Assembly (NCBI GenBank): GCA_027490155.1
Contig: JAIXYP010000037.1
Span: 62,001-126,000, forward strand
DNA length: 64,000 nt
From: Cytophagaceae bacterium
GTDB lineage: Bacteria; Bacteroidota; Bacteroidia; Cytophagales; Flexibacteraceae
Direction: 5' to 3'
Below, in pieces: positions 1-64,000 of this stretch (its first letter is position 1; each line of letters starts with the position of its first letter). Under the pieces are notes generated by a model. That model ran no database searches. It was not told the DNA's origin and worked only from the letters and a program-made list of their open reading frames with translations. The translations under genes were made by a program, and so were the position numbers.

Positions 1-2
1 AT

Positions 3-695
3 CCCTTAAGTCTGGTGAAGGGTGTATTAGTTGGTACGGGCCTGTTTGCCTATAATTTTGGCCTAGCAGGTTTAGCCGTTGTCGTTACTGTTATCAGTCT
101 GACGATCAGGTATGTTCGATCTGCCGTATCACAAAAGTTGTTTCTGGCTGACAGCCTACTTTTGTTACTTGGTAGCTCCTTGGCCCTACACTTGGCCTAT
201 GTTTGCCGTTTTTGGAATCTACAAGTCCAGCCATTCTACGGACCTGCCTATATCACGATCTTTATTTTATTGGCCCGTCTGCTGTCGCGTCCTCAAAGGC
301 CCAGCACTATGGTCGGTGGTTTAGGACAGGCCCTGACAAGTGGCAGTCTGTCTATATTAAACTGGAGGGTCTGGATCTGGGGACTGGTGATTTTGGGCCA
401 ACCAATGATGTATGGCTTGGTTTTTGGTGTATCGTCTTGGTTGATTAGCCAGCCTAAGGAAATACCAGCTTTGTTGCCATTGAAACAGTTTGCGCAACAA
501 AAGGCTTATAAAGGTGGGTTAGCCTACTACCTATTGCCTTGGCAGTCTGACAAGTCGGATGCGTTAAGGATAGTGCGAATGATTAGTGAAAAGGATAGGC
601 TTACTGCCGCTGACAGCATGATCATCAAGGATACAGGTTACAACTGGGATCAGGGGATGATATTGGCCAAACGTTTGCCACCTGATCAAGACTAG
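3..695 (+). CDS. Polytopic membrane protein, 3' part (5' end outside window)
   Basis: The reading frame is open to the left edge of the window, so the true start is probably upstream; a GTG at 15 is the first possible internal start. The visible part has about five hydrophobic segments, and its last ~70 residues (from about the PALLPLKQFAQQK segment) are a soluble, charged tail. It looks like the C-terminal part of an inner-membrane protein of the kind common beside housekeeping genes in Bacteroidota. I do not recognise a family and assign no function. It ends 91 bases before the likely cinA start and may be cotranscribed with it. Confidence 0.55.
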   Translation, partial: PLSLVKGVLVGTGLFAYNFGLAGLAVVVTVISLTIRYVRSAVSQKLFLADSLLLLLGSSLALHLAYVCRFWNLQVQPFYGPAYITIFILLARLLSRPQRPSTMVGGLGQALTSGSLSILNWRVWIWGLVILGQPMMYGLVFGVSSWLISQPKEIPALLPLKQFAQQKAYKGGLAYYLLPWQSDKSDALRIVRMISEKDRLTAADSMIIKDTGYNWDQGMILAKRLPPDQD

Positions 696-749
696 TTCTT
701 TGCAGCAGGATCCGACCTCATCAAATCATGAAAAACTGACTACATATTA

Positions 750-758
750 CCCCCCCCC
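750..758 (+). repeat. Poly-C tract (9 C) upstream of cinA
   Basis: Nine consecutive C residues lie 28 bases before the likely cinA ATG. The tract sits inside the open extension of the cinA frame, so a length change would matter only if a start upstream of it is used, or if it affects transcript structure. Confidence 0.7.
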
Positions 759-786
759 AACCCAAAGTCGCGACCACCAACCTTAT

Positions 787-2100
787 ATGAGTAGCCAACT
801 AAAAGTCGCTGATAGCACCCACGACCCCAATGTATATGCCGAGCTCATCACGATTGGGGATGAGATATTGTTCGGTCAGATTGTCAACACCAATGCCCAG
901 TGGATGGGCGTGGAGCTGAGCAACGTCGGGATTCGTGTTAGGAGGCATACCTCCGTAGGTGATAAGGAATCAGAGATCATTGCTGCCTTGACCGAGGCTG
1001 CGCAACGTGCCCATATTGTGCTTATCACTGGTGGGCTAGGACCTACTAAGGATGACATTACAAAGTACACCCTTGCCGCATGGTTTGATAGCCCAATGGC
1101 TGAAAACCCAGATGCCCTCGCGCATCTAGAGGCCTTACTCGCTAGGCGGGGCCGCACCCTTAATGACCTGAATAGGCAACAGGCCAACCAACCCACCAAG
1201 GCAACCTATATACATAATGCCATCGGTACGGCACCTGGGATGTGGTTTGACCTGCCCAAAGGGGATAAAGCCGCCCACGATATGGTGTTTGTCTCGATGC
1301 CTGGCGTGCCAGCGGAGATGAAAAAGATGATGCGGGACATCATTATACCAAAGCTGGTTGCACGATTTGATCCACCTATCATCATCCATAAAATTATCAG
1401 GACGATCGGGATGGCAGAATCCAACCTTGCCGAGCTGATCGAAAGTTGGGAGAACGCCCTGCCTGCCAATGTGTCTTTGGCCTATTTACCAAGTTTCGGA
1501 CAGGTCAAACTGCGTCTTACCGGCACCGGTACCAATGCTACTGAACTCTTGGCAATCCTTAACGAGCAAGCCGAATTGGTCTTACCCTTGATTAGGGATT
1601 ATGTCTATGGATTCGATCAGGACGAACTCGAGAAAGTAATCGGCCGTCTGTTGCAAGAGCGCAATGCCACGCTTGCTACCGCCGAAAGTTTCACTGGTGG
1701 ATCTATTTCACAGCTGATCACCGCAATTCCAGGCAGTAGCGGCTACTTCCTAGGTGGGGTAGTGGCCTATGATAATGAGGTCAAGATCAATACCCTGGGG
1801 GTGGACCGTCAGCTAATTATTAATCATGGTGCTGTTTCTCCGGAGGTTGCAGAGGCAATGGCTGTCGGGGTCCAGCGCGCTACTGGGGCTACTTATGCCA
1901 TCTCTACTACTGGTATTGCTGGCCCTGGTGGAGGTACAGAGGCCAAACCTGTTGGGTTGGTGTATTCGGCAGTAGCTTATCCTGGTGGTGTCTTTAGTGT
2001 CAAGCAACAGCTGCTGGTTGATCGTCACCTCAATATCCAGATGGGTAGCCTTTGGGCCCTGAACCTATTGCGCAAACACCTGCGCGGTATTATTGACTGA
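787..2100 (+). CDS. cinA: CinA family nicotinamide-nucleotide amidohydrolase
   Basis: Two-domain CinA protein of 437 residues. The N-terminal molybdopterin-binding-like domain begins at LITIGDEILFGQIVNTNAQ (residue ~16) and carries GGLGPTKDD (~82-90). The C-terminal amidase domain begins near residue 297 with TAESFTGGSISQLI and ends with the GIAGPGGG loop. The family hydrolyses nicotinamide mononucleotide to the acid in pyridine-nucleotide recycling, and the N-terminal domain acts as an ADP-ribose pyrophosphatase in some members. The ATG at 787 gives the usual family length. The frame stays open back to a TTG at 700, but that extension has no conserved sequence and includes a run of nine C (750-758). 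Confidence 0.9.
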   Translation: MSSQLKVADSTHDPNVYAELITIGDEILFGQIVNTNAQWMGVELSNVGIRVRRHTSVGDKESEIIAALTEAAQRAHIVLITGGLGPTKDDITKYTLAAWFDSPMAENPDALAHLEALLARRGRTLNDLNRQQANQPTKATYIHNAIGTAPGMWFDLPKGDKAAHDMVFVSMPGVPAEMKKMMRDIIIPKLVARFDPPIIIHKIIRTIGMAESNLAELIESWENALPANVSLAYLPSFGQVKLRLTGTGTNATELLAILNEQAELVLPLIRDYVYGFDQDELEKVIGRLLQERNATLATAESFTGGSISQLITAIPGSSGYFLGGVVAYDNEVKINTLGVDRQLIINHGAVSPEVAEAMAVGVQRATGATYAISTTGIAGPGGGTEAKPVGLVYSAVAYPGGVFSVKQQLLVDRHLNIQMGSLWALNLLRKHLRGIID

Positions 2101-2230
2101 TGCGCAAGACTAGCGTCGCAAACAGCATTGGTTTGGTGTTGCCAGACCAAGTTTGGCAATTGTGGCCTTAACTTGCAGCCCAGTGGCTTAGTGATTAGGT
2201 CATACTTTTACCAAAAAAAAACATCGTGTT

Positions 2231-2578
2231 ATGAATCTAGCCTTGTTATTACAGGCATCAGGTGGGTCAACTGGCATCATCAGCCAAGTCGGGATGATCG
2301 GACTTATCTTCGTGATCTTCTATTTTTTTATGATCCGTCCGCAACAGAAAAAGCAAAAGGACATCAAGACCTATCTTGAAACAATCAAAAAGGGATCAAC
2401 CGTAGTAACCATTGGTGGGATGCATGGCAAAATTGTCGAGCTTACAGACCTTACGATGGTCCTAGAGGTTGAAAAAGGCCAACGTCTTTTGTTCGACCGT
2501 AGTGCCATCAGCATGGAAAGCACCAAACGTGCTTACGGTAAAGATGTCAAGGAGGATAAAGAAGAAGTTAAGAAATAA
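2231..2578 (+). CDS. yajC: Preprotein translocase subunit YajC
   Basis: A 115-residue protein with one N-terminal membrane segment (GMIGLIFVIFYFFMI) followed by the family hallmark RPQQKKQKD and a small soluble domain containing the conserved KGSTVVTIGGMHGKI stretch. YajC associates with SecDF-YidC at the Sec translocon in the inner membrane; its role is accessory. The C-terminal tail is lysine- and glutamate-rich. The start is the ATG at 2231, preceded by an A-rich run (CCAAAAAAAAAC) and no Shine-Dalgarno sequence, as is usual in Bacteroidota. It lies 130 bases after cinA and ends at a strong hairpin shared with the convergent lipoprotein gene. Confidence 0.93.
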   Translation: MNLALLLQASGGSTGIISQVGMIGLIFVIFYFFMIRPQQKKQKDIKTYLETIKKGSTVVTIGGMHGKIVELTDLTMVLEVEKGQRLLFDRSAISMESTKRAYGKDVKEDKEEVKK

Positions 2579-2650
2579 TCTAATGAGCTTGATCTCTGAG
2601 CTCAACCGCGTCTTCAAAACATCTGAGGCCTAGAGATGGGCCATAACATG

Positions 2651-2690
2651 AAAGGGGAACGCTGTCTACGGACAGCGTTCCCCTTTTGTA
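2651..2690. terminator. Bidirectional intrinsic terminator between yajC and lipoprotein gene
   Basis: A perfect 16-bp inverted repeat (2651-2666 with 2671-2686) with a TACG tetraloop. The arms begin with AAA and end with TTT, so each strand has a T-rich end. It lies between the convergent yajC (+) and lipoprotein (-) genes and can stop transcription from both sides. Confidence 0.88.
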
Positions 2691-2733
2691 TTGTTTTTGA
2701 GCTGATTGGTAGGTCCTGTTCAGATGGGTTGAC

Positions 2734-4188
2734 CTAGCGACCACCACCGCCACCGCCAATGTTAGGTGTGGCGCCACCTACCGAGCCTCCGCCACTGCTT
2801 TGGCTTCCGCTATATCCGCCTCGGCTTCCGCCACCATCATTGCTGCTGTTGAAGTTGCCGAAGTTGCCATTGCTACGATTATCGTTGCGGTTAGGACTAG
2901 TTGGAGCTGTATAATATCCATTGTCACGTGTGGCAGAGCTTGGGGTGTAAGCTGGGAAAGCGACATTATTGCCATTTCCGATCATGCTGCTGCTGGGGCG
3001 GACATAATAACTTGCATTGCTTGTTTCTGGGCTAACGGGGACGACAAGGCCACCATCCTGCACGACGTTGAGGGTTGGTCGGTTAATGGCCCCAGGGTTA
3101 AGGTCGATCACTTGGGCAGCTGTTGCTTGGCGGGATAGGGCTGTGCCACTATTAACATTGTTGCCAGGTGAGCCTGCCCCTGGGTTTACGATCGTGCCAC
3201 GACTGCCAGGGTTTGATCCGTTGGGGTTTGTGGTCAGGCCAGAACCAACTCCATTGCCGTTGGTGTAAGTGACATTTTGGTTTTTGCCTGGGTTAATGAT
3301 GCCATCACCTGGCCTATTTGATGGGCCTTTGAAAGTGTTTCCACTGGTTCCGTTATTGTTATTCGATCCTGTTACTACTGTGACCAAGCCATTGTTAGGG
3401 CGTGAATTATGGTTGTTCCAGCCGCTGCCATATCCGTAAGGATTGTATCCATATGGGTTAAATCCATAGCCGTAGGCAAATGGGTCATAATAACCATAAG
3501 GATTAGCAAAACCACCAGCATATCCATAGCTCATTCCCCAGCCTGTCAAAGAGCTGTAGCCTACCGACATCATCCAGCCAGGGTTGTATCCGTATCCGAA
3601 GCCAGCTCCGTATCCCCAACGCCCTCCGTTGTAGAAAGATGTTGAGCCATAAGGGTCATAAAACCCGTTTTGATAGGGGCCACAGCTGAAACAGTTGCCG
3701 AAGCCAGATCCATAACCCATGCCACTATAAAAGCCAGAATAGTAAGGATTGTTGCCAAAAGCTAGATTGTATCCCACTTGTGGTCCTCCAAAGCCTCCAC
3801 TGTTGCCAAAGAAATTGTTACTACCAATACCATAAATTTGACTGTTTTTGTAGGTGTTATAGCTACCAGGTGTACTGTTATTATAGCCTGGTTTGTAGTA
3901 CTCTTGCCCTGAGTCTGGTTCTGTTGTTGGGATTTCAGCCATTGGGCGACCTCCTTGCCAAAGATTACTGGTCCCGCTGCCATTGGCTTTGGTATTTGCT
4001 GTGGGCACAATCGCAACTCCGTTCGGGCTGATCTTGTCCGACTTACTAGCCAATCGATCATCCTGAGTGAAGTAGGTGTCATCCCTATCTTGATAAGCCA
4101 AGTGGGTGCTGCTGCTACATGCGCTCATCATCACTGCCAAGGCACCTAAGGCGGCAGTCGTAAGCATTGATCCGGCGGATGTTTTCAT
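2734..4188 (-). CDS. Low-complexity Gly/Asn/Tyr-rich lipoprotein
   Basis: A 484-residue protein. The N-terminus is a lipoprotein signal: Met-Lys start, hydrophobic stretch ALGALAVM, then MSAC with the lipidation Cys at residue 24. Residues ~110-270 are Gly/Tyr/Phe-rich with repeated NPYGY-type units; ~275-350 are Asn/Gly/Pro-rich; the end is Ser/Gly-rich and closes with a run of six Gly before the last Arg. Such composition suggests an extended, probably surface-exposed, adhesive or structural lipoprotein, but no family or function can be named. A near-ideal Bacteroidota promoter lies upstream (4334-4364), leaving a leader of about 140 bases. Overlapping open frames on the other strand are composition artefacts. 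Confidence 0.8.
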   Translation of the reverse strand: MKTSAGSMLTTAALGALAVMMSACSSSTHLAYQDRDDTYFTQDDRLASKSDKISPNGVAIVPTANTKANGSGTSNLWQGGRPMAEIPTTEPDSGQEYYKPGYNNSTPGSYNTYKNSQIYGIGSNNFFGNSGGFGGPQVGYNLAFGNNPYYSGFYSGMGYGSGFGNCFSCGPYQNGFYDPYGSTSFYNGGRWGYGAGFGYGYNPGWMMSVGYSSLTGWGMSYGYAGGFANPYGYYDPFAYGYGFNPYGYNPYGYGSGWNNHNSRPNNGLVTVVTGSNNNNGTSGNTFKGPSNRPGDGIINPGKNQNVTYTNGNGVGSGLTTNPNGSNPGSRGTIVNPGAGSPGNNVNSGTALSRQATAAQVIDLNPGAINRPTLNVVQDGGLVVPVSPETSNASYYVRPSSSMIGNGNNVAFPAYTPSSATRDNGYYTAPTSPNRNDNRSNGNFGNFNSSNDGGGSRGGYSGSQSSGGGSVGGATPNIGGGGGGR

Positions 4189-4333
4189 GAGACTTTTTTG
4201 TTTTGGCGGTAAGATAATATCGTTGATCAGTAGTTAATCCCGCATTTTGTTTGCGAAATGACCAAAATGATCGGTCGGACAGGGCTGGTTCAGTTTATCA
4301 TACAAACTAAATGCCAATATCGTTTGCTGACAT

Positions 4334-4364
4334 CAAAAATAAGTTTATTTGGTTGATTTCCAAA
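4334..4364 (-). promoter_or_regulatory. Bacteroidota-type promoter (TTTG-N19-TATTTTTG)
   Basis: On the minus strand, TTTG (4361-4364), a spacer of exactly 19 bases, and TATTTTTG (4334-4341) match the published Bacteroidota primary sigma consensus TTTG-N19-TAnnTTTG in every defined base. It points at the lipoprotein gene starting at 4188. Confidence 0.75.
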
Positions 4365-4375
4365 GGCAAGGGCGG

Positions 4376-4723
4376 CTATATCATGCCATGCTCCTCAAGG
4401 TAGTCTGCTACGCAGGTCTTGAGCAATTTGTCCTGCTCGGGCATCGCAAGGAAGGGTAGTTGTTGGTTCGCTTCCCAGATGGGCCAGCCATCTGCATCTT
4501 GGCCAAGGAGATTGTAATAGCCTAAGGCTGAAAGTAAACGACAGGTTGCAATGTGCATCAGGTCTTGTTTCTCTTCCTTGCTGAAGTTTTTGACACCTTG
4601 GCCTAGCTCCTGCACACCTATCAAAAACAGGGCTACTTGCAGATCTACTTGTTTGCCTGTGACTTCCTTAAGGGCATTCTGGGCCAGTTTCCAGCGTTGT
4701 TCGGTTTCTAGTTCGAGGGCCAT
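4376..4723 (-). CDS. Conserved Bacteroidota protein of unknown function
   Basis: A 115-residue soluble, mostly helical acidic protein. It has the segment LFLIGVQELGQG followed by FSKEEKQDLMHIATCRLL and a GYY...DGWP stretch, which I recognise as the pattern of a small protein found widely in Bacteroidota and usually annotated as hypothetical. There is no signal peptide, membrane segment or metal-binding motif. The ATG at 4723 fits the family length. It is on the same strand as the lipoprotein gene, but the strong promoter in the gap argues for separate transcription. No function is assigned. Confidence 0.75.
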   Translation of the reverse strand: MALELETEQRWKLAQNALKEVTGKQVDLQVALFLIGVQELGQGVKNFSKEEKQDLMHIATCRLLSALGYYNLLGQDADGWPIWEANQQLPFLAMPEQDKLLKTCVADYLEEHGMI

Positions 4724-5079
4724 AAGGGCAGATTGATTGGCTCGTGTGGGGGCTTGTTACTTGATGGATACTATACCTTCGGGTTGTGATTTGGGACGCC
4801 ATTTAAAAGGTAGCAACTGATAATTAGTGAAATGTAAGCCACTAAGCGATATCTGACTGTCTTTGGTTTTTACGATGGCGACCATAAAGACTTTGAAGCC
4901 CTCAAAATTACGTCAACCTACCCAATATCATTGCCTTATAGGTTTGTTAAGATTGTGGTTAACAGAGTTGGGTAAAACAAAAAGGCGATCCAACCAATGT
5001 CGGAACGCCTTTACAGGGACAGGAATACTAGTTAGCTGGTATAAAATTTTGATGACGATGGTTTACATGTAACGCCAGA
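4724..5079. other. Intergenic gap with sigma-gene terminator
   Basis: A 356-base gap between two minus-strand genes. It holds the terminator of the sigma factor gene (4971-5012) and presumably the promoter of the small gene starting at 4723; a partial -7 box (TACCTTTT on the minus strand, 4805-4812) is visible. A 69-codon plus-strand frame here has no recognisable protein features. Confidence 0.5.
4971..5012 (-). terminator. Intrinsic terminator of the sigma factor gene
   Basis: Read on the minus strand, AAAGGCGTTCC pairs with GGATCGCCTTT (11 bp, one mismatch) around a 10-base loop, followed by TTTTTGTTTT. It lies 68 bases past the stop codon of the sigma factor gene. Confidence 0.75.
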
Positions 5080-5586
5080 CTAGTCGGCGTACATGGATAA
5101 TGTCGATTTGAGGTCCTTGCGTGCTAGATGTATTCTATTCTTGACGGTGCCGATCGGGATGTTAAGTTTCTCGGCGATCTCATGGTATTTGAAACCACGG
5201 AAATACATCATGAACGGAGCACGGTGGTTTTCGTCGAGGTTGCCAATGGCGTTGTTGATATCCTCCATCGCAAATTGCGAGTTGGCAAGGTTAAAGGTCA
5301 CGCTGCCAGACGAGTTTATGTAGTGCAGGTTATCGGTCGTGTCGATGAAAGTACGCTTGCGAACCAACCGTTGGTAGTTGGTGATGAACGTGTTTTTCAT
5401 GATCGTGTACAGCCATGCCTTAAGGTTGGTGCCATCCGTAAATTTATCACGGTGCATCAGTGCCTTGATCATGGTGTCTTGCAGCAAGTCATTAGCATCT
5501 TCAACGTCTTTGGTAAGACGCACGGCAAAAGGCTTAAGCGCTTTGCTGGTTTGTGAGATGTTGTAGTTGAATTCGATGGCTGTCAT
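5080..5586 (-). CDS. ECF-type RNA polymerase sigma factor
   Basis: A 168-residue sigma-70 family protein with region 2 (DANDLLQDTMIKALMHRDKF and LKAWLYTIMKNTFI, residues ~30-75) and region 4 (FRGFKYHEIAEKLNIPIGTV, ~130-150), and no region 1 or 3, which is the ECF layout. It directs RNA polymerase to a specific promoter set. This sequence closely resembles a highly conserved, usually essential-looking sigma factor present once in most Bacteroidota. No anti-sigma factor gene lies beside it, since the upstream neighbour is 580 bases away and divergent, so control is probably not by an adjacent FecR or zinc-finger anti-sigma protein. Confidence 0.92.
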   Translation of the reverse strand: MTAIEFNYNISQTSKALKPFAVRLTKDVEDANDLLQDTMIKALMHRDKFTDGTNLKAWLYTIMKNTFITNYQRLVRKRTFIDTTDNLHYINSSGSVTFNLANSQFAMEDINNAIGNLDENHRAPFMMYFRGFKYHEIAEKLNIPIGTVKNRIHLARKDLKSTLSMYAD

Positions 5587-6166
5587 GTCCGATCTGGTTT
5601 TGTTGAGTCAAAGGTCTTGAAAGTTAAACAAACCACCAAGCATCTGTTTAATATTTTTTGGTAATGGTTAAACAAAAAAGAACCTGAAGTTTCCTCTAAG
5701 GACTCCAAATGGCAGATTTTGATGGTGCTATGGCTGTTAATTAACCTAATTTTACTAGCCATATTAGGGGGTCGGATATTTGTTAATGAGTAGATGTACT
5801 TACTAAAAAGTGCCTTTAGGGACCTAAAAACAACAAAAATGCGCAATTCCTGATAGTAGGGATTTTGGCTGATCCACTGATCACGACCAACTTGAAACGC
5901 CCTTTAGGTTTGTTTACACAGTGCCTTGCAAAGATCAAGCCCCAATTGGTGTTGATGTGCAGGCAATATTAAACAAAAGTGGCTTACCTGCTAACTAACG
6001 CTAGACAATTCAAAACCAAAGTAGCCTAGTTACCATTGCGTTTGTTTGGGCCATTGGTCCGTTGGGGCCTATCTTGCAGTGCCAGCCTTCTAATACCGTA
6101 TAAATACGATGGAGGCATCCTTATGGATTGCCTTAGGGTTAGGCGACGTGTTCAACCATCACCACC
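5587..6166. other. Divergent intergenic region, 580 bases
   Basis: This region separates the sigma factor gene (-) and the inositol-phosphatase gene (+). It must hold both promoters. On the minus strand a near-consensus -7 box (GACCTTTG, 5609-5616) lies 23 bases before the sigma start; no matching -33 box is clear. An 87-codon minus-strand frame (5583-5846) overlaps the sigma start by a few bases and has no recognisable features. I see no RNA gene or repeat. Confidence 0.45.
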
Positions 6167-6994
6167 ATGCTCCAAACTGACCCTCAATCTCTTGAAAAGA
6201 TAGCCCAGTCCGCCGCTGTTGTCGTCAGGCAGGCAGCTGATTTTTTGCGTAAGGAAGCAGCCTCTTTCAGTTGGGACCAAGTAGAGTACAAGGGCCTAAA
6301 TGACCTAGTGAGCTATGTGGACCGCGAAACGGAACAATTACTGGTTGCCGGCTTGGCTGATATCGTCACTAATGCTCAGTTCCTCACAGAGGAAGGAACT
6401 GTCGCTCAGGCTGCCGAATCAGCCGACAACCCTTTTTGGATTATCGATCCTCTGGACGGCACAACTAACTTTACCCACGGCTTGCCACCCTATGCAGTAT
6501 CAGTAGGTCTATACTACCATGGTGATATCGTGGTAGGCATTGTGCACGAGGTCACCCATGATGAGCAGTTTGTGGCCTGGAAGGGTGGAGGAACTTGGTG
6601 CAACGGACGCCGGCTTCAGCTTCCTCAATCCGGCGAGCTTGGTCAAGCATTATTGGCGACGGGTTTCCCCTATAACATCTTCAGTGGCCTGCAAGCTTAT
6701 CTAGACATATTGGCAGAGCTAATGGTTAAGTGTCATGGATTGCGCCGTATGGGCAGTGCTAGTGTTGACCTAGCTTATGTCGCAGCAGGGCGTTTCCAGG
6801 GTTTTTTTGAGTATAACCTCAAGGCATGGGATGTGGCCGCAGGGATTCTATTGGTCCAAGAGGCCGGCGGGTATGTTTCCGACTTCGTAGGTGGGAATAA
6901 CTACCTTTTTGGCAAACAAATTGTGGCTGCAGGCTATGTCCATCCGGACCTGCTAGCCGTAGTCAAATCACATTGGCCAAAATCTGGTCTTTGA
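6167..6994 (+). CDS. Inositol monophosphatase family protein
   Basis: A 275-residue enzyme of the Mg-dependent IMPase/FIG/CysQ superfamily. The metal site motif DPLDGTTNF (residues ~94-102) and the second signature LKAWDVAAGILLVQEAGG (~223-240) are both intact, as is the TEEG metal ligand (~70-73). It probably removes phosphate from inositol phosphate or a related sugar or nucleotide phosphate; the exact substrate cannot be read from sequence, and 3'-phosphoadenosine phosphatase (CysQ) is an alternative. The ATG at 6167 gives a normal length. The next gene on this strand starts 109 bases later. Confidence 0.88.
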   Translation: MLQTDPQSLEKIAQSAAVVVRQAADFLRKEAASFSWDQVEYKGLNDLVSYVDRETEQLLVAGLADIVTNAQFLTEEGTVAQAAESADNPFWIIDPLDGTTNFTHGLPPYAVSVGLYYHGDIVVGIVHEVTHDEQFVAWKGGGTWCNGRRLQLPQSGELGQALLATGFPYNIFSGLQAYLDILAELMVKCHGLRRMGSASVDLAYVAAGRFQGFFEYNLKAWDVAAGILLVQEAGGYVSDFVGGNNYLFGKQIVAAGYVHPDLLAVVKSHWPKSGL

Positions 6995-7102
6995 TCTGTA
7001 ACTAATCAGTAGGTGACTTATCGACAGGGACCTTTAAACCAATCAAAATTGGCAGTTTTTACACTGGCTAATCATTACAAAATTGCGAACCCAACACTAA
7101 CC

Positions 7103-7555
7103 ATGAGCCTAAAAACACAAATCGACGCCGACATCAAAACAGCCATGTTGGCCAAAGACAAAGACGGACTGCGTGCCCTCCGTGGCATCAAGCAGCTGAT
7201 CTTGCTTGAAGAAACCAAGGAAGGTGCTGCTGGCGGGGACCTAACGACCGACCAAGAGCTGAAACTGCTGAGTAAGGCCGTTAAGCAGCGGAAGGACAGC
7301 GCGGATATATTTACAACCCAAAACCGGCCTGACCTTGCTGAGCCAGAATTGGCCGAGGTGGCAATTATTGAGCGTTATCTGCCAAAGCAGCTCTCTGCTG
7401 AAGAAATTGATACAGCCATCAAGCAAGTCATTGCCGAGATGGGTGCGACCAGCATCAAGGATATGGGTAAGGTCATCGGTGCGGCTAATAAAGCCTTGGC
7501 TGGCCAAGCCGAAGGTAAGACCATTGCTGATGCTGTCAAACGGCTATTGGCCTAG
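7103..7555 (+). CDS. GatB/YqeY domain-containing protein
   Basis: A 150-residue YqeY-family protein. It begins MSLKTQIDADIKTAMLAKD and continues with LRALRGIKQLILLEE, the AEPELAEVAIIERYLPKQ segment and the C-terminal GKVIGAANKALAGQAEGKTI helix pair, all typical of the family. YqeY resembles the tail domain of the GatB amidotransferase subunit and of GlnRS; its own role in the cell is not established. The ATG at 7103 matches the family start; the frame is open back to a GTG at 7013 but the extra 30 residues are not conserved. Confidence 0.9.
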   Translation: MSLKTQIDADIKTAMLAKDKDGLRALRGIKQLILLEETKEGAAGGDLTTDQELKLLSKAVKQRKDSADIFTTQNRPDLAEPELAEVAIIERYLPKQLSAEEIDTAIKQVIAEMGATSIKDMGKVIGAANKALAGQAEGKTIADAVKRLLA

Positions 7556-7654
7556 GGGGCTTTCGTAAACTAAAGATGACATTGACCTTTGGCCAATACG
7601 CAAGGTTATAGTCAAAGTTCCGTTAATGGCTTGACATAGCCTACCATAAATCCG

Positions 7655-7662
7655 TACTTTTG
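7655..7662 (+). promoter_or_regulatory. Candidate promoter -7 box (TACTTTTG) for the oxygenase gene
   Basis: TACTTTTG matches TAnnTTTG exactly. CTTGACA lies upstream at 7630-7636, so the -33-like TTG is 21 bases away, slightly longer than the ideal 19. The oxygenase ATG is 126 bases downstream. Confidence 0.5.
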
Positions 7663-7788
7663 ACACTGATCGGGCTCCAAGCTAAGCCATCCAATCGCTA
7701 TTTTTCCATCTGATAGACAGCAAGCTAAACTGGCATCTAGTTTTGTTTGCCCACTACTATCACCAACCAAGCAATACCTGAATTTTTT

Positions 7789-8760
7789 ATGTCCCAAGCC
7801 CTTTTAGATACTATTCCTTCAGTTGACCTTGCAGAGTTCACCAGTGGGGATCCTGCTCGCAAAGCCGCTTTCGTTGCTGCCCTTGGCGAGGCTTTTACCA
7901 ATATCGGTTTTGTTGCGGTCAAGGGTCATGGCCTTAGTGATGACCTGCAAAAGCGACTTTATGGTAATAGCCAAGCCTTTTTCGACCTGCCTGATGAGGT
8001 CAAACAGAAATACGAGCACCCAGAAATTGGCTATCAGCGTGGATACACTGGCCGTGGTAAGGAAAGCGCCAAAGGTAGTAGTACTGGCGACCTGAAAGAG
8101 TTCTATCATTTTGGTCAAACGGTCAGCGATGGTGACCCAATCGCCAAGGAATATCCAGAAAATGTTTTGGTCGAGGAGCTACCTGCCTTTAACGAAGCAG
8201 CCCTTGAGAGTTACGCTACGCTCGAAAAAGCTGGCAAAAACTTGCTACGCTCAATCGCCATTTACCTAGACTTGGCCGAGGACTTCTTCGAGGACAAGGT
8301 CCATAATGGCAATAGCATCTTGCGCCCTATCCATTACTACCCAATTCAGGATCCAGATAGCGTACCAGCAGATGCCGTTCGCGCTGCAGCACATGGGGAC
8401 ATCAACCTGATTACCCTATTGATGGGGGCTAGTGCCGAAGGCCTTCAAGTCCTTCGTCGTGATGGTTTCTGGATCCCGATTACTGCACTGCCAGACCAGG
8501 TTGTAGTCAATGTAGGTGATATGCTCGATCGCCTCACCAATCACAAACTCAAGAGTACTATCCATAGGGTAGTTAACCCTCCGCGTGAGAAGATGGGCAA
8601 CTCTCGTTACAGTATCCCTTTCTTTATGCACCCACGTAGCGAGATGGACTTAACCTGTCTTGAAAGTTGTATTGATGCAGAGAACCCTAAGTTATATAAT
8701 GACCTGACGGCTGGGGCTTTCCTAGAGGAGCGCCTTAGGGAGCTAGGCTTACGGAAGTAA
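7789..8760 (+). CDS. Isopenicillin N synthase-like 2OG-Fe(II) oxygenase family protein
   Basis: A 323-residue non-haem iron oxygenase of the IPNS-like family. Both domains are present: the N-terminal DIOX_N region (VDLAEF ... GFVAVKGHGL ... FFDLP) and the C-terminal jelly roll. The iron triad is H202-x-D204 (in AAHGDINLITLL) and H259 (in KSTIHRVVNP), and the co-substrate-binding RYS is at 273-275. The enzyme most likely couples 2-oxoglutarate and O2 to oxidation of a small molecule, but no biosynthetic partner gene is nearby, so the substrate is unknown. The ATG at 7789 is preferred to a TTG at 7747. A terminator follows. Confidence 0.88.
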   Translation: MSQALLDTIPSVDLAEFTSGDPARKAAFVAALGEAFTNIGFVAVKGHGLSDDLQKRLYGNSQAFFDLPDEVKQKYEHPEIGYQRGYTGRGKESAKGSSTGDLKEFYHFGQTVSDGDPIAKEYPENVLVEELPAFNEAALESYATLEKAGKNLLRSIAIYLDLAEDFFEDKVHNGNSILRPIHYYPIQDPDSVPADAVRAAAHGDINLITLLMGASAEGLQVLRRDGFWIPITALPDQVVVNVGDMLDRLTNHKLKSTIHRVVNPPREKMGNSRYSIPFFMHPRSEMDLTCLESCIDAENPKLYNDLTAGAFLEERLRELGLRK

Positions 8761-9067
8761 TGAGCAATCAAATTTCAACAGGAAACTAAGGTAAAACCAC
8801 CCATCGAAAGGCACCTCAATTGCCAATTTCGATAGGTGGTTTTCTCCTTTTCTTAAAGCCCTTTTTTAGGTTTGATCATGACCAGGGACAGAATCTGGGG
8901 TTACTTTGATGCTTCCAGCAGTATCCAACAATGTTATTCTGTGCGATTCTATGGAGGCTTCTGGTTATTATTGCTCCGTCATTAACCCAACTATGATATC
9001 AACACCAAATCAGGACCAATCGTACGAACCACATTCGCTCCGATGGGCTTTGTGCAAGCTTGTGGAC
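8761..9067. other. Gap with terminator and leader of secreted protein gene
   Basis: A 307-base stretch holding the terminator of the oxygenase gene (8793-8843) and then the upstream region of the secreted protein gene. GTTACTTTG (8900-8908) resembles a -7 box with one mismatch. The downstream reading frame is open back to 8906, so part of this region could be translated if an earlier start is used. Confidence 0.4.
8793..8843 (+). terminator. Intrinsic terminator after the oxygenase gene
   Basis: A 17-bp inverted repeat (8793-8809 with 8827-8843, one mismatch) with an internal GGCA/TGCC mini-stem in the loop; it ends in TTTTCTCCTTTTCTT. It lies 33 bases after the oxygenase stop codon. Confidence 0.85.
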
Positions 9068-10216
9068 ATGACTAGGGTTGTTGCCCTGATGTTGATGGTC
9101 AGCCTTGCCGTTGGTAGCTATGCACAGGAAATCAAACAATCGGCTCTTGAGGATGTGATCATCCTGCAGGATGGCACCTCAGCCAAATGTCTGATTACAG
9201 CCGTAGATGCTCAAAAGCTCTTGTACCGTAATCTAGCTAACGAAGTAACGAAGGTCAATGTAGCGGATGTCCTAACTTTTTATGTTGGTTCGCAGGCTAG
9301 GCTTGAGGCGCTCAGTGTCCCGACAGCGGTATATGTCCAGAAGTATCAAAATGCGCAAGACCTGTTCCTTTTGCAGTCTGGCAAACGGATGCTAACAACT
9401 TTGCTTGACATCAATAGTCTTTACTTTGTGGTTCGGCGCAGCTTGCAGGACACAACCCGGCTCGATATCCCTATTGACTCGGTTGTGTCGTTTTATACCA
9501 ATAAGCCATTCCTGAAACGGGCCTTAGATGATTTTCCGTCCGTTAATAGGTTATATGCACCTATTCAGGATCTTGACAAAATTGTCCAGAAAGATCGTGG
9601 AACTACCAACTGGAATGCGGACTACATTGTGCTCCGGAACGGTGATGTCGTCCGCGGGGTGATCATTGACGCAGATTCAACATCGTCTTTGACCTACATC
9701 CCGGCCTATTTTGCTGAGCATAGTTTTCGCCCCATCACCCTGCCATGGTCCGCCATTCGTGGTATTGACTACTGGCCAGATCCTAACCCATTTCATGAGC
9801 CTCGTTGGTACAAACATACTCGACAATATCAAGAGCCAATCCTGAAGTCGGTCTTAACACGCGAGATCGATGGTAATTCCCAATTCATCCTGACAAAACT
9901 GCCTGACGAACAACGTGTAGCCGCCGCCAAATTGCGCTGGAAGCTACTGGAGGGTACAGTCTTGCTAGCTGGTGGATTTTGTACCTTTGGCTGGGGATAC
10001 CAACAGCTAGGCATTAACCAACGTGCCAGTAATGACCTAGGTGTGGTTACTTCATCTGTTGGGATGGCTGCTGGCCTCGCAATCATGGGTGTTAGTTATT
10101 ACAGCCTTGCAGAGGGGATTCATAACATCAGGGTTTATTTCCGCCTCCGACACATCCAGAAGACCTTGAATATCACTCCAACTGGTACTGGCGTCAGTAT
10201 GCGATATCGGTTTTGA
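9068..10216 (+). CDS. Secreted protein with three copies of a ~50-residue module
   Basis: From the ATG at 9068 the protein has a clear signal peptide (MTRVVALMLMVSLAVGSYAQ) and 382 residues. Three similar modules follow, each starting Asp-x-(Ile/Phe)-x-Leu-x-x-Gly and ending in a (Ile/Leu)-x-x-Ser/Ala-(Val/Ile)-x-x-(Phe/Ile) strand: DVIILQDGTSAKC (9157-), DLFLLQSGKRMLT (9358-) and DYIVLRNGDVVRG (9625-). The last ~110 residues hold one or two membrane-like stretches (GTVLLAGGFCTFGWGY and VTSSVGMAAGLAIMGV). Similar Gly-containing beta modules occur in many Bacteroidota exported proteins of unknown role. The frame is open to 8906, so a longer N-terminus cannot be excluded. No function assigned. 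Confidence 0.7.
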   Translation: MTRVVALMLMVSLAVGSYAQEIKQSALEDVIILQDGTSAKCLITAVDAQKLLYRNLANEVTKVNVADVLTFYVGSQARLEALSVPTAVYVQKYQNAQDLFLLQSGKRMLTTLLDINSLYFVVRRSLQDTTRLDIPIDSVVSFYTNKPFLKRALDDFPSVNRLYAPIQDLDKIVQKDRGTTNWNADYIVLRNGDVVRGVIIDADSTSSLTYIPAYFAEHSFRPITLPWSAIRGIDYWPDPNPFHEPRWYKHTRQYQEPILKSVLTREIDGNSQFILTKLPDEQRVAAAKLRWKLLEGTVLLAGGFCTFGWGYQQLGINQRASNDLGVVTSSVGMAAGLAIMGVSYYSLAEGIHNIRVYFRLRHIQKTLNITPTGTGVSMRYRF

Positions 10217-10347
10217 GGCTCAGCGCTACCTATCCTGCAGGTCGATTGCCGCAGTTAGTCCTTGGTCCGCGAAGGAGAATCTGGTTAACCAATAGCTTGG
10301 CCTAAATTGGGCCCGCAATAAGTCATATAAAAAGGCCTTCACTTTCC

Positions 10348-11430
10348 GTGCCTCCATCAACTCCAGCCTCAGACGCTCCGAAAAAGCCTAAAGCCGATCC
10401 AACTGCGTCTCGCTTTGGCATCAAAAAAATGCTCTCCATTGGGCTGCCAGTGGTATTCGCAATTGGCTTGTTTTGGTACGTATATCGCAATTTTTCGGTC
10501 AGTGAGCTACAAGCATCAATATCGGCGGCTAACTATTGGTTACTGATCGGATCCTTGCTACCCTTAGCTGCTAGTCACTACCTAAGATCCCTCCGTTGGC
10601 GCCAATTGCTGGCCCCATTAGGATACCGACCACCTATCTCCCAAATGTTTGCAGCCGTGATGTCTGGCTATGCTGCCAACCTGATTCTGCCTCGTGCGGG
10701 GGAGGTACTACGATGTACAATACTACAGAAGACAGCAAACGTTCCGACCGAAATCAGCCTTGGCAATGTTTTGGCCGAGCGTGTACTGGACCTTGTGATG
10801 TTAGGCCTATTGACAATCTTGGCCTTAGTTGTAGAATATGAGCGCTTATCTGCCTTTTTGGGCTCATTGCTAATGACCAAACTTGCCGGCAGTGCAATGA
10901 CAAGCGGAGTGGTTTGGTCGTTTGTCGGTGGTGGCTTTTTGATTTTCGCTTTTACCCTAACCCTGCTTTATGCCTTGCGCAACCATCATATTGTGGTCCT
11001 GCTATGGGGCTTTCTGACTCGTTTGTTCAACGGATTGGTCTCCGTTAAGGACGTCCAGAATCTGCCGCTTTTTATTCTGTATTCAATCTTAATTTGGTTT
11101 GGCTATTACCTCAGTAGTGCCATGGTTCTATATGGGTTTTCCCCAACCGCCGATCTGCCTTTGGCTTCTGCCCTCGTTCTGAATGTCATTGGGGCATTCG
11201 GGATGGTAGCTCCTGTCCAGGGTGGCATTGGCGCATACCACTATATGGTCTCCACAGGGCTCACAGCAATCTATGCGGTTGAGACCAAGGATAGCCTTGG
11301 GCTTGCTTTTTTGCTGCATACATCCCAAATGTTGTTCACGCTGGTGCTGGGTGGTGTTTGTTTTTTGTGGTTATCACAACAGACAAGCAAACAAATCACA
11401 GTATCCTCGACCACAAAACCTACGATATAG
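10348..11430 (+). CDS. Lysylphosphatidylglycerol synthase TM-region-like membrane protein (UPF0104/YbhN-like)
   Basis: A 360-residue inner-membrane protein with about eight membrane segments. It shows the family pattern: LLIGSLLPLAASHYLRSLRWRQLLAPLGY, then MFAAVMSGYAANLILPRAGEVLRC with the conserved PRAGE/LRC stretch, then LAERVLDLVMLGLL, and late AFGMVAPVQGGIGAYHYM. The family shares the flippase-like transmembrane part of MprF but lacks its aminoacyl-transferase domain; members are proposed to move lipids. The start is a GTG at 10348 giving a soluble Pro/Lys-rich N-terminal tail of ~25 residues; the ATG encoding MLSIGL (10429) is an alternative. The ABC ATPase gene starts 69 bases downstream. 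Confidence 0.83.
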   Translation: MPPSTPASDAPKKPKADPTASRFGIKKMLSIGLPVVFAIGLFWYVYRNFSVSELQASISAANYWLLIGSLLPLAASHYLRSLRWRQLLAPLGYRPPISQMFAAVMSGYAANLILPRAGEVLRCTILQKTANVPTEISLGNVLAERVLDLVMLGLLTILALVVEYERLSAFLGSLLMTKLAGSAMTSGVVWSFVGGGFLIFAFTLTLLYALRNHHIVVLLWGFLTRLFNGLVSVKDVQNLPLFILYSILIWFGYYLSSAMVLYGFSPTADLPLASALVLNVIGAFGMVAPVQGGIGAYHYMVSTGLTAIYAVETKDSLGLAFLLHTSQMLFTLVLGGVCFLWLSQQTSKQITVSSTTKPTI

Positions 11431-11499
11431 TTGTCTTTAGCTCCTTCTAGCGAGTTTATCAAGCTTGTTTAACAAACACGATCAAAACCACTGCCTCAG

Positions 11500-12159
11500 A
11501 TGTTAGTTGCCTCAGACCTTGTGAAACATTACGGCCCAGTTCAGGTACTGAAAGGCGTTAGTCTTAGTGTTGCCAATGGCGAGATCGTGAGTATTGTCGG
11601 CGCAAGCGGAGCTGGCAAAAGCACCTTGCTGCAACTGCTAGGCACCTTAGACAAAGCAGATGGCGGAACGATCAGTATTAATGGGAATGTAGTGGCGGGC
11701 CTTTATGGTAATTCCTTGGCTCGTTTCCGCAACAAGCACATTGGTTTCGTGTTCCAAGCCCATAACCTGTTGCCTGAGTTCAGTGCCCTCGAAAATGTAT
11801 GTATCCCCGCCTATATAGGCGGTGCTAGCCGGGCTGTTGCCGAACGCAAAGCAACCGAATTGCTCCAGAAATTGGGCTTGAGTCATCGCCTAGACCACAA
11901 ACCAATGATGATGAGTGGAGGAGAGCAACAACGTGTCGCGGTTGCACGAGCCTTGGTCAATAGCCCATCTGTAGTCTATGCAGATGAGCCCAGCGGCAAT
12001 CTAGACACACAAAATGCCGAAGCCTTGCACCAACTCTTCTTCGACCTCAGGGCTGAGATGGGCCAGACTTTCGTGATTGTGACACACAACCAACAGCTAG
12101 CCAATCGTGCTGATCGTTGTCTTCGGATGGAAGGCGGTGTGATCGTCAGTGCTAGTTAA
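11500..12159 (+). CDS. lolD: ABC transporter ATP-binding protein, LolD type
   Basis: A 219-residue ATPase with Walker A GASGAGKST (~35-43), Q-loop FVFQAHNLLPEFSALENV, signature MSGGEQQRVAVARAL (~139-153), Walker B VVYADEPSGNLD and H-loop VIVTHNQ. The LLPEF/SALENV region and the DEPSGNLD motif place it in the LolD/MacB/FtsE group; among these the length and Q-loop fit LolD best, which powers release of lipoproteins from the inner membrane. No LolC/E permease gene is adjacent, which is common in Bacteroidota where lolD lies apart. FtsE-like or MacB-type roles are less likely but not excluded. Confidence 0.85.
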   Translation: MLVASDLVKHYGPVQVLKGVSLSVANGEIVSIVGASGAGKSTLLQLLGTLDKADGGTISINGNVVAGLYGNSLARFRNKHIGFVFQAHNLLPEFSALENVCIPAYIGGASRAVAERKATELLQKLGLSHRLDHKPMMMSGGEQQRVAVARALVNSPSVVYADEPSGNLDTQNAEALHQLFFDLRAEMGQTFVIVTHNQQLANRADRCLRMEGGVIVSAS

Positions 12160-12277
12160 GATGCGATTTTTAGCTTTTACTTTGGCCGATAATTTAGCCA
12201 AGTTGAGTGCTTGGTCTCAGAAGGGTATATGTACTAAAATAAGCCCTTTTTAAGCGACAGTTTTCTTATCTTGATGG

Positions 12278-13975
12278 ATGTCCAAGCCTAACGACAATAC
12301 GAGTCAGCCTGCTGAGGTGTTAACTGAACGAGATCTAATCCTGGATCGACTAAGCTGGTGGTCGTTTGTGGGGATTTTGTTGCTGGCTTTTGCTTTAATG
12401 TCGGTGTCTTTAGGGTTCAAGACGATATTTTTCAGAGACTACGCCATCATCTACGAAGGGGCCTATCGCCTATGGCTGGGCCAACAACCCTATCAAGACT
12501 TTGAGATGCCAGTTGGACCTATTAGTCTGCTGGGCCCTTGGCTTGCCTTCGAAGTCTGGGGCCCAAATTGGCAATCCCTCATTTGGTGTCAGCTTGGGCT
12601 CAATGCCCTTGGGGTACTCGTCTTTTCCGTGATCTTGAAACGCCTTGGGTTAGATATCTGGCGATTGGCCTTTGCCTTGGTCACTTGGGTAACATTCTAT
12701 ACTTGGCCGAACAATTTGCCATGGTACAACACGACAGCCATTACGTTGGAGCTCTTTACTCTTTTGGCCGTCGTTTGGGTTTTGACAGCAAAACCAACTG
12801 GGTCTAAAGTCTGGGCCATACCTGGCGCAGTGTTATCGGGTATTGGTGCATGTGGTGTCATCCTTTGCAAGCAGGACTTTGGCCTTTTAACTGCGGCCTT
12901 AGTGTCGATTTTGGTGCTTTTGTTTCTGAAGGATAGGATTGCCAAGGTCCGATTTGTGTTTGTATTCTGGATTGTCTTGGTGCTCAGCTTTTTGCTTTGT
13001 TGTGGGTTCTTGCCATCTGTGTTTCTGGCTCAGTTCAATTATGGACAAGGACCAAACGCAACCCGACTGCAACTTGGGCGATTTGTCCATACCGCCATGA
13101 CACTTGATGTACGCCTGATACTCACAATTGTGATTGCAGTGGCCCTCCTGACCCGGAACAAATCCCAAAGTGTCCTTAAGTGGATACGACAACCAAAACA
13201 GCTACCATTGCTACTGTGTCTTGGTCTGGTTATCCAGAGCATGATTACCTACACAACAAGTGGCGTCAAGGTGAGTCACTATTATCATTGGGCACCTTTG
13301 CTGATTAGCCTATCAATTGTGTTAGGGTTAGACAATTGCAAGGTGTGGCAACAGCGCATTATGTTAGCCACATGGTCTATCATGTGGCTCAACCCGATAG
13401 CAGATGCTTACACCAGCTACCAATACCCTCGCCTAAGTCTGGATTGGGCCAATGGCTGGCTGAGCGGTAATCCGCTAGACGGTAATTTTAATAGGGATTA
13501 TCTAAAAGTGGATGGAACCTTCGGAACCCAAAGTCTCTTTTGGCCATCGGATATCGGACGAACATTGACAACAGTATCAGACATTATCGGCGATATCCGC
13601 TCGCAAAGATTTTCCATGCTTAAGCAGGATAGAGCTGGTAGGTCAATTATCGATGGCTCCGAACGACCATACCTTGACTTGTTACTTAATATTTCCGAGC
13701 TCAGCTTTTTGTACCAAGACCTTGGGGTGATCCCGCCTAAAGGTGTACCGTTATGGTTTGACGACCATGCTACCTTTTTCGGTCCTCAACAGACTCAACT
13801 TGCAAAAGATATCGGACGCCAACGCTATGCCATCATTATCCTGCAAGAAACACATAGCAGCATATCACAATATGTTAGGCCCGCTCTGCAGACCAACTAT
13901 GTGTTACGAGGGGTTGGGCTTGCAGCAGCCGAAGGCAAACCGCTCGAGGTATGGGTTGCCAAATCTTACCATTAG
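12278..13975 (+). CDS. Polytopic membrane protein, GT-C glycosyltransferase-like
   Basis: A 565-residue protein with 9-11 hydrophobic helices up to residue ~380 and a soluble C-terminal part of ~180 residues. After the first helix comes FFRDYAIIYEGAYRLWLGQQ followed by PYQDFEMPVGP, a pattern seen in the first external loop of GT-C membrane glycosyltransferases (acidic residue, then gly-x-x-pro-tyr-x-asp). It therefore probably uses a lipid-linked sugar at the outer face of the inner membrane, but family membership is inferred from topology and this loop only. The ATG at 12278 is followed by a short polar N-terminus. There are no sugar-pathway genes next to it. Confidence 0.65.
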   Translation: MSKPNDNTSQPAEVLTERDLILDRLSWWSFVGILLLAFALMSVSLGFKTIFFRDYAIIYEGAYRLWLGQQPYQDFEMPVGPISLLGPWLAFEVWGPNWQSLIWCQLGLNALGVLVFSVILKRLGLDIWRLAFALVTWVTFYTWPNNLPWYNTTAITLELFTLLAVVWVLTAKPTGSKVWAIPGAVLSGIGACGVILCKQDFGLLTAALVSILVLLFLKDRIAKVRFVFVFWIVLVLSFLLCCGFLPSVFLAQFNYGQGPNATRLQLGRFVHTAMTLDVRLILTIVIAVALLTRNKSQSVLKWIRQPKQLPLLLCLGLVIQSMITYTTSGVKVSHYYHWAPLLISLSIVLGLDNCKVWQQRIMLATWSIMWLNPIADAYTSYQYPRLSLDWANGWLSGNPLDGNFNRDYLKVDGTFGTQSLFWPSDIGRTLTTVSDIIGDIRSQRFSMLKQDRAGRSIIDGSERPYLDLLLNISELSFLYQDLGVIPPKGVPLWFDDHATFFGPQQTQLAKDIGRQRYAIIILQETHSSISQYVRPALQTNYVLRGVGLAAAEGKPLEVWVAKSYH

Positions 13976-14182
13976 CCAAAAAAATATGGGTAATATGGTG
14001 TTTGTTAATGCCGCTTGGAATGAGATAAAAAAACTTGATTTGATGCTGTTGTAGCGGTTTTTTATTTGGTATTGATTGCATAACAGCAAACGAAAAGTGT
14101 TAGTCGGTCCCTAATGCGGATATAAAGTTTTGTTTTCTCGGTATTAAGTGCCAAATTTAGAGGTCCATTCTTGATTGCTGAT

Positions 14183-15841
14183 ATGCAAGTCTCACCTGCC
14201 ACCTTAGCAAATAGTGCCATCTTATGGCCCGCAGCTCAAATGCGAGGCTCTGTTGGTATTTTGTTGATGTGGCCGATGGCTTTATGGTGTGTCTTGCTTG
14301 GCGGAGGTAATCATATTTGTCTGGCACAAGCTGTAGGGCAGGCCAATCACCTGTCTGCCACTGGCCCTACTTTGGTCAATGACATAGACCTACCATTGCT
14401 TGACTTTGGGTCCAGCCTAAGTGGGCGTCCGTCCGTGATCAACAAATATGTTTTCCGACCAGGTGCCATCGCTACGGATTGGTTTTTTCAATCCTCTATC
14501 TTTTACAGGTACGATCTAGGTCTTCGTCCTGTCACGATCACCGAAATCAACCGACGAGGCGATACGCTCAGGCGTAAAGCTTATGACTATCACCCGCTTA
14601 GCAAGGTAATGCTGGTCGAAAGGGTCCAGGTCTACTCCAATAGGTTGGGATGGCAGGATAGTGTCGAGATTGCGTATTTTTATGACAACGTGCTTTCTAA
14701 TGCGCTGAGAGTCAAACAGATCAGCAATTTGAAAGGACCTGCAAACACTTTGCCAACTCAGACCTTGTTTGCTTATCGTCCTGATGGTAAACCCCAATAC
14801 ATTCGTCAACGTCGTGAAGTAAACCGACGCTGGATTGAACTGTCCGCAGAATACTTCTCCTACAATGCGGCTGGTCTAGAGGTCTCTAGGTCTTTATACG
14901 AGTTTGATGGCCCAGATTCTGTTTTAACCCTCAGGACCTATAAGACCTTTGACTATGTCAGACCACTGACACAGGATAGCATTTTCCGCGCAATTAACTA
15001 TTGGCAGTATGCCAACAAACAAGTACAGCTGCTCCGGAGCGATACCTTAATTTTGTCGAACCCAAGAGGTACAGATCCTCCTAATGGATGGACAGAGACC
15101 TATTTCAATGCGGCTAGTCTTGTTACACGGAGGGTTCGGTATGCCAATGTGACGTTCAGCAATTATGTCCGGAATAATATCCCTGGTAGTACACTCTTGA
15201 CTCAGACCGAACAGACTTGGAATGGCAATAGGTTTGTAGACAATAGCCGCACTAATTATCAGAGCTTTGCCTCAAACGCTGTCAGCATCGTGAGGGAGGT
15301 TGCCGCAAACAACGTTTTTACACCTGCCGAACGCTACCAAGCACCATTTGATACGTTCCGGAACTCACTCGGTACCCTCTACGAACGCTGGAATGCCTCG
15401 CAACGTGCTTGGGTCTTTAATCCTAGGCAGACTAGTACAGTCATACGCCACAGATATGATGTAAACTCGTCTCAGCTTGTTGAGTCAGTTATCTCTGTGA
15501 CAGATACATCCGCCAATTTGCATCAAGCCTTTTTGCTAGAGTACCTCAACTATGTGGTCTCGACGCCCAAGCAGGCGCAACAAGTTGTCAAACTATTGGC
15601 TTATCCAAATCCTGCTTCAGACCAGATCAAGGTTGATTTGCCATCAATGTTGGCTGGAGAGCCTGTCCGGATATTGGTCCAGAATGCGCTAGGCCAATTG
15701 GTCCTGACCACAGAGGACAATGGATCAAGTCCTGTAATCAACGTATCCAGCCTCCCAGACGGGATCTACATCCTTAATGTAGTTCGGAATCAAGGTAATC
15801 AAGATATCTTAGGTACAGCCAAGTTCGTCAAGCGGCCATAA
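14183..15841 (+). CDS. T9SS type A sorting domain-containing secreted protein
   Basis: A 552-residue exported protein. A hydrophobic segment (VGILLMWPMALWCVLLGGG) followed by CLAQA serves as the signal peptide; it is internal if translation starts at the ATG 14183, and the ATG at 14240 would make it a standard N-terminal signal. The body has repeats of Tyr/Arg-rich beta segments (for example LFAYRPDGKPQYIRQRR and FSYNAAGLEVSRSLYEF) like those in YD/RHS-type or toxin-delivery-like sheets, but this is weak. The last ~80 residues (YPNPASDQIKVDLP ... VRILVQNALGQLV ... LPDGIYILNV) are a T9SS type A sorting domain, so the protein is exported through the type IX system and probably surface-anchored or released. 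Substrate and role unknown. Confidence 0.82.
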   Translation: MQVSPATLANSAILWPAAQMRGSVGILLMWPMALWCVLLGGGNHICLAQAVGQANHLSATGPTLVNDIDLPLLDFGSSLSGRPSVINKYVFRPGAIATDWFFQSSIFYRYDLGLRPVTITEINRRGDTLRRKAYDYHPLSKVMLVERVQVYSNRLGWQDSVEIAYFYDNVLSNALRVKQISNLKGPANTLPTQTLFAYRPDGKPQYIRQRREVNRRWIELSAEYFSYNAAGLEVSRSLYEFDGPDSVLTLRTYKTFDYVRPLTQDSIFRAINYWQYANKQVQLLRSDTLILSNPRGTDPPNGWTETYFNAASLVTRRVRYANVTFSNYVRNNIPGSTLLTQTEQTWNGNRFVDNSRTNYQSFASNAVSIVREVAANNVFTPAERYQAPFDTFRNSLGTLYERWNASQRAWVFNPRQTSTVIRHRYDVNSSQLVESVISVTDTSANLHQAFLLEYLNYVVSTPKQAQQVVKLLAYPNPASDQIKVDLPSMLAGEPVRILVQNALGQLVLTTEDNGSSPVINVSSLPDGIYILNVVRNQGNQDILGTAKFVKRP

Positions 15842-15976
15842 GGTAATCAATAGGTCTTGATGCCAAATTATGGAAACCAAACCTGCTGTCTGGCGATGAT
15901 GGCAGTTGTTTAGGGTTTGATTTGAGGTATTGGCTATCAACCTCAGGACGTGCCTAGCGACCGCTAAACGTCAGTG

Positions 15977-16813
15977 CTACTTTTCGATTTCGTTGGCCAA
16001 GACCTCAAAGGTTATGTTATCACCTATTATAGCCACCGCCATGACTTTGGGTTCTCGACTTGATGGTTGTTTGCTTAAGTTGATAATCTTATTGTCAGTG
16101 CTCAATGCTAGTTTTTCATAAATGGGTATGTACCGTATCCGAAACCAATAAGGATGTGCTTCGTCCTCGCCGTAGTTATGTTTGACGACAAAAACTTCGC
16201 CAAGTAAAGCACGCTGGCTATATTCCTTCATTCGCTTATGTCGTTCGGCCATCATCGGTACCTCTAGGTAATTGGTGCCGATATCCATCTTGACGTTTAG
16301 AGAGCCTACCATGGCCACACGGAAGGCCTCATTGCAAAATAGTATCTTGAATTCGGGATCAACTACGAATACGATGGAATCAGGATTGGCTGTTGCTCCC
16401 ACCGCAATCTGCCACAAATTGGCATGATCGAGGGCTTGCTTAGCGATTTTGTTGGCTTGGTCTGTCAGTTTACGCAGGTAGTTGATCGTGATCGGTAACC
16501 TGCCTAGCTCCAGACATTTTTGGTCCAAAGCATCGGTCCAGACAAGGTCCGTATTGCGGATTTGGTCACTATTTGGTAGTAGCACTAGGTGCTGTCCCTG
16601 ATCGGAAAGTTCGGCCCAGAGTGGCCATTGTTGATGGTCTTCGGCCACAAAGAACCCCAAAACTGAGCTATATTTGGTGATTACCCCTAAGACCTTTGTC
16701 TCCGTGTTGACGACAAACAGGTTGTATTTGAGCCCAGTGTTAATGAGCTCACGTCTAAAATGCTGTGCCTGATCCTTGCTGGAAGTTACAAGCACGATCT
16801 GAAAGACAGTCAT
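15977..16813 (-). CDS. PAS-domain protein with a receiver-like N-terminus
   Basis: A 278-residue soluble protein. Residues ~1-115 have alternating strands and helices like a response-regulator receiver (FQIVLVTSSKD, then YNLFVVNT, then VLGFFVAEDH, then QHLVLLPNS), but the acidic cluster after the first strand is missing and no clear phospho-acceptor Asp is seen at the end of strand 3, so it would be a pseudo-receiver. Residues ~150-275 form a PAS-like domain (IVFVVDPEFKILFCNEAF ... YWFRIRYIPIYE). There is no output domain. It lies 144 bases downstream of the histidine kinase gene on the same strand and probably works with it. Receiver assignment is tentative. Confidence 0.65.
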   Translation of the reverse strand: MTVFQIVLVTSSKDQAQHFRRELINTGLKYNLFVVNTETKVLGVITKYSSVLGFFVAEDHQQWPLWAELSDQGQHLVLLPNSDQIRNTDLVWTDALDQKCLELGRLPITINYLRKLTDQANKIAKQALDHANLWQIAVGATANPDSIVFVVDPEFKILFCNEAFRVAMVGSLNVKMDIGTNYLEVPMMAERHKRMKEYSQRALLGEVFVVKHNYGEDEAHPYWFRIRYIPIYEKLALSTDNKIINLSKQPSSREPKVMAVAIIGDNITFEVLANEIEK

Positions 16814-16957
16814 AGGTACTGATGGTTAATATTTCCTGCTGTCGAGGTCATAATAACTTGAATTCTAATCAAATTTGAATGTCGCCCAAACAGCCATTAC
16901 AGGGTTTGATTCTGATCCGGATGCAACCAATTTATTTCGAAGGCATACTTGTAGGTC

Positions 16958-18682
16958 CTAGGCTCGTGCCCTGAAAGCCTTGCTATCCAAGGTTCGGGGC
17001 GCAGGAGGGCCAACCTGACACGGGATAAAGGCAGTAGCAATGGTGCCGGTATGGACATTGGATGTGAGCTGGATACTCCCACCTATATTGCCAAGTATCT
17101 TCCTGACGATTGAAAGGCCTACACCACTTCCCTTTGTCCGGTTGTTTCCAGTATAGAACATATCAAACACATGCTCTAGGTGCTCGGGCGGAATGCCAGG
17201 TCCATTGTCCTGAACCGTAAGCGAAATACCATCTGCCTGCGCAATGAGGCCAATTTTGAGCAGTGGTTTATCATTATGGTTGAACCCAATGGCATTGGAA
17301 AGCAGGTTATTCAGGATTTGACTTATCGGCCATTTGTTTTGGAATATGGTTGGCCAAATTTGAGGAAGCTCTACCCTGACATTGTGGCCCACTTGTAGAT
17401 ACTCTAAGCAGTTAACCACCAACTGTTCGGTATCGATCCAAGTTAGATCATTGTTGTTTTTGGTTGACTGGGCATAGACAATCAGGCCATCGAGCATGGT
17501 GTCAACCCGTTTGGCAATGCCACGTACTATGTCGAGCTGTGCCTTGCTGTGTGGACTGACAAGGGGGCCCAATTCTTCTTCTATTTCGTCGATGATACGA
17601 TCAATGCTGCTGATTGGTGCTTTAACATCTTGTGCTATAACCTGGGTCAGGTTGTTAATTTCATCAGACGCTTGCTTAATCATACTTGCTTCTGCATCCG
17701 TGAGGCGTTGTTGGTCTAGGTTGGTCACACCAGCATAGAGTACTCCAACAACCGATATCGCTGCACCATTGCTATCACGTTTGACTTTTGCTTTGATGTG
17801 TAACGAGCACAGGCTGGCATCGTCAGGATGGGTCACCAAGAAGTGATCCTCGAAATACTCGCCTTCGTTAATGGCATTATATAGTTTGCCCATCACCTGC
17901 TTCCGGTAGTCACTATGGATGTAGCGCTCAAGCAGGGCCATGGTCGGGTTGGCCACTTGCGGTATGCCTAGCAAGTCGAACATGGCAGGCGTCCAGTTGG
18001 TGATGCCAGCCTCTAGGTTGATATAAAAGGCTCCTAGTTCACCCACTTGGCACGCCTCTTCCAAAAAGGTTGGTTGAGGTGGGGTATAGGTTTGGGACGA
18101 GTTCGAGTCGGACGTGTTGGCACGATAGGTTGTGAAGGAGGTGCTACCTTGGTAGAGGTTGGCTCCTCTCGGGATTTCTTGTTGCTGATCTAGTCCAAAG
18201 GGCTGAAATAACCCCTGTTTGTTGTGGCCAGAAACAGCATCTGGACTTGATGTACGTCCTTGTGCTAGGTTTCCAAAATGCTCTCTGATTGAGATTAGGA
18301 CTTTGTTTTGGTTTGACCCAAGCCAATTGACCTTCATGTCTGCCTGTGGGAATGGCGACGGCTCAAGCACGATAAACTTGCCGGGCTGGTTGAAGCCTTG
18401 ACGTTGGGCCTCGTTGAAAAGCTCGCGTAGATTTAGCTGTGGCAACCATTTAAGTGCTGCAAAATTATTGGCTAATACTTTTCCGTCTGACGAGACAGCT
18501 GCCAGAGCGTCGGTCGTAGCCTCAAACAAAAGGGATATTAGGTCTTGTTGTATCATAGGTTTGGCAAACTCTGGATAATCCTCAATTATTTGACGCAAGT
18601 CTGGCTTTACCTTTGCAAGATAAGTACAAAGGCCGAAACATGAGGGCAGGATTGTCCTTGTTAATGCCTCTTTATTGTCCAC
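16958..18682 (-). CDS. PAS-domain histidine kinase lacking the phospho-acceptor His
   Basis: A 574-residue soluble protein with no membrane segments. Domains: a PAS-like region (~45-90, AVSSDGKVLANN), a longer PAS/PAC pair (~205-325, GAFYINLEAGITNWTPAMFD), a dimerisation helix (~335-400) and a HATPase domain (~430-560) with N-box NNLLSNAIGFNHND, G1 VQDNGPGIPPE, F-box FDMFYTGNN and G2 GSGVGLSIV. The ATP site looks complete, but the H-box reads IAQDVKAPI: the His of the usual SHDL(K/R)APL motif is Gln351 (CAA, 17630-17632). Standard autophosphorylation should therefore be impossible at this site. It is divergent from the HtrA protease gene and upstream of a PAS/pseudo-receiver gene. Confidence 0.85.
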   Translation of the reverse strand: MDNKEALTRTILPSCFGLCTYLAKVKPDLRQIIEDYPEFAKPMIQQDLISLLFEATTDALAAVSSDGKVLANNFAALKWLPQLNLRELFNEAQRQGFNQPGKFIVLEPSPFPQADMKVNWLGSNQNKVLISIREHFGNLAQGRTSSPDAVSGHNKQGLFQPFGLDQQQEIPRGANLYQGSTSFTTYRANTSDSNSSQTYTPPQPTFLEEACQVGELGAFYINLEAGITNWTPAMFDLLGIPQVANPTMALLERYIHSDYRKQVMGKLYNAINEGEYFEDHFLVTHPDDASLCSLHIKAKVKRDSNGAAISVVGVLYAGVTNLDQQRLTDAEASMIKQASDEINNLTQVIAQDVKAPISSIDRIIDEIEEELGPLVSPHSKAQLDIVRGIAKRVDTMLDGLIVYAQSTKNNNDLTWIDTEQLVVNCLEYLQVGHNVRVELPQIWPTIFQNKWPISQILNNLLSNAIGFNHNDKPLLKIGLIAQADGISLTVQDNGPGIPPEHLEHVFDMFYTGNNRTKGSGVGLSIVRKILGNIGGSIQLTSNVHTGTIATAFIPCQVGPPAPRTLDSKAFRARA

Positions 18683-18776
18683 CTAGTTAACCGGTCTGGT
18701 TTGTGATTCTAACAAGACGCTGGGCAGGAAATCGGGCAAACCAAAACAAATCCCAAACGACCACTTTAGACCTACA

Positions 18777-20276
18777 ATGAAACAGTTTTTTCTTTTTTTG
18801 TTAGCAGCATTTGTGGGTGCAGCTATAGCCCTTGGTCTTGAGCGTCTAAGTAACTCAGATGGTGGTAATTTGTCAGATAATAGCGGTGGCATCGAAGGAA
18901 AACAACGTCGCTGGCTAGGTGCCAAGGCAGGATCGTCCGACACAACCAACGTACCGCTGGGACTCAATTTCGTAGGTGCAGCTCGATTGGCTAGCCCTGC
19001 AGTTGTTTCTATCCAGAGCCGATCTTCCAGAACCAGTAATCAAAGGAGTGTCAATCCGTTTGAGGAGTTTTTTGGCAATCCAGATGGTGGGAGCGGTGAC
19101 GAACAATTTGGTTTGCCTTCTGAAAGTAGTGGATCAGGTGTCATCTTAACAGCTGATGGCTACATCGTGACCAATAACCATGTAGTAGATGGAGCTACGG
19201 AGGTAAAGGTTGTGCTGGATGATAAGCGTAGTTTTGTGGCCAAGATCATCGGTATCGACCCCACAACAGACCTAGCATTGGTCAAGATAGATGCCCAAGG
19301 TTTGCCTTTTGTAAGCTATGGTAACAGCGATGCGCTGGAAATCGGTGAGTGGGTCTTGGCCCTTGGCAATCCTTATGACTTAACCCAAACAGTCACAGCT
19401 GGCATCGTAAGCGCCAAAGCGCGGAACATCAACATTCTCCGGACCAAGAGCAATATGCAAATTGAGAGCTTTATCCAGACAGATGCGGCTGTTAACCCAG
19501 GTAATAGTGGCGGTGCCCTCGTGAACCTAAGGGGAGAGCTGGTAGGCATAAATACTGCGATTGCTAGTCAGACAGGCAGCTATACTGGCTATTCGTTTGC
19601 TGTCCCAGTCTCGATCGTTAAAAAAGTGATCGATGACTTGCTTCAGTTTGGCGATGTCCAACGGGCTGTCCTTGGGGTTGAGGTCCGGGATATATCAGCT
19701 GAGTTTGCCAAAGAAAAGGACCTGCCAGATACTAAAGGAGTGTATATCAGTGGTGTATTTGCGCGCAGTGGCGCAGCAGATGCAAAGCTGGTGGCGGGGG
19801 ATGTGATCTACAAAATCAATGGACAAGAAGTCAATAGCTCCGCCCAGATGATCGAGCTCGTTGCACGCAACCGTCCTGGCGATAAACTCAAGATCACTTA
19901 CGGCCACAGTGGCTCGATCAGAACCACCGAAGTTAGGCTCAAGTCTAGATCGGGCGAGGAAAAATTGACTTCTGCCAAGCCAAACAACTATAAAAGCCAG
20001 GTTCTTGGTGCCGAACTCCGGACCCTGACAGCCCAGGAGCTCAAAACTGCCAACCTAACTTCTGGTATCAAAGTAATTAAGGTATTACCTAGTGGTGTTT
20101 TGGGGGCTGCAGGCATTAAGGATGGGTTTATCATCTCAGCACTTGATAAAAAAGCAGTGACTGACCCTGCTCAATTTGAGCGCATATTGGGCGAAACTAA
20201 CGGTGGTGCTTTGCTAGAAGGCCAATATCCAAACGGACGCAAGTCCTACTATGCTATTGCCCCTAATGCTAACTAA
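18777..20276 (+). CDS. Do/HtrA-family periplasmic serine endoprotease
   Basis: A 499-residue protease. The N-terminus (MKQFFLFLLAAFVGAAIALG) is a signal peptide or membrane anchor. The trypsin-like domain has the full triad: H135 in VTNNHVVDGA, D165 in TTDLALVKI, and S244 in NPGNSGGAL. Two PDZ domains follow (~300-390, VLGVEVRDISAEF; ~410-495, VLGAELRTLTAQ). It degrades or refolds damaged envelope proteins and is usually induced by envelope stress. The two PDZ layout fits DegP/DegQ (Do) rather than DegS. The start ATG at 18777 is 94 bases from the divergent kinase start. Confidence 0.93.
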   Translation: MKQFFLFLLAAFVGAAIALGLERLSNSDGGNLSDNSGGIEGKQRRWLGAKAGSSDTTNVPLGLNFVGAARLASPAVVSIQSRSSRTSNQRSVNPFEEFFGNPDGGSGDEQFGLPSESSGSGVILTADGYIVTNNHVVDGATEVKVVLDDKRSFVAKIIGIDPTTDLALVKIDAQGLPFVSYGNSDALEIGEWVLALGNPYDLTQTVTAGIVSAKARNINILRTKSNMQIESFIQTDAAVNPGNSGGALVNLRGELVGINTAIASQTGSYTGYSFAVPVSIVKKVIDDLLQFGDVQRAVLGVEVRDISAEFAKEKDLPDTKGVYISGVFARSGAADAKLVAGDVIYKINGQEVNSSAQMIELVARNRPGDKLKITYGHSGSIRTTEVRLKSRSGEEKLTSAKPNNYKSQVLGAELRTLTAQELKTANLTSGIKVIKVLPSGVLGAAGIKDGFIISALDKKAVTDPAQFERILGETNGGALLEGQYPNGRKSYYAIAPNAN

Positions 20277-20341
20277 ACGTCCTTAATCTCATTAAAGGTT
20301 GGGCTATCAGGCAAAAGTCCAAGTCCATAATCATCTCACCC

Positions 20342-20965
20342 ATGTTTACAGGTATTATTGAATCCACTGGTGCCGTCCTCGGTATTCATCAAAGTGGCAC
20401 CAACTATACATTCACCGTTCAGTCGCCGTTGGCATCTGAACTTAAGGTGGATCAAAGTTTAGCTCATAATGGCGTTTGCCTAACTGTTGTCTCCATTGAC
20501 ACAGCCTCAGGTACCCATCAAGTCACTGCAATCTCCGAGACACTTTCCAAAACAAACTTAGGCCAGCTCCAGGTCGGTTCGGTCCTTAACCTTGAGCGTT
20601 GTTTGGTTGTGGGCGCACGCCTAGATGGCCACTTTGTCCAAGGGCATGTGGATGGAACTGCTACGGTAACAAGGATCTTGGATCAGGAAGGAAGCTGGGA
20701 GATCACGCTCCAGATAGATCCTGCTTATGGTCATCTAGTTGTCGAAAAGGGTTCGATATGCCTCAATGGCATTAGTCTAACCGTTTTTGGTCTAGGCCCT
20801 GATACAATCAAGGTGGCTATTATCCCCTACACCTGGGAGCATACCGACATCCATAGTTGGCATGTTGGCTCCAAGGTTAATATCGAGTTTGACATCTTGG
20901 GGAAGTACTTGGACCGTTGGAAAGTTTTGGCTGGCCCGTCGCCCATAATGGCCGATCTAAACTAG
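20342..20965 (+). CDS. ribE: Riboflavin synthase subunit alpha
   Basis: A 207-residue enzyme that converts two 6,7-dimethyl-8-ribityllumazine molecules to riboflavin. It opens with the family signature MFTGIIESTG and has two lumazine-binding repeats: the first with NGVCLTVVSI (~44-53) and the second with HFVQGHVDGTATV and NGISLTVFGL (~98-150). Length is standard. It lies 66 bases after the htrA gene and 92 bases before a membrane-protein gene that seems to have its own promoter. No other rib genes or FMN riboswitch are visible in this window. Confidence 0.95.
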   Translation: MFTGIIESTGAVLGIHQSGTNYTFTVQSPLASELKVDQSLAHNGVCLTVVSIDTASGTHQVTAISETLSKTNLGQLQVGSVLNLERCLVVGARLDGHFVQGHVDGTATVTRILDQEGSWEITLQIDPAYGHLVVEKGSICLNGISLTVFGLGPDTIKVAIIPYTWEHTDIHSWHVGSKVNIEFDILGKYLDRWKVLAGPSPIMADLN

Positions 20966-21010
20966 GTCGGTTCTTGAAGGTATCGGTGCGGAAATGAGTA
21001 GATAATAATC

Positions 21011-21018
21011 TACCTTTG
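21011..21018 (+). promoter_or_regulatory. Candidate promoter -7 box (TACCTTTG)
   Basis: TACCTTTG matches TAnnTTTG exactly and lies 39 bases before the ATG of the polytopic membrane protein at 21057. No TTTG at the ideal -33 distance was found. Confidence 0.5.
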
Positions 21019-21056
21019 ATGGTTATATCAATCACGAAATTCTAAGTCTGCCTTCG

Positions 21057-23336
21057 ATGGCTACACCAGCTTTCAGACCTTTGACACCAAGCCGCACACT
21101 GGGCACCAGTGCGCGCATTATCCGTCAGAGTCAGGCATTCCGGAAGCCTTTCAACAAGAAGTTGGGGTGGTATTCTGGTCTTGTGTTTGCTGTTGTGTTT
21201 GCTATACTTAACTTATTGCATGGCAACCTTTTTGGCCAAGTAGATGTCCTAGGTTTTGAAACCTATCAGTCTGCCAGCAACCTTTGGCATCATGCATTTA
21301 TTGGCAATGGACCAGCAGGTGCCAAGGTGGACTCGGTCTATAATCCAGTCCAGTTCCTGCTCTATCTTGTAGGTTCCGTTCTCAGTATACCGCTTCCTGT
21401 TTTGGTGGTGCTTCAGGCATTTGGGCTCACGTTTTTGTTGGGCTATCAGTTCGCTCGTTATCTAGTGGATCGGGCCCAAAATTGGGTTATTGGCCTTGCG
21501 CTTATCGTAAGTACGATCATTTTCGTCAATGGCGATTTTGTCCACAGTGTCAACATCGCCAGTCATCAGGCATGGTTTGGTTTGATATTCCTGAGTATGA
21601 TGGTCGAAATGGCCGTAGATGTCCGACGCCAAACTGTCCGTAGCCGCATTTTTGTGTTAGTTGGGTTTGCCTCAGTATGCCATCCTTTAGGGTTTCTGTT
21701 GGTTTTGCCAGTGCTGTATTTGTACTACAATCGTTCGCCAAAGGGGCCGAACCAAAATGCCCTTAATCTGATATTTACATACGGCCTAGGTATTGCTGTA
21801 GGTTACCAGGTATTGCGACTAATTTACTTTGGTACACTTGGTTTTTTTGATCCCATCATCAATTTTCAATGGCAGCTGTCAGTGCATGGTTTCCACTACT
21901 TAATCGGTGGCTGCATCAAAACCATGCTCCAGTTTGAGGATGCGTCAGGACTTTGGTGCCTTGTTTTATTGGTTTTGGCTTTGTTTGTGGAGCGGCAGCC
22001 GGGCCTTGGTTTATTAGGATTGTCCATCGTGACTTCCGTCATAGTGATGTCATTGGCTTCTTTTATCCTGCCGATGCAAGCGGAAACGGCCTCAAATTTT
22101 GTCTGGATGACGCCATTGATGGCTGTCGTGCCAGCCTATTTTGTGATGAATCCTTTACCTCATTTCATCCCAAGCTGGAACACAAGGTTATTCATCACGG
22201 CCTTGACTGTAGTCATGATCGCAGGGGTGACCTGGACGAGCAAGGCTCATAACCTTGTTGTGGTGCCAAATGCACAGGAGCCATTGGATAGGGCCATTGC
22301 ACAGCTAGGTATCAAAATGCCCGTGGTTTATGGCGTTATGCCGACAATGAAACCAAATCCGGATATTACTTGGGCAAGCAATGGCCGGATCGATCGGTTA
22401 CTAACTCCGAATCCTGGTGCTTATCTGGATTGGTTCTTCGAGTGTGTAGCCCCTGACATTCTGGTCCTGAGCCGAGCAGATCCGAAACATCAGATCCTTA
22501 AGCAGGATGCTAGATTCGGACTGACATATGGGCTCTTTAGCGAAGGCGGTGCCGAGACACCAGATGTCTATTTGCGAAAAGAAATGCAGCAAAAGGGCGA
22601 GGAGTACCAGCTTCTGAAACGCCTAGAGAATGCGCTTGATAAAAGCTCGGACCTACAAATTGAGCTCCCAAGAATTGTCAAGCAGGAGAAAAAACGTCTT
22701 GAAGGCCAAGGTGGTGTCTATCACCTGCAGCCCTTAGTGCGGTCCCTGACCAAACTTGCCGTCCGGCTCGAATGGGTGGACTGCCTTGAGGATATCGGGA
22801 ATATCATGGCTGAAACTGAAGGTGGGGCTCTCAACAGGATGCTAGTTACGGCCTCCTACACTGCACGGTTTGATGTCGAGTTGGTGGATGAGCTAACACG
22901 ATATTACTTCGTTTCCAACTTTACGCAGGGAAATGCGCGTCAGATGCAGCTATTGCTCGATAGCCCTGACCCAGTTTCAACGCTCCCAAACTCTCCAGGG
23001 TTTCAGGATGGCAAAATTAAGGTATTCCTCAACCGGAACAGTATGGTAGTCTATCTGCCTAATGCCAATAATGTGGATACCTTATCACCGTTTTTCGTCA
23101 AAATCAATCAGTTTGTTGGCCAGCAGCATGACGGCAAAGTCTTGTTTGATATGCCATCTTTCAAGATTTCTGACCAGCTGAATCTGTTAGGTCCTTCTGA
23201 TGGATACGCCTCTTTTGCGCTACCTGGCCAAGGCAATGTCTCGACGATCGAGATTGGCCAACGAAACTCCAGTCAAGCCATCATCTGGACGACTAGTTTT
23301 TCAGTCAACCATGTCCGGAACCGTGATGCCTTCTGA
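21057..23336 (+). CDS. Large polytopic membrane protein with C-terminal soluble region
   Basis: A 759-residue protein. Residues ~40-400 hold about ten hydrophobic helices; the remaining ~360 residues are soluble and without recognised motif. The first loop (VDVLGFETYQSASNLWH) has the layout of GT-C glycosyltransferases but lacks a clear catalytic acidic pair, so I do not assign that function. Size, topology and position resemble the other polytopic gene at 12278, although the two do not look like close relatives. A gene for a carbohydrate-binding-like secreted protein follows 28 bases later, so the two are probably cotranscribed and may act together on a surface glycan; this link is inference. 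Confidence 0.65.
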   Translation: MATPAFRPLTPSRTLGTSARIIRQSQAFRKPFNKKLGWYSGLVFAVVFAILNLLHGNLFGQVDVLGFETYQSASNLWHHAFIGNGPAGAKVDSVYNPVQFLLYLVGSVLSIPLPVLVVLQAFGLTFLLGYQFARYLVDRAQNWVIGLALIVSTIIFVNGDFVHSVNIASHQAWFGLIFLSMMVEMAVDVRRQTVRSRIFVLVGFASVCHPLGFLLVLPVLYLYYNRSPKGPNQNALNLIFTYGLGIAVGYQVLRLIYFGTLGFFDPIINFQWQLSVHGFHYLIGGCIKTMLQFEDASGLWCLVLLVLALFVERQPGLGLLGLSIVTSVIVMSLASFILPMQAETASNFVWMTPLMAVVPAYFVMNPLPHFIPSWNTRLFITALTVVMIAGVTWTSKAHNLVVVPNAQEPLDRAIAQLGIKMPVVYGVMPTMKPNPDITWASNGRIDRLLTPNPGAYLDWFFECVAPDILVLSRADPKHQILKQDARFGLTYGLFSEGGAETPDVYLRKEMQQKGEEYQLLKRLENALDKSSDLQIELPRIVKQEKKRLEGQGGVYHLQPLVRSLTKLAVRLEWVDCLEDIGNIMAETEGGALNRMLVTASYTARFDVELVDELTRYYFVSNFTQGNARQMQLLLDSPDPVSTLPNSPGFQDGKIKVFLNRNSMVVYLPNANNVDTLSPFFVKINQFVGQQHDGKVLFDMPSFKISDQLNLLGPSDGYASFALPGQGNVSTIEIGQRNSSQAIIWTTSFSVNHVRNRDAF

Positions 23337-23364
23337 TTTGAGACCACCTTGTTTACATTCTAGT

Positions 23365-24150
23365 ATGACCAATATCCGTCTAATTACCGCTCTGATAATG
23401 TTCGGATTGGTTTTGGTTGTTCCGTCCCCAAGTCAATGCCAACGGCTGAACGATCAGGTCCTAACAGCCTACAGGGTCAAGCTAATTAACCAAAAGCCAC
23501 CCAAAGGAACGATTTCCCAACGGATCATATTTGACCCTCGGACCAAAACATATCCTCTAGATCAGTACTGGATAGGAGCAAGGCCAAGTGATAAGGATTT
23601 TTCGGGCCATTTCAGGTTGGGATACACAAAAGACTCATTGGTAATAGAGGCTACAATTGTGGACGATATTCTCTTTGATGGCAGGCCAGATCCGTTAGAA
23701 AAGTATTGGGATGATGACTGTCTAGAAATTTTCCTAGATCCTGATGCAAGTGGTGGTCCGCATCAATATAACCATAATGCATGGGCCTATCATATAGCAC
23801 TTGACCATACCTGTGTCGATTTTGGTCCATCCGAAAAGCCTGCTATCTACCCGCATGCACACACCCAAACGGTTGTTTCAAAGTTGCCTAACGGATCATC
23901 TAAAACCGTGTGGACTGTGAAAGTAGCCATGCATAAGGACAACTATCAAGATGCCAAGTTAGCCACCGACCAAGCCAACAAAGCTATCCAGCCCACGAAA
24001 CAAAAACGTATTGGTTTTGCTCTGGCCTATTGTGATAACGACAGCAGCCCTGAGCGTGAAAACTTTATCGGCTCGGTACCAGTGCCCGGTCAAGACAAAA
24101 ATCAAGGCTACAAAAATGCTTGGATTTTTGGTTTGCTAGAGTTCAAGTAA
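23365..24150 (+). CDS. Secreted CBM9-like carbohydrate-binding protein
   Basis: From the ATG at 23365 the protein has a signal peptide (MTNIRLITALIMFGLVLVV, cleavage near PSPSQC) and 261 residues. The body matches the family-9 carbohydrate-binding fold: DQYWIGARPSDKDFSGHFRL, LVIEATIVDDILFD, then WDDDCLEIFLDPDASGG and late IGFALAYCDND. Such modules bind sugar chain ends or act in glycan-related surface proteins; the DDDCLEIFLDPD stretch is the diagnostic part. A Cys at the signal end (PSQC) could make it a lipoprotein, but the lipobox is poor. The frame is open further upstream to 23200, overlapping the preceding gene, but the ATG at 23365 with its signal peptide is the sensible start. Confidence 0.8.
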   Translation: MTNIRLITALIMFGLVLVVPSPSQCQRLNDQVLTAYRVKLINQKPPKGTISQRIIFDPRTKTYPLDQYWIGARPSDKDFSGHFRLGYTKDSLVIEATIVDDILFDGRPDPLEKYWDDDCLEIFLDPDASGGPHQYNHNAWAYHIALDHTCVDFGPSEKPAIYPHAHTQTVVSKLPNGSSKTVWTVKVAMHKDNYQDAKLATDQANKAIQPTKQKRIGFALAYCDNDSSPERENFIGSVPVPGQDKNQGYKNAWIFGLLEFK

Positions 24151-24314
24151 TGCCATTTTAGAATGGCTGCCGTCAACCTAAAAGTACTTCAACGTCTGGC
24201 TTAGGCCAGCAAATTATGGCATGGCATAGTTGGTTTATGCCATTTTTGCGTTCTTTACTACTCAGACACTGCATGGGCACATTGCCAAGGCTCAATCTAT
24301 TAGCGACATTAGCT

Positions 24315-27300
24315 ATGCTCCACTACTTTGCCAAAACACTCCGCTCGATTCTGCTTTGTTGCTTGACCTTTGGGTTGACGCAAATGGTCCTTGCCCAGTG
24401 CCCAGTGCCCAGTTTCCAGATCCCGTCTAACATCTGCGCTGGCCAGCCTATAAACCTGTCAAATACCAGTACAGGTGGTGCAAGCTATAATTGGAGTTTT
24501 TGCAACTCTGCCTTAAGGACAACACCTCTAGCACGCGATATGGCAGGTATCCCGGTGATAACTTTACCGGGGATCAATACTGCCATCCGGGTTTCGAAGA
24601 CAGTGTTGGACGGCTCCAACTATTTTTCTTACGTTCTTGGTTCTGATAGCCGTTTATATCGGGTGATCCATGGACAAGATGTCAGGAATGTCATTAGAGT
24701 GGAGTCATTAGGTAATCCCAGAAACCTAATCAATGCAGCTAGTGCTCTCGATTTGGTCCAGGATGCAGGGATATGGTATGTTTTGGTTGCCAACCGGGTC
24801 GATTCAAAGATCATTCGGTACAACCTAGGCAATGACCTTGGGGTGACCGCTGCAGGTATCACGGCGGATAGCATTATGGTGGCCCCCAGTAATATCAATG
24901 GAGCGGGAGGGTTTCAGGTTATTAAGGAAGGCGGGCAGTACTTTGGTTTCCTAGGCTCTAGTGGGCTGAACCAAGTGATGGTCATTCAGTTTGGCACAAG
25001 TATCAATACCAACTCGGCCACAACCTACATCTTTAACGGTCCCAGCGGTGCCAATATCGGAGATTTTTCGGTCATCAAGGATTGTAACAACTGGTTTATC
25101 CTAGCAGCAAATAACCCTGGATTTAGTAACCGTACTATTCTCAGGGGAAATATGGGTGGTAACTTGTCAAACATCGTTCCGGTCTGGACTGTTGCATACT
25201 CCGTTGGTCAGGCCGAGTCAATTTCGGGGGTTACTTCCGTTCGAGAGTCTGGTCAGATTCAGGCCTTTTTGACACTTGGTGGTGGGGGTGTTCTCAATCT
25301 AAACTTTAGAGGCAATTTGCTCAATACGCCTTTGGTGCGTACCATAGGGGTTTATCCTGGGTTGCTTAACGGACGCACCCCGACATTGCTCAAGTTAGGT
25401 ACTTCGGAATGGATCCTGCTTTGTAACTCTTCGTCCGTCAACTCTACCCGATTCGGACGTATAATTTTCAAAGACTCTTGTTACGCTTCGGTTAGCGGTA
25501 GTTCACTCTTTAATCCTGCCCCCTTTACATTTACCAAGCCTGGCAAATACTACATCTCGCTGGACGTAACCAATGCTGCAGGTCAGGTAAGGTCAACAAT
25601 TGACTCTGTAACCATCAGGCCAGCCTACACCCCTGACTTCATAACTACTAGGCCATGTGGGGCCCTGCAAGTAGGTTTTGACGAGGCGTCGCAGATCTGT
25701 ACCAATTCGCCAATCATTTCTTGGGCTTGGGACTTCGGTGATGCCATTGGTAATTCAAACATCAAGAATCCTACCTACAGATATACTGCTCCTGGCTTCT
25801 ATAACGTCACACTAACACTGACCAATTCCCTCGGGATGACAGAGTCCAGGACCAAAAGAATCTTGGTCGAGGATGGTACAAATACTGCGGCTTTTGTGGC
25901 ACCTACCAATAGTTGCTCGGGCGCGCCAATTAGTTTTCAGGATGCATCTGTGGCTGGCCTAGACTCGATTAAACAATGGAGCTGGAACTTTGGAGATGGT
26001 GGTACAAGTAATCTCCAGAACCCAACTCATACCTACACCTCTGGTGGAACATATACGGTTTCGTTAGCCGTAACCTCCCTAAGCGGATGCACTAAACAAA
26101 CCCAGCAACAGATCACGATTAGGCCGGGCATTGCCTTGGCCTTTGCAATTGACCAACAGTGCCAGTTTAAGGCCGTTTCGTTTAGCAACGCAAGTGTACC
26201 TGCCAGTGGCGTGACTGTCAGTAGCTATACTTGGAATTTTGGAGATGGAAGCCCACTCCAGTCTGGCACCAATGTTTCGCATATCTACCTACGAGCCGAC
26301 ACCTTCCTGGTGACCCTCACGGCGGTCGGGAGCAACGGTTGCACCTCAATCTTGCAGAAAGGTATCCGGATTTTCCCTAAGCCTGCAGCCAAGTTTAGTA
26401 TCCCTAACTTTAATTTCCTGGGTGATGTCACGACCTTTCGTGACTCTAGCACGGCACCCTTCCAGACCATTAGTAGCTATGCCTGGAACTTTGGCGAGCC
26501 ATCCTCAGGTTCTCAGAATACTTCGATAGCGATCAATCCTTCGCATGTGTTTCAGACACCCGGTATTTTTGAGGTCACACTGGTCATAACTACTAACCGT
26601 GGCTGTGCAGACACCTCTGTCCGGATGGTTGAGGTCAAGGAGCCATGCCCGCAAGTCAGCTATAACATCACCTCCTCCTCAGCCCCAATCAATACAGTTA
26701 TTCCTCAGGTCTTGTCGGCACCTTCGGCCACTTTCTTCGAGCAAGACCAATGCGCTGGTGATCTAGGAAAAACCCCTTTGGCGGTATCGCAGTCTATTAT
26801 CAATTCTGTGATTGACAATACGTCTAGGATAGCTATTGCCCGAGATGGTAATAAGTGGTATGGTATCGGTGTTAACCAAGCGGATGTCACGGTCAACAAT
26901 AGCCAAGTGGCTCACCTTTATGAGTTTGACACCTCCTTGTTCAATGCACCAACCGTCAGTAATCAAGGAATATTAGGAGGACAGCTATCTCGCCCTGTGG
27001 ACATGGCCCTTCAAAAGGCCAATGGTATTTGGTATGCTTGGGCGTTGAATGCAAACGGCACGTTAGTTAAGATCAACCTTGGGGCTCAGCTCAATCCCTT
27101 GCTGTCAAGTGGCAGCCAGCTCATTACCCTGCCGACACCGATCAGGACTCCCATCAAAATGCGTTTGGTTCAGGACAAGGACTCAACATTCTTGTTCGCG
27201 CTTAGTAACGACGGCACCAATGCCAACCTGACCCGTATCGCCTTTGGGCCGGATCTCACTACGCCAATCGTCACTGTACTTAATAATCCTCAAGTCCTCC

Positions 27301-30300
27301 AGAGTGCATCTGGGCTTCGTGCCATTGCTTTTGAGCGAGATTGCAATCGATGGTATGCCTTGGTAGCAGGACCAGCACAGCTCTTTAGGCTTAACTATGG
27401 CTATTCGCTAAATAGTACGCCAATTGTCGATAACATTTCGAGCCAGATTACATCCGCCACACTGCCTGCCTCGTTTATCAGCAATGCTTCCGAGTTCGTT
27501 ATCAGACGCGAAGGTGGCAGGATCTATACCTTCCTGATTAATACTTCTGGCAATATCCTGCGCTGGGAGTGGCCTAACGGACTTGCTGGCACTGCTGCCA
27601 ATGTGACCAACGTCGGTAACCTCACGATCATGAACAATACGCGTTGGTTCACGCTAGTAAACCAGCAAAGCGATTGGTTTGGTTTCGCTTCCAATTTTGT
27701 CAACAGCACCGTCTATCGGCTCAAGTTTCCGAACAATTGCTCGGCCAACAACCCCTTCATTACCGACACGGTCCTGAAACAAGTACCGATGGCCTATAGC
27801 CGAGCAGGTAACTACCTAAGTACCGTTACCATTGCGGACTCTAATGGCTTTGTGACTACTGTTGTGGATTCCGTGTTGGTTACGTCCGCCGCTCTGACGG
27901 ATTCAGTTGCCTGTATCACCAACACCTTTGTTGTCACCAATGCTGGCAAACAGACCTGCCGCGGGAACCTAGTAACGCTTTCTGCCAACTTTGCGTCAAG
28001 CCAGCGGAATTACCAGATTGATGCTTGTACTGGCGAGCTAGCCGCACCTGCCTCGACTGTTACCCCGGTAGTATTCCAAACCATTCCGGGCACTGCCTCC
28101 CCACGATCTTTTGATCAGATTTTTGACGGCACCAATTGGGTCTCACTTATGGGGTATAATGGCAACATTAGTCGCCTGGTCAGTAATGCCAACCTAGAGG
28201 CAACTACCGTTACAGACGCCGTTGGTGCTGCTTTGGCAGGTCAGACGGTGACAAGCCTGAGGCTATTTAGAAAAAACGGGAACTTTTATGCCATAGGTAC
28301 CTCGAATGTGATTGGCGCAGCCCAGCCATTTTCGGAGCTATTTGTCCTTGATTTTGGACCTACAATCAACAATCCGGGGGTTCTGCCTCTTTATCGTCGG
28401 TACAGTGGTGCAGGTAATATGCTTGGCGCCCGTCAGGTGGAGGTTGTCGAGGACAAGGGCGATATTTTTGCTATAGTTACGTGTGCTAACAACAACCGCA
28501 TGATAATTTATGAATTCGGTAACTCATTGGCCAACTTTCCTAACCAACGCGTGCTTGACGTTACAGGTCTTTCGGGTAGCTCTGGCTTATCGATGATTAA
28601 GGAGTGTGGTACTTGGTATGCTCTCGTGACCCAAGGCCAGCCGTCACAGGCTGTTTTGGCGAGCTTTTCGAAGGGTATTCGATTTGCCCCGACTTTCCGC
28701 ACCTTTGTTCAGGCCCCAACAGGAACTGTGCAGTATTTCTTGGCCGCAAACGAACTAGTCTACGACGCTGGTACTTATTATGCTTTCGTTCTCGGTGCGC
28801 GGTCAAGTGGCAATACGGTAATGCTACGTTATAACATGGGTTCCTCACTACGTAATCCGCGGATTGCCCCACCAGTGGATCTTGGTAGCTTCTCGAGCCT
28901 GACCACTGGCCTAACAGCCATGAGTATGTATAAGGCCCAAAACTCAGTCTGGAACGCGATTGTGGTTGCTGATGTTGCTTCAACCAACACGCTCGTGACC
29001 CGTCTTGCTTTTGGCCAACCTTGCCCAGTTCTTAATCCACTATTCAGCAACATCCGTAACCCTGCCTTGACCTATGCCGGACAAGGTGGATATAGCATAG
29101 ACCTTGTAGCTACTGATACCATCACGGGGTTAGTTAGCCGATATACCGACTCTGTTACCATCCGTAACCCTGTCAATGCCGATTTCCAGATCACAGGGCA
29201 GCAATGCCAAGGTGGTCAAGTTAGTTTCATCGACCAGACTACCCGCAACGTACCGACCTCCCAGCTGGACTATAAATGGAACTTTGGCACCACAACTGAC
29301 CCTACTGATATCCAGAGTACGCTCCAGAATCCAACATTTAGCTATGCCACACCAGGTGTTTATACCATCAGGCTGCGGGTGAGCGAAAGTAGCGGATGCG
29401 TGGATGAAGCAGTGAGGCAAGTTCGTATTAAAGCTCCGCCTGTACCGACGATGGCCCCGCCTGTACCTGCCTGTTCGTATGACTCGATCACACTAATTGA
29501 TAATTCGGTCATTGTGGCTGATACTATCGTGGGCAAGATCTGGACAGTTACAGATGGCAATGGGCTTGTCGTAGCGACAAGCACAAGGACCGAAGGGCGT
29601 TTTGCCCTAGCAACTGCTGGTAACTATACAGCTACACTTAGGTTGCGATCAATCAGTGGTTGCGAAGCAATTAGTGCTGCTGTACCCTTGCTTGTCAATC
29701 GTCAAGGCACGGGTTTTACCTTGAAGGTGGATACTGGAGGGTTTTGTTTCGGGGACACAACCCGGATCAGGGTCATCCCTAACCCTGGAGACCCAGCCTT
29801 TTTGTTCTTGACCTGGCAGGCTAGTAACGGTATGATTTTTACCACACCAGGCAGCAAGCTAGATACTTCTTTTGCGTTCCAGAGTGCAGGTACTTACACA
29901 GTGACTGTAACTGGCGAAAACCTGCAACGTTGCAACAGTACCATTACCCGTACGATCCCGATTTACATTAAACCCAATGCCGTGCTGGACTATACCCAGC
30001 CATGCGATGGAAGCCCAGTTACCTTTACGACCCCAACCCTGAGTGGAGACGGTACCATTGTTCGTCGTCGTTGGTTCTTTGGGGATGGAACTGTGGATAC
30101 TGTCGGTAACAACCCTGCCCCTGTCCATACCTATCCACGTATCGGAACATACAATGTTTCCGTCAGGCTGGCAGCTAACACAGGTTGTGAGCGCGAGGTT
30201 ACTACAATTATCAATATAGGAGCCGCACCAATCGCCAACTTTAACTACCTCCCAGCATGTGTGGGTGACTTTACAACATTCCAGAACCAGAGTGTGGCCA

Positions 30301-31553
30301 ATGGGCTGCCAGGAGGCATCGCCAACTATCTTTGGGATTTTGGTGACGGTGGCACCAGCCTGCAACCTGATCCTACGCACCAATACCTAACTGGTGGCCG
30401 ATTTAACGTTACGCTAACTGTGGTAGCTGGCAACTGCCCAAATACCATTCAGCTTCCTGTCGATGTGCCATCCTTGCCATCGGTAACCATTGGCCTAACG
30501 GAAGGTTGTACAGGCCAGCCATACATCCTGAAAGACCTGACTCCCTACACTGGCAATCCTGCCCGGCCAACAAGGCGCCTCTGGACAGTTGCGGGCCGTA
30601 CCTATACGGATTCGATCATAAGCTTCTTGCCTGATCCAGGCCTCACCAATCTGGACGTAACTCTTGAGGTAACCAGCCAGCAAGGATGCCAGAGCAGCAA
30701 CACCATCAATACGATCGTGCCACAAAACAGTCAGGCTAACTTCCGCTTCCTTGATTCCGTTTTCACGACTGGCCAGCCGTTGAGCGTTCGATTCCAGAAC
30801 CAAAGCACCAATGCCCAGTCGTTCCGTTGGGACTTTGGCGATGGAGACACTAGTACGGCTTTTGGCCCTACCCATACCTATACTGCACCAGGTGTCTATC
30901 GTGTTTGTCTTCGGGCTTATCGCAACTCCCAATGCAGTACCGAGGTTTGCCGTACGTTAAACGTTATTCCTAACCGCAGGCCTGATCTTGCAGTCCTGTC
31001 AGTCCTGACTACTGAGCAAAATGATCAACTTAGTATCACTGCCGAAGTCAAGAACCTAGGTAATGTCGAGCTCAAACAGCTGGATCTCCAGGCAAATTTG
31101 GAAGGGACTTATACCATTCAAGAGCGTTGGTCAGGATCTATCCTGCCAGGTGCCACAGCTCAGGTGGCTTTGCGTGCTGTGGCAGTTCCGTCACTTTCGA
31201 TCAAATCCAAAATAGTATGTGTGACGGCACTACCAGTGGCAGAGCTGGATGCCAACCTTGCCGATAACGACTTCTGTACAGGCACAACCTCGCAGTTCCA
31301 TATCCTGAGTGTTCGTCCCAACCCAAACACCGGTTTGCCAGTGAACTTGCGCTATTCTGTGCCGCGGTCTGGCAAACTTAGCATTCAGCTAATTGATGTG
31401 CTAGGGCGAATGGCAGGGACCGTGACTGACCAAACCACAGCAGAGGGAGTATACGATCTCCAGATTGATCCTCAGGCATACACTAAGGGTGTGTATTACA
31501 TCCGTTGCAAGTTTGATGACCAAGTTCAACAGCTAAGGCTTGTTTTACAATAA
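24315..31553 (+). CDS. Giant PKD-repeat protein with T9SS type A sorting domain
   Basis: A 2,412-residue exported protein. Signal peptide: MLHYFAKTLRSILLCCLTFG ... VLAQ (the ATG at 24315 makes this a normal signal; the frame is open back to 24216). There are about ten to eleven PKD-type units, many with a W-x-F-G-D-G core, grouped at ~435-775 and ~1620-2220. Three ~330-400-residue blocks (~65-390, ~780-1190, ~1215-1620) contain repeated G-x-W-Y-x-hydrophobic motifs (WYVLVAN, WYALVAG, WYGIGVN, WYALVTQ) as in beta-propellers. Residues ~2222-2332 resemble a CARDB adhesion module, and the last ~80 (RPNPNTGLPVNLRYSVPRS ... GVYYIRCKF) are the T9SS type A sorting signal. Likely a surface adhesin or filament; ligand unknown. 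Confidence 0.85.
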   Translation: MLHYFAKTLRSILLCCLTFGLTQMVLAQCPVPSFQIPSNICAGQPINLSNTSTGGASYNWSFCNSALRTTPLARDMAGIPVITLPGINTAIRVSKTVLDGSNYFSYVLGSDSRLYRVIHGQDVRNVIRVESLGNPRNLINAASALDLVQDAGIWYVLVANRVDSKIIRYNLGNDLGVTAAGITADSIMVAPSNINGAGGFQVIKEGGQYFGFLGSSGLNQVMVIQFGTSINTNSATTYIFNGPSGANIGDFSVIKDCNNWFILAANNPGFSNRTILRGNMGGNLSNIVPVWTVAYSVGQAESISGVTSVRESGQIQAFLTLGGGGVLNLNFRGNLLNTPLVRTIGVYPGLLNGRTPTLLKLGTSEWILLCNSSSVNSTRFGRIIFKDSCYASVSGSSLFNPAPFTFTKPGKYYISLDVTNAAGQVRSTIDSVTIRPAYTPDFITTRPCGALQVGFDEASQICTNSPIISWAWDFGDAIGNSNIKNPTYRYTAPGFYNVTLTLTNSLGMTESRTKRILVEDGTNTAAFVAPTNSCSGAPISFQDASVAGLDSIKQWSWNFGDGGTSNLQNPTHTYTSGGTYTVSLAVTSLSGCTKQTQQQITIRPGIALAFAIDQQCQFKAVSFSNASVPASGVTVSSYTWNFGDGSPLQSGTNVSHIYLRADTFLVTLTAVGSNGCTSILQKGIRIFPKPAAKFSIPNFNFLGDVTTFRDSSTAPFQTISSYAWNFGEPSSGSQNTSIAINPSHVFQTPGIFEVTLVITTNRGCADTSVRMVEVKEPCPQVSYNITSSSAPINTVIPQVLSAPSATFFEQDQCAGDLGKTPLAVSQSIINSVIDNTSRIAIARDGNKWYGIGVNQADVTVNNSQVAHLYEFDTSLFNAPTVSNQGILGGQLSRPVDMALQKANGIWYAWALNANGTLVKINLGAQLNPLLSSGSQLITLPTPIRTPIKMRLVQDKDSTFLFALSNDGTNANLTRIAFGPDLTTPIVTVLNNPQVLQSASGLRAIAFERDCNRWYALVAGPAQLFRLNYGYSLNSTPIVDNISSQITSATLPASFISNASEFVIRREGGRIYTFLINTSGNILRWEWPNGLAGTAANVTNVGNLTIMNNTRWFTLVNQQSDWFGFASNFVNSTVYRLKFPNNCSANNPFITDTVLKQVPMAYSRAGNYLSTVTIADSNGFVTTVVDSVLVTSAALTDSVACITNTFVVTNAGKQTCRGNLVTLSANFASSQRNYQIDACTGELAAPASTVTPVVFQTIPGTASPRSFDQIFDGTNWVSLMGYNGNISRLVSNANLEATTVTDAVGAALAGQTVTSLRLFRKNGNFYAIGTSNVIGAAQPFSELFVLDFGPTINNPGVLPLYRRYSGAGNMLGARQVEVVEDKGDIFAIVTCANNNRMIIYEFGNSLANFPNQRVLDVTGLSGSSGLSMIKECGTWYALVTQGQPSQAVLASFSKGIRFAPTFRTFVQAPTGTVQYFLAANELVYDAGTYYAFVLGARSSGNTVMLRYNMGSSLRNPRIAPPVDLGSFSSLTTGLTAMSMYKAQNSVWNAIVVADVASTNTLVTRLAFGQPCPVLNPLFSNIRNPALTYAGQGGYSIDLVATDTITGLVSRYTDSVTIRNPVNADFQITGQQCQGGQVSFIDQTTRNVPTSQLDYKWNFGTTTDPTDIQSTLQNPTFSYATPGVYTIRLRVSESSGCVDEAVRQVRIKAPPVPTMAPPVPACSYDSITLIDNSVIVADTIVGKIWTVTDGNGLVVATSTRTEGRFALATAGNYTATLRLRSISGCEAISAAVPLLVNRQGTGFTLKVDTGGFCFGDTTRIRVIPNPGDPAFLFLTWQASNGMIFTTPGSKLDTSFAFQSAGTYTVTVTGENLQRCNSTITRTIPIYIKPNAVLDYTQPCDGSPVTFTTPTLSGDGTIVRRRWFFGDGTVDTVGNNPAPVHTYPRIGTYNVSVRLAANTGCEREVTTIINIGAAPIANFNYLPACVGDFTTFQNQSVANGLPGGIANYLWDFGDGGTSLQPDPTHQYLTGGRFNVTLTVVAGNCPNTIQLPVDVPSLPSVTIGLTEGCTGQPYILKDLTPYTGNPARPTRRLWTVAGRTYTDSIISFLPDPGLTNLDVTLEVTSQQGCQSSNTINTIVPQNSQANFRFLDSVFTTGQPLSVRFQNQSTNAQSFRWDFGDGDTSTAFGPTHTYTAPGVYRVCLRAYRNSQCSTEVCRTLNVIPNRRPDLAVLSVLTTEQNDQLSITAEVKNLGNVELKQLDLQANLEGTYTIQERWSGSILPGATAQVALRAVAVPSLSIKSKIVCVTALPVAELDANLADNDFCTGTTSQFHILSVRPNPNTGLPVNLRYSVPRSGKLSIQLIDVLGRMAGTVTDQTTAEGVYDLQIDPQAYTKGVYYIRCKFDDQVQQLRLVLQ
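24393..24413 (+). repeat. Three tandem copies of GCCCAGT at the signal-peptide junction
   Basis: The 7-bp unit GCCCAGT occurs three times without gaps inside the coding sequence, just at the predicted signal-peptide cleavage site of the giant T9SS protein. Because 7 is not a multiple of 3, gain or loss of one unit would shift the reading frame. Confidence 0.75.
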
Positions 31554-32049
31554 GATTGCTGACACTCCCAGTGATAAGGCAGGTCTACTTTTTGGTAGCA
31601 GACCTGCCTTTTTTGTGTTCGAACAATGCCTACCAATGTGCCAAACCAACCGAATTGATGCTTCTTGAAAAAGGTAGCGAAATGTCTGGCAACACTGATT
31701 GTCAACCTACCTAAGTCATTGGTAGCTTTGTCCTTATGCAAGAGTATGCGAGATGTCATAATGGAAAGATGTTTCGGAGTTCGAACCAGAAATATTTCGG
31801 ATGATGGGTCAGACTAAAGATTTTGCCAAATTTTTGTATTGCAATTATCATTTTGGGCAAATATTCTTAATTTGCGCCCGCTTTAGTCCAAACCAATGTT
31901 AACAGCATAAGTCTATGCTGTTTTGGGCAACCATCTTAGGTCGGATTCCTACATATTGTTGCTACTATTTAGCTGGTTCCTGCCTTCATAACTAGGGTAG
32001 AGTCAGGTTGAACTAGGGCCAAACTTCTTTTTCGCAATCACTGCTTATC
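31554..32049. other. Gap with terminator and AsnC-family gene upstream region
   Basis: This 496-base gap holds the terminator of the giant protein gene (31576-31614) and the promoter region of the Lrp/AsnC regulator. An AT-rich stretch (31815-31880) contains TTAATTTG at 31867-31874, one base from the -7 consensus. A 77-codon minus-strand frame here lacks protein features. A tRNA-like T-arm sequence near 31775 does not fold into a tRNA. Confidence 0.45.
31576..31614 (+). terminator. Intrinsic terminator after the giant protein gene
   Basis: AAGGCAGGTCT (31576-31586) pairs perfectly with AGACCTGCCTT (31600-31610), followed by a run of six T. It lies 22 bases after the stop codon. Confidence 0.9.
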
Positions 32050-32541
32050 ATGAGTAACTATAAATTTGACCAAACCGACAAGCGAATCCTTGAAATACTA
32101 CAAGAGAACGCCAAAATCACTAATGCACAGCTCAGCAAGGAAATTGGCCTCTCTCCTGCACCTACACTAGAGCGGGTCAAGAAACTAGAAACAAATGGTG
32201 TGATCAAGAGCTACCATGCCCAGCTTGATCAACAAGAGATTGGATTAGGCGTCAGCACCTTTATCACGGTGACCTTAGTTGGCCACAAGAAGGACTACAT
32301 CACAACCTTTGTTGAAAGGATCAACCAAATACCCGAAGTTGTGGAGTGTCACCACATCACTGGGCAGGGAGATTTTATTCTCAAGGTGGTTTCAGCAGAC
32401 ATCGCTAGCTACCAGAAGCTAATCCTAGAGGTCATAAGCGAAATCCCGGAGATAGATGACATGCAAAGCACTGTCATCCTCAGCACGTTCAAGAACAGCA
32501 AGGTGATGCCACTCCCCATCTCATCCATCAAGCCGAACTAA
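32050..32541 (+). CDS. Lrp/AsnC family transcriptional regulator
   Basis: A 163-residue regulator. Residues ~8-60 form the AsnC-type helix-turn-helix (DQTDKRILEILQENAKITNA, then LSKEIGLSPAPTLERVKKLE); residues ~65-150 form the RAM ligand-binding domain, with VVECHHITGQGDFILKV as the core. Members form octamers or higher rings and sense amino acids. The cognate amino acid and targets cannot be read; no amino-acid gene is directly adjacent. The start ATG at 32050 is normal. It converges on the helicase gene and ends in a hairpin that overlaps the last codons of that gene. Confidence 0.92.
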   Translation: MSNYKFDQTDKRILEILQENAKITNAQLSKEIGLSPAPTLERVKKLETNGVIKSYHAQLDQQEIGLGVSTFITVTLVGHKKDYITTFVERINQIPEVVECHHITGQGDFILKVVSADIASYQKLILEVISEIPEIDDMQSTVILSTFKNSKVMPLPISSIKPN

Positions 32542-32569
32542 GGTTCGAGATATTTTAGGTTAATCTAGG

Positions 32570-32615
32570 CAGGCAGCAGAGGCATCAATCGATCAAGATT
32601 TGCCTCTGTTGCCTG
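32570..32615 (+). terminator. Terminator of the AsnC-family gene, overlapping the helicase 3' end
   Basis: A 15-bp stem (32570-32584 with 32601-32615, one G-U pair) around a 16-base loop, followed by TTTGTCGTTTGG. It serves the plus-strand regulator gene; its right arm is the last coding stretch of the convergent helicase gene. Confidence 0.65.
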
Positions 32616-34068
32616 TTTGTCGTTTGGCAGTGGCGCCAATGGCCATTGTGTTGGCTTTGAAAGTCCTGCCTTTGGCCTTGGGGGTGCCAGCCGTGATGAC
32701 AGCAGACTTGGATTTGGTTTTGCTAGCTCCTTGGGCAGCCCTAGCTGCTATTTTTTTGCCAACCTTGGTGTTGTTTTTGGCAGTTGCCTTGGCTGTGCGG
32801 GCTTTAGTGGCTGCTATTTTAACAGCATTCTTCTTTTCGTGGAATGCCCCTTGGAATGTCGGGTCATCCTTCTTCCGCTGATCATCGATCTGACGCAGCA
32901 TATCTTGTTCCTCCTCCACTGGGGTCTCTTCGATGTAAACATCTCCCGGGATCGACTCCTGAGGGACGGTCATCCGGATGAGTTTCTGGAGGTGATTGAG
33001 GTGCCAACGCTCGGACTTGTTCATGAACGTGATTGCAGCACCAAGCGCTTGGGCACGACCTGTCCGCCCAATGCGGTGAACATAATCCTCATATATAACC
33101 GGGAAGTCAAAGTTGATCACGTGGGTTACGTGCGGGATATCAAGACCTCGCGCTGCGACATCTGTAGCTACCAAGACCCTGATCTCACCTTCGCGGAAGG
33201 CATCCATGGCGTTGATGCGTGTATTTTGACCTTTGTTGGCATGTATTACACGCACATTAGCAACCCCTAACTTCCGCTCTAGGTATTTGCTGATGTTTTC
33301 GGCAATGAGGCGGGTCCGGACGAAAACGAATACCCTGCTCATATCTGGGTTATGTTGCAGCAGGTGTAACAGAAGGTTGACCTTGGTCTTGAAGTTGGGT
33401 ACTTCGTAAAGGATTTGAGTCACGGTCTCGACCGGTGTTGCTTGAGGGCTGACCTCTACCTTAACTGGATATTCGAGAAATTCGGCAGCCAACAACTCGA
33501 CTTTTGGCGCAAAGGTTGCTGAAAACAAAAGATTTTGGCGTTTGCGCGGTAGGACCTCCAACATCCTCCTGATCTGGGGCATGAAGCCCATATCCATCAT
33601 TTTATCAGCCTCGTCAATGATCAGTACTTCGATGTGTTTGAACATCAAGAGTCCCGCAAGGTACAAATCAAGCATTCGCCCTGGTGTAGCCACCACGATG
33701 TCCACCCCATTGGCCAAGACTTCTTTTTGGTACTTAGGTCCGACACCACCGTATAGGGTGGCAAACCTCAGGTCAGTGTTTTTGCTAAGCTCCTTTAGAT
33801 TATCAGATATCTGTAAAACTAGCTCACGAGTTGGGGCTGTGATCACGGCACGGGGCAGGATGCCCTGTGCGTATTTGATCTTCATCAGGACTGGGAGAAG
33901 GTAGGCTGCAGTTTTGCCAGTGCCGGTCTGGGCGATGCCCAAGATGTCGTGGCCTGCCATGATTTGCGGGATAGCTTGTTCCTGAATTGGTGTGGCATAT
34001 TCATAGCCCATATCGGCCACGGCATTAAGCAATTGGCGGTTGAGTTTGAGGTCTTCAAAAAGCATCAT
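32593..34068 (-). CDS. DEAD-box ATP-dependent RNA helicase (RhlE-like)
   Basis: A 491-residue helicase with every core motif in order: Q motif YATPIQEQAIP, motif I AQTGTGKTAA, Ia PTRELV, Ib TPGR, II DEAD (IDEADKMMDMGF), III SAT, V ATDVAARGLDIP and VI HRIGRTGRA. It unwinds short RNA duplexes in ribosome assembly, RNA decay or cold adaptation. After residue ~400 comes a tail rich in Lys, Ala and Thr, which probably binds RNA non-specifically; this is typical of RhlE-type proteins in Bacteroidota. A -7 box lies 51 bases upstream of its start. Which of the several DEAD-box paralogues it is cannot be settled. Confidence 0.93.
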   Translation of the reverse strand: MMLFEDLKLNRQLLNAVADMGYEYATPIQEQAIPQIMAGHDILGIAQTGTGKTAAYLLPVLMKIKYAQGILPRAVITAPTRELVLQISDNLKELSKNTDLRFATLYGGVGPKYQKEVLANGVDIVVATPGRMLDLYLAGLLMFKHIEVLIIDEADKMMDMGFMPQIRRMLEVLPRKRQNLLFSATFAPKVELLAAEFLEYPVKVEVSPQATPVETVTQILYEVPNFKTKVNLLLHLLQHNPDMSRVFVFVRTRLIAENISKYLERKLGVANVRVIHANKGQNTRINAMDAFREGEIRVLVATDVAARGLDIPHVTHVINFDFPVIYEDYVHRIGRTGRAQALGAAITFMNKSERWHLNHLQKLIRMTVPQESIPGDVYIEETPVEEEQDMLRQIDDQRKKDDPTFQGAFHEKKNAVKIAATKARTAKATAKNNTKVGKKIAARAAQGASKTKSKSAVITAGTPKAKGRTFKANTMAIGATAKRQTGNRGKS

Positions 34069-34118
34069 TTAGGTTACCCAAGTAAGATTTTATATAACTA
34101 TCGTCTATACTAAGGTTA

Positions 34119-34126
34119 CAAAGGTA
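34119..34126 (-). promoter_or_regulatory. Candidate promoter -7 box (TACCTTTG) for the helicase gene
   Basis: On the minus strand TACCTTTG matches TAnnTTTG exactly, 51 bases before the helicase ATG. No TTTG at 19 bases upstream. Confidence 0.5.
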
Positions 34127-34182
34127 TTGCCTTATCCGGATCTATCGGCTACCTTGTGTAAGCGTTATTGCTAGATGTAACT

Positions 34183-34749
34183 ATGAGCAGCCCAAAAGAT
34201 TTACAAACGTTTATGGCCTCCCAAGGCATATTGTTCTCCTTTTCGGGGGAGCTCTCTGCGGACATCATAACCTCCATTTTGCACCTACTTGACAACAAGT
34301 TGAAACTGAAGGGTGTAGGTATCAGACGTAAGAAAAATATAGTAAACATCGCTATCGAGTGTTTACAGAACATTCATTACCATGGTTTGGGCCTTGGGGA
34401 GGAGGGCCGACGCCAAGTGAACTGCATGGTTACCCTTGTCAGGAGTGCGGTTGGGTATGAGCTATGGTTTGCGAACCATATCGGCGTTGAGGATGCTACC
34501 GTATTACACCCGCGGCTGACTTTTTTGAATAGTTTGTCTACTGATCAGCTACATGAAGAGTACTTAACGGTGCTCAATAGGGGTGTCCTGAGCCCCAAAG
34601 GTGGAGGCGGATTAGGTCTGATCCGGATTCTGCGCGAGGCGGGACAGCCAATTTTGTTTGAGATCACACCCACATCTGTCCCAGAGGTCTTAGATTTGAG
34701 CCTCAAGATTGCCATCCCAGTCATGAGCCCAGCCCTGGCAGTCGCCTAG
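34183..34749 (+). CDS. SiaB-family protein kinase
   Basis: A 188-residue protein. Features of the SiaB family (DUF6272) are a GHKL-like ATP site without a His kinase dimerisation domain: the N-box-like IAIECLQNIHYHG (~58-70) and the glycine loop GGGGLGLIRILREAG (~144-158). In Pseudomonas aeruginosa SiaB phosphorylates SiaC on a Thr, controlling biofilm and diguanylate cyclase activity. The next gene here encodes a SiaC-like protein, which supports the call. The ATG at 34183 is preferred to a TTG at 34168. It is divergent from the helicase gene. No SiaA-type PP2C phosphatase or SiaD-type GGDEF gene is visible nearby. Confidence 0.82.
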   Translation: MSSPKDLQTFMASQGILFSFSGELSADIITSILHLLDNKLKLKGVGIRRKKNIVNIAIECLQNIHYHGLGLGEEGRRQVNCMVTLVRSAVGYELWFANHIGVEDATVLHPRLTFLNSLSTDQLHEEYLTVLNRGVLSPKGGGGLGLIRILREAGQPILFEITPTSVPEVLDLSLKIAIPVMSPALAVA

Positions 34750-34804
34750 GTATCTAGGTTTATGTTTTCTTGTTGTTATTGTCCGTAACATACCCATCTA
34801 TTAT

Positions 34805-35185
34805 ATGAACAAGCTAGAGCTTTTGCCAACGGCTACTACCCCTGGCGTCACACTGGATCCCGTTTCAGGTCAGTTTAGTTTCTGGGGACGGTCTTTACCA
34901 GACAATTCTCATGAGTTCTTCAAGCAGATACATGACTGGCTAGCAGATTATGTCACCAAACCTGCAGAGGGCACCGAGTTGGCTTTTCGGCTTGAATATT
35001 TCAACACCAGCAGCACAGCGCACTTTCTCAAAGTCTTCAAAAAGCTAGAGACCGCATCTCAAAATGGTAGCCAAGTTCAGGTTCGCTGGATCTATGACCC
35101 AGAGGATGAAGATATGCGTGAGGCTGGCGAAGATTTCCAAACACTTACCTCCATCAGGATCGTCCTGGATGCAGAAGGAAATTAA
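34805..35185 (+). CDS. SiaC-family regulatory phosphoprotein (DUF1987)
   Basis: A 126-residue protein of the DUF1987/SiaC family. It has the opening pattern PGVTLDPVSGQFSFWGRSLP and the conserved EYFNTSSTAHFLKVFKKLE stretch; in this copy Asn67-Thr68-Ser69-Ser70 aligns with the phospho-site region of P. aeruginosa SiaC, where Thr68 is modified by SiaB. It lies 55 bases after the SiaB-like gene, so the pair is probably one operon and forms a kinase-substrate switch. The downstream effector is unknown. A terminator follows at 35240. Confidence 0.88.
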   Translation: MNKLELLPTATTPGVTLDPVSGQFSFWGRSLPDNSHEFFKQIHDWLADYVTKPAEGTELAFRLEYFNTSSTAHFLKVFKKLETASQNGSQVQVRWIYDPEDEDMREAGEDFQTLTSIRIVLDAEGN

Positions 35186-35580
35186 TCGATTATTTTTGAT
35201 CCCGCCTGTCATTTTGGCTTGTTTTGACTGGTTTTGTAGATGCCCTGATGTCAAATTGACTTACAGGGCATTTGCTTTTTTTAGCCTACGGCTGTCCTTT
35301 TGGTTGGTTGTTTACTCTAGGGCAGTCTATTCGTATCATTCGCCAACTGTTTTAAACCTAGATCGTTCGGGTTTTGTATCTATGTGGCTTGTCGTTTGCT
35401 ATGTGGGGTTAACGGCATTGTCGCTGGGTAGCCTATAACTATCTGTAAACGGGCCAATGCCAACCAATTCTATATCATCAAAGATCTCCACTCCTAGCAT
35501 AAGCCCGATTGCGCTGGTAGCTAATCTACCAAACAGCAAACCAACAAGTCTGGCTAAGCACCAAAGACAATCCAACGACT
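35186..35580. other. Gap with siaC terminator and clpB upstream region
   Basis: A 395-base gap holding the terminator of the siaBC pair and the clpB upstream region. No -7 consensus box, CIRCE element or other heat-shock operator was found by eye. The 124-codon frame at 35064-35438 overlaps siaC in another frame and is not a gene. Confidence 0.45.
35240..35282 (+). terminator. Intrinsic terminator after the SiaB/SiaC pair
   Basis: ATGCCCTG (35240-35247) pairs with CAGGGCAT (35264-35271), 16-base loop, followed by TTGCTTTTTTT. Confidence 0.8.
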
Positions 35581-38205
35581 ATGAACATCAATAAGCTTAC
35601 AGTCAAAAGCCAAGAGCTTCTCCAACTTGCTGCCCTTAAAGCGCAAGGCAACGGCCAGCAAGCCATCGAACCGGGGCATTTGCTGGAGGCCATTATCCAG
35701 AACGAAACGGACCTCTACCAATTTTTGGCCAACAAGCTAGACCTTAATACAGCTCTCATCCAGAGCCGTTTGCAGGAAATCATAGCGGGTTACCCAAAAC
35801 AGACTGTCACCAAGGACCCCTATTTGGGGAACGATACTGCTATGGTCCTGACCAATGCCGAAAAAAGCCTCAAACAATTTCAGGATGAGTTTGTCGCCGT
35901 CGAGCATCTCATGATTGGCCTGTTGGTAGGTAAAGACAAAGTAGCCCAGCTTCTGAAGGATGCTGGAATGGCCGAGAAACAACTACGTGCTGCCATTACA
36001 GAGCTCAGGGGAAATCGAAAAGTGACCGATGCCAATGGCGAGGCACGTTATCGATCGCTCGAAAAGTTTGCTGTAAACCTAAATGACAGGGCAAAAGCCG
36101 GAAAAATAGACCCCGTAATTGGTCGGGATGACGAAATCAGGCGGGTGCTCCAGATCCTGAGCCGTCGCACCAAAAACAACCCCATGTTGCTTGGCGAGCC
36201 TGGCGTAGGCAAAACGGCTATTGTGGAAGGCCTTGCCATTCGGATAGTGAACGGTGATGTGCCCGAAAACCTCAAATCGAAACAAATCGTAGCACTTGAC
36301 ATGGGCTTGCTGATAGCTGGTGCCAAGTACAAAGGTGAGTTCGAAGAGCGGCTAAAAGGGGTCATTAAAGAAGTAACTGACTCAGAAGGGGAGATCATCT
36401 TGTTCATTGACGAGATCCATACCCTAGTAGGGGCTGGTGGCGGTGGTGACAGCGCTATGGATGCCGCAAACTTGCTGAAACCTGCGTTGGCACGTGGTGA
36501 CTTGCATGCCGTCGGCGCCACGACCCTGAAGGAGTACCAGAAATACATCGAGAAAGACAAGGCCCTGGAGCGGCGTTTCCAGGCTGTGATCGTCGATGAG
36601 CCTAGTGTGCCAGATGCCATTAGTATCCTGCGCGGTATCAAGGACAAATATGAGCTTCACCATGGGGTTCGGATTAAAGACGATGCAATAATTGCTGCAG
36701 TTGAGCTAAGCCACCGGTACATTACAGACCGTTTTTTGCCAGACAAAGCCATTGACCTTATTGACGAGGCAGCCAGCAAGTTGCGATTGGAGCTGGACTC
36801 CGTACCTGAAGAGCTGGACGAAGTGCAACGCAAGATCATGCAGTTGGAGATAGAGCGAGAAGCCATCCGTCGCGAAAATGATCATGAAAAAGAAAGCCGT
36901 CTGAACAAGGAAATCAGCGATATTTCTGAAACACGCAATGAGCTCAAGGCACGCTGGGAGAACGAAAAAGGTATCCTAACCTCTGTAAGGCAAGAGCGTG
37001 AAAACATCGAGGCTCTCAAGTTGGAAGCCGAACAGGCCGAAAGACAAGGGGATTATGGCAAGGTTGCCGAGATTAGGTATGGTCGTATCCGTGAGGCCCA
37101 AGAAAACCTAGACTTGCTTTCGGTTAAGCTTCGGGAGCTTGAGAGTGGCGCCGCCATGCTCCGCGAGGAGGTCACGAGCGAAGGTATAGCCGAGGTAGTC
37201 GCCCGCTGGACTGGCATCCCGGTAACAAGAATGCTGTTATCTGAAAGGCAAAAACTGCTGAACCTGGAAGAAGAGCTAGGTAAACGAGTTGCAGGTCAGC
37301 ATGAGGCCATAGCCGCCATTGCCGATGCAGTCCGTCGGTCTAGGGCAGGGTTGCAAGACCCACGTCGTCCGATCGGTTCGTTTATCTTTATGGGTACTAC
37401 TGGTGTCGGTAAAACAGAACTAGCCAAAGCCCTTGCAGACTACCTCTTTGATGACGAAAATTCGCTCATCCGGCTCGATATGAGTGAATATCAAGAGGGC
37501 CATGCTGTCAGCCGCTTAGTTGGTGCTCCTCCTGGTTATGTCGGATATGACGAAGGTGGCCAGCTGACAGAAGCAGTACGGCGCAAGCCCTATTCTGTCA
37601 TCCTGCTGGACGAAATGGAAAAAGCTCACCCTGATGTTTATAACATCCTGCTCCAGGTCCTCGACGATGGTCGCCTTACTGATAACAAAGGTCGGGTAGC
37701 TAGTTTCAAAAACACGATCATTATCATGACTAGCAATATCGGGGCTCAGCTGATCCAGGAGAATTTTGCGAAGATGACCGATCAAAACGCCTTTGATATC
37801 TACGAGGATACCAAAGAGGAAGTGCTGGCTTTGCTCAAAACCAAAATGCGACCTGAGTTCCTCAATCGCCTAGATGAGATTATCATGTTCCGCCCACTTA
37901 GCCGTACAGAAATGCTGCAAGTAGTCCGGATCCAGTTCAAGGATGTGCAGCACAGGCTATTGCAAAATGGCATTCGCCTTGAAGCCGATGATAAGGTCTT
38001 GGCCCATCTGGCAGACTTAGGATATGACCCGAACTATGGTGCACGTCCACTCAAACGAGTGATGCAGCGTCAGTTGCTTAATGTCTTGAGCAAAGACATC
38101 TTGGCTGGCAAGGTCAATAAGGATGACGTTGTGGCCATTGTGTTAGATAAGGATCGCCAATTGCAGTTTGTCAACCTAGCAGCCACAGCCCCTATCGAGA
38201 TCTAA
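35581..38205 (+). CDS. clpB: ATP-dependent chaperone ClpB
   Basis: An 874-residue Hsp100 disaggregase. Order: N-domain (~1-145), first AAA domain with Walker [11 protein letters not shown] (~203-212) and [12 protein letters not shown], a long coiled-coil middle domain (~400-535; rich in Glu/Arg/Lys), second AAA domain with Walker [11 protein letters not shown] (~601-610) and sensor-2 region [13 protein letters not shown]. The middle domain marks ClpB rather than ClpA or ClpC and no ClpP-binding loop is expected. With DnaK it rescues aggregated proteins after heat stress. It stands alone between terminators. Confidence 0.97.
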
Positions 38206-38595
38206 TCAAACCAGTATCTGACCGCGGAATAAAATACCACCTCTGAATGTATCGGAGGTGGTATTTTAATGTTAGGCCTAGGACTATAATGATGCCGCTA
38301 GGTTCATCAAGGCACACTTCAAGCCAAGAGTTTTTTGCACTGCACATGAGCACCACATTCAAACTCAAATGGAATCACGTATTCTGCCAAGGCAGTTTGA
38401 GTTATTAATAGGCTCTTGAGACAACTAGTGTGGGACTATTTTTGCCATAAGACTTGCTATTGGCCCATCTGATTGACCATATTGCCCTAGTTCTGGATCC
38501 GGATTGATTAGAGATGCTTTGCCCAAACGTATTTTAGTCCGCAGCCAGCATTGTCAATTTTGTGTTTCATGACCGTCAACCAGCCCAACAACACA
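38206..38595. other. Gap with clpB terminator; otherwise empty
   Basis: A 390-base gap. The first 62 bases hold the clpB terminator (38231-38267). The remaining ~325 bases before the homoserine kinase start contain no recognisable gene, RNA or threonine-type leader peptide. The kinase frame is open back to 38551. Confidence 0.45.
38231..38267 (+). terminator. Hairpin terminator after clpB
   Basis: A perfect 13-bp inverted repeat, AAAATACCACCTC (38231-38243) with GAGGTGGTATTTT (38255-38267), 11-base loop. It lies 25 bases past the clpB stop; its T run is part of the stem. Confidence 0.8.
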
Positions 38596-39549
38596 ATGAA
38601 GCTCATTGCCAAATCCTCGGCCTTTGCCCCTGCCACTGTCGCCAACCTTGGTTGTGGTTTTGATGTATTGGGGCTTGCGGTCCACACCCCGGGCGATGTG
38701 GTCGAGGCTACGCTATATGATGAGATCGGACCAGTCACCATCACTGACGTAACGGGCGATGGTGGTGTCTTGCCTCGTGAGGCTCACCTAAACACCGCCT
38801 CTGTCGCTGTGATGGCCTTGTGCAAATCTGTGGACTTTCGTCAGGCTATCAGTTTAGTGATCTATAAACAAATGCCCCTAGGTAGCGGAATGGGCAGTAG
38901 TGCAGCAAGTGCTGTGGCTGCTATTGCGGCGGTCAATGCCTTGTTGCCTGTGCCACTGCCAAAGGAATCCTTGGTGACTTTCGTGATGGAGGCAGAGCAG
39001 ATCGCTTGTGGCGCTGCCCATGCGGATAATGTAGCACCTTCGCTCTTGGGTGGCATAGTCCTGATCAGGAGTTATCATCCATTAGACTTTATCAAGTTAC
39101 CCGTGCCAGCAGATCTTGCTGTTTGTATTGTCCACCCTGCCCTCGAAGTTCGGACAGAAACATCAAGGGCCATCCTGCGCAAGCAGATAGCCCTTGGTGT
39201 AGCCATTGAGCAATGGGGCAATCTGGCAGGATTTGTTTCCGGGCTCTATACCAATGACTATGACCTACTCCGCCGTAGTTTAGTTGATGTTGTCGCAGAG
39301 CCTGTTCGCTCGCCTTTAATCCCTAATTTTACTGGCATCAAACAGTCAGCAATGGATGCTGGTGCCCTTGGTTGCAGTATTTCTGGCTCTGGACCTGCAG
39401 TCTTTGCAATTACCAAGGGCTTAGAATACGCTCACAAAGCCGCTGCAGCTATGATCCAGGCCTTTGCTGACATCAATGTGGTGGCGCAGTCATTTGTGGG
39501 GCTCGTTAATAACGAAGGTGCAAGGGTGCTTAAGATCGAAAGATTTTAG
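38596..39549 (+). CDS. thrB: Homoserine kinase
   Basis: A 317-residue GHMP kinase that phosphorylates homoserine in threonine synthesis. It starts MKLIAKSSAFAPATVANLGC, continues GFDVLGLAVHTPGD, and has the ATP loop PLGSGMGSSAASAVAA (~95-110) and late GALGCSISGSGPAVFAI motif. The ATG at 38596 matches the family start; an ATG at 38569 would add nine residues. In most Bacteroidota thrB sits between the aspartokinase/homoserine dehydrogenase gene and thrC; here neither neighbour is present, so the pathway genes are split or elsewhere. Confidence 0.94.
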   Translation: MKLIAKSSAFAPATVANLGCGFDVLGLAVHTPGDVVEATLYDEIGPVTITDVTGDGGVLPREAHLNTASVAVMALCKSVDFRQAISLVIYKQMPLGSGMGSSAASAVAAIAAVNALLPVPLPKESLVTFVMEAEQIACGAAHADNVAPSLLGGIVLIRSYHPLDFIKLPVPADLAVCIVHPALEVRTETSRAILRKQIALGVAIEQWGNLAGFVSGLYTNDYDLLRRSLVDVVAEPVRSPLIPNFTGIKQSAMDAGALGCSISGSGPAVFAITKGLEYAHKAAAAMIQAFADINVVAQSFVGLVNNEGARVLKIERF

Positions 39550-39620
39550 GTGACCAAGTTCATGGCCTAACAAACTTTAGTTCAGTTTTGAATCCTCCTT
39601 TTTCTTTTGTCAGTCCGACT

Positions 39621-40769
39621 ATGAAATCAACTCTGTGCATAATAATAATCACTGCCCTAGCCACTTTTAGCGTCCTTAAAGGGGTTGAGGTCAATGCCCA
39701 GATCGTGAACCCTGCTGTGATGGACACTGTCGATGTGGTCCTGCCCGGTAAGTTGATGGTTGGCGCTTATGTCGATGCCTATTTTGGCTATAACGAAAGG
39801 GCACAATCAGGTGGCGATCAGGCTTACGGAGTGTCGTTTGAGCGCAATAATGAGTTTGCGATCAACATGGCCTATCTGGATGTAAAATATGTGGCTCAAG
39901 ATATACGGGCACGACTAGTACCAGGATTCGGAACCTATATGGCGGCCAACTACAACCTAGAGCCAATCCAGCTCCGTAATTTTGTAGAGGCCAGTGTTGG
40001 ATTCCGTATTTGGCGGGGGCGTAATGTTTGGCTAGATGCAGGTGTGATCGGGTCCCCCTACACTAATGAGTCTGCCATTAGCCGAGACCACCTGATGCTT
40101 ACACGGTCCCTTGCCGCTGAGTATGCCCCGTATTACTTAACTGGTGTTAAGCTCTCGGCACCACTATCTACAAAGTTTAACCTAGCTCTATATGTGCTCA
40201 ACGGCTGGCAGAATATTCAGGAAACGAACAAACAAAAGTCTGTGGGCTCTCAGCTAGAGTACCGCCCGACTGATAAACTGCTAATCAATTGGAATACTTA
40301 TATCGGTTATGAGGAGTCGATCTTGACCCCACAACAACGTGGGCGTTACTTTTCGGATATCTACCTGGTATATAACCCGCAAGGAAAGTTATCCGCCACG
40401 GCCTGCCTATACGGGGGGCTGCAACAGGTGCAAGACACTGTAGGGGAGCGGGTGATGAAGGTCAATCGTTGGGCTTGTGCCAATGCCATTGGCCGTTATC
40501 GGCTAAACCCTAAAACAAGCCTTTCAGGCCGTATTGAGTGGTTCTCGGATCCTGGTGCCTCGGTGTCTAGCAACATCAATATGCCTTTGGGATGTGGCCT
40601 TCAGACTTGGTCTGGTAGCCTTTGCCTCAACTACCGCTATAACGACCTGTTGCTTTTGCGGCTAGAAGGCAAACGTTTCTGGGGGGGTAATGATCCCTTT
40701 CATGACCAAGATGGCAATGCTGTTGCAACCAATACTTATCTGGTCGGAGGGATTAACATCATCTACTAA
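39621..40769 (+). CDS. Outer-membrane porin, putative beta-barrel porin-2 (OmpL-like) family
   Basis: A 382-residue protein with signal peptide MKSTLCIIIITALATFSVLK (cleavage near VNAQ). The body has alternating polar/hydrophobic strands expected of a 12-16-strand barrel and the bbp2 family pattern: VGAYVDAYFGYN at the first strand, AYLDVKYV, VWLDAGVIGSPYTNES and ending in a C-terminal strand TNTYLVGGINIIY with a terminal aromatic residue recognised by the BAM machinery. It likely allows passive entry of small solutes; specificity is unknown. The ATG at 39621 gives a normal signal peptide. It is 71 bases after thrB and converges with the thioesterase gene. Confidence 0.82.
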   Translation: MKSTLCIIIITALATFSVLKGVEVNAQIVNPAVMDTVDVVLPGKLMVGAYVDAYFGYNERAQSGGDQAYGVSFERNNEFAINMAYLDVKYVAQDIRARLVPGFGTYMAANYNLEPIQLRNFVEASVGFRIWRGRNVWLDAGVIGSPYTNESAISRDHLMLTRSLAAEYAPYYLTGVKLSAPLSTKFNLALYVLNGWQNIQETNKQKSVGSQLEYRPTDKLLINWNTYIGYEESILTPQQRGRYFSDIYLVYNPQGKLSATACLYGGLQQVQDTVGERVMKVNRWACANAIGRYRLNPKTSLSGRIEWFSDPGASVSSNINMPLGCGLQTWSGSLCLNYRYNDLLLLRLEGKRFWGGNDPFHDQDGNAVATNTYLVGGINIIY

Positions 40770-40783
40770 TGTGCTAAATGGGC

Positions 40784-41200
40784 CTAGGATTGTGGCCCAA
40801 AATGGGGCAGGAAACATGCCTTTAGGTTCTCTGGCATCAGGCAGGGTTTGTTTTTGGCCATATCCACAAAGACAAGGGTGGTCTCTGCGGTGTTGAGGAG
40901 CTGACCATCGGCATTGCGCACTTCGTATTCAAACCTGATGCGGGTGGCAGGCATCTCTGGAATCCGACAGGTGATAAAGAGTTCATCATCATAACGAGCT
41001 GGCCTAATGTACTTAGTCTTGAGCTCCAGAACAGGTAACATCACACCATCTTCCTCCATCTGCCGATAGCTAAAGCCTAGTGCCCGCATCGTCTCCACTC
41101 GGGCGACCTCAAAATAGGTTGCATAGTTGCCATAATATACAACCCCCATTTGGTCGGTTTCGGCATAGCGGACTCTTAGGCTGCAAACGTGACTGAACAT
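40784..41200 (-). CDS. Acyl-CoA thioesterase, YbgC/4-hydroxybenzoyl-CoA thioesterase family
   Basis: A 138-residue single hotdog-fold enzyme. The catalytic motif RYAETDQMGVVYYGNYATYF (residues ~11-30) carries the Asp expected at the active site (the T-D-Q-M-G segment), and the rest matches the family pattern (YIRPARYDDEL, VRNADGQLLNTAETTLVFVD). It hydrolyses a CoA or ACP thioester; YbgC-type proteins often act on short-chain acyl-CoA and sit near Tol-Pal genes, but none are here. Its 3' end is only 14 bases from that of the convergent porin gene. Confidence 0.9.
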   Translation of the reverse strand: MFSHVCSLRVRYAETDQMGVVYYGNYATYFEVARVETMRALGFSYRQMEEDGVMLPVLELKTKYIRPARYDDELFITCRIPEMPATRIRFEYEVRNADGQLLNTAETTLVFVDMAKNKPCLMPENLKACFLPHFGPQS

Positions 41201-41347
41201 TGGCTATATACTGAGAATTAAAGATGGGTTGGATTCTTGATTATAGGTGCAATTTAGGTCTTGCGGGCGTACATCAACTCAAGTACCTACAAAACCAACC
41301 TCAGCCTATAGACTTAGCCTTTTCAAGCAATCCAAATCAATTTGCCG

Positions 41348-41355
41348 TACCTTTG
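41348..41355 (+). promoter_or_regulatory. Candidate promoter -7 box (TACCTTTG) for rimO
   Basis: TACCTTTG matches TAnnTTTG exactly, 48 bases before the rimO ATG. A TTTC occurs near the expected -33 region but not at the ideal spacing. Confidence 0.55.
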
Positions 41356-41403
41356 CACTTAGCTTTGCTGACCATTGGGTTCGCATCGTGCTAGCTGACC
41401 TCT

Positions 41404-42717
41404 ATGAAGACCAAAACCTTACGCCGCAACAAAGTCAATATCGTCACCCTAGGTTGCTCCAAGAACCTAGTGGATAGTGAACAGATATACACCCAGCTTG
41501 TGGCCAATAAGTTTGATGTGACGCACGAGGCACAGCAAGATGATGCCCAGGTCGTAATTGTGAACACCTGCGGTTTCATCGACAATGCCAAACAAGAAAG
41601 TATTGATACTATCCTGCGCTATGCAGACGCCAAGGAACAGGGGCTCATTGAAAAACTATATGTAACGGGTTGTCTGTCAGCCCGCTATAAAGATGAGTTA
41701 GCTACAGAGATTGGCAATGTGGATGCTTGGTTTGGCACCTCTGAGCTACCTCGTTTGCTCAAGACCCTAAAGGCAGACTACAAACATGAGTTGCTAGGCG
41801 AGCGCCTAATCACAACACCCAGCCATTTTGCCTACCTCAAGATAGCCGAAGGTTGTGACCGCCCTTGTTCGTTTTGCGCCATCCCAATCATGCGGGGTAA
41901 ACATGTATCAGTCCCAGCTGATGACCTTGTCAAGGCTGCCAAAAACCTAGCAGCCAAAGGCACCAAGGAGTTGATCCTGATTGCTCAAGATCTGACCTAT
42001 TATGGACTTGATCTCTATAAAACCCGGGCCTTGGCAGACCTGCTTAACCGCCTAGCGGATGTGGAAGGTATCGAGTGGATTAGGTTACAATACGCCTACC
42101 CATCTGGTTTTCCTCTTGATGCCCTAGACGTGATGGCGACTCGCCCTAACATCTGCAAATACCTCGATATGCCACTTCAGCATGGCAGTACCGAGATGCT
42201 GAAACTTATGCGCCGTGGCATCACAAGGCCGAAGACGGAGGAGCTAATCCAAACCATCAGGGAGAAGGTGCCAGGAATTGCCCTCCGTACCACGCTAATC
42301 ACAGGGCACCCTGGGGAGACCGACGCTGAGTTTGAGCAGATGTACCAGTTTGTAGAGCAAATGAGGTTTGATCGCCTTGGTTGCTTTACCTATAGCCATG
42401 AGGACCAAACATATAGCTACTCTATGGAGGACATTATCCCTGCTGAAATCAAACAAGAGCGTGCAGATGCCATTATGGAGCTGCAACAGGGAATTAGCTA
42501 TGAACTCAACCAAGCACGGATTGGGGATACCTACAAAGTCCTGTTTGACCGCACAGAAGGGGGGTATTTTATTGGCCGTACCGAGTTTGACTCACCCGAA
42601 GTGGACAACGAGGTCTTGGTCCCTGTCAATGACACAACCTACGTCCGTCTAGGCGACTTTGCTGATGTCAAGATTAACGAGGCAGAGGAGTTTGATTTGT
42701 ATGGGGAGGTTGTCTAG
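41404..42717 (+). CDS. rimO: Ribosomal protein S12 methylthiotransferase RimO
   Basis: A 437-residue radical SAM enzyme with two Fe-S clusters. The UPF0004 domain has VTLGCSKNLVDSEQI and conserved Cys residues in VNTCGFI and VTGCLSARY; the radical SAM motif is CDRPCSFC (~156-163); a TRAM domain closes the protein. It adds a methylthio group to an aspartate of ribosomal protein S12. LGCSKNLVDSE distinguishes RimO from the tRNA enzyme MiaB. Its clusters would be supplied by the SUF locus later in this window. Confidence 0.96.
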   Translation: MKTKTLRRNKVNIVTLGCSKNLVDSEQIYTQLVANKFDVTHEAQQDDAQVVIVNTCGFIDNAKQESIDTILRYADAKEQGLIEKLYVTGCLSARYKDELATEIGNVDAWFGTSELPRLLKTLKADYKHELLGERLITTPSHFAYLKIAEGCDRPCSFCAIPIMRGKHVSVPADDLVKAAKNLAAKGTKELILIAQDLTYYGLDLYKTRALADLLNRLADVEGIEWIRLQYAYPSGFPLDALDVMATRPNICKYLDMPLQHGSTEMLKLMRRGITRPKTEELIQTIREKVPGIALRTTLITGHPGETDAEFEQMYQFVEQMRFDRLGCFTYSHEDQTYSYSMEDIIPAEIKQERADAIMELQQGISYELNQARIGDTYKVLFDRTEGGYFIGRTEFDSPEVDNEVLVPVNDTTYVRLGDFADVKINEAEEFDLYGEVV

Positions 42718-42774
42718 GTAGATCTGGTGAAAAGTAAAGGATCAGTATTGTTGCCAAAACCCGTCATTAACCCC

Positions 42775-42797
42775 AAAAACCGACCTCAATGTCGGTT
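42775..42797 (-). terminator. Terminator of the proline dehydrogenase gene
   Basis: On the minus strand AACCGAC pairs with GTCGGTT (7 bp, 6-base loop), followed by TTTTTGGGG. It lies 31 bases after the proline dehydrogenase stop codon and also in the gap after rimO. Confidence 0.65.
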
Positions 42798-42827
42798 ATA
42801 AGTAACATTACAAAATGGTGTGTATTT

Positions 42828-44015
42828 TTAATTCTGGCTCTTAGCCTGCCGGCGCCTTCTGAGCTCAGTGACGATGAGGCCGAACTCACGGCTGGTCTGC
42901 CCAGCGATAGCGGTATTCTCCTTAGCACGGCGGCTGAGGTAGGGCACTACAGATCTAACAGGTCCGTAGGGCACGTATTTGACCACGTTATAGCCTGCTT
43001 TTGCCAATGAGTGGCTGATGTTATCGCTCATACCTAGTAGTTGGCTGAACCATACACGTCCATCAGAGTAGTTGAGGCCACGGTTGTCAAGCTCAAGGGC
43101 CAAAAGTTTGGTGCTAGCCTCGTTGTGGGTGCCAGCGCAGAACGAAACCAAATGGATGTTATCCAGACAGAGCATAAGGGCTTTATCATAGTCTAGATCG
43201 GTTGCTTTTTTGTTGGGCTGGATAGGGTCTTGGTACCCGCCTTCTGTAGCCTTGCGCCGTTCAGTCTCCATATAGGCGCCACGGACGATTTTGGCCCCAA
43301 AGAAATAACCTTGTTGCTGTGCCACGCTGATGTGTTCTTTCAGGTTCAGGATCGAAGCATGGCGGTACATTTGGTAGGTGTTGTACACGATCGCAAAGTC
43401 CTTGTTGTACCGCTCCATCATAAGCAGTGCCCAGCTGTCTATCTGATCTTGTATCCAGCTTTCTTCGGCATCGATAAAGATCCTGACTTTGTTGTCATGG
43501 GCAAGTTTGCAAAGCTCATTGGTACGACCCAGGCCTCTATCCAGTAATGTTTGCTCTGATGCTGATAGTGGTTGGCCAGCTTGCGCCTTGGTGAGTAGGG
43601 TGCTGTCAACTAGGCCAGTGACTTTGAACACTGCAAATGGAATGTCTTTGTTGCCGGCAGCCTTAAGGACTACACGCTTGAGCTCAGCAAGGCAGGCATC
43701 AAAGGCTTCTTCTGTGTCCTCTCCTTCTACTGAATAGTCTAGGATAGACCCAATATGGTATTGCCCTAGTTTCTGGACTACTTTTTCGCACTCATTGATA
43801 TCCTCCCCACCACAAAATTGCGCAAAGATGGTCGCCTTCACGATCCAGTCTAGTGGCAAGCCCCAGTTCAGCATCCTTGATAGCCAGGTGGTGCCGATGT
43901 TGACTAGCCATGGTTTGTTCATCATGCCGAACAACCAGTAGGCCTTTTGCAGCTCCGCATCATTTAGGCCCTCAAAGGCTGTGGCGGTGTCTGCAAAATC
44001 AAACTTTGTTGGCAT
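42828..44015 (-). CDS. Proline dehydrogenase
   Basis: A 395-residue FAD enzyme oxidising proline to pyrroline-5-carboxylate, the first step of proline catabolism. Visible motifs: DAEESWIQDQID (FAD/substrate strand), KIVRGAYMETERRKA (active-site strand with the RGAYM signature), FCAGTHNEAST, and the last-helix region with YVPYGPVRSVVPYLSRR, which carries the substrate-binding RR pair. The ATG at 44015 (MPTKFDFADT) matches the Bacteroidota family start; upstream in-frame ATGs at 44036 and 44111 are less likely. It is monofunctional: no P5C dehydrogenase domain is attached, and none lies nearby. Confidence 0.93.
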   Translation of the reverse strand: MPTKFDFADTATAFEGLNDAELQKAYWLFGMMNKPWLVNIGTTWLSRMLNWGLPLDWIVKATIFAQFCGGEDINECEKVVQKLGQYHIGSILDYSVEGEDTEEAFDACLAELKRVVLKAAGNKDIPFAVFKVTGLVDSTLLTKAQAGQPLSASEQTLLDRGLGRTNELCKLAHDNKVRIFIDAEESWIQDQIDSWALLMMERYNKDFAIVYNTYQMYRHASILNLKEHISVAQQQGYFFGAKIVRGAYMETERRKATEGGYQDPIQPNKKATDLDYDKALMLCLDNIHLVSFCAGTHNEASTKLLALELDNRGLNYSDGRVWFSQLLGMSDNISHSLAKAGYNVVKYVPYGPVRSVVPYLSRRAKENTAIAGQTSREFGLIVTELRRRRQAKSQN

Positions 44016-44342
44016 TGGTGATGAAGGTGTGAGCATACAAAGGATTGGTGCTAGGTAGGGTTTAAGACTTGATCGGGAGGGGTGGCAGGTCCTTAAAATG
44101 GCCTTGCGCAATACCTAAAGTGGTTTAAGTTACAAAAGTCTAGCTAAAATCTTAAATCACAGCACCTACGGTCTATTTATTACTCCAAAACACTGGAGAC
44201 AAGTTCGGGCAGTTGCATAACCCAAAATAGCCGTCCTTCGGGTCTTGAGATTATCTTTGCGCTCTTTCAGGATAAAATGGTGACAGACAAGGTATGCCTA
44301 GCATAGCAGTCTGACCCTAGCAACAAACATACAAGCCCCAAT
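44016..44342. other. Divergent promoter region between proline dehydrogenase and lysS
   Basis: A 327-base gap between divergent genes. A -7 box TATCTTTG for lysS lies at 44252-44259. On the minus strand GACTTTTG (44133-44140) is one base from consensus and could serve proline dehydrogenase. No T-box, which would be unexpected in this phylum, and no repeats were found. Confidence 0.45.
44252..44259 (+). promoter_or_regulatory. Candidate promoter -7 box (TATCTTTG) for lysS
   Basis: TATCTTTG matches TAnnTTTG exactly, 83 bases before the lysS ATG. No clear -33 partner. Confidence 0.5.
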
Positions 44343-46073
44343 ATGGCCCTCAGCGAGCAGGAAATTAGGCGTAGAGAAGAACGTTCAGCATTGATCGAGA
44401 TGGGTATTGACCCCTATCCGTCTGCTACTTTTGTCGTTAATGTGACGGCTGATGACATCAACCGAAACTACGAACGCCACAAGACCGACTATAAGGACGT
44501 CAAGATCGCTGGTCGCCTCATGAGCCGCCGTATCATGGGCAATGCCTCCTTTGCTGAGCTGCAGGATGCCACAGGCCGTGTACAGGTCTATTTCCGCCGT
44601 GATGATCTATGCCCAGACGAGGATAAAACGCTGTACAACACAGTCTTCAAAAAGATGCTGGATCTTGGTGACATCATCGGGATCACAGGATTTGTCTTTA
44701 CAACCCAGACAGGTGAAATTAGCATCCATGCCACTAGCTTTACCCTCCTGACCAAGTCGTTAAGGCCATTGCCGATCGTCAAAGAGACCGAAGACGAGGC
44801 AGGCAACAAAAAAACTTATGATGCCTTCACGGATCCTGAGCAACGTTACCGCCAACGCTATGTGGATCTGATTGTTAACCCTGAGGTCCGGGATACATTC
44901 AGGAAACGCACCAAGTTGGTTAACACCATACGGAGCTTCCTAGATGAGCGTGGTTATCTGGAGGTTGAGACCCCAATTTTGCAACCCCTGTATGGTGGTG
45001 CGGCGGCCCGTCCGTTCAAGACGCATCACAATACACTGGATATGCCGCTCTATCTTCGGATAGCAAACGAGCTTTACCTGAAACGCCTAATAGTCGGTGG
45101 ATTTGATGGCGTCTATGAGTTTGCCAAGGATTTCCGGAATGAGGGTATGAGTCGTTTCCATAACCCTGAGTTTACCCAAGTGGAGCTCTATGTAGCCTAC
45201 AAGGACTACAACTGGATGATGGATCTGGTTGAGGAAATGGTGGAGCGCGTGGCGATTGCTGTCACTGGTGATACAGTGGTTGCTGTCGGAGACAAGCAAA
45301 TTGACTTCGCCCGTCCGTGGAAACGTTATACGATGTTTGAGGCCATCCAGCACTTTACTGGCCATGACATCAGCAACCAAGATGAAGAAGGACTCCGTGC
45401 CACTTGTGCTGCGCTCAACATTGAGGTGGATAACACGATGGGCAAGGGCAAACTCATTGACGAGATCTTTGGTGCTACTTGTGAGCATCAACTGATCCAG
45501 CCAACATTCATCACGGACTACCCAGTCGAGATGTCCCCATTAGCTAAAAAGCATAAGTCTAAACCTGGACTGGTTGAGCGCTTCGAGGCCATCTGTAATG
45601 GCAAAGAGATCTGTAATGCCTTCTCCGAGCTCAATGACCCGATTGACCAAAGGGCAAGGTTTGAGGAGCAGATTGAGCTAGGCCGCCGTGGTGACCCAGA
45701 GGCTATGACCCTTGATGAGGACTTCTTGCGGGCGTTGGAGTATGGCATGCCACCAACAGCAGGTCTCGGTATCGGGATTGATCGACTTTCCATGATCATT
45801 ACCAACCAGCCAAGTATTCAGGATGTCTTGTTTTTCCCGCAAATGCGACCAGAGGTCAAGGCCATTCAAGCAACCAAGACTGACTTTGTTGCTGCTGGGG
45901 TGCCAGAAGTCTGGGCCACAGTGCTAGTGGAGTTAGGATTTGCCTCTGTTGAGGACTTCCGTGCTGCCAATGCCAACAAGCTGTTTAACGACCTTGGGGG
46001 CAAACGCAAAAAACTCAAAATTGCCGACCCACTGCCAACTCTTGACGAACTCAAGTCTTGGATGACTGCCTAG
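44343..46073 (+). CDS. lysS: Lysine--tRNA ligase, class II
   Basis: A 576-residue class II aminoacyl-tRNA synthetase. The N-terminal OB-fold (~55-160, [20 protein letters not shown]) binds the anticodon; the catalytic core has motif 1 near [19 protein letters not shown], motif 2 [20 protein letters not shown] and motif 3 [12 protein letters not shown]. The C-terminal ~75 residues after the usual LysS end (from about [20 protein letters not shown]) extend the protein; similar extensions occur in Bacteroidota LysS. It charges tRNA-Lys. Confidence 0.97.
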
Positions 46074-46169
46074 CGGTATTATTGCTGGGCCAAACCCAAA
46101 ATCATTATATTGGCCTGCTGACCTTATTGCTGGCACCACCGAAAATCTGACATAGTTGTTTGGGGTTGG

Positions 46170-47252
46170 GTGGTGGCTCCTAAGGGTGGCAGGCCATACC
46201 AAATCATACACCAGATCTATCGACCTATTGCCTTGGCTGATCAAAAAGACAAACCTGCCGCAGGTACCAAAATAGCCATCATCGGGAGTGGTAGCTGGGC
46301 CACGGCCTTGGTCAAAATCCTGACCGAAGGCAACGTTCGCCTGCAATGGTGGGTGCGCTTGCCCGAGGACGCCGACTACATCAGGCAGTACCATCATAAC
46401 CCGCGCTACCTCGCTGACGTCCAGATCCCGACACGCAAGGTGAAGGTCACCCACAAGGTCAAGGATGCACTCAAGGGTGCTGATTATGTCATTTTGGTCA
46501 CGCCGGCAGCCTTTATTCAGGAGGCCCTTAGTAGTTGCACAGCGGCTGATTTTGCAGGCAAAACGGTCATCACAGCCATTAAAGGTCTAATACCAGACCT
46601 CCACCTATTGGTTACGGACTGGGTAGAGCAAACGTTTGCCGTGCCACAGACTAGCCAATGCATCATTGCGGGTCCATGCCATGCCGAGGAGGTCGCGATG
46701 GAGCGCCTGAGCTACCTAACCCTTGCCTCACCGAGCCAGCAAGTGGCCACCGAAATGGCGGATATGTTGCGTTGTCGGTTTGTCCATGCCAGCACCAATG
46801 CCGACCTATATGGGACTGAGTTTTGCGCTGTGATGAAAAACGTCGTAGCTCTTGTATCGGGCATTTGTCATGGCCTTGGCTATGGGGATAACTTTCAGGC
46901 AGTGTTGGTTAGTAATGCTATCCTAGAAATGGAGCGGTTCCTGCAGACGGTATCGCCTGCGGTCCGGAACATGGGTCAAAGTGCTTACCTAGGAGATCTG
47001 CTTGTGACAGCTTACAGCCAATTCAGCCGTAACCGCACCTTTGGTAATATGATCGGTCGGGGATATAGTGTTGCCAGTGCCCAGATGGAGATGAACATGG
47101 TGGCTGAAGGCTACTATGCAGTTAATAGCCTTTGGCGCCTAAACCAAACCTACGCCGTCGAGATGCCGATTCTGGAAGCCGCCTACCAGATATTGTATAA
47201 CAAACACCCTGCCCAGCAGGAGATCACCAAGTTGCAGGACACCTTTAAGTAA
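46170..47252 (+). CDS. gpsA: Glycerol-3-phosphate dehydrogenase [NAD(P)+]
   Basis: A 360-residue enzyme making sn-glycerol 3-phosphate for phospholipids. The Rossmann start is KIAIIGSGSWATALVKIL, then VTPAAFIQEAL, AGPCHAEEV, the catalytic lysine region FCAVMKNVVALVSGICHGLG, and NMVAEGYYAVNSLW late. The start is uncertain: GTG at 46170 gives ~34 residues before the Rossmann strand, while a TTG at 46233 would give a 13-residue lead that fits the family better. It follows lysS by 96 bases on the same strand. Confidence 0.93.
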   Translation: MVAPKGGRPYQIIHQIYRPIALADQKDKPAAGTKIAIIGSGSWATALVKILTEGNVRLQWWVRLPEDADYIRQYHHNPRYLADVQIPTRKVKVTHKVKDALKGADYVILVTPAAFIQEALSSCTAADFAGKTVITAIKGLIPDLHLLVTDWVEQTFAVPQTSQCIIAGPCHAEEVAMERLSYLTLASPSQQVATEMADMLRCRFVHASTNADLYGTEFCAVMKNVVALVSGICHGLGYGDNFQAVLVSNAILEMERFLQTVSPAVRNMGQSAYLGDLLVTAYSQFSRNRTFGNMIGRGYSVASAQMEMNMVAEGYYAVNSLWRLNQTYAVEMPILEAAYQILYNKHPAQQEITKLQDTFK

Positions 47253-47304
47253 TGTCGCTTGTATCACCCGTTGGCAATCCAATCATTACCCTAACCACTC
47301 CACT

Positions 47305-47706
47305 ATGCTAAACGACTCAGCCAACTCGCCCGAGCTAAACGGTAAATACCTAGGCACCATCACCAAGGACTTTGTGGCTGTCTCTGATGTGATCAAGGAG
47401 GCGAGCTATGCCATGCGCCAACGTGGTATTTCGGACCACCCGATTTTCCCGGTTTGCAAATCTGAGCAGCCAATTGGTGCCTTGTTTATCAATAAGTACG
47501 AAGAGCGAGACGATATTTCCCCAGGGTTCCGTGAGTGGTCATTTTACATCTCCTACCTTGACGAGTTTGTGCAGCGTGGCCTGATAGAGGAAGAAGGTCA
47601 ACCCGCCTTTCTGGAGGCCTATCGTGACCCAGATGAGTATTGTTGCCTGATGGTCATCGATCCAGGGTTTACGAATTTTGTGTTTGTGCCGTATCCGGAG
47701 GATTGA
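47305..47706 (+). CDS. Conserved Bacteroidota protein of unknown function
   Basis: A 133-residue soluble acidic protein. I recognise the general pattern of a small protein frequent in Bacteroidota: YAMRQRGISDHPIFPV, then FYISYLDEFVQRGLIEE, then DEYCCLMVIDPGFTNFVFVP and a terminal YPED. No signal peptide, membrane segment or catalytic motif is visible and its role is unknown. It follows gpsA by 52 bases, so the two could be cotranscribed, and it converges with the M16 peptidase gene. Confidence 0.8.
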   Translation: MLNDSANSPELNGKYLGTITKDFVAVSDVIKEASYAMRQRGISDHPIFPVCKSEQPIGALFINKYEERDDISPGFREWSFYISYLDEFVQRGLIEEEGQPAFLEAYRDPDEYCCLMVIDPGFTNFVFVPYPED

Positions 47707-47768
47707 TTTGGAGATGCAAAAGCTGCACTTCCTACATTGATTTTATTATAGCCATCACTCCAAACTTA

Positions 47769-49031
47769 CTACTCCTCCTCTGGCACATAAATCAACGTAC
47801 TCAGCCCCTCCTCATTGAAGAACTGGTTGGCTAGGTCTGCGAGTTGGGTGGGTTTGATGGCATCTATTTGGTTGAAGATCTCAGGTAGGCTTTCCATACG
47901 TCCGGCATCTAGCAGGCTTTTGCCTAGGGCAAGGCATAGGTTTAGGTTGCTTTCTTCGCTCATTGCCAGCTGGCCTTTGAGTTGCTCTTGCACTTGCCGC
48001 ATCTGGGTGATGCCAAGTGGTTTTTCACGCAGTTTGCGCAGCTCTTGTTTTACCAGTCGTTGCACACGGTTGATCTGCCCTGGCTCGGTGCCATAATAGA
48101 TGCTAAAGATACCAGTATCACCATAAGGTGTAAAGCCTGCCTCGATGGCATAAGTCAGCCCATGTTTTTCGCGGACGGCGAGGTTGAGGCGGCTATTCAT
48201 GGCTGGTCCGCCAAGCATATTGGTCAGCATCACGAGTGGTAGCCGATCAGGGTGGGTATAGGCCAAAGCAGGGCAGCCCATCAAGACATGCGCCTGGGTG
48301 ATGGGTTTTTCCTGGGTGATGGTTTGGGGCACATAGCCTCCAAATGCTGTCCTCGGATTGTTTGGCGTAGACCGGGGTTTACTTTCTAATTGCTGCCCCA
48401 CCGTCCGCATCACCTGATCCATTGTCATAGGGCCAACGGTGGCTAGGACTAGCTTTTCTGTATTGAGGTGTTGGGCCACAAAAGCCAAAAAGGCATCTCG
48501 GGTGGTGGACTTGACACTTTCTTGTGTGCCCAAGATGTTGTTACCGAGGGTATGATTGTAAAAGATCAGGCTGTCAAACTCATCACTGATGGCATCATCA
48601 GGCGAGTCTAGGTACATGGCCATCTCTTCCAGAATGACTTGGCGCTCCTTCTCAATCTCCTTTTCGGGGAAGATGGAGTGGAACAAGATGTCAGTCAGTA
48701 GGTCAGTGGCCTTCTTGAAATGAGGCGCCAGCACCGAGGCATAAAAGCAGATTTTTTCCTTAGTGGTATAGGCATTAAGCTCCCCACCGATGCGCTCCAA
48801 CGTATTGCAGATATGGAAGGCCTTATGGCTCGTGGTGCCTTTGAAAGCCATATGCTCCCAGAAGTGGGCAAGGCCTTGTTCGTGCGGGGCTTCGTCGCGG
48901 CTGCCTGCGTCAAGCACAAAGGCAGCATGCGCTATTTTGGTATGTATGACCTGTTTGTGTGCGATCCGGATGCCGTTTGGCAGTTGACGTACCTCGTAGT
49001 CGGGAGTGGTGATGCCCATATTCACCTGCAA
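47769..49031 (-). CDS. M16 family (insulinase-like) zinc metallopeptidase
   Basis: A 420-residue peptidase of the processing-protease type. The zinc site is the inverted motif HFWEH (in EQGLAHFWEHMAF, residues ~56-60) with the distal Glu in EKERQVILEEMAMYLDSP, ~75 residues later, as in active M16 members. The C-terminal half has the inactive-domain pattern, including the LTNMLGGPAMNSRLNLAVRE and GLTYAIEAGFTPYGDTGIF segments. There is no signal peptide, so it is probably cytoplasmic. It is a single-chain M16B-type protein; many Bacteroidota carry a second, inactive partner gene, but none is next to it here. Confidence 0.92.
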   Translation of the reverse strand: MQVNMGITTPDYEVRQLPNGIRIAHKQVIHTKIAHAAFVLDAGSRDEAPHEQGLAHFWEHMAFKGTTSHKAFHICNTLERIGGELNAYTTKEKICFYASVLAPHFKKATDLLTDILFHSIFPEKEIEKERQVILEEMAMYLDSPDDAISDEFDSLIFYNHTLGNNILGTQESVKSTTRDAFLAFVAQHLNTEKLVLATVGPMTMDQVMRTVGQQLESKPRSTPNNPRTAFGGYVPQTITQEKPITQAHVLMGCPALAYTHPDRLPLVMLTNMLGGPAMNSRLNLAVREKHGLTYAIEAGFTPYGDTGIFSIYYGTEPGQINRVQRLVKQELRKLREKPLGITQMRQVQEQLKGQLAMSEESNLNLCLALGKSLLDAGRMESLPEIFNQIDAIKPTQLADLANQFFNEEGLSTLIYVPEEE

Positions 49032-49166
49032 ATAAAACCAAAAAATGAGCTCTAAGGCCCTACTTCTTTTTTGAAAAGGGCACCTTTGGGCTTTTCTTTA
49101 CGTTGTCGTTAGGATAGGGGCCATAGCAATCGGTTCCTGATCGTCCTCAACCAGATACCCCCAACA

Positions 49167-50231
49167 ATGAAAGTACTTGTTACAGGCGGTGCCGGCTTTA
49201 TTGGCAGTCATACAGTGGTGGCACTTGTTAAGGCAGGCTATACCCCAATCATCATCGACAACTTCGAGAACTCTGATAATTCTGTCCTAGACGGATTGGC
49301 GGAGATATTGGGAGCTCAACCCCTCTGTTATGAAGGTGATTGCCGTGATGGTGAACTTCTGTCTATGATCTTTGAGGCCCACCCAGACCTGCAAGGGGTC
49401 ATCCACTTTGCGGCCAACAAGGCAGTTGGTGAGTCAGTTAAAGACCCGCTCAAGTACTATGATAATAACCTTGGCAGTACCATCACCCTGCTAAAGGCCA
49501 TGGTGCACTATGGTGTGCCTAACCTTGCCTTTAGCAGCAGCTGCACTGTCTATGGCCAGCCAGAGGTCTTGCCTGTCACAGAAAATAGCCCTGTCCAGCC
49601 AGCCCAGTCGCCTTATGGTAATACCAAACAGATCTGTGAGGAAATCTTGCAAGATGCAGTCCGCTCAGGGCTCAACTTGCGGGTGCTGAGCCTGCGCTAC
49701 TTCAACCCAATTGGCGCCCATGAGTCTGCCATCATTGGTGAGCTGCCGATTGGCCCACCTCAGAATCTTGTGCCCTTCATTACCCAGACTGCCGTTGGCC
49801 TACGTGAGCAACTCTCGATCTTTGGGCATGACTACAACACACCAGATGGCACCTGCATCCGCGACTATATCCATGTGGTGGACCTAGCAGATGCCCATGT
49901 AGCCGCCATCAAAGTACTGGAGGCTAAACAAGAGGTAGATCAGTACTATGACTTTGTCAACATCGGTACTGGCACCGGCAGCACAGTGTTGCAGGTGGTC
50001 AATACGTTTGAGGCAGTATCAGGTGTTAAGGTCAACTACAAACTAGTAGACCGTCGCCCTGGGGATGTCGAGCAAGTCTATGCACAAGTGGACAAAGCGA
50101 CCAACCTACTAGGCTGGAAAACCAAACTTACCCTTGAAGATGCCTTGCGTGATGCTTGGCGTTGGGAACAACGTCTGGCCGAAAACCGTGCCGACGAAGC
50201 AGACGAGGAAGAAGATGGATTTATGGACTAG
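49167..50231 (+). CDS. galE: UDP-glucose 4-epimerase
   Basis: A 354-residue extended-SDR epimerase interconverting UDP-glucose and UDP-galactose. NAD-binding motif GGAGFIGSHTVVAL at the N-terminus, then FAANKAVGESV, the Ser of SSSCTVYG, the catalytic SPYGNTK (Tyr and Lys), NPIGAH and GTCIRDYIHVVDLADAH. The acidic tail (DEADEEEDGFMD) is unusual but short. It feeds surface polysaccharide and galactose metabolism; no other Leloir genes are nearby. Confidence 0.93.
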   Translation: MKVLVTGGAGFIGSHTVVALVKAGYTPIIIDNFENSDNSVLDGLAEILGAQPLCYEGDCRDGELLSMIFEAHPDLQGVIHFAANKAVGESVKDPLKYYDNNLGSTITLLKAMVHYGVPNLAFSSSCTVYGQPEVLPVTENSPVQPAQSPYGNTKQICEEILQDAVRSGLNLRVLSLRYFNPIGAHESAIIGELPIGPPQNLVPFITQTAVGLREQLSIFGHDYNTPDGTCIRDYIHVVDLADAHVAAIKVLEAKQEVDQYYDFVNIGTGTGSTVLQVVNTFEAVSGVKVNYKLVDRRPGDVEQVYAQVDKATNLLGWKTKLTLEDALRDAWRWEQRLAENRADEADEEEDGFMD

Positions 50232-50296
50232 TCCTTGGGCCAACTTTTCCAATCCTTTCTCTTACCGCACCCTCACCCCGATTGTCAAGGCCACCG

Positions 50297-50860
50297 ATGT
50301 CCGAAAGCACTGATCTTACCTCACGCCAATACCACGCCATCATTACCAAATGCCGCAGTCTCTTTGTTGCCAAAACAAAGGACTATGGTACTGCTTGGCG
50401 CATCTTGCGGTTGCCGTCCTTGACTGACCAAATCTACATCAAGGCCAACAGGATCAGGTCAATTCAGGAAAAAGGCAAACAAATGATTGATGAAGGCATT
50501 ACAGGTGAGTTTGTCGCCATCATCAACTATTGTGTGATGGCTAACATTCAGGCCACATTGCCAGCTTCATCTGTGCAGGAGTTGCCTTTGGATGAAGCTA
50601 CCGCATATTATGATGCCCAAGTCAAGATCACAGCAGACCTCCAGCTTAACAAAAACCATGATTATGGCGAGGCTTGGCGGCAGATGCGTGTCAGCTCCAT
50701 GACCGACATCATCTTGATGAAACTGTTGCGCATCAAACAGATAGAGGACAACGCCGGCTATACCTTGGTCTCTGAAGGAGTGGATGCCAACTACCGTGAC
50801 ATCATGAACTACTCCATCTTTTGCCTTATCCAGATGGGAGAGTCGGGCATTGACCAATAA
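50297..50860 (+). CDS. DUF1599 domain-containing protein (internally duplicated)
   Basis: A 187-residue protein with two copies of the same module: FVAKTKDYGTAWRILRLPSL (~20-39) followed by TDQIYIKANRIRSIQEKG, and LNKNHDYGEAWRQMRVSSM (~115-133) followed by TDIILMKLLRIKQIEDNAG. Both share K-x-x-D-Y-G-x-A-W-R and a TD-x-I-x-x-K-x-x-R-I core, then an E-G-(I/V)-x-x-(E/N)-(F/Y) and I-(I/M)-N-Y segment. The DUF1599 family is linked by some authors to nucleotide modification, but its function in bacteria is not known. The ATG at 50297 is chosen; the frame is open upstream into galE. The intergenic distance from galE is 65 bases. Confidence 0.85.
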   Translation: MSESTDLTSRQYHAIITKCRSLFVAKTKDYGTAWRILRLPSLTDQIYIKANRIRSIQEKGKQMIDEGITGEFVAIINYCVMANIQATLPASSVQELPLDEATAYYDAQVKITADLQLNKNHDYGEAWRQMRVSSMTDIILMKLLRIKQIEDNAGYTLVSEGVDANYRDIMNYSIFCLIQMGESGIDQ

Positions 50861-50894
50861 TTCAAACGCTTAGCACAAGCATCGCAACTAGCAG

Positions 50895-51950
50895 ATGATC
50901 AAGATCGGATTAGCCGCCTTCGGGATGTCAGGCCAAGTATTCCATGCCCCACTGATTACCGATACTGAAGGTTTATTGCTTAAGGGGGCAGTTCAGCGTC
51001 CTGGCAAGGACCGCAAAGTCAGCCTGCATGATCGCTATCCTGAGGCGCAAGCATACGAAAGTTATGCTTTGCTTTTGGCAGACCCAGATATAGACGTCGT
51101 TGTGGTTAACACGCCACAGGAGCTGCATTACGAACAAGCACTGCTAGCCCTAGAGGCTGGCAAACATGTCGTAGTCGAAAAACCTGCCACTCTCACGTAT
51201 CAGCAGATCACCCATCTATATGAGGTGGTAGATAGGGTAGGGCGGTCAGTTATTGTCTTCCAGAACCGCCGTTGGGATGCTGATTTCCTGACCCTCAAGC
51301 AGGTGGTGAGCAGTGGCGTGCTTGGCCATGTTGTGCAGTATGAGTCCACATTCAATCGATGGCGGAACTACCTAGAAGTAGGTAGCTGGAAGGAGGTCCC
51401 CAATGAAGGCAGCGGCCTGCTTTACAACCTTGGCTCCCACCTGATTGATCAGGTGGTGCATTTGTTTGGGGCTCCTGCAACCGTTTTTGGCATCGTTAAG
51501 GCCGAGCGCAAGGGCAGTCAAGTGGTAGATGCCTTCCAGGTAGTGTTGCAATATGCAGACGGCCTGACTGCGAACCTCCGTAGTAGCTATTTGGTTGCCG
51601 AGCCAGTCCCCAAGTTTGCCGTGCATGGTGATTTAGGCAGCTTTGTTAAATATGGACTAGATGTGCAAGAGGGTCACCTCAAAGCTGGTTTGGTTCCGTC
51701 CACCCAACCCAACTGGGGGCATGAAGAGGAGGCCAATTGGGCCACACTCTATACCGAAAAGTCAGTTAGCCCTGTTCGTGTGGCGATCCCGAGCATAGCG
51801 GGTAGTTACCAGTCCTTCTACCAAGGCCTGCGAGATCACCTTGCGGATGGCGCCCCAGCTCCTGTTGACGCTTTTGACCCTGCGATGACCATCAAAATCA
51901 TCGAAGCTGTGATGGAAAGTAGTGCTACGGGGCGGGTTGTGTGGGTGTAG
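50895..51950 (+). CDS. Gfo/Idh/MocA family oxidoreductase
   Basis: A 351-residue NAD(P)-dependent oxidoreductase. The Rossmann start is MIKIGLAAFGMSGQVFHAPL; DPDIDVVVVNTPQELHYEQA and the catalytic lysine motif EAGKHVVVEKPATLT (EKP) follow; a GSWKEVPNEGSGLLYNLGSH stretch supplies the second-domain Asp/His site region (LGSHLIDQ). It oxidises or reduces a sugar or cyclitol; the substrate is unknown. The gene begins 34 bases after the DUF1599 gene, suggesting a galE-DUF1599-oxidoreductase unit. Confidence 0.92.
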   Translation: MIKIGLAAFGMSGQVFHAPLITDTEGLLLKGAVQRPGKDRKVSLHDRYPEAQAYESYALLLADPDIDVVVVNTPQELHYEQALLALEAGKHVVVEKPATLTYQQITHLYEVVDRVGRSVIVFQNRRWDADFLTLKQVVSSGVLGHVVQYESTFNRWRNYLEVGSWKEVPNEGSGLLYNLGSHLIDQVVHLFGAPATVFGIVKAERKGSQVVDAFQVVLQYADGLTANLRSSYLVAEPVPKFAVHGDLGSFVKYGLDVQEGHLKAGLVPSTQPNWGHEEEANWATLYTEKSVSPVRVAIPSIAGSYQSFYQGLRDHLADGAPAPVDAFDPAMTIKIIEAVMESSATGRVVWV

Positions 51951-51959
51951 GGAGAAGGT

Positions 51960-53093
51960 CTATTTTACTATCCCATCCCCCCTATGCTCAGCAACAAAGG
52001 CAGTATCAGTTAATGCTTTCAAAAACACAACTAAGTCCGCTTGGTCTTGTGCTGTAATATGTAGCCCTGGCTTGCGGTCATTATCCCGCATGTTCGGGTC
52101 CAAGTTTGGCACTTCGATGACATGGTCGCTATAGAAGGACACCACTTCAGCCAATGTTTTGAACCTGCCATCGTGCATGTATGGGGCCGTTAGGGCGATG
52201 TTGCGCAGGCCTGGAGTTCTATAGGCACCTACATCGCTTTCACGTTTGGTGACACGGTAGCGGGCTAGGCCAGGTTTGTTGCTGTTGAGGTCTGCCCATG
52301 GCTCAAGGCCAATGTTGTGGTAGAGATTGTCAGTGAAGTTATCACCCGAGTGGCAATTGCTGCAGTTGACATTAAAGACCAAGAATCCATTGGCCATGGC
52401 GTCAGGCATCATGCGGTGGCCAGGATCACGACGGCGGTATTTGTCATAAAGGCTATTGCGGGATACCAGACTACGTTCGTACATCGCAATGGCTCGGACG
52501 ATGCGCTGGTTGTTAATCAATGGGTCACCATAGATCCTGATCATATAGTCTTTAGCCTTTGGTATGGCCTCTGCCACCTTAGCGGGCAGCTGGGTGGTAT
52601 CCATCCCCATTTCGTTTGGGTGGTTCAGCGGACCAAGGGCTTGCTGCTCAAGGCTGAAGGCACGGCCATCCCAAAACATGCTATCTGCCCAGGCTAGGTT
52701 AACCAAAGCGGGGGCACTACGGTCTAGCTTGACGGAGGTGACCCCTAAATTGTTTTGCCCTTTGCCATCAGTAAAGGACAGGCTAGGGTTGTGGCATGTA
52801 GCACAGCTAACCTTTCCATTGCTACTGAGGGCAGTGCTGTGGAACAACATTTGACCTAATTCGATCTCTGCCTTCGTGAACGGTAGACCTGCTGGATGTG
52901 GCACAACGCCACCACCATCAGGGCTTGCTTTTAGCACCAGGGTGTCTGAGGCCAATTGTTTTGTTGGGCCTTGTTCGCAACCTGATATGGAGCCAATGGC
53001 TATAGTGGCAAACAGCACCAAAACGATTAGTCCTACTAAGTTGAAACGAGTGCCAACTGATGGCTTTGGGCTTTGTGATGATCCATAATCCAT
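51960..53093 (-). CDS. Di-haem cytochrome c peroxidase (MauG/CcpA-like) lipoprotein
   Basis: A 377-residue protein. The N-terminus has a hydrophobic signal (FNLVGLIVLVLFATIAIG) ending in SISGC, a lipobox, so it is probably lipid-anchored. Two haem c sites are seen: CATCH (~95) and CSNCH (~235). The first sits before NPSLSFTDG, the second before SGDNFTDNLYHNIG, as in bacterial CcpA/MauG proteins. It reduces hydrogen peroxide using cytochrome electrons, or oxidises a partner as MauG does. The ATG at 53093 is chosen over the longer frame to 53132. It converges with the oxidoreductase gene, only 9 bases apart. Confidence 0.9.
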   Translation of the reverse strand: MDYGSSQSPKPSVGTRFNLVGLIVLVLFATIAIGSISGCEQGPTKQLASDTLVLKASPDGGGVVPHPAGLPFTKAEIELGQMLFHSTALSSNGKVSCATCHNPSLSFTDGKGQNNLGVTSVKLDRSAPALVNLAWADSMFWDGRAFSLEQQALGPLNHPNEMGMDTTQLPAKVAEAIPKAKDYMIRIYGDPLINNQRIVRAIAMYERSLVSRNSLYDKYRRRDPGHRMMPDAMANGFLVFNVNCSNCHSGDNFTDNLYHNIGLEPWADLNSNKPGLARYRVTKRESDVGAYRTPGLRNIALTAPYMHDGRFKTLAEVVSFYSDHVIEVPNLDPNMRDNDRKPGLHITAQDQADLVVFLKALTDTAFVAEHRGDGIVK

Positions 53094-53170
53094 GAACGTA
53101 AAGATAGGGCATGATAATAGCCGCTCGGTCACAATGCCTTGTTAAACTAGGCAAAGATCCGCTCCAGTAC

Positions 53171-54457
53171 TTAGCGCAACATCTTCACGGCCTTGCGTAA
53201 CCCCGTCACCAGTAGGTCTACTTCTGAAGTAGTGTTATATATTGCCAAAGAGGCCCTAGTTGTACCGGGTAGGCCTAATCGCTTCATGAGTGGTTGGGTG
53301 CAGTGGTGCCCGGTCCGGACTGCGATACCATAGGTGTCTAGCAGGATACCTAAGTCTTGTGGATGGATACCGTCGATAGCGAAGGACAAGACACTTATTT
53401 TGTTTGCTGCCTGCCCAATTATCCGGAGTCCATCGATGGTGTTAAGCTGCTCGGTGCCGTAGGTTAATAGGGACTGTTCGTAAGCATGCATGGCAGGTTT
53501 GCCCAGCTCATTCACGAAATTAATGGCTTCAAGTAGTGCCACTGTATCGGCAATATTGGGTGTCCCAGCTTCAAACTTGTAGGGCAGTTCGTTGTAAGTA
53601 GTACCCTCGAACGACACCTCCTTTATCATTTCGCCACCACCTTGGTAGGGAGGCATCGCATCCAGCACAGTACGTTTGCCATAAAGGACACCTATCCCAG
53701 TGGGCCCATACAATTTATGGCTGCTGAAGGCAAAAAAGTCAACATCCAATGCTTGTACGTCAATTTCAAGGTGAGCAGTGCTTTGGGCACCGTCCACTAA
53801 GGTATATGCGCCTACCTTTTTGGCTGCTTGGACGATTTCTGCCACTGGGTTGATCGTCCCAAGTGCATTGCTGACATGTACCACAGCGACCATTTTGGTC
53901 CACTCAGTTATCTGGTCATAGAACGAAGCCATGTCCAGCTCCCCAAGGTCTGTCACGGCAATGACCTTTAGCTTAGCGCCTCTTTCTTGACAGATCATTT
54001 GCCACGGCACAATGTTACTATGGTGCTCCATGCCACTGATAAGCACCTCGTCACCTGGGTTAAGGTTGGCTCGTCCCCAAGCTTGAGCAACTAAGTTAAT
54101 GCCTTCCGTAGTGCCGCGAGTAAAGATCACCTCAGCCGCCTCTTTAGCATTAATATAAGCCCTTACCGCTTCGCGAGTGTCTTCGTAAGCTGCAGTGGCC
54201 CTCTCTGCAAGGCTGTGTAACCCGCGGTGGATATTAGCGTTGTACTCTTGATAATAGGTCGATATCGCATCAATCACGCGCTTGGGCTTTTGGGTGGTAG
54301 CGGCGTTGTCGAGATAAACGAGTTGCCGACCGTTCACTTGTTGATCTAGGATCGGGAATTGGGCACGAACCTCAGCCCAAATAGGGTCCTGAAGCCTTTT
54401 GTTCGTATTTTGATGGTCGAGCATGGTTGGGGTAGCGTTCATAATGGTGGAGATCAT
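53171..54457 (-). CDS. sufS: Cysteine desulfurase SufS
   Basis: A 428-residue PLP enzyme that takes sulfur from cysteine for Fe-S cluster assembly. PLP Lys is in FSSHKLYGPTGIGVLYG, the active-site Cys in RTGHHCTQPLM, and VYLDNAATTQKP opens the fold. The RTGHHC motif with a short loop marks the SufS group rather than IscS/NifS. Starts at 54457, 54442 (MNATPTM) or 54424 (MLDHQ) are possible; the first is taken. It is divergent from sufB, 220 bases away, rather than at the end of the sufBCD run, and no sufE-like gene is visible to pass on the sulfur. Confidence 0.94.
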   Translation of the reverse strand: MISTIMNATPTMLDHQNTNKRLQDPIWAEVRAQFPILDQQVNGRQLVYLDNAATTQKPKRVIDAISTYYQEYNANIHRGLHSLAERATAAYEDTREAVRAYINAKEAAEVIFTRGTTEGINLVAQAWGRANLNPGDEVLISGMEHHSNIVPWQMICQERGAKLKVIAVTDLGELDMASFYDQITEWTKMVAVVHVSNALGTINPVAEIVQAAKKVGAYTLVDGAQSTAHLEIDVQALDVDFFAFSSHKLYGPTGIGVLYGKRTVLDAMPPYQGGGEMIKEVSFEGTTYNELPYKFEAGTPNIADTVALLEAINFVNELGKPAMHAYEQSLLTYGTEQLNTIDGLRIIGQAANKISVLSFAIDGIHPQDLGILLDTYGIAVRTGHHCTQPLMKRLGLPGTTRASLAIYNTTSEVDLLVTGLRKAVKMLR

Positions 54458-54621
54458 TGATTTTCTGAGGCAATTCCGAAGGTATCAACAACATTGAACG
54501 ACGTTCTTTTGGTATCCGTAGAGGCAAATCGGGTGAACCAAAATGGGCTTCAGAAGGGTTCTGTACCGATATTTTCGGCCATTTATCCTGCCTATAAACC
54601 TTATCGGACAGTTATTTGTTG

Positions 54622-54629
54622 TACTTTTG
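54622..54629 (+). promoter_or_regulatory. Candidate promoter -7 box (TACTTTTG) for the suf operon
   Basis: TACTTTTG matches TAnnTTTG exactly, 48 bases before the sufB ATG, in the region shared with divergent sufS. The -33 box is not clear. No obvious IscR/SufR site was recognised. On the minus strand TACCTTCG is a partial match that could serve sufS. Confidence 0.6.
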
Positions 54630-54677
54630 TAGCGCAATTTAGACTGAATTCAAATAAAGAGTACTGTTAATCGCACC

Positions 54678-56123
54678 ATGGGCAAAGAAAACGCAGTTTT
54701 GGAGGAGTTAACCTCAACCGAGTATAAGTATGGGTTCACGACCGATATAGAGGCTGACGAGGCACCTATGGGGCTCAGTGAGGACATTGTTCGGTTCATC
54801 TCGGCTAAGAAAAATGAGCCAGAATGGATGCTAGAGTGGCGTTTGAAGGCTTATCGCCAATGGCTTTTGATGCCTGAGCCTAAGTGGGCCAACGTACAAT
54901 ACCCTAAAATTGACTTTCAGGCCGTTAAGTACTACTCAGCCCCGGTCCAGAAGAAGACCCTCAATAGCCTAGACGAAATCGACCCTGAGCTTCGAGCCAC
55001 GTTCGAAAAGCTAGGTATATCCCTGGACGAGCAGAAACGCCTGACTGGTGTTGCTGTTGATGCTGTTATCGATTCGGTCTCGATTGCGACCACTTTCAAA
55101 ACCAAACTTGCAGAGCTAGGTATTATTTTTTGTTCGATGTCAGAGGCTGTCAAGGAGCACCCTGATCTGGTACGCAAGTATCTTGGTACCGTTGTACCCT
55201 CTACCGATAACTATTTCGCCGCTCTCAACTGTGCTGTCTTTTCAGATGGCTCATTTGTCTACATCCCCAAAGGTGTCCGCTGCCCGATGGAGCTAAGCAC
55301 CTATTTCAGGATCAATGCTGCCAACACGGGACAATTTGAGCGTACCTTAATCATTGCCGAAGAAGGTAGCTACGTAAGTTACCTAGAAGGCTGTACCGCC
55401 CCAATGCGTGACGAAAACCAGCTCCATGCTGCCATCGTCGAGCTTATTGCCCAAAAGGACTCCTACATTAAATATAGTACCGTCCAGAACTGGTACCCAG
55501 GTGACAAAAATGGCAAGGGTGGGATCTATAATTTTGTAACCAAACGTGGGATCTGCAACGGCGACAACAGCAAAATCAGCTGGACCCAAGTAGAAACCGG
55601 AAGTGCCGTTACCTGGAAATACCCATCTGTTATTCTGAAGGGTGATAACTCCGTTGGAGAGTTCTACTCCGTTGCTGTTACTAACAATATGCAGCAAGCC
55701 GATACCGGCACCAAAATGATCCACATCGGCAAAAACACCAAAAGCCGTATTGTTTCCAAAGGCATTTCTGCCGGTCGGAGCCAAAATAGCTACCGTGGAT
55801 TGGTCAAGGTGATGAAACGTGCTGAGAACGCACGCAACTTCTCCCAGTGTGACTCATTGTTAATGGGTGACCAATGTGGAGCTCATACCTTTCCTTACAT
55901 CGAGGTCCAGAACAAGTCTAGTAAAGTGGAGCATGAAGCCACCACCAGCAAAATCGGTGAGGACCAACTCTTCTATTGTAACCAACGTGGCATCAGCACC
56001 GAAGACGCTGTGGCCCTTATCGTTAATGGCTATGCCAAAGAGGTCCTTAATCAGCTCCCGATGGAGTTTGCCGTTGAGGCTCAGAAATTACTAGCCATCA
56101 GTCTTGAGGGCAGTGTGGGCTAG
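54678..56123 (+). CDS. sufB: Fe-S cluster assembly protein SufB
   Basis: A 481-residue scaffold subunit of the SufBC2D complex. Recognisable blocks: [20 protein letters not shown] near the N-terminus, [54 protein letters not shown] and the C-terminal [16 protein letters not shown]. The conserved Cys in the [16 protein letters not shown] region is present, the core site for nascent cluster binding. It begins the plus-strand suf run and has the best promoter box of the locus. Confidence 0.96.
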
Positions 56124-56215
56124 GCCAAATTGGCCCAGTACCATTCTTGGATTCAAACCACTATTTGCAGCTGTGATTACAGTTTGTTAATTCTTATACA
56201 CCATTACACACCCCT

Positions 56216-56464
56216 ATGTCGCAAGACTATAAGCCATTACCACCGCCTAAGTATAAATATACTAAACCCTTCAATGGCCTAGTAGCATTGCTCACTTGGG
56301 TAGGTGTCTCGATCGTTATCCTTTATTTTACCAAAGAAGGTAATAGTCGTCAGGAGAACGTCTTCATTGGTCTGATTGTGATCGAAGCCTTTGTCGGTAT
56401 TGTGACTGTGTACCAGATCCTAACCGGGAAACATCTTAGGCAACCAGTGGAGCCCAAAAAATAG
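56216..56464 (+). CDS. Small two-helix membrane protein in the suf operon
   Basis: An 82-residue protein with two predicted membrane helices (LVALLTWVGVSIVILYF and VFIGLIVIEAFVGIVTVYQI) joined by a short polar loop, a Pro/Tyr/Lys-rich N-terminus and a positively charged tail. I do not recognise a family. It sits between sufB and the zinc-finger gene on the same strand, 92 and 70 bases from its neighbours, and seems to be part of the same transcript. Whether it has to do with Fe-S assembly is unknown. Confidence 0.72.
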   Translation: MSQDYKPLPPPKYKYTKPFNGLVALLTWVGVSIVILYFTKEGNSRQENVFIGLIVIEAFVGIVTVYQILTGKHLRQPVEPKK

Positions 56465-56534
56465 GTTCCCATCTTGATTTGTAAGTATTTAGTATCCGCA
56501 ACTTTCTTGCCATCTACTTACACGCCCTTGCAGC

Positions 56535-56852
56535 ATGGATGACACTGGTCTAACACTTCCTGATCAGCCTATTGGCAACACTAGCCGTAAGTGCGCAGTT
56601 TGTGACCAGCTGATTCCTGAGCGTAGGTTACAGGCATTACCTACGGCACGCACTTGTGTGGACTGTAGCAGCACAGGCAGGGTTGCTGGTTTCCAGGTGA
56701 TCTCTAGCAAAACAACCTATACCGAGCTGCAATTGGTCGAGCAAGACCAAGCACAAATGCTCTACCAAATGCAAGACCGTAAAGGTTCGTCCGTTGCAAC
56801 AGGTGTTTTGTTTAAGGAGTTACCACCACCCAAGCTTTCCAATTTCGAGTAG
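56535..56852 (+). CDS. DksA/TraR-type C4 zinc-finger protein
   Basis: A 105-residue protein. It has a four-Cys zinc finger of the DksA/TraR kind: CAVCDQLIPERRLQALPTA then RTCVDC, near residues 20-45. The remaining C-terminal part is not conserved with DksA and lacks the long coiled coil, so it is a short family member. DksA-type proteins act at RNA polymerase, but several short ones have unknown roles. It lies between sufB and sufC. The Cys-rich finger could also be sensitive to iron or oxidants, which would fit the locus, but this is speculation. Confidence 0.8.
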   Translation: MDDTGLTLPDQPIGNTSRKCAVCDQLIPERRLQALPTARTCVDCSSTGRVAGFQVISSKTTYTELQLVEQDQAQMLYQMQDRKGSSVATGVLFKELPPPKLSNFE

Positions 56853-56922
56853 CTAGTTTTCATTTCCATAACCTAAATGCGAGTATCACCTAAGATCAAC
56901 GCAAAGGTCCGATTACTAAGTG

Positions 56923-56932
56923 CCCCCCCCCC
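56923..56932 (+). repeat. Poly-C tract (10 C) upstream of sufC
   Basis: Ten consecutive C residues lie 37 bases before the sufC start, in the gap after the zinc-finger gene. This is the longest homopolymer run seen in the window. Confidence 0.8.
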
Positions 56933-56969
56933 ATTTTACATAGTATATTTTTACTGACGCCAAAGCATC

Positions 56970-57731
56970 ATGCTCAGCATCCAAAACCTCAACGCCAGTA
57001 TCGGCGACAAACAAATCCTCAAAGGCATCAATCTCCAGGTTAACGCTGGTGAGGTCCATGCCATTATGGGCCCTAATGGAAGTGGTAAAAGCACTTTAGC
57101 TAGCGTCTTGGCCGGACGTGAGGACTATACCGTTACAGACGGAACCGTAACCTTAGGTGGTGTTGACTTACTCGAGATGGCACCAGAGGAGCGTGCGCGC
57201 GAAGGTGTCTTCTTGGCATTTCAGTATCCAGTCGAGATTCCGGGTGTTAGCACCACTAACTTTCTTAAGTCGGCGGTTAACGAGGTGCGCAAACATCGTG
57301 GCCTACCAGCGCTAGATGCCGTTTCATTCCTGAAGATGATGAAGGAGAAAATGAAATTGGTCGAGATTGATCAGGCTTTACTTTCTCGTTCGCTTAACGA
57401 AGGCTTTAGCGGTGGAGAGAAAAAGCGCAATGAGATCTTCCAGATGGCCATGTTAGAACCTAAGCTCGCTATCCTCGACGAAACAGATAGCGGCCTTGAT
57501 ATCGATGCATTGCGTATCGTCTCGCATGGTGTCAACTCTTTGCGCAACCCGAACAATGCTGTTATTGTGGTCACCCACTATCAGCGTTTGCTGGACTATA
57601 TCGTCCCTGATTTCGTCCACGTCCTCTATAACGGACGTATTGTTAAGTCTGGCACCAAGGAGCTAGCCCTCGAGCTTGAAGAAAAAGGTTACGATTGGGT
57701 AAAGGCTGAAGCTGATGCGCTTTATGCTTAG
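56970..57731 (+). CDS. sufC: Fe-S cluster assembly ATPase SufC
   Basis: A 253-residue ABC-type ATPase. Walker A GPNGSGKST, Q-loop FLAFQYPVEIPGV (diagnostic SufC), signature FSGGEKKRNEIFQM, Walker B LAILDETDSGLDIDAL and H-loop VVTHYQRLL are all intact. It drives conformational change of SufBC2D during cluster assembly. It starts 117 bases after the zinc-finger gene, with a poly-C run in between. Confidence 0.97.
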   Translation: MLSIQNLNASIGDKQILKGINLQVNAGEVHAIMGPNGSGKSTLASVLAGREDYTVTDGTVTLGGVDLLEMAPEERAREGVFLAFQYPVEIPGVSTTNFLKSAVNEVRKHRGLPALDAVSFLKMMKEKMKLVEIDQALLSRSLNEGFSGGEKKRNEIFQMAMLEPKLAILDETDSGLDIDALRIVSHGVNSLRNPNNAVIVVTHYQRLLDYIVPDFVHVLYNGRIVKSGTKELALELEEKGYDWVKAEADALYA

Positions 57732-57841
57732 TAACTAGCCCAATAGGTCACCCACCATTGCCATTACCAATATTAAACGAGGACCCTTGCACTTATTTTT
57801 TCTGCCGATTTCGGTCCTCCTAAGCGCATTCCTGACTTATC

Positions 57842-59188
57842 ATGACCGATCATAAACCCCTATCAACAACCAAAGCAACCAATGGCAACGATCTGACATC
57901 GGCTTTTGATGCATTGATGTTGGGGCATCAGTCTGGCCTCCTGATTGACCAAGAGCCCATTATTAAGGACCTCAAACAGCAAGCAGTTGCGCACTTTGTG
58001 GCGCAAGGTCTACCGACCATCAAACACGAGGAGTGGAAATACACCTCCACCAAGGCTTTTACAGCTCTAGGTGCCGAAGCTTTTGTGCCGACACCTAATA
58101 GCGTTGTCCCACAAGCCCAAGCGATTGCTGACTATGCTGCACCGACCATTGTGTTAGTAGATGGCCAACCGATCCTTAATGGTGCCGATCCATACAGCAA
58201 GCTAGATCTTGGCAAGGGTATCCGTGTGACGGCATTCAGCCAAACGGATGCAGCTCAGGTGGAGTTGGTAGCCAAATATCTTGGCACACTAGCCCCTGCA
58301 GAATCGGATCCTTTTGTCGCACTCAACACGGCATCATTTCAGGATGGGCTGCTGATTGAAGCTAGCAAAAACGCTGTTTCAGACGCCGTTTTACATATAG
58401 TGCATCAATATACTGGTGCAGCAAAGCTGGCCTACACCCGCATCCTGCTAGTTGTTGACCAACATGCTGAACTGAAATTGGCGCATCACATTGTTGGCAA
58501 TCCTGATGGAGAAAATGCTGCATTTGGAGTTCTGATAACTGAGGCGATTGTTGCCCCAGATGCCATCCTAAAGGTTGACATCGTCGAAGAGGCAATTAAC
58601 ACCCACCTTGTCACAGGTTGGTATGCCACCCAAGGAGACAAAAGTGTCACGACCCATAGTACCATCTACCTAGATGGCCCATGGGTTCGGAACAATCTGA
58701 ACCTAGCCATCCCGGGCCAGTATGCCGAAGGCAATATGTACGGCCTCTACTTAGGCTCCGATCGTAACCTGATTGACAACCATACTTTGGTTGACCATAT
58801 TGCCCCTAACAGCAATAGTAACGAGCTTTACAAAGGTGTCGCCAAGGACCGCAGTACTGCTATCTTCAACGGTAAGATTTTTGTTAAGCAAGCCGCACAG
58901 AAGACGAATGCTTTCCAGTCCAACCGCAACCTCATCTTGAGCGATGATGCTACGGTCAACACCAAGCCACAGCTCGAGATCTTCGCCGATGATGTCAAGT
59001 GCAGCCATGGTGCCACTACTGGTGCGCTAGATGAGGAGCCTATCTTTTACCTCAGGGCCCGTGGCCTCGATGAAGATCAAGCCCGCAGCCTTTTGCTCCA
59101 GGCTTTTGCTGATGAGGTTAATGACTACCTGATCAGCGACAGCCTCCGTGCAATTGCAAGTGCTGCCGTTGAGCGGTTTTTGCACTAA
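57842..59188 (+). CDS. sufD: Fe-S cluster assembly protein SufD
   Basis: A 448-residue partner of SufB in the SufBC2D complex. Family pattern: KHEEWKYTSTKAF at the N-terminus, DQHAELKLAHHIVG, the beta-helix region, GVAKDRSTAIFNGKIFVKQA (SufD core), LEIFADDVKCSHGATTGALD and FYLRARGLDEDQARSLL. The conserved CSHGATTG motif is intact. It closes the suf run, before a bidirectional terminator. Confidence 0.96.
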   Translation: MTDHKPLSTTKATNGNDLTSAFDALMLGHQSGLLIDQEPIIKDLKQQAVAHFVAQGLPTIKHEEWKYTSTKAFTALGAEAFVPTPNSVVPQAQAIADYAAPTIVLVDGQPILNGADPYSKLDLGKGIRVTAFSQTDAAQVELVAKYLGTLAPAESDPFVALNTASFQDGLLIEASKNAVSDAVLHIVHQYTGAAKLAYTRILLVVDQHAELKLAHHIVGNPDGENAAFGVLITEAIVAPDAILKVDIVEEAINTHLVTGWYATQGDKSVTTHSTIYLDGPWVRNNLNLAIPGQYAEGNMYGLYLGSDRNLIDNHTLVDHIAPNSNSNELYKGVAKDRSTAIFNGKIFVKQAAQKTNAFQSNRNLILSDDATVNTKPQLEIFADDVKCSHGATTGALDEEPIFYLRARGLDEDQARSLLLQAFADEVNDYLISDSLRAIASAAVERFLH

Positions 59189-59247
59189 GATAGTAGTAGA
59201 TGGAGCTTCATTGCTGAGTCCGAAATAAGCTAGTTATAGACAAAAAT

Positions 59248-59271
59248 AGAGGGGCCTACAACCCCTCTTTT
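59248..59271. terminator. Bidirectional terminator between sufD and the Ddl gene
   Basis: AGAGGGG pairs with CCCCTCT (7-bp stem, 7-base loop); TTTT follows on the plus strand and ATTTTTG on the minus strand. It lies between convergent sufD and the ligase gene. Confidence 0.75.
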
Positions 59272-59296
59272 GCATTCCTATTGATTGATAAGGCCA

Positions 59297-62014
59297 TTAC
59301 TTACCCTGCCCATAAGTCAGGATGGCGTCGATGAACTGATATGGCTTGTACCCATTGATGGCTGACTGGTGGAAAATGCAGGTAGCTGGCGTCATCCCTG
59401 GCAAGGAGTTGACCTCGATCACCACTGTCTCTACCTGGCCATCGGCATAGACTCGCACGAAGGCATCTATCCGGCAATAGCCTTCCACATTTAGTAACTC
59501 GGCTGTTCGCTGTAGGGTCTGTTTGACTTGGTCGCTAATCCTCTGACGCTCAAGCACATCCTTGGCAAAGCGTGCTGGGGTTATGTTTTGTCCCTCACCA
59601 GCCAAGAATTTTTCTTCAAGTGACAGGACCTCACCACTGGCTAGAGCCTCGCTAGGTTCAAATAGCTCGTACTTACGGTTGCCTTTTTCGTCATGATGAG
59701 TGATTAAGCCGCCTGTTACCTCAAGGAAATGGACGGCATCTCCACGCTCAATCAAGGTCTCGATCAAGTAATAGGTCTTTTGCGGGAACTCTTCCTGATA
59801 ACCTAGGGATAGCACCGCTGCTTCGGCTTCCAGCAATGGGAGCTGATCACGGAACATCTGGTCAGAAAAGGCAATGAGCTGCTCCCTGTTCTTGATTTTT
59901 TTAACCGCTGAGCTGCACCCGTCGTCAGCAGGTTTGGCAATGAAAGGGTAGTGGAATCGTGCCTCGATGCGTTGGATTTCAGCTGCTTGGCTGGCTGTCC
60001 ATTCTAGGTGCTGCACAAGGGTATGATCAGCGACCGAGATGCCAGCCTCGCGTAGCAGTTTGTTGGTGTTGTATTTGTTGATGGTTAGGTTGCTGCTGGC
60101 GGGGCCACTACCATTGTAGGGTAGGCCTACACGCTCTAGGTTTTGCTGCACAACACCATCTTCTCCCGGGCGGCCATGGAGGGCGATAAATACCACATCC
60201 GCCATCTTGGCTAGGTCTTCGTAACTGATTTGCTGTGCTTTGGTCAGGACCTCACCAGCATATTTGGCTGTGATGCTTGCGCATTCGGTCCTGATTTGGC
60301 TAATAACTGGGTGCGCCTCAGCTGGGTGCAAGGCCTTTTCGGCGATGTCATCAGCATTGTCCTTCAGCATCAAGTTGATCGGGATCAGATGCAAAGTATG
60401 TGCTGTATCGTCTCCAGTTAAGAAAACTGGGAAGGGGGCATACTTGGTCGAGCTGCTTAGCTTTTCGTAGATATTACGCCCACTCTCGACGGAGATATGG
60501 CGTTCGCTGCTATACCCCCCCATAATGACAGCAACCTTGGTTTTGGTACTAGCTGCTGATGCATGATGCGCCATAGCAGTGTCAAGGGTAGCCAGTAGAT
60601 GCCTAAGTTGATGGATGTGCCGACCTTTCGTGAGCCGATTCTGTAGACTGGTCCTGATGATATAGGTCAGGAACTGGGACGGATTAAGTCCCACCTCGGC
60701 TGCTTGGTGGAAAAAGAAGGACGAAGGCAACATCCCCGATGTTGTGTTCGGGTCATTTAGATAAATAGGGTAGCCCTTGTCTGCCCCTCCGATAAATCCA
60801 TCTATACGGGCATAGACTCCGAATGAAAGTTTATCAAACAGGTCCTGACACTGGTTCCGGATGGCATTGATCTGGTCAAGTGGGAGGTCGATTGGGGTGA
60901 GCTTTCGAGCCATGCCAGGTAGGTACTTGCTCCTGTAGTCGAACATGTCATTCCCTTTCAAGATCTCGGTTGGTGGTAGGGCAATGGTTTTACCTGTTTC
61001 GTCCTGTACAACAATACAGCTAAACTCCCGTCCTTGGATAAAGGCCTCTAGCATGATGACCTCTTCGCCCTCAGCACTCTCTAGCAGTAGCTCACCAGTC
61101 CAGGTATGGGTGTTGAGCCAATCGAGCAAGGTGTCTGGGTCGGTTATGTTCAGGGTCTGGACATCATTGCCCGAAAGCTGGACTGGTAGCCCAATACCCT
61201 CCCGGATATCCACAAGGGTACGGACAAAACCAATGCGCTGCTCGTCGCTATATCCCTGCCATGTTGCAAACGATAGCCTAGTTAGGAAGAATGACTTATC
61301 AATTGCACTCGCAAAGGCCTCAGTATCTGGATGCTTAAGAACCGAAACGCCAATGCTTGACCCTTGCGACGGTGATTTGACCACGATTGGTAAGCCGATC
61401 GTCTCGATTGTCTGGTTCAATAAGGTCTGGATCGTATCGCTGCTATTCGCAGAGGTTGCAAGCCAAGTTTGTTTGCTAATTGGACTAACAGCGGGCCGAT
61501 TGAAACCTGCTTGTTGTAAAAGTTTGTGCTGGATCAATTTATCAATCCCGATGGCACTAGGCAGGATACCAGAGCCAGTATAGGGCACGCCATACCACTC
61601 TAGCAACCCTTGGATGGCACCATCCTCGCCATATGGTCCGTGCAAACACAGGAAGGCGATATCTATCAGGTTGGGTAGTTCGTCTGGGGCAATACGCCGA
61701 CCTACATCACCAATCAGCTGGTCACGTTCTGTGTCAGTTAGCGGGCCTAGGGACTCGATATAACGTTGAAACGGGGTATCTGCAGCTGTTTTGGACTGAT
61801 AGACCACACTATCAGGGGCAGGATAAAAGTCTCGGATGGTACCCTTATAGATATAGGCCCAATTCAGCAGGATTAGGTTCCCGATGCTGTCCACGAACAG
61901 CGGGATGGGATCAAATAAGGACTTATTAAGGTTGTCGTAAACGGTACGGCCACCAGCGAACGAAATCTCACGCTCACGGCTTGGACCGCCGAAAAGGATG
62001 CCTACTTTTATCAT
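59297..62014 (-). CDS. Tandem D-alanine--D-alanine ligase-like fusion protein
   Basis: A 905-residue protein made of two Ddl-type ATP-grasp units joined head to tail, each about 420-490 residues; normal Ddl has ~300-370. Unit 1 (~1-485): ILFGGPSREREISFAGG, LHGPYGEDGAIQGLLE, PYTGSG, KSPSQGSSIGVS, and the metal-ligand motif reads NDPNTTSGM (D421 where Ddl has E). Unit 2 (~489-905): VIMGGYSSERHISVESG, LHGRPGEDGVVQ, PYNGSG, KPADDGCSSAV and the standard IEVNSLPGMTP. The family joins two D-Ala for peptidoglycan. Either unit could be the active one, or they may use different substrates. A minus-strand -7 box lies just before the start codon. Confidence 0.9.
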   Translation of the reverse strand: MIKVGILFGGPSREREISFAGGRTVYDNLNKSLFDPIPLFVDSIGNLILLNWAYIYKGTIRDFYPAPDSVVYQSKTAADTPFQRYIESLGPLTDTERDQLIGDVGRRIAPDELPNLIDIAFLCLHGPYGEDGAIQGLLEWYGVPYTGSGILPSAIGIDKLIQHKLLQQAGFNRPAVSPISKQTWLATSANSSDTIQTLLNQTIETIGLPIVVKSPSQGSSIGVSVLKHPDTEAFASAIDKSFFLTRLSFATWQGYSDEQRIGFVRTLVDIREGIGLPVQLSGNDVQTLNITDPDTLLDWLNTHTWTGELLLESAEGEEVIMLEAFIQGREFSCIVVQDETGKTIALPPTEILKGNDMFDYRSKYLPGMARKLTPIDLPLDQINAIRNQCQDLFDKLSFGVYARIDGFIGGADKGYPIYLNDPNTTSGMLPSSFFFHQAAEVGLNPSQFLTYIIRTSLQNRLTKGRHIHQLRHLLATLDTAMAHHASAASTKTKVAVIMGGYSSERHISVESGRNIYEKLSSSTKYAPFPVFLTGDDTAHTLHLIPINLMLKDNADDIAEKALHPAEAHPVISQIRTECASITAKYAGEVLTKAQQISYEDLAKMADVVFIALHGRPGEDGVVQQNLERVGLPYNGSGPASSNLTINKYNTNKLLREAGISVADHTLVQHLEWTASQAAEIQRIEARFHYPFIAKPADDGCSSAVKKIKNREQLIAFSDQMFRDQLPLLEAEAAVLSLGYQEEFPQKTYYLIETLIERGDAVHFLEVTGGLITHHDEKGNRKYELFEPSEALASGEVLSLEEKFLAGEGQNITPARFAKDVLERQRISDQVKQTLQRTAELLNVEGYCRIDAFVRVYADGQVETVVIEVNSLPGMTPATCIFHQSAINGYKPYQFIDAILTYGQGK

Positions 62015-62019
62015 AGTGA

Positions 62020-62027
62020 CAAAGATA
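62020..62027 (-). promoter_or_regulatory. Candidate -7 box (TATCTTTG) close to the Ddl start codon
   Basis: On the minus strand TATCTTTG matches TAnnTTTG exactly, only 5 bases before the ligase ATG (62012-62014), which would give a leaderless or nearly leaderless transcript. No TTTG at -33. Confidence 0.35.
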
Positions 62028-62254
62028 AGCTACAGAGCTACATCCCTATACCCTAGACTACACTATTCGGTCATCTGGCCAATGCCTTCCAAACCAAGGT
62101 CAAAGTTGTACCTGCCTTGCTATTGAATTTACCTACATTTACAACGTAGGCATCTTTATGGGTCCATTGGTTAGCTATTCCTTAAAATTTATAGCTCAAG
62201 GTTGACTTTTGCCCATCTAGTGACCGATATTGGCCTAAAACCTGACCATAATCC

Positions 62255-64000
62255 ATGACCAAGTCCCGCACCACACCTAAATCGAAGGCCACAACACCAG
62301 CCCAAGAACCACAACCAGTGGTGCCAGTATTGGTCCAGCTAGCACCATATCTTGCTCCTTACACCCAGCAGATCAATGCAAGGTTGCAACGGTATAATGG
62401 TATGCTCAATGCCATCTTGCAGCATAGTGGTAGCCTCAAGGCATTTGCCACTGCGCACCAAGACCTTGGTTTGCATTATGACGTAAAGTCAAAGGGATGG
62501 CGCTACCGTGAGTGGGCACCAGGAGCACATCGGTTGTTCTTGATGGGGGACTTTAATGGCTGGAACAAAACCAGTCACCCACTCAATCGTAACCATGACC
62601 AGATTTGGGAGATTTTTCTGCCTGATACCGACTATGCCAGTACATTCTTGAACCATAGTCTTTATAAGGTGGTGGTGGTAGGCGACAATGGTACCCTAGA
62701 TCGTATACCACCTTACGTGCGGCGTGTGGTCCAGGACGATGACACAAAAGACTTCGCCGCACAGGTTTGGCAGTCAGCTACACCTTATGAGTGGAAACAT
62801 GAAAGCCCTATTGTCGCTGGCCCTGTCCAGAACATGATGATCTATGAGGCACATGTTGGTATGGCTACCGAAGAACAAAGAGTCGGTACTTACTGGGAGT
62901 TCAAGGAATATATGCTGCCCAGGATCAAGGCAGCGGGATACAATACCATCCAGTTGATGGCGATCCAGGAGCACCCGTACTATGGTAGCTATGGGTATCA
63001 TGTCAGTAGCTTTTTTGCGCCTAGCTCACGCTGCGGCACACCCGAAGAGCTAAAAGAGCTGGTCGATGCTGCACATGGCATGGGAATCGCTGTCATCATG
63101 GATTGTGTACATAGCCATGCTGTCAAAAACTTTGCCGAGGGGCTCAATCAGTTTGATGGAACAGATAACCAGTATTTCATACCTGGGGCAGCTGGCCATC
63201 ATGAGCTTTGGGATAGCAAACTCTTCAACTATGGCAAGACGGAAGTTCTCCAGTTCTTGCTTAGTAACATTCGGTATTGGCTTGAGGAGTTCAACTTTGA
63301 CGGTTTTAGGTTTGATGGGGTTACCTCAATGTTGTATCACCACCATGGCAACAGCATGAGCTTTGGTAGTCTGGATGACTACTTCACTGATGGTACCAAC
63401 CATGATGCTGTACTGTACCTAAGCTTGGCTAATACCCTTGCTCATGAGCTGAAGCCCAATGCCATCACCATCGCTGAAGATGTCAGCGGAATGCCTGGCC
63501 TTGGCCGCCCAGGACACGAAGGTGGTCTTGGTTTTGACTATCGCCTAGGCATGGGAATTCCTGACCAGTGGATCAAACTCATCAAGGAGAAGAGTGACGA
63601 AGAATGGGACCTAGGCGATATTTGGTGGTCACTCACCAATCACCCAGAGTATGAAAAAACTGTCGGCTATTCCGAAAGCCATGACCAAGCCTTGGTGGGT
63701 GACCAGACCATTGCCTTTAGGCTAATTGGTCCCAAGATGTATAGCGACATGGCCGTCAACATCCCTAGTTTGGTTGTTGATCGTGGCATGGCCCTCCACA
63801 AAATTATCCGGATGATGACCATCACCCTCGGGGGCGAAGGTTACCTCAATTTTATGGGTAACGAATGGGGCCACCCCGAGTGGATAGACTTCCCTAGGGC
63901 TGGTAATGACTGGAGCTACCAGTATGCCCGCCGTCAGTGGAGCCTTGCAGATACCGACTACTTACGCTACCAATTCCTTGGCAATTGGGATAAGGCCATG
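62255..64000 (+). CDS. glgB: 1,4-alpha-glucan branching enzyme, GH13_8 type (3' end outside window)
   Basis: The frame runs from the ATG at 62255 to the window end without a stop (582 codons), so it is truncated by the window. A CBM48 domain (residues ~75-175, RLFLMGDFNGWN) is followed by the GH13 barrel: VIMDCVHSHAVKN (region I), FDGFRFDGV (D354, nucleophile), TIAEDVSG (E408, acid/base) and SESHDQALVGD (D477). The long loop GFDYRLGMGIPDQWIKLIKE is typical of the eukaryotic-like GH13_8 group, also found in Bacteroidota. It adds alpha-1,6 branches to glycogen. No glgA/C genes are visible. It is divergent from the Ddl gene. Confidence 0.92.
   Translation, partial: MTKSRTTPKSKATTPAQEPQPVVPVLVQLAPYLAPYTQQINARLQRYNGMLNAILQHSGSLKAFATAHQDLGLHYDVKSKGWRYREWAPGAHRLFLMGDFNGWNKTSHPLNRNHDQIWEIFLPDTDYASTFLNHSLYKVVVVGDNGTLDRIPPYVRRVVQDDDTKDFAAQVWQSATPYEWKHESPIVAGPVQNMMIYEAHVGMATEEQRVGTYWEFKEYMLPRIKAAGYNTIQLMAIQEHPYYGSYGYHVSSFFAPSSRCGTPEELKELVDAAHGMGIAVIMDCVHSHAVKNFAEGLNQFDGTDNQYFIPGAAGHHELWDSKLFNYGKTEVLQFLLSNIRYWLEEFNFDGFRFDGVTSMLYHHHGNSMSFGSLDDYFTDGTNHDAVLYLSLANTLAHELKPNAITIAEDVSGMPGLGRPGHEGGLGFDYRLGMGIPDQWIKLIKEKSDEEWDLGDIWWSLTNHPEYEKTVGYSESHDQALVGDQTIAFRLIGPKMYSDMAVNIPSLVVDRGMALHKIIRMMTITLGGEGYLNFMGNEWGHPEWIDFPRAGNDWSYQYARRQWSLADTDYLRYQFLGNWDKAM

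Follow-up and report, generated by a model that had tools for sequence, protein, structure and literature searches.

The window analysed here (the whole stretch of 64,000 nucleotides from a Cytophagaceae bacterium) encodes on its minus strand a 574-residue protein with the build of a histidine kinase, in which the phospho-acceptor His is replaced by Gln (Gln351) and whose gene is kept by purifying selection and is not decaying. The product is probably a working, non-phosphorylating signalling protein and, more specifically, we favour, with reasonable rather than full confidence, the reading that it is a pseudo-histidine kinase that signals by partner binding, in the manner of DivL. The kind is already known: this is a conserved pseudo-histidine kinase, so far in one genus. 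The features on which the argument rests are the following:

16958..18682, minus strand: His-less histidine-kinase-like gene (574 aa; orthologue at locus L031, 6001-7722, 96% identical)
17738..18034, minus strand: PAS domain, residues 217-315 (Pfam PAS_3 E 8.6e-6, PAS E 6.3e-5; model pLDDT 71-93)
17561..17722, minus strand: DHp helix 1, residues 321-374, which holds the H-box position (from the model, blocks at pLDDT 64-83)
17468..17554, minus strand: DHp helix 2, residues 377-405 (from the model)
17018..17449, minus strand: HATPase (CA) domain, residues about 412-555 (PF02518, E 2.2e-23 over 453-555)
17630..17632, minus strand: codon CAA, Gln351 at the phospho-acceptor His position (from alignments to relatives)
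17285..17287, minus strand: Gly466 at the N-box Lys/Arg position (alignment, 133 relatives)
17150..17152, minus strand: Thr511 at the usual F-box Arg position (alignment, 133 relatives)
15977..16813, minus strand: adjacent receiver-like/PAS gene (278 aa; N-terminus, about residues 1-80, receiver-like; PAS at residues about 144-232)

The frame opens with a GTG placed directly behind an in-frame TAG in both species that carry the gene, and M43 (18554-18556) offers an alternative start. Residues 1-204 (18071-18682, minus strand) match no Pfam family and are modelled with a pLDDT mostly below 50.

The first-pass annotation of this DNA had described an open frame, an H-box reading IAQDVKAPI, a Gln encoded by CAA where related kinases have His, and intact N, G1, F and G2 boxes for ATP binding; the first three stand, and the last holds only in part. 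In a joint alignment of 133 relatives, position 351 is His in all 124 rows that cover it, the other 9 being gapped there. The same holds for three further sets, which overlap with one another and with the former: 39 of 39 covering rows, besides the window gene and its orthologue, in a set of 47 loci (where three rows are these two genes, the orthologue being present twice, and five do not cover the position), 78 of 78 covering rows from 80 further loci (one with no match and one not covering), and 20 of 20 kinase frames from 19 same-genome paralogue stretches, 18 of them scored by motif, the remaining two (L076 and L088) from the alignment alone. The joint alignment omits L031 and L033-L042 (distant, short, or the orthologue itself) and identical sequences, and also L001, L002 and L048-L071. 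An alignment slip is ruled out, since D352, K354, A355 and P356 pin the register, and so is a sequencing or assembly error, because the orthologue from a second species has the same CAA codon amid 99 other base differences. Could a different His take the role of acceptor? The two DHp helices contain just one more, H378, placed 27 residues further on at the turn of the hairpin, and it was rejected as a candidate. A Gln in this place is rare yet not unheard of, given that the His is absent from 0.9% of the HisKA domains surveyed across bacteria (722 of 76,471, according to excerpts of PMC12632262).

The gene is narrowly distributed. A search of 59 genomes, the window's own included, gave a full-length match only in the two genomes of the genus (G000 and G001); the best E-value is known for every genome, and individual matches at the weak end only among those listed. 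The orthologue in the genus's other genome is 96% identical, with 99 differences over 1725 bases, and is also found in a public record of a Cytophagaceae MAG (CANHWS010000036.1), the genes at L002 and L031 being identical, while a scan of contigs returned the same orthologue (L031) and 11 weaker relatives. Close orthologues with His, whose existence would have made the Gln a one-off change in the eyes of the first-pass annotation, were looked for and did not occur, there being just one orthologue among the 59 genomes. No orthologue of the kinase-like gene or of the adjacent PAS gene was found outside the genus among these 59 genomes, and the former is absent from the nine other family genomes examined. 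The fixation of Q351 is therefore established within a single genus and two genomes, which alone carry the Gln protein. As for the other flank, an HtrA/DegP-like protease gene (18777-20276) lies divergently, 94 bases away; its product scores 414.4 bits against TIGR02037, just below the cut-off of 416.2, and relatives of it were found in each of the 11 family genomes, counting that of the window. No kinase-like gene was seen beside the HtrA relatives at the 6 loci inspected out of 14 (L050-L055), a weak check that covered about 1.5 kb on each side and was judged by eye on the first 70 residues per frame.

The comparison of the two species shows what selection has preserved. The whole-gene dN/dS (NG86) between the window gene and its orthologue is 0.091 (0.0195/0.215), and by parts it is about 0.15 for residues 1-204, 0.10 for the PAS region, 0.12 for the DHp region and 0.02 for residues 416-555. 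Residues 450-555 (106 codons, with about 76 synonymous and 242 nonsynonymous sites) hold 19 synonymous and 0 nonsynonymous differences, for which the chance under a random spread over sites is about 1e-12 (a figure that ignores mutational bias), and residues 316-370, around the Gln, hold 4 synonymous and 0 nonsynonymous ones. In two His-bearing paralogues of the same genomes, the matching CA stretch gave 21 synonymous to 5 nonsynonymous differences and 10 to 2, respectively, so the ATPase domain is constrained no less than in these two His-keeping proteins (few controls as they are). The gene as a whole is somewhat less constrained than the controls, since its dN/dS of 0.09 compares with 0.06 and 0.05 for the two paralogues and 0.04 for the HtrA neighbour. 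It might be argued that this is a kinase on its way to being lost, with Q351 as an early inactivating hit, and the alteration of three active-site positions and the lack of a detectable HisKA domain would fit such a course. However, the frame is open in both species, the dN/dS is 0.09 and the 106 ATPase-domain codons have no amino-acid change against 19 synonymous ones, by which this explanation is largely refuted already and, in our opinion, scarcely credible. The pseudokinase proposed in the first-pass annotation gains support instead, with Q351 in both genus genomes examined and the ATPase domain under strong purifying selection.

What does the protein look like? An AlphaFold model, obtained from a 31-row alignment, shows a DHp hairpin (helices 321-374 and 377-405) followed by a CA fold. 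Its mean pLDDT is 65.4, a value that is low because residues 1-204 are poorly predicted, and in ten-residue blocks it is 71-93 for the PAS domain, 64-83 for the DHp helices and 62-95 for the CA domain. Among solved structures the model resembles ZraS (9jfj; Z 22.6, rmsd 2.4 over 225 residues), HK853 (6rgy; Z 20.6, rmsd 5.8 over 204 residues) and DivL (4q20; Z 19.1, rmsd 5.0 over 218 residues), and its CA region resembles BCKDK (1gjv; Z 18.8, rmsd 2.1 over 148 residues), although a fold in common with solved kinases says nothing on function. The protein shows a kept fold (in the model), a lost acceptor and a gene under selection, which are traits of a pseudo-histidine kinase. The retained DHp hairpin would also suit an inhibitory or dominant-negative partner, that is, a protein that, like RetS with GacS, enters a mixed dimer with another kinase and blocks it without catalysis; the RetS precedent, in which the phosphorelay residues are dispensable or not fully required (excerpts of PMC4866733), speaks in favour of this option. 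Nonetheless, the genome holds no close paralogue, and such a role does not account for an ATPase domain so strictly conserved, so we regard it as unlikely.

The ATP site itself tells a mixed story. The core residues N459, N463, D492, G494, G496, F509, G520 and G522 are kept in the joint alignment, in agreement with the intact ATP-binding boxes first described, but this description fails for the N-box Lys/Arg and the F-box Arg, replaced by Gly466 and Thr511. Position 466 is Lys or Arg in 118 of the 133 relatives and Gly in none of them (a basic residue is likewise missing in 15), and position 511 is Arg in 99, Thr in 17 and Lys in 6 of the same 133. Both positions, occupied by Lys and Arg in the alignment to 5uht (an entry titled as an HK853 complex), are taken by us to hold the phosphates of ATP; a search with narrow terms over part of the literature returned no paper on the role of this Lys and Arg. 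Both are non-basic in 3 of the 133 relatives, and since one of these has His at 351 and the other two do not cover it, the double change alone is no proof of inactivity. Two different histidine kinases encoded in tandem in the same genome (L073, 767-1870 and 2001-3299, minus strand) both have the His, and the second of them (2001-3299, of the AHEINNP type) has no basic residue at 466 or 511. The H-box flank is altered as well: position 350 is Ala, where 115 of 124 relatives have Ser and 7 have Ala, and position 347 is Gln, where 105 of 121 have Tyr. Furthermore, the Pfam search matched PAS and HATPase_c in the window protein and did not detect HisKA (PF00512), which is unlisted for either Gln orthologue at a limit of E 10 (the HMMER filters dropping most matches above about 0.1), while the profile matches 29 of 31 alignment rows at E 0.001. 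With positions 466, 511, 350 and 347 altered and PF00512 undetected, Gln351 reads, at the level of sequence, as one among several active-site changes and not as a lone substitution.

These losses bear on two further explanations that would leave catalysis in place. His-mutant kinases can phosphorylate the His of a partner in mixed dimers in the laboratory, so that the ATPase domain, with its core residues kept and strongly constrained, might act as a donor for another kinase; that the H1 domains of GacS and RetS pair in mixed dimers, according to excerpts of PMC4866733, adds to the plausibility of this arrangement. But with Gly466 and Thr511 the very residues expected to bind the phosphates of ATP are gone, and no close paralogue is at hand: of the genome's 20 other matches, the one with the best score is 26% identical over residues 285-555. 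Given both facts, a heterodimer donor seems to us decidedly unlikely. The mitochondrial PDK and BCKDK, for their part, have the same fold and phosphorylate Ser, and the first-pass annotation had mentioned a kinase acting on another residue. The fold match of the CA region to BCKDK and the constraint on the CA domain would agree with a kinase for another residue or protein; however, the common GHKL fold is expected of any such kinase, the basic residues of the N-box and the F-box are gone, and no substrate candidate was recognised next to the gene, which makes this possibility less likely than first thought and, by our estimate, improbable.

The gene neighbourhood offers a candidate for the interaction partner of the putative pseudokinase. 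The 278-aa gene lies downstream on the same strand, after a gap of 144 bases whose length is equal in the sister species, and both genus genomes examined have the pair, which is absent from the other nine genomes of the family. Its product is 91% identical in the sister species, its other matches fall within residues 86-257 (mostly in the PAS part), and its dN/dS is about 0.08 for the PAS part and about 0.23 for the N-terminus. The first-pass annotation had seen here a PAS protein with a degenerate receiver; the PAS domain is confirmed, whereas the receiver derives entirely from a low-confidence model, in which the blocks of residues 1-80 have a pLDDT of 47-78 and strands and helices alternate in a receiver-like way. 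In the layout that we assume for receivers, an Asp ends strand 3 and an acidic pair comes after strand 1; in this model strand 3 does not end in Asp (GFFV, then AED), and strand 1 is not followed by such a pair. No receiver profile matched the 278-aa protein, and its 50 listed fold matches read as PAS/LOV proteins or entries holding them. The N-terminus may thus be, as modelled, a receiver that lacks its Asp. That both adjacent genes make up a genus-specific two-component pair, one without His and the other without Asp, in which ligands control direct binding and no phosphate is moved, is an idea that we hold to be unlikely. Elsewhere in the window, the protein encoded at 14171-15841 ends in a sorting tail for type IX secretion (TIGR04183), and a protein of 2445 residues (24216-31553, plus strand) has many PKD-like repeats, as judged by eye.

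How might the His-less protein work, then? In the scheme that we propose, a signal sensed by its cytoplasmic PAS domain would be relayed to a DHp hairpin, present as a dimer, and to a domain with the ATPase fold. The protein would no longer autophosphorylate, because Gln stands in for the acceptor His and the ATP site has lost its usual Lys/Arg and Arg. An engineered His-to-Gln change in GacS disables autophosphorylation of its H1 domain (excerpts of PMC4866733). The output would be the conformation-dependent binding of a response regulator, of another kinase or of the receiver-like/PAS neighbour, as in DivL, and the adjacent PAS protein is possibly the binding partner. We infer dimerisation, lack of catalysis and signalling by binding, and by analogy the protein most likely signals by binding. 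Still, a CA domain so strictly conserved could be doing some chemistry even now, and the ATP site need not be dead, if DivL is a guide, since DivL with its His restored regained phosphate when its partner was present (excerpts of PMC4211667).

A protein like this is a clean case in which to ask what selection preserves in a kinase that is unable to self-phosphorylate at the usual place, and its receiver-like/PAS neighbour is a possible phosphate-free partner. Moreover, counts based on the HisKA profile would probably miss it, because it has drifted beyond detection by Pfam HisKA. Papers on Gln at the acceptor position or on His-less kinases of Bacteroidetes were searched for with narrow terms in part of the literature and none was found, which does not prove their absence.

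Among the closest known systems are the HisKA PAS kinases of the SHDLRAP type from the same order. The window protein has their DHp-CA order, preceded in some of them by a PAS domain, and their core residues of the N, G1, F and G2 boxes; unlike them (His in 124 of 124 covering rows), it has Gln, Gly466, Thr511 and no Pfam HisKA match. Its neighbour may be compared to the bacterial pseudo-receivers for its order of strands and helices and its lack of the strand-3 Asp (in the low-confidence model), although, unlike them, it has no receiver profile match and its listed fold matches read as PAS/LOV proteins or entries holding them. In ChrS, a frameshift in the CA domain gave rise to a pseudokinase by which heme tolerance was raised (PMC9491836). 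RetS of Pseudomonas acts via pairing of H1 domains and needs its phosphorelay residues not at all or not in full (PMC4866733), but it is a hybrid kinase that works on GacS, and no equivalent partner was found here. DivL remains the nearest model. As far as the excerpts of PMC4211667 go, it has Tyr for His (Ala in one species), is without kinase or phosphatase activity, binds TNP-ATP weakly and works by sensing a response regulator in its phosphorylated form. The window protein differs in having Gln351 (in both genomes) instead of Tyr, a Cytophagaceae host, one detected PAS domain and no known link to DivK or CckA, and its sequence match to DivL (4q20; E 3.4e-6, 43rd of 46 rows) reflects only the similarity of histidine kinases in general. 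Nevertheless, as in the DivL of Caulobacter and other Alphaproteobacteria, PAS, DHp and CA follow one another, the acceptor His (Tyr550 in DivL) is replaced and the CA fold is kept.
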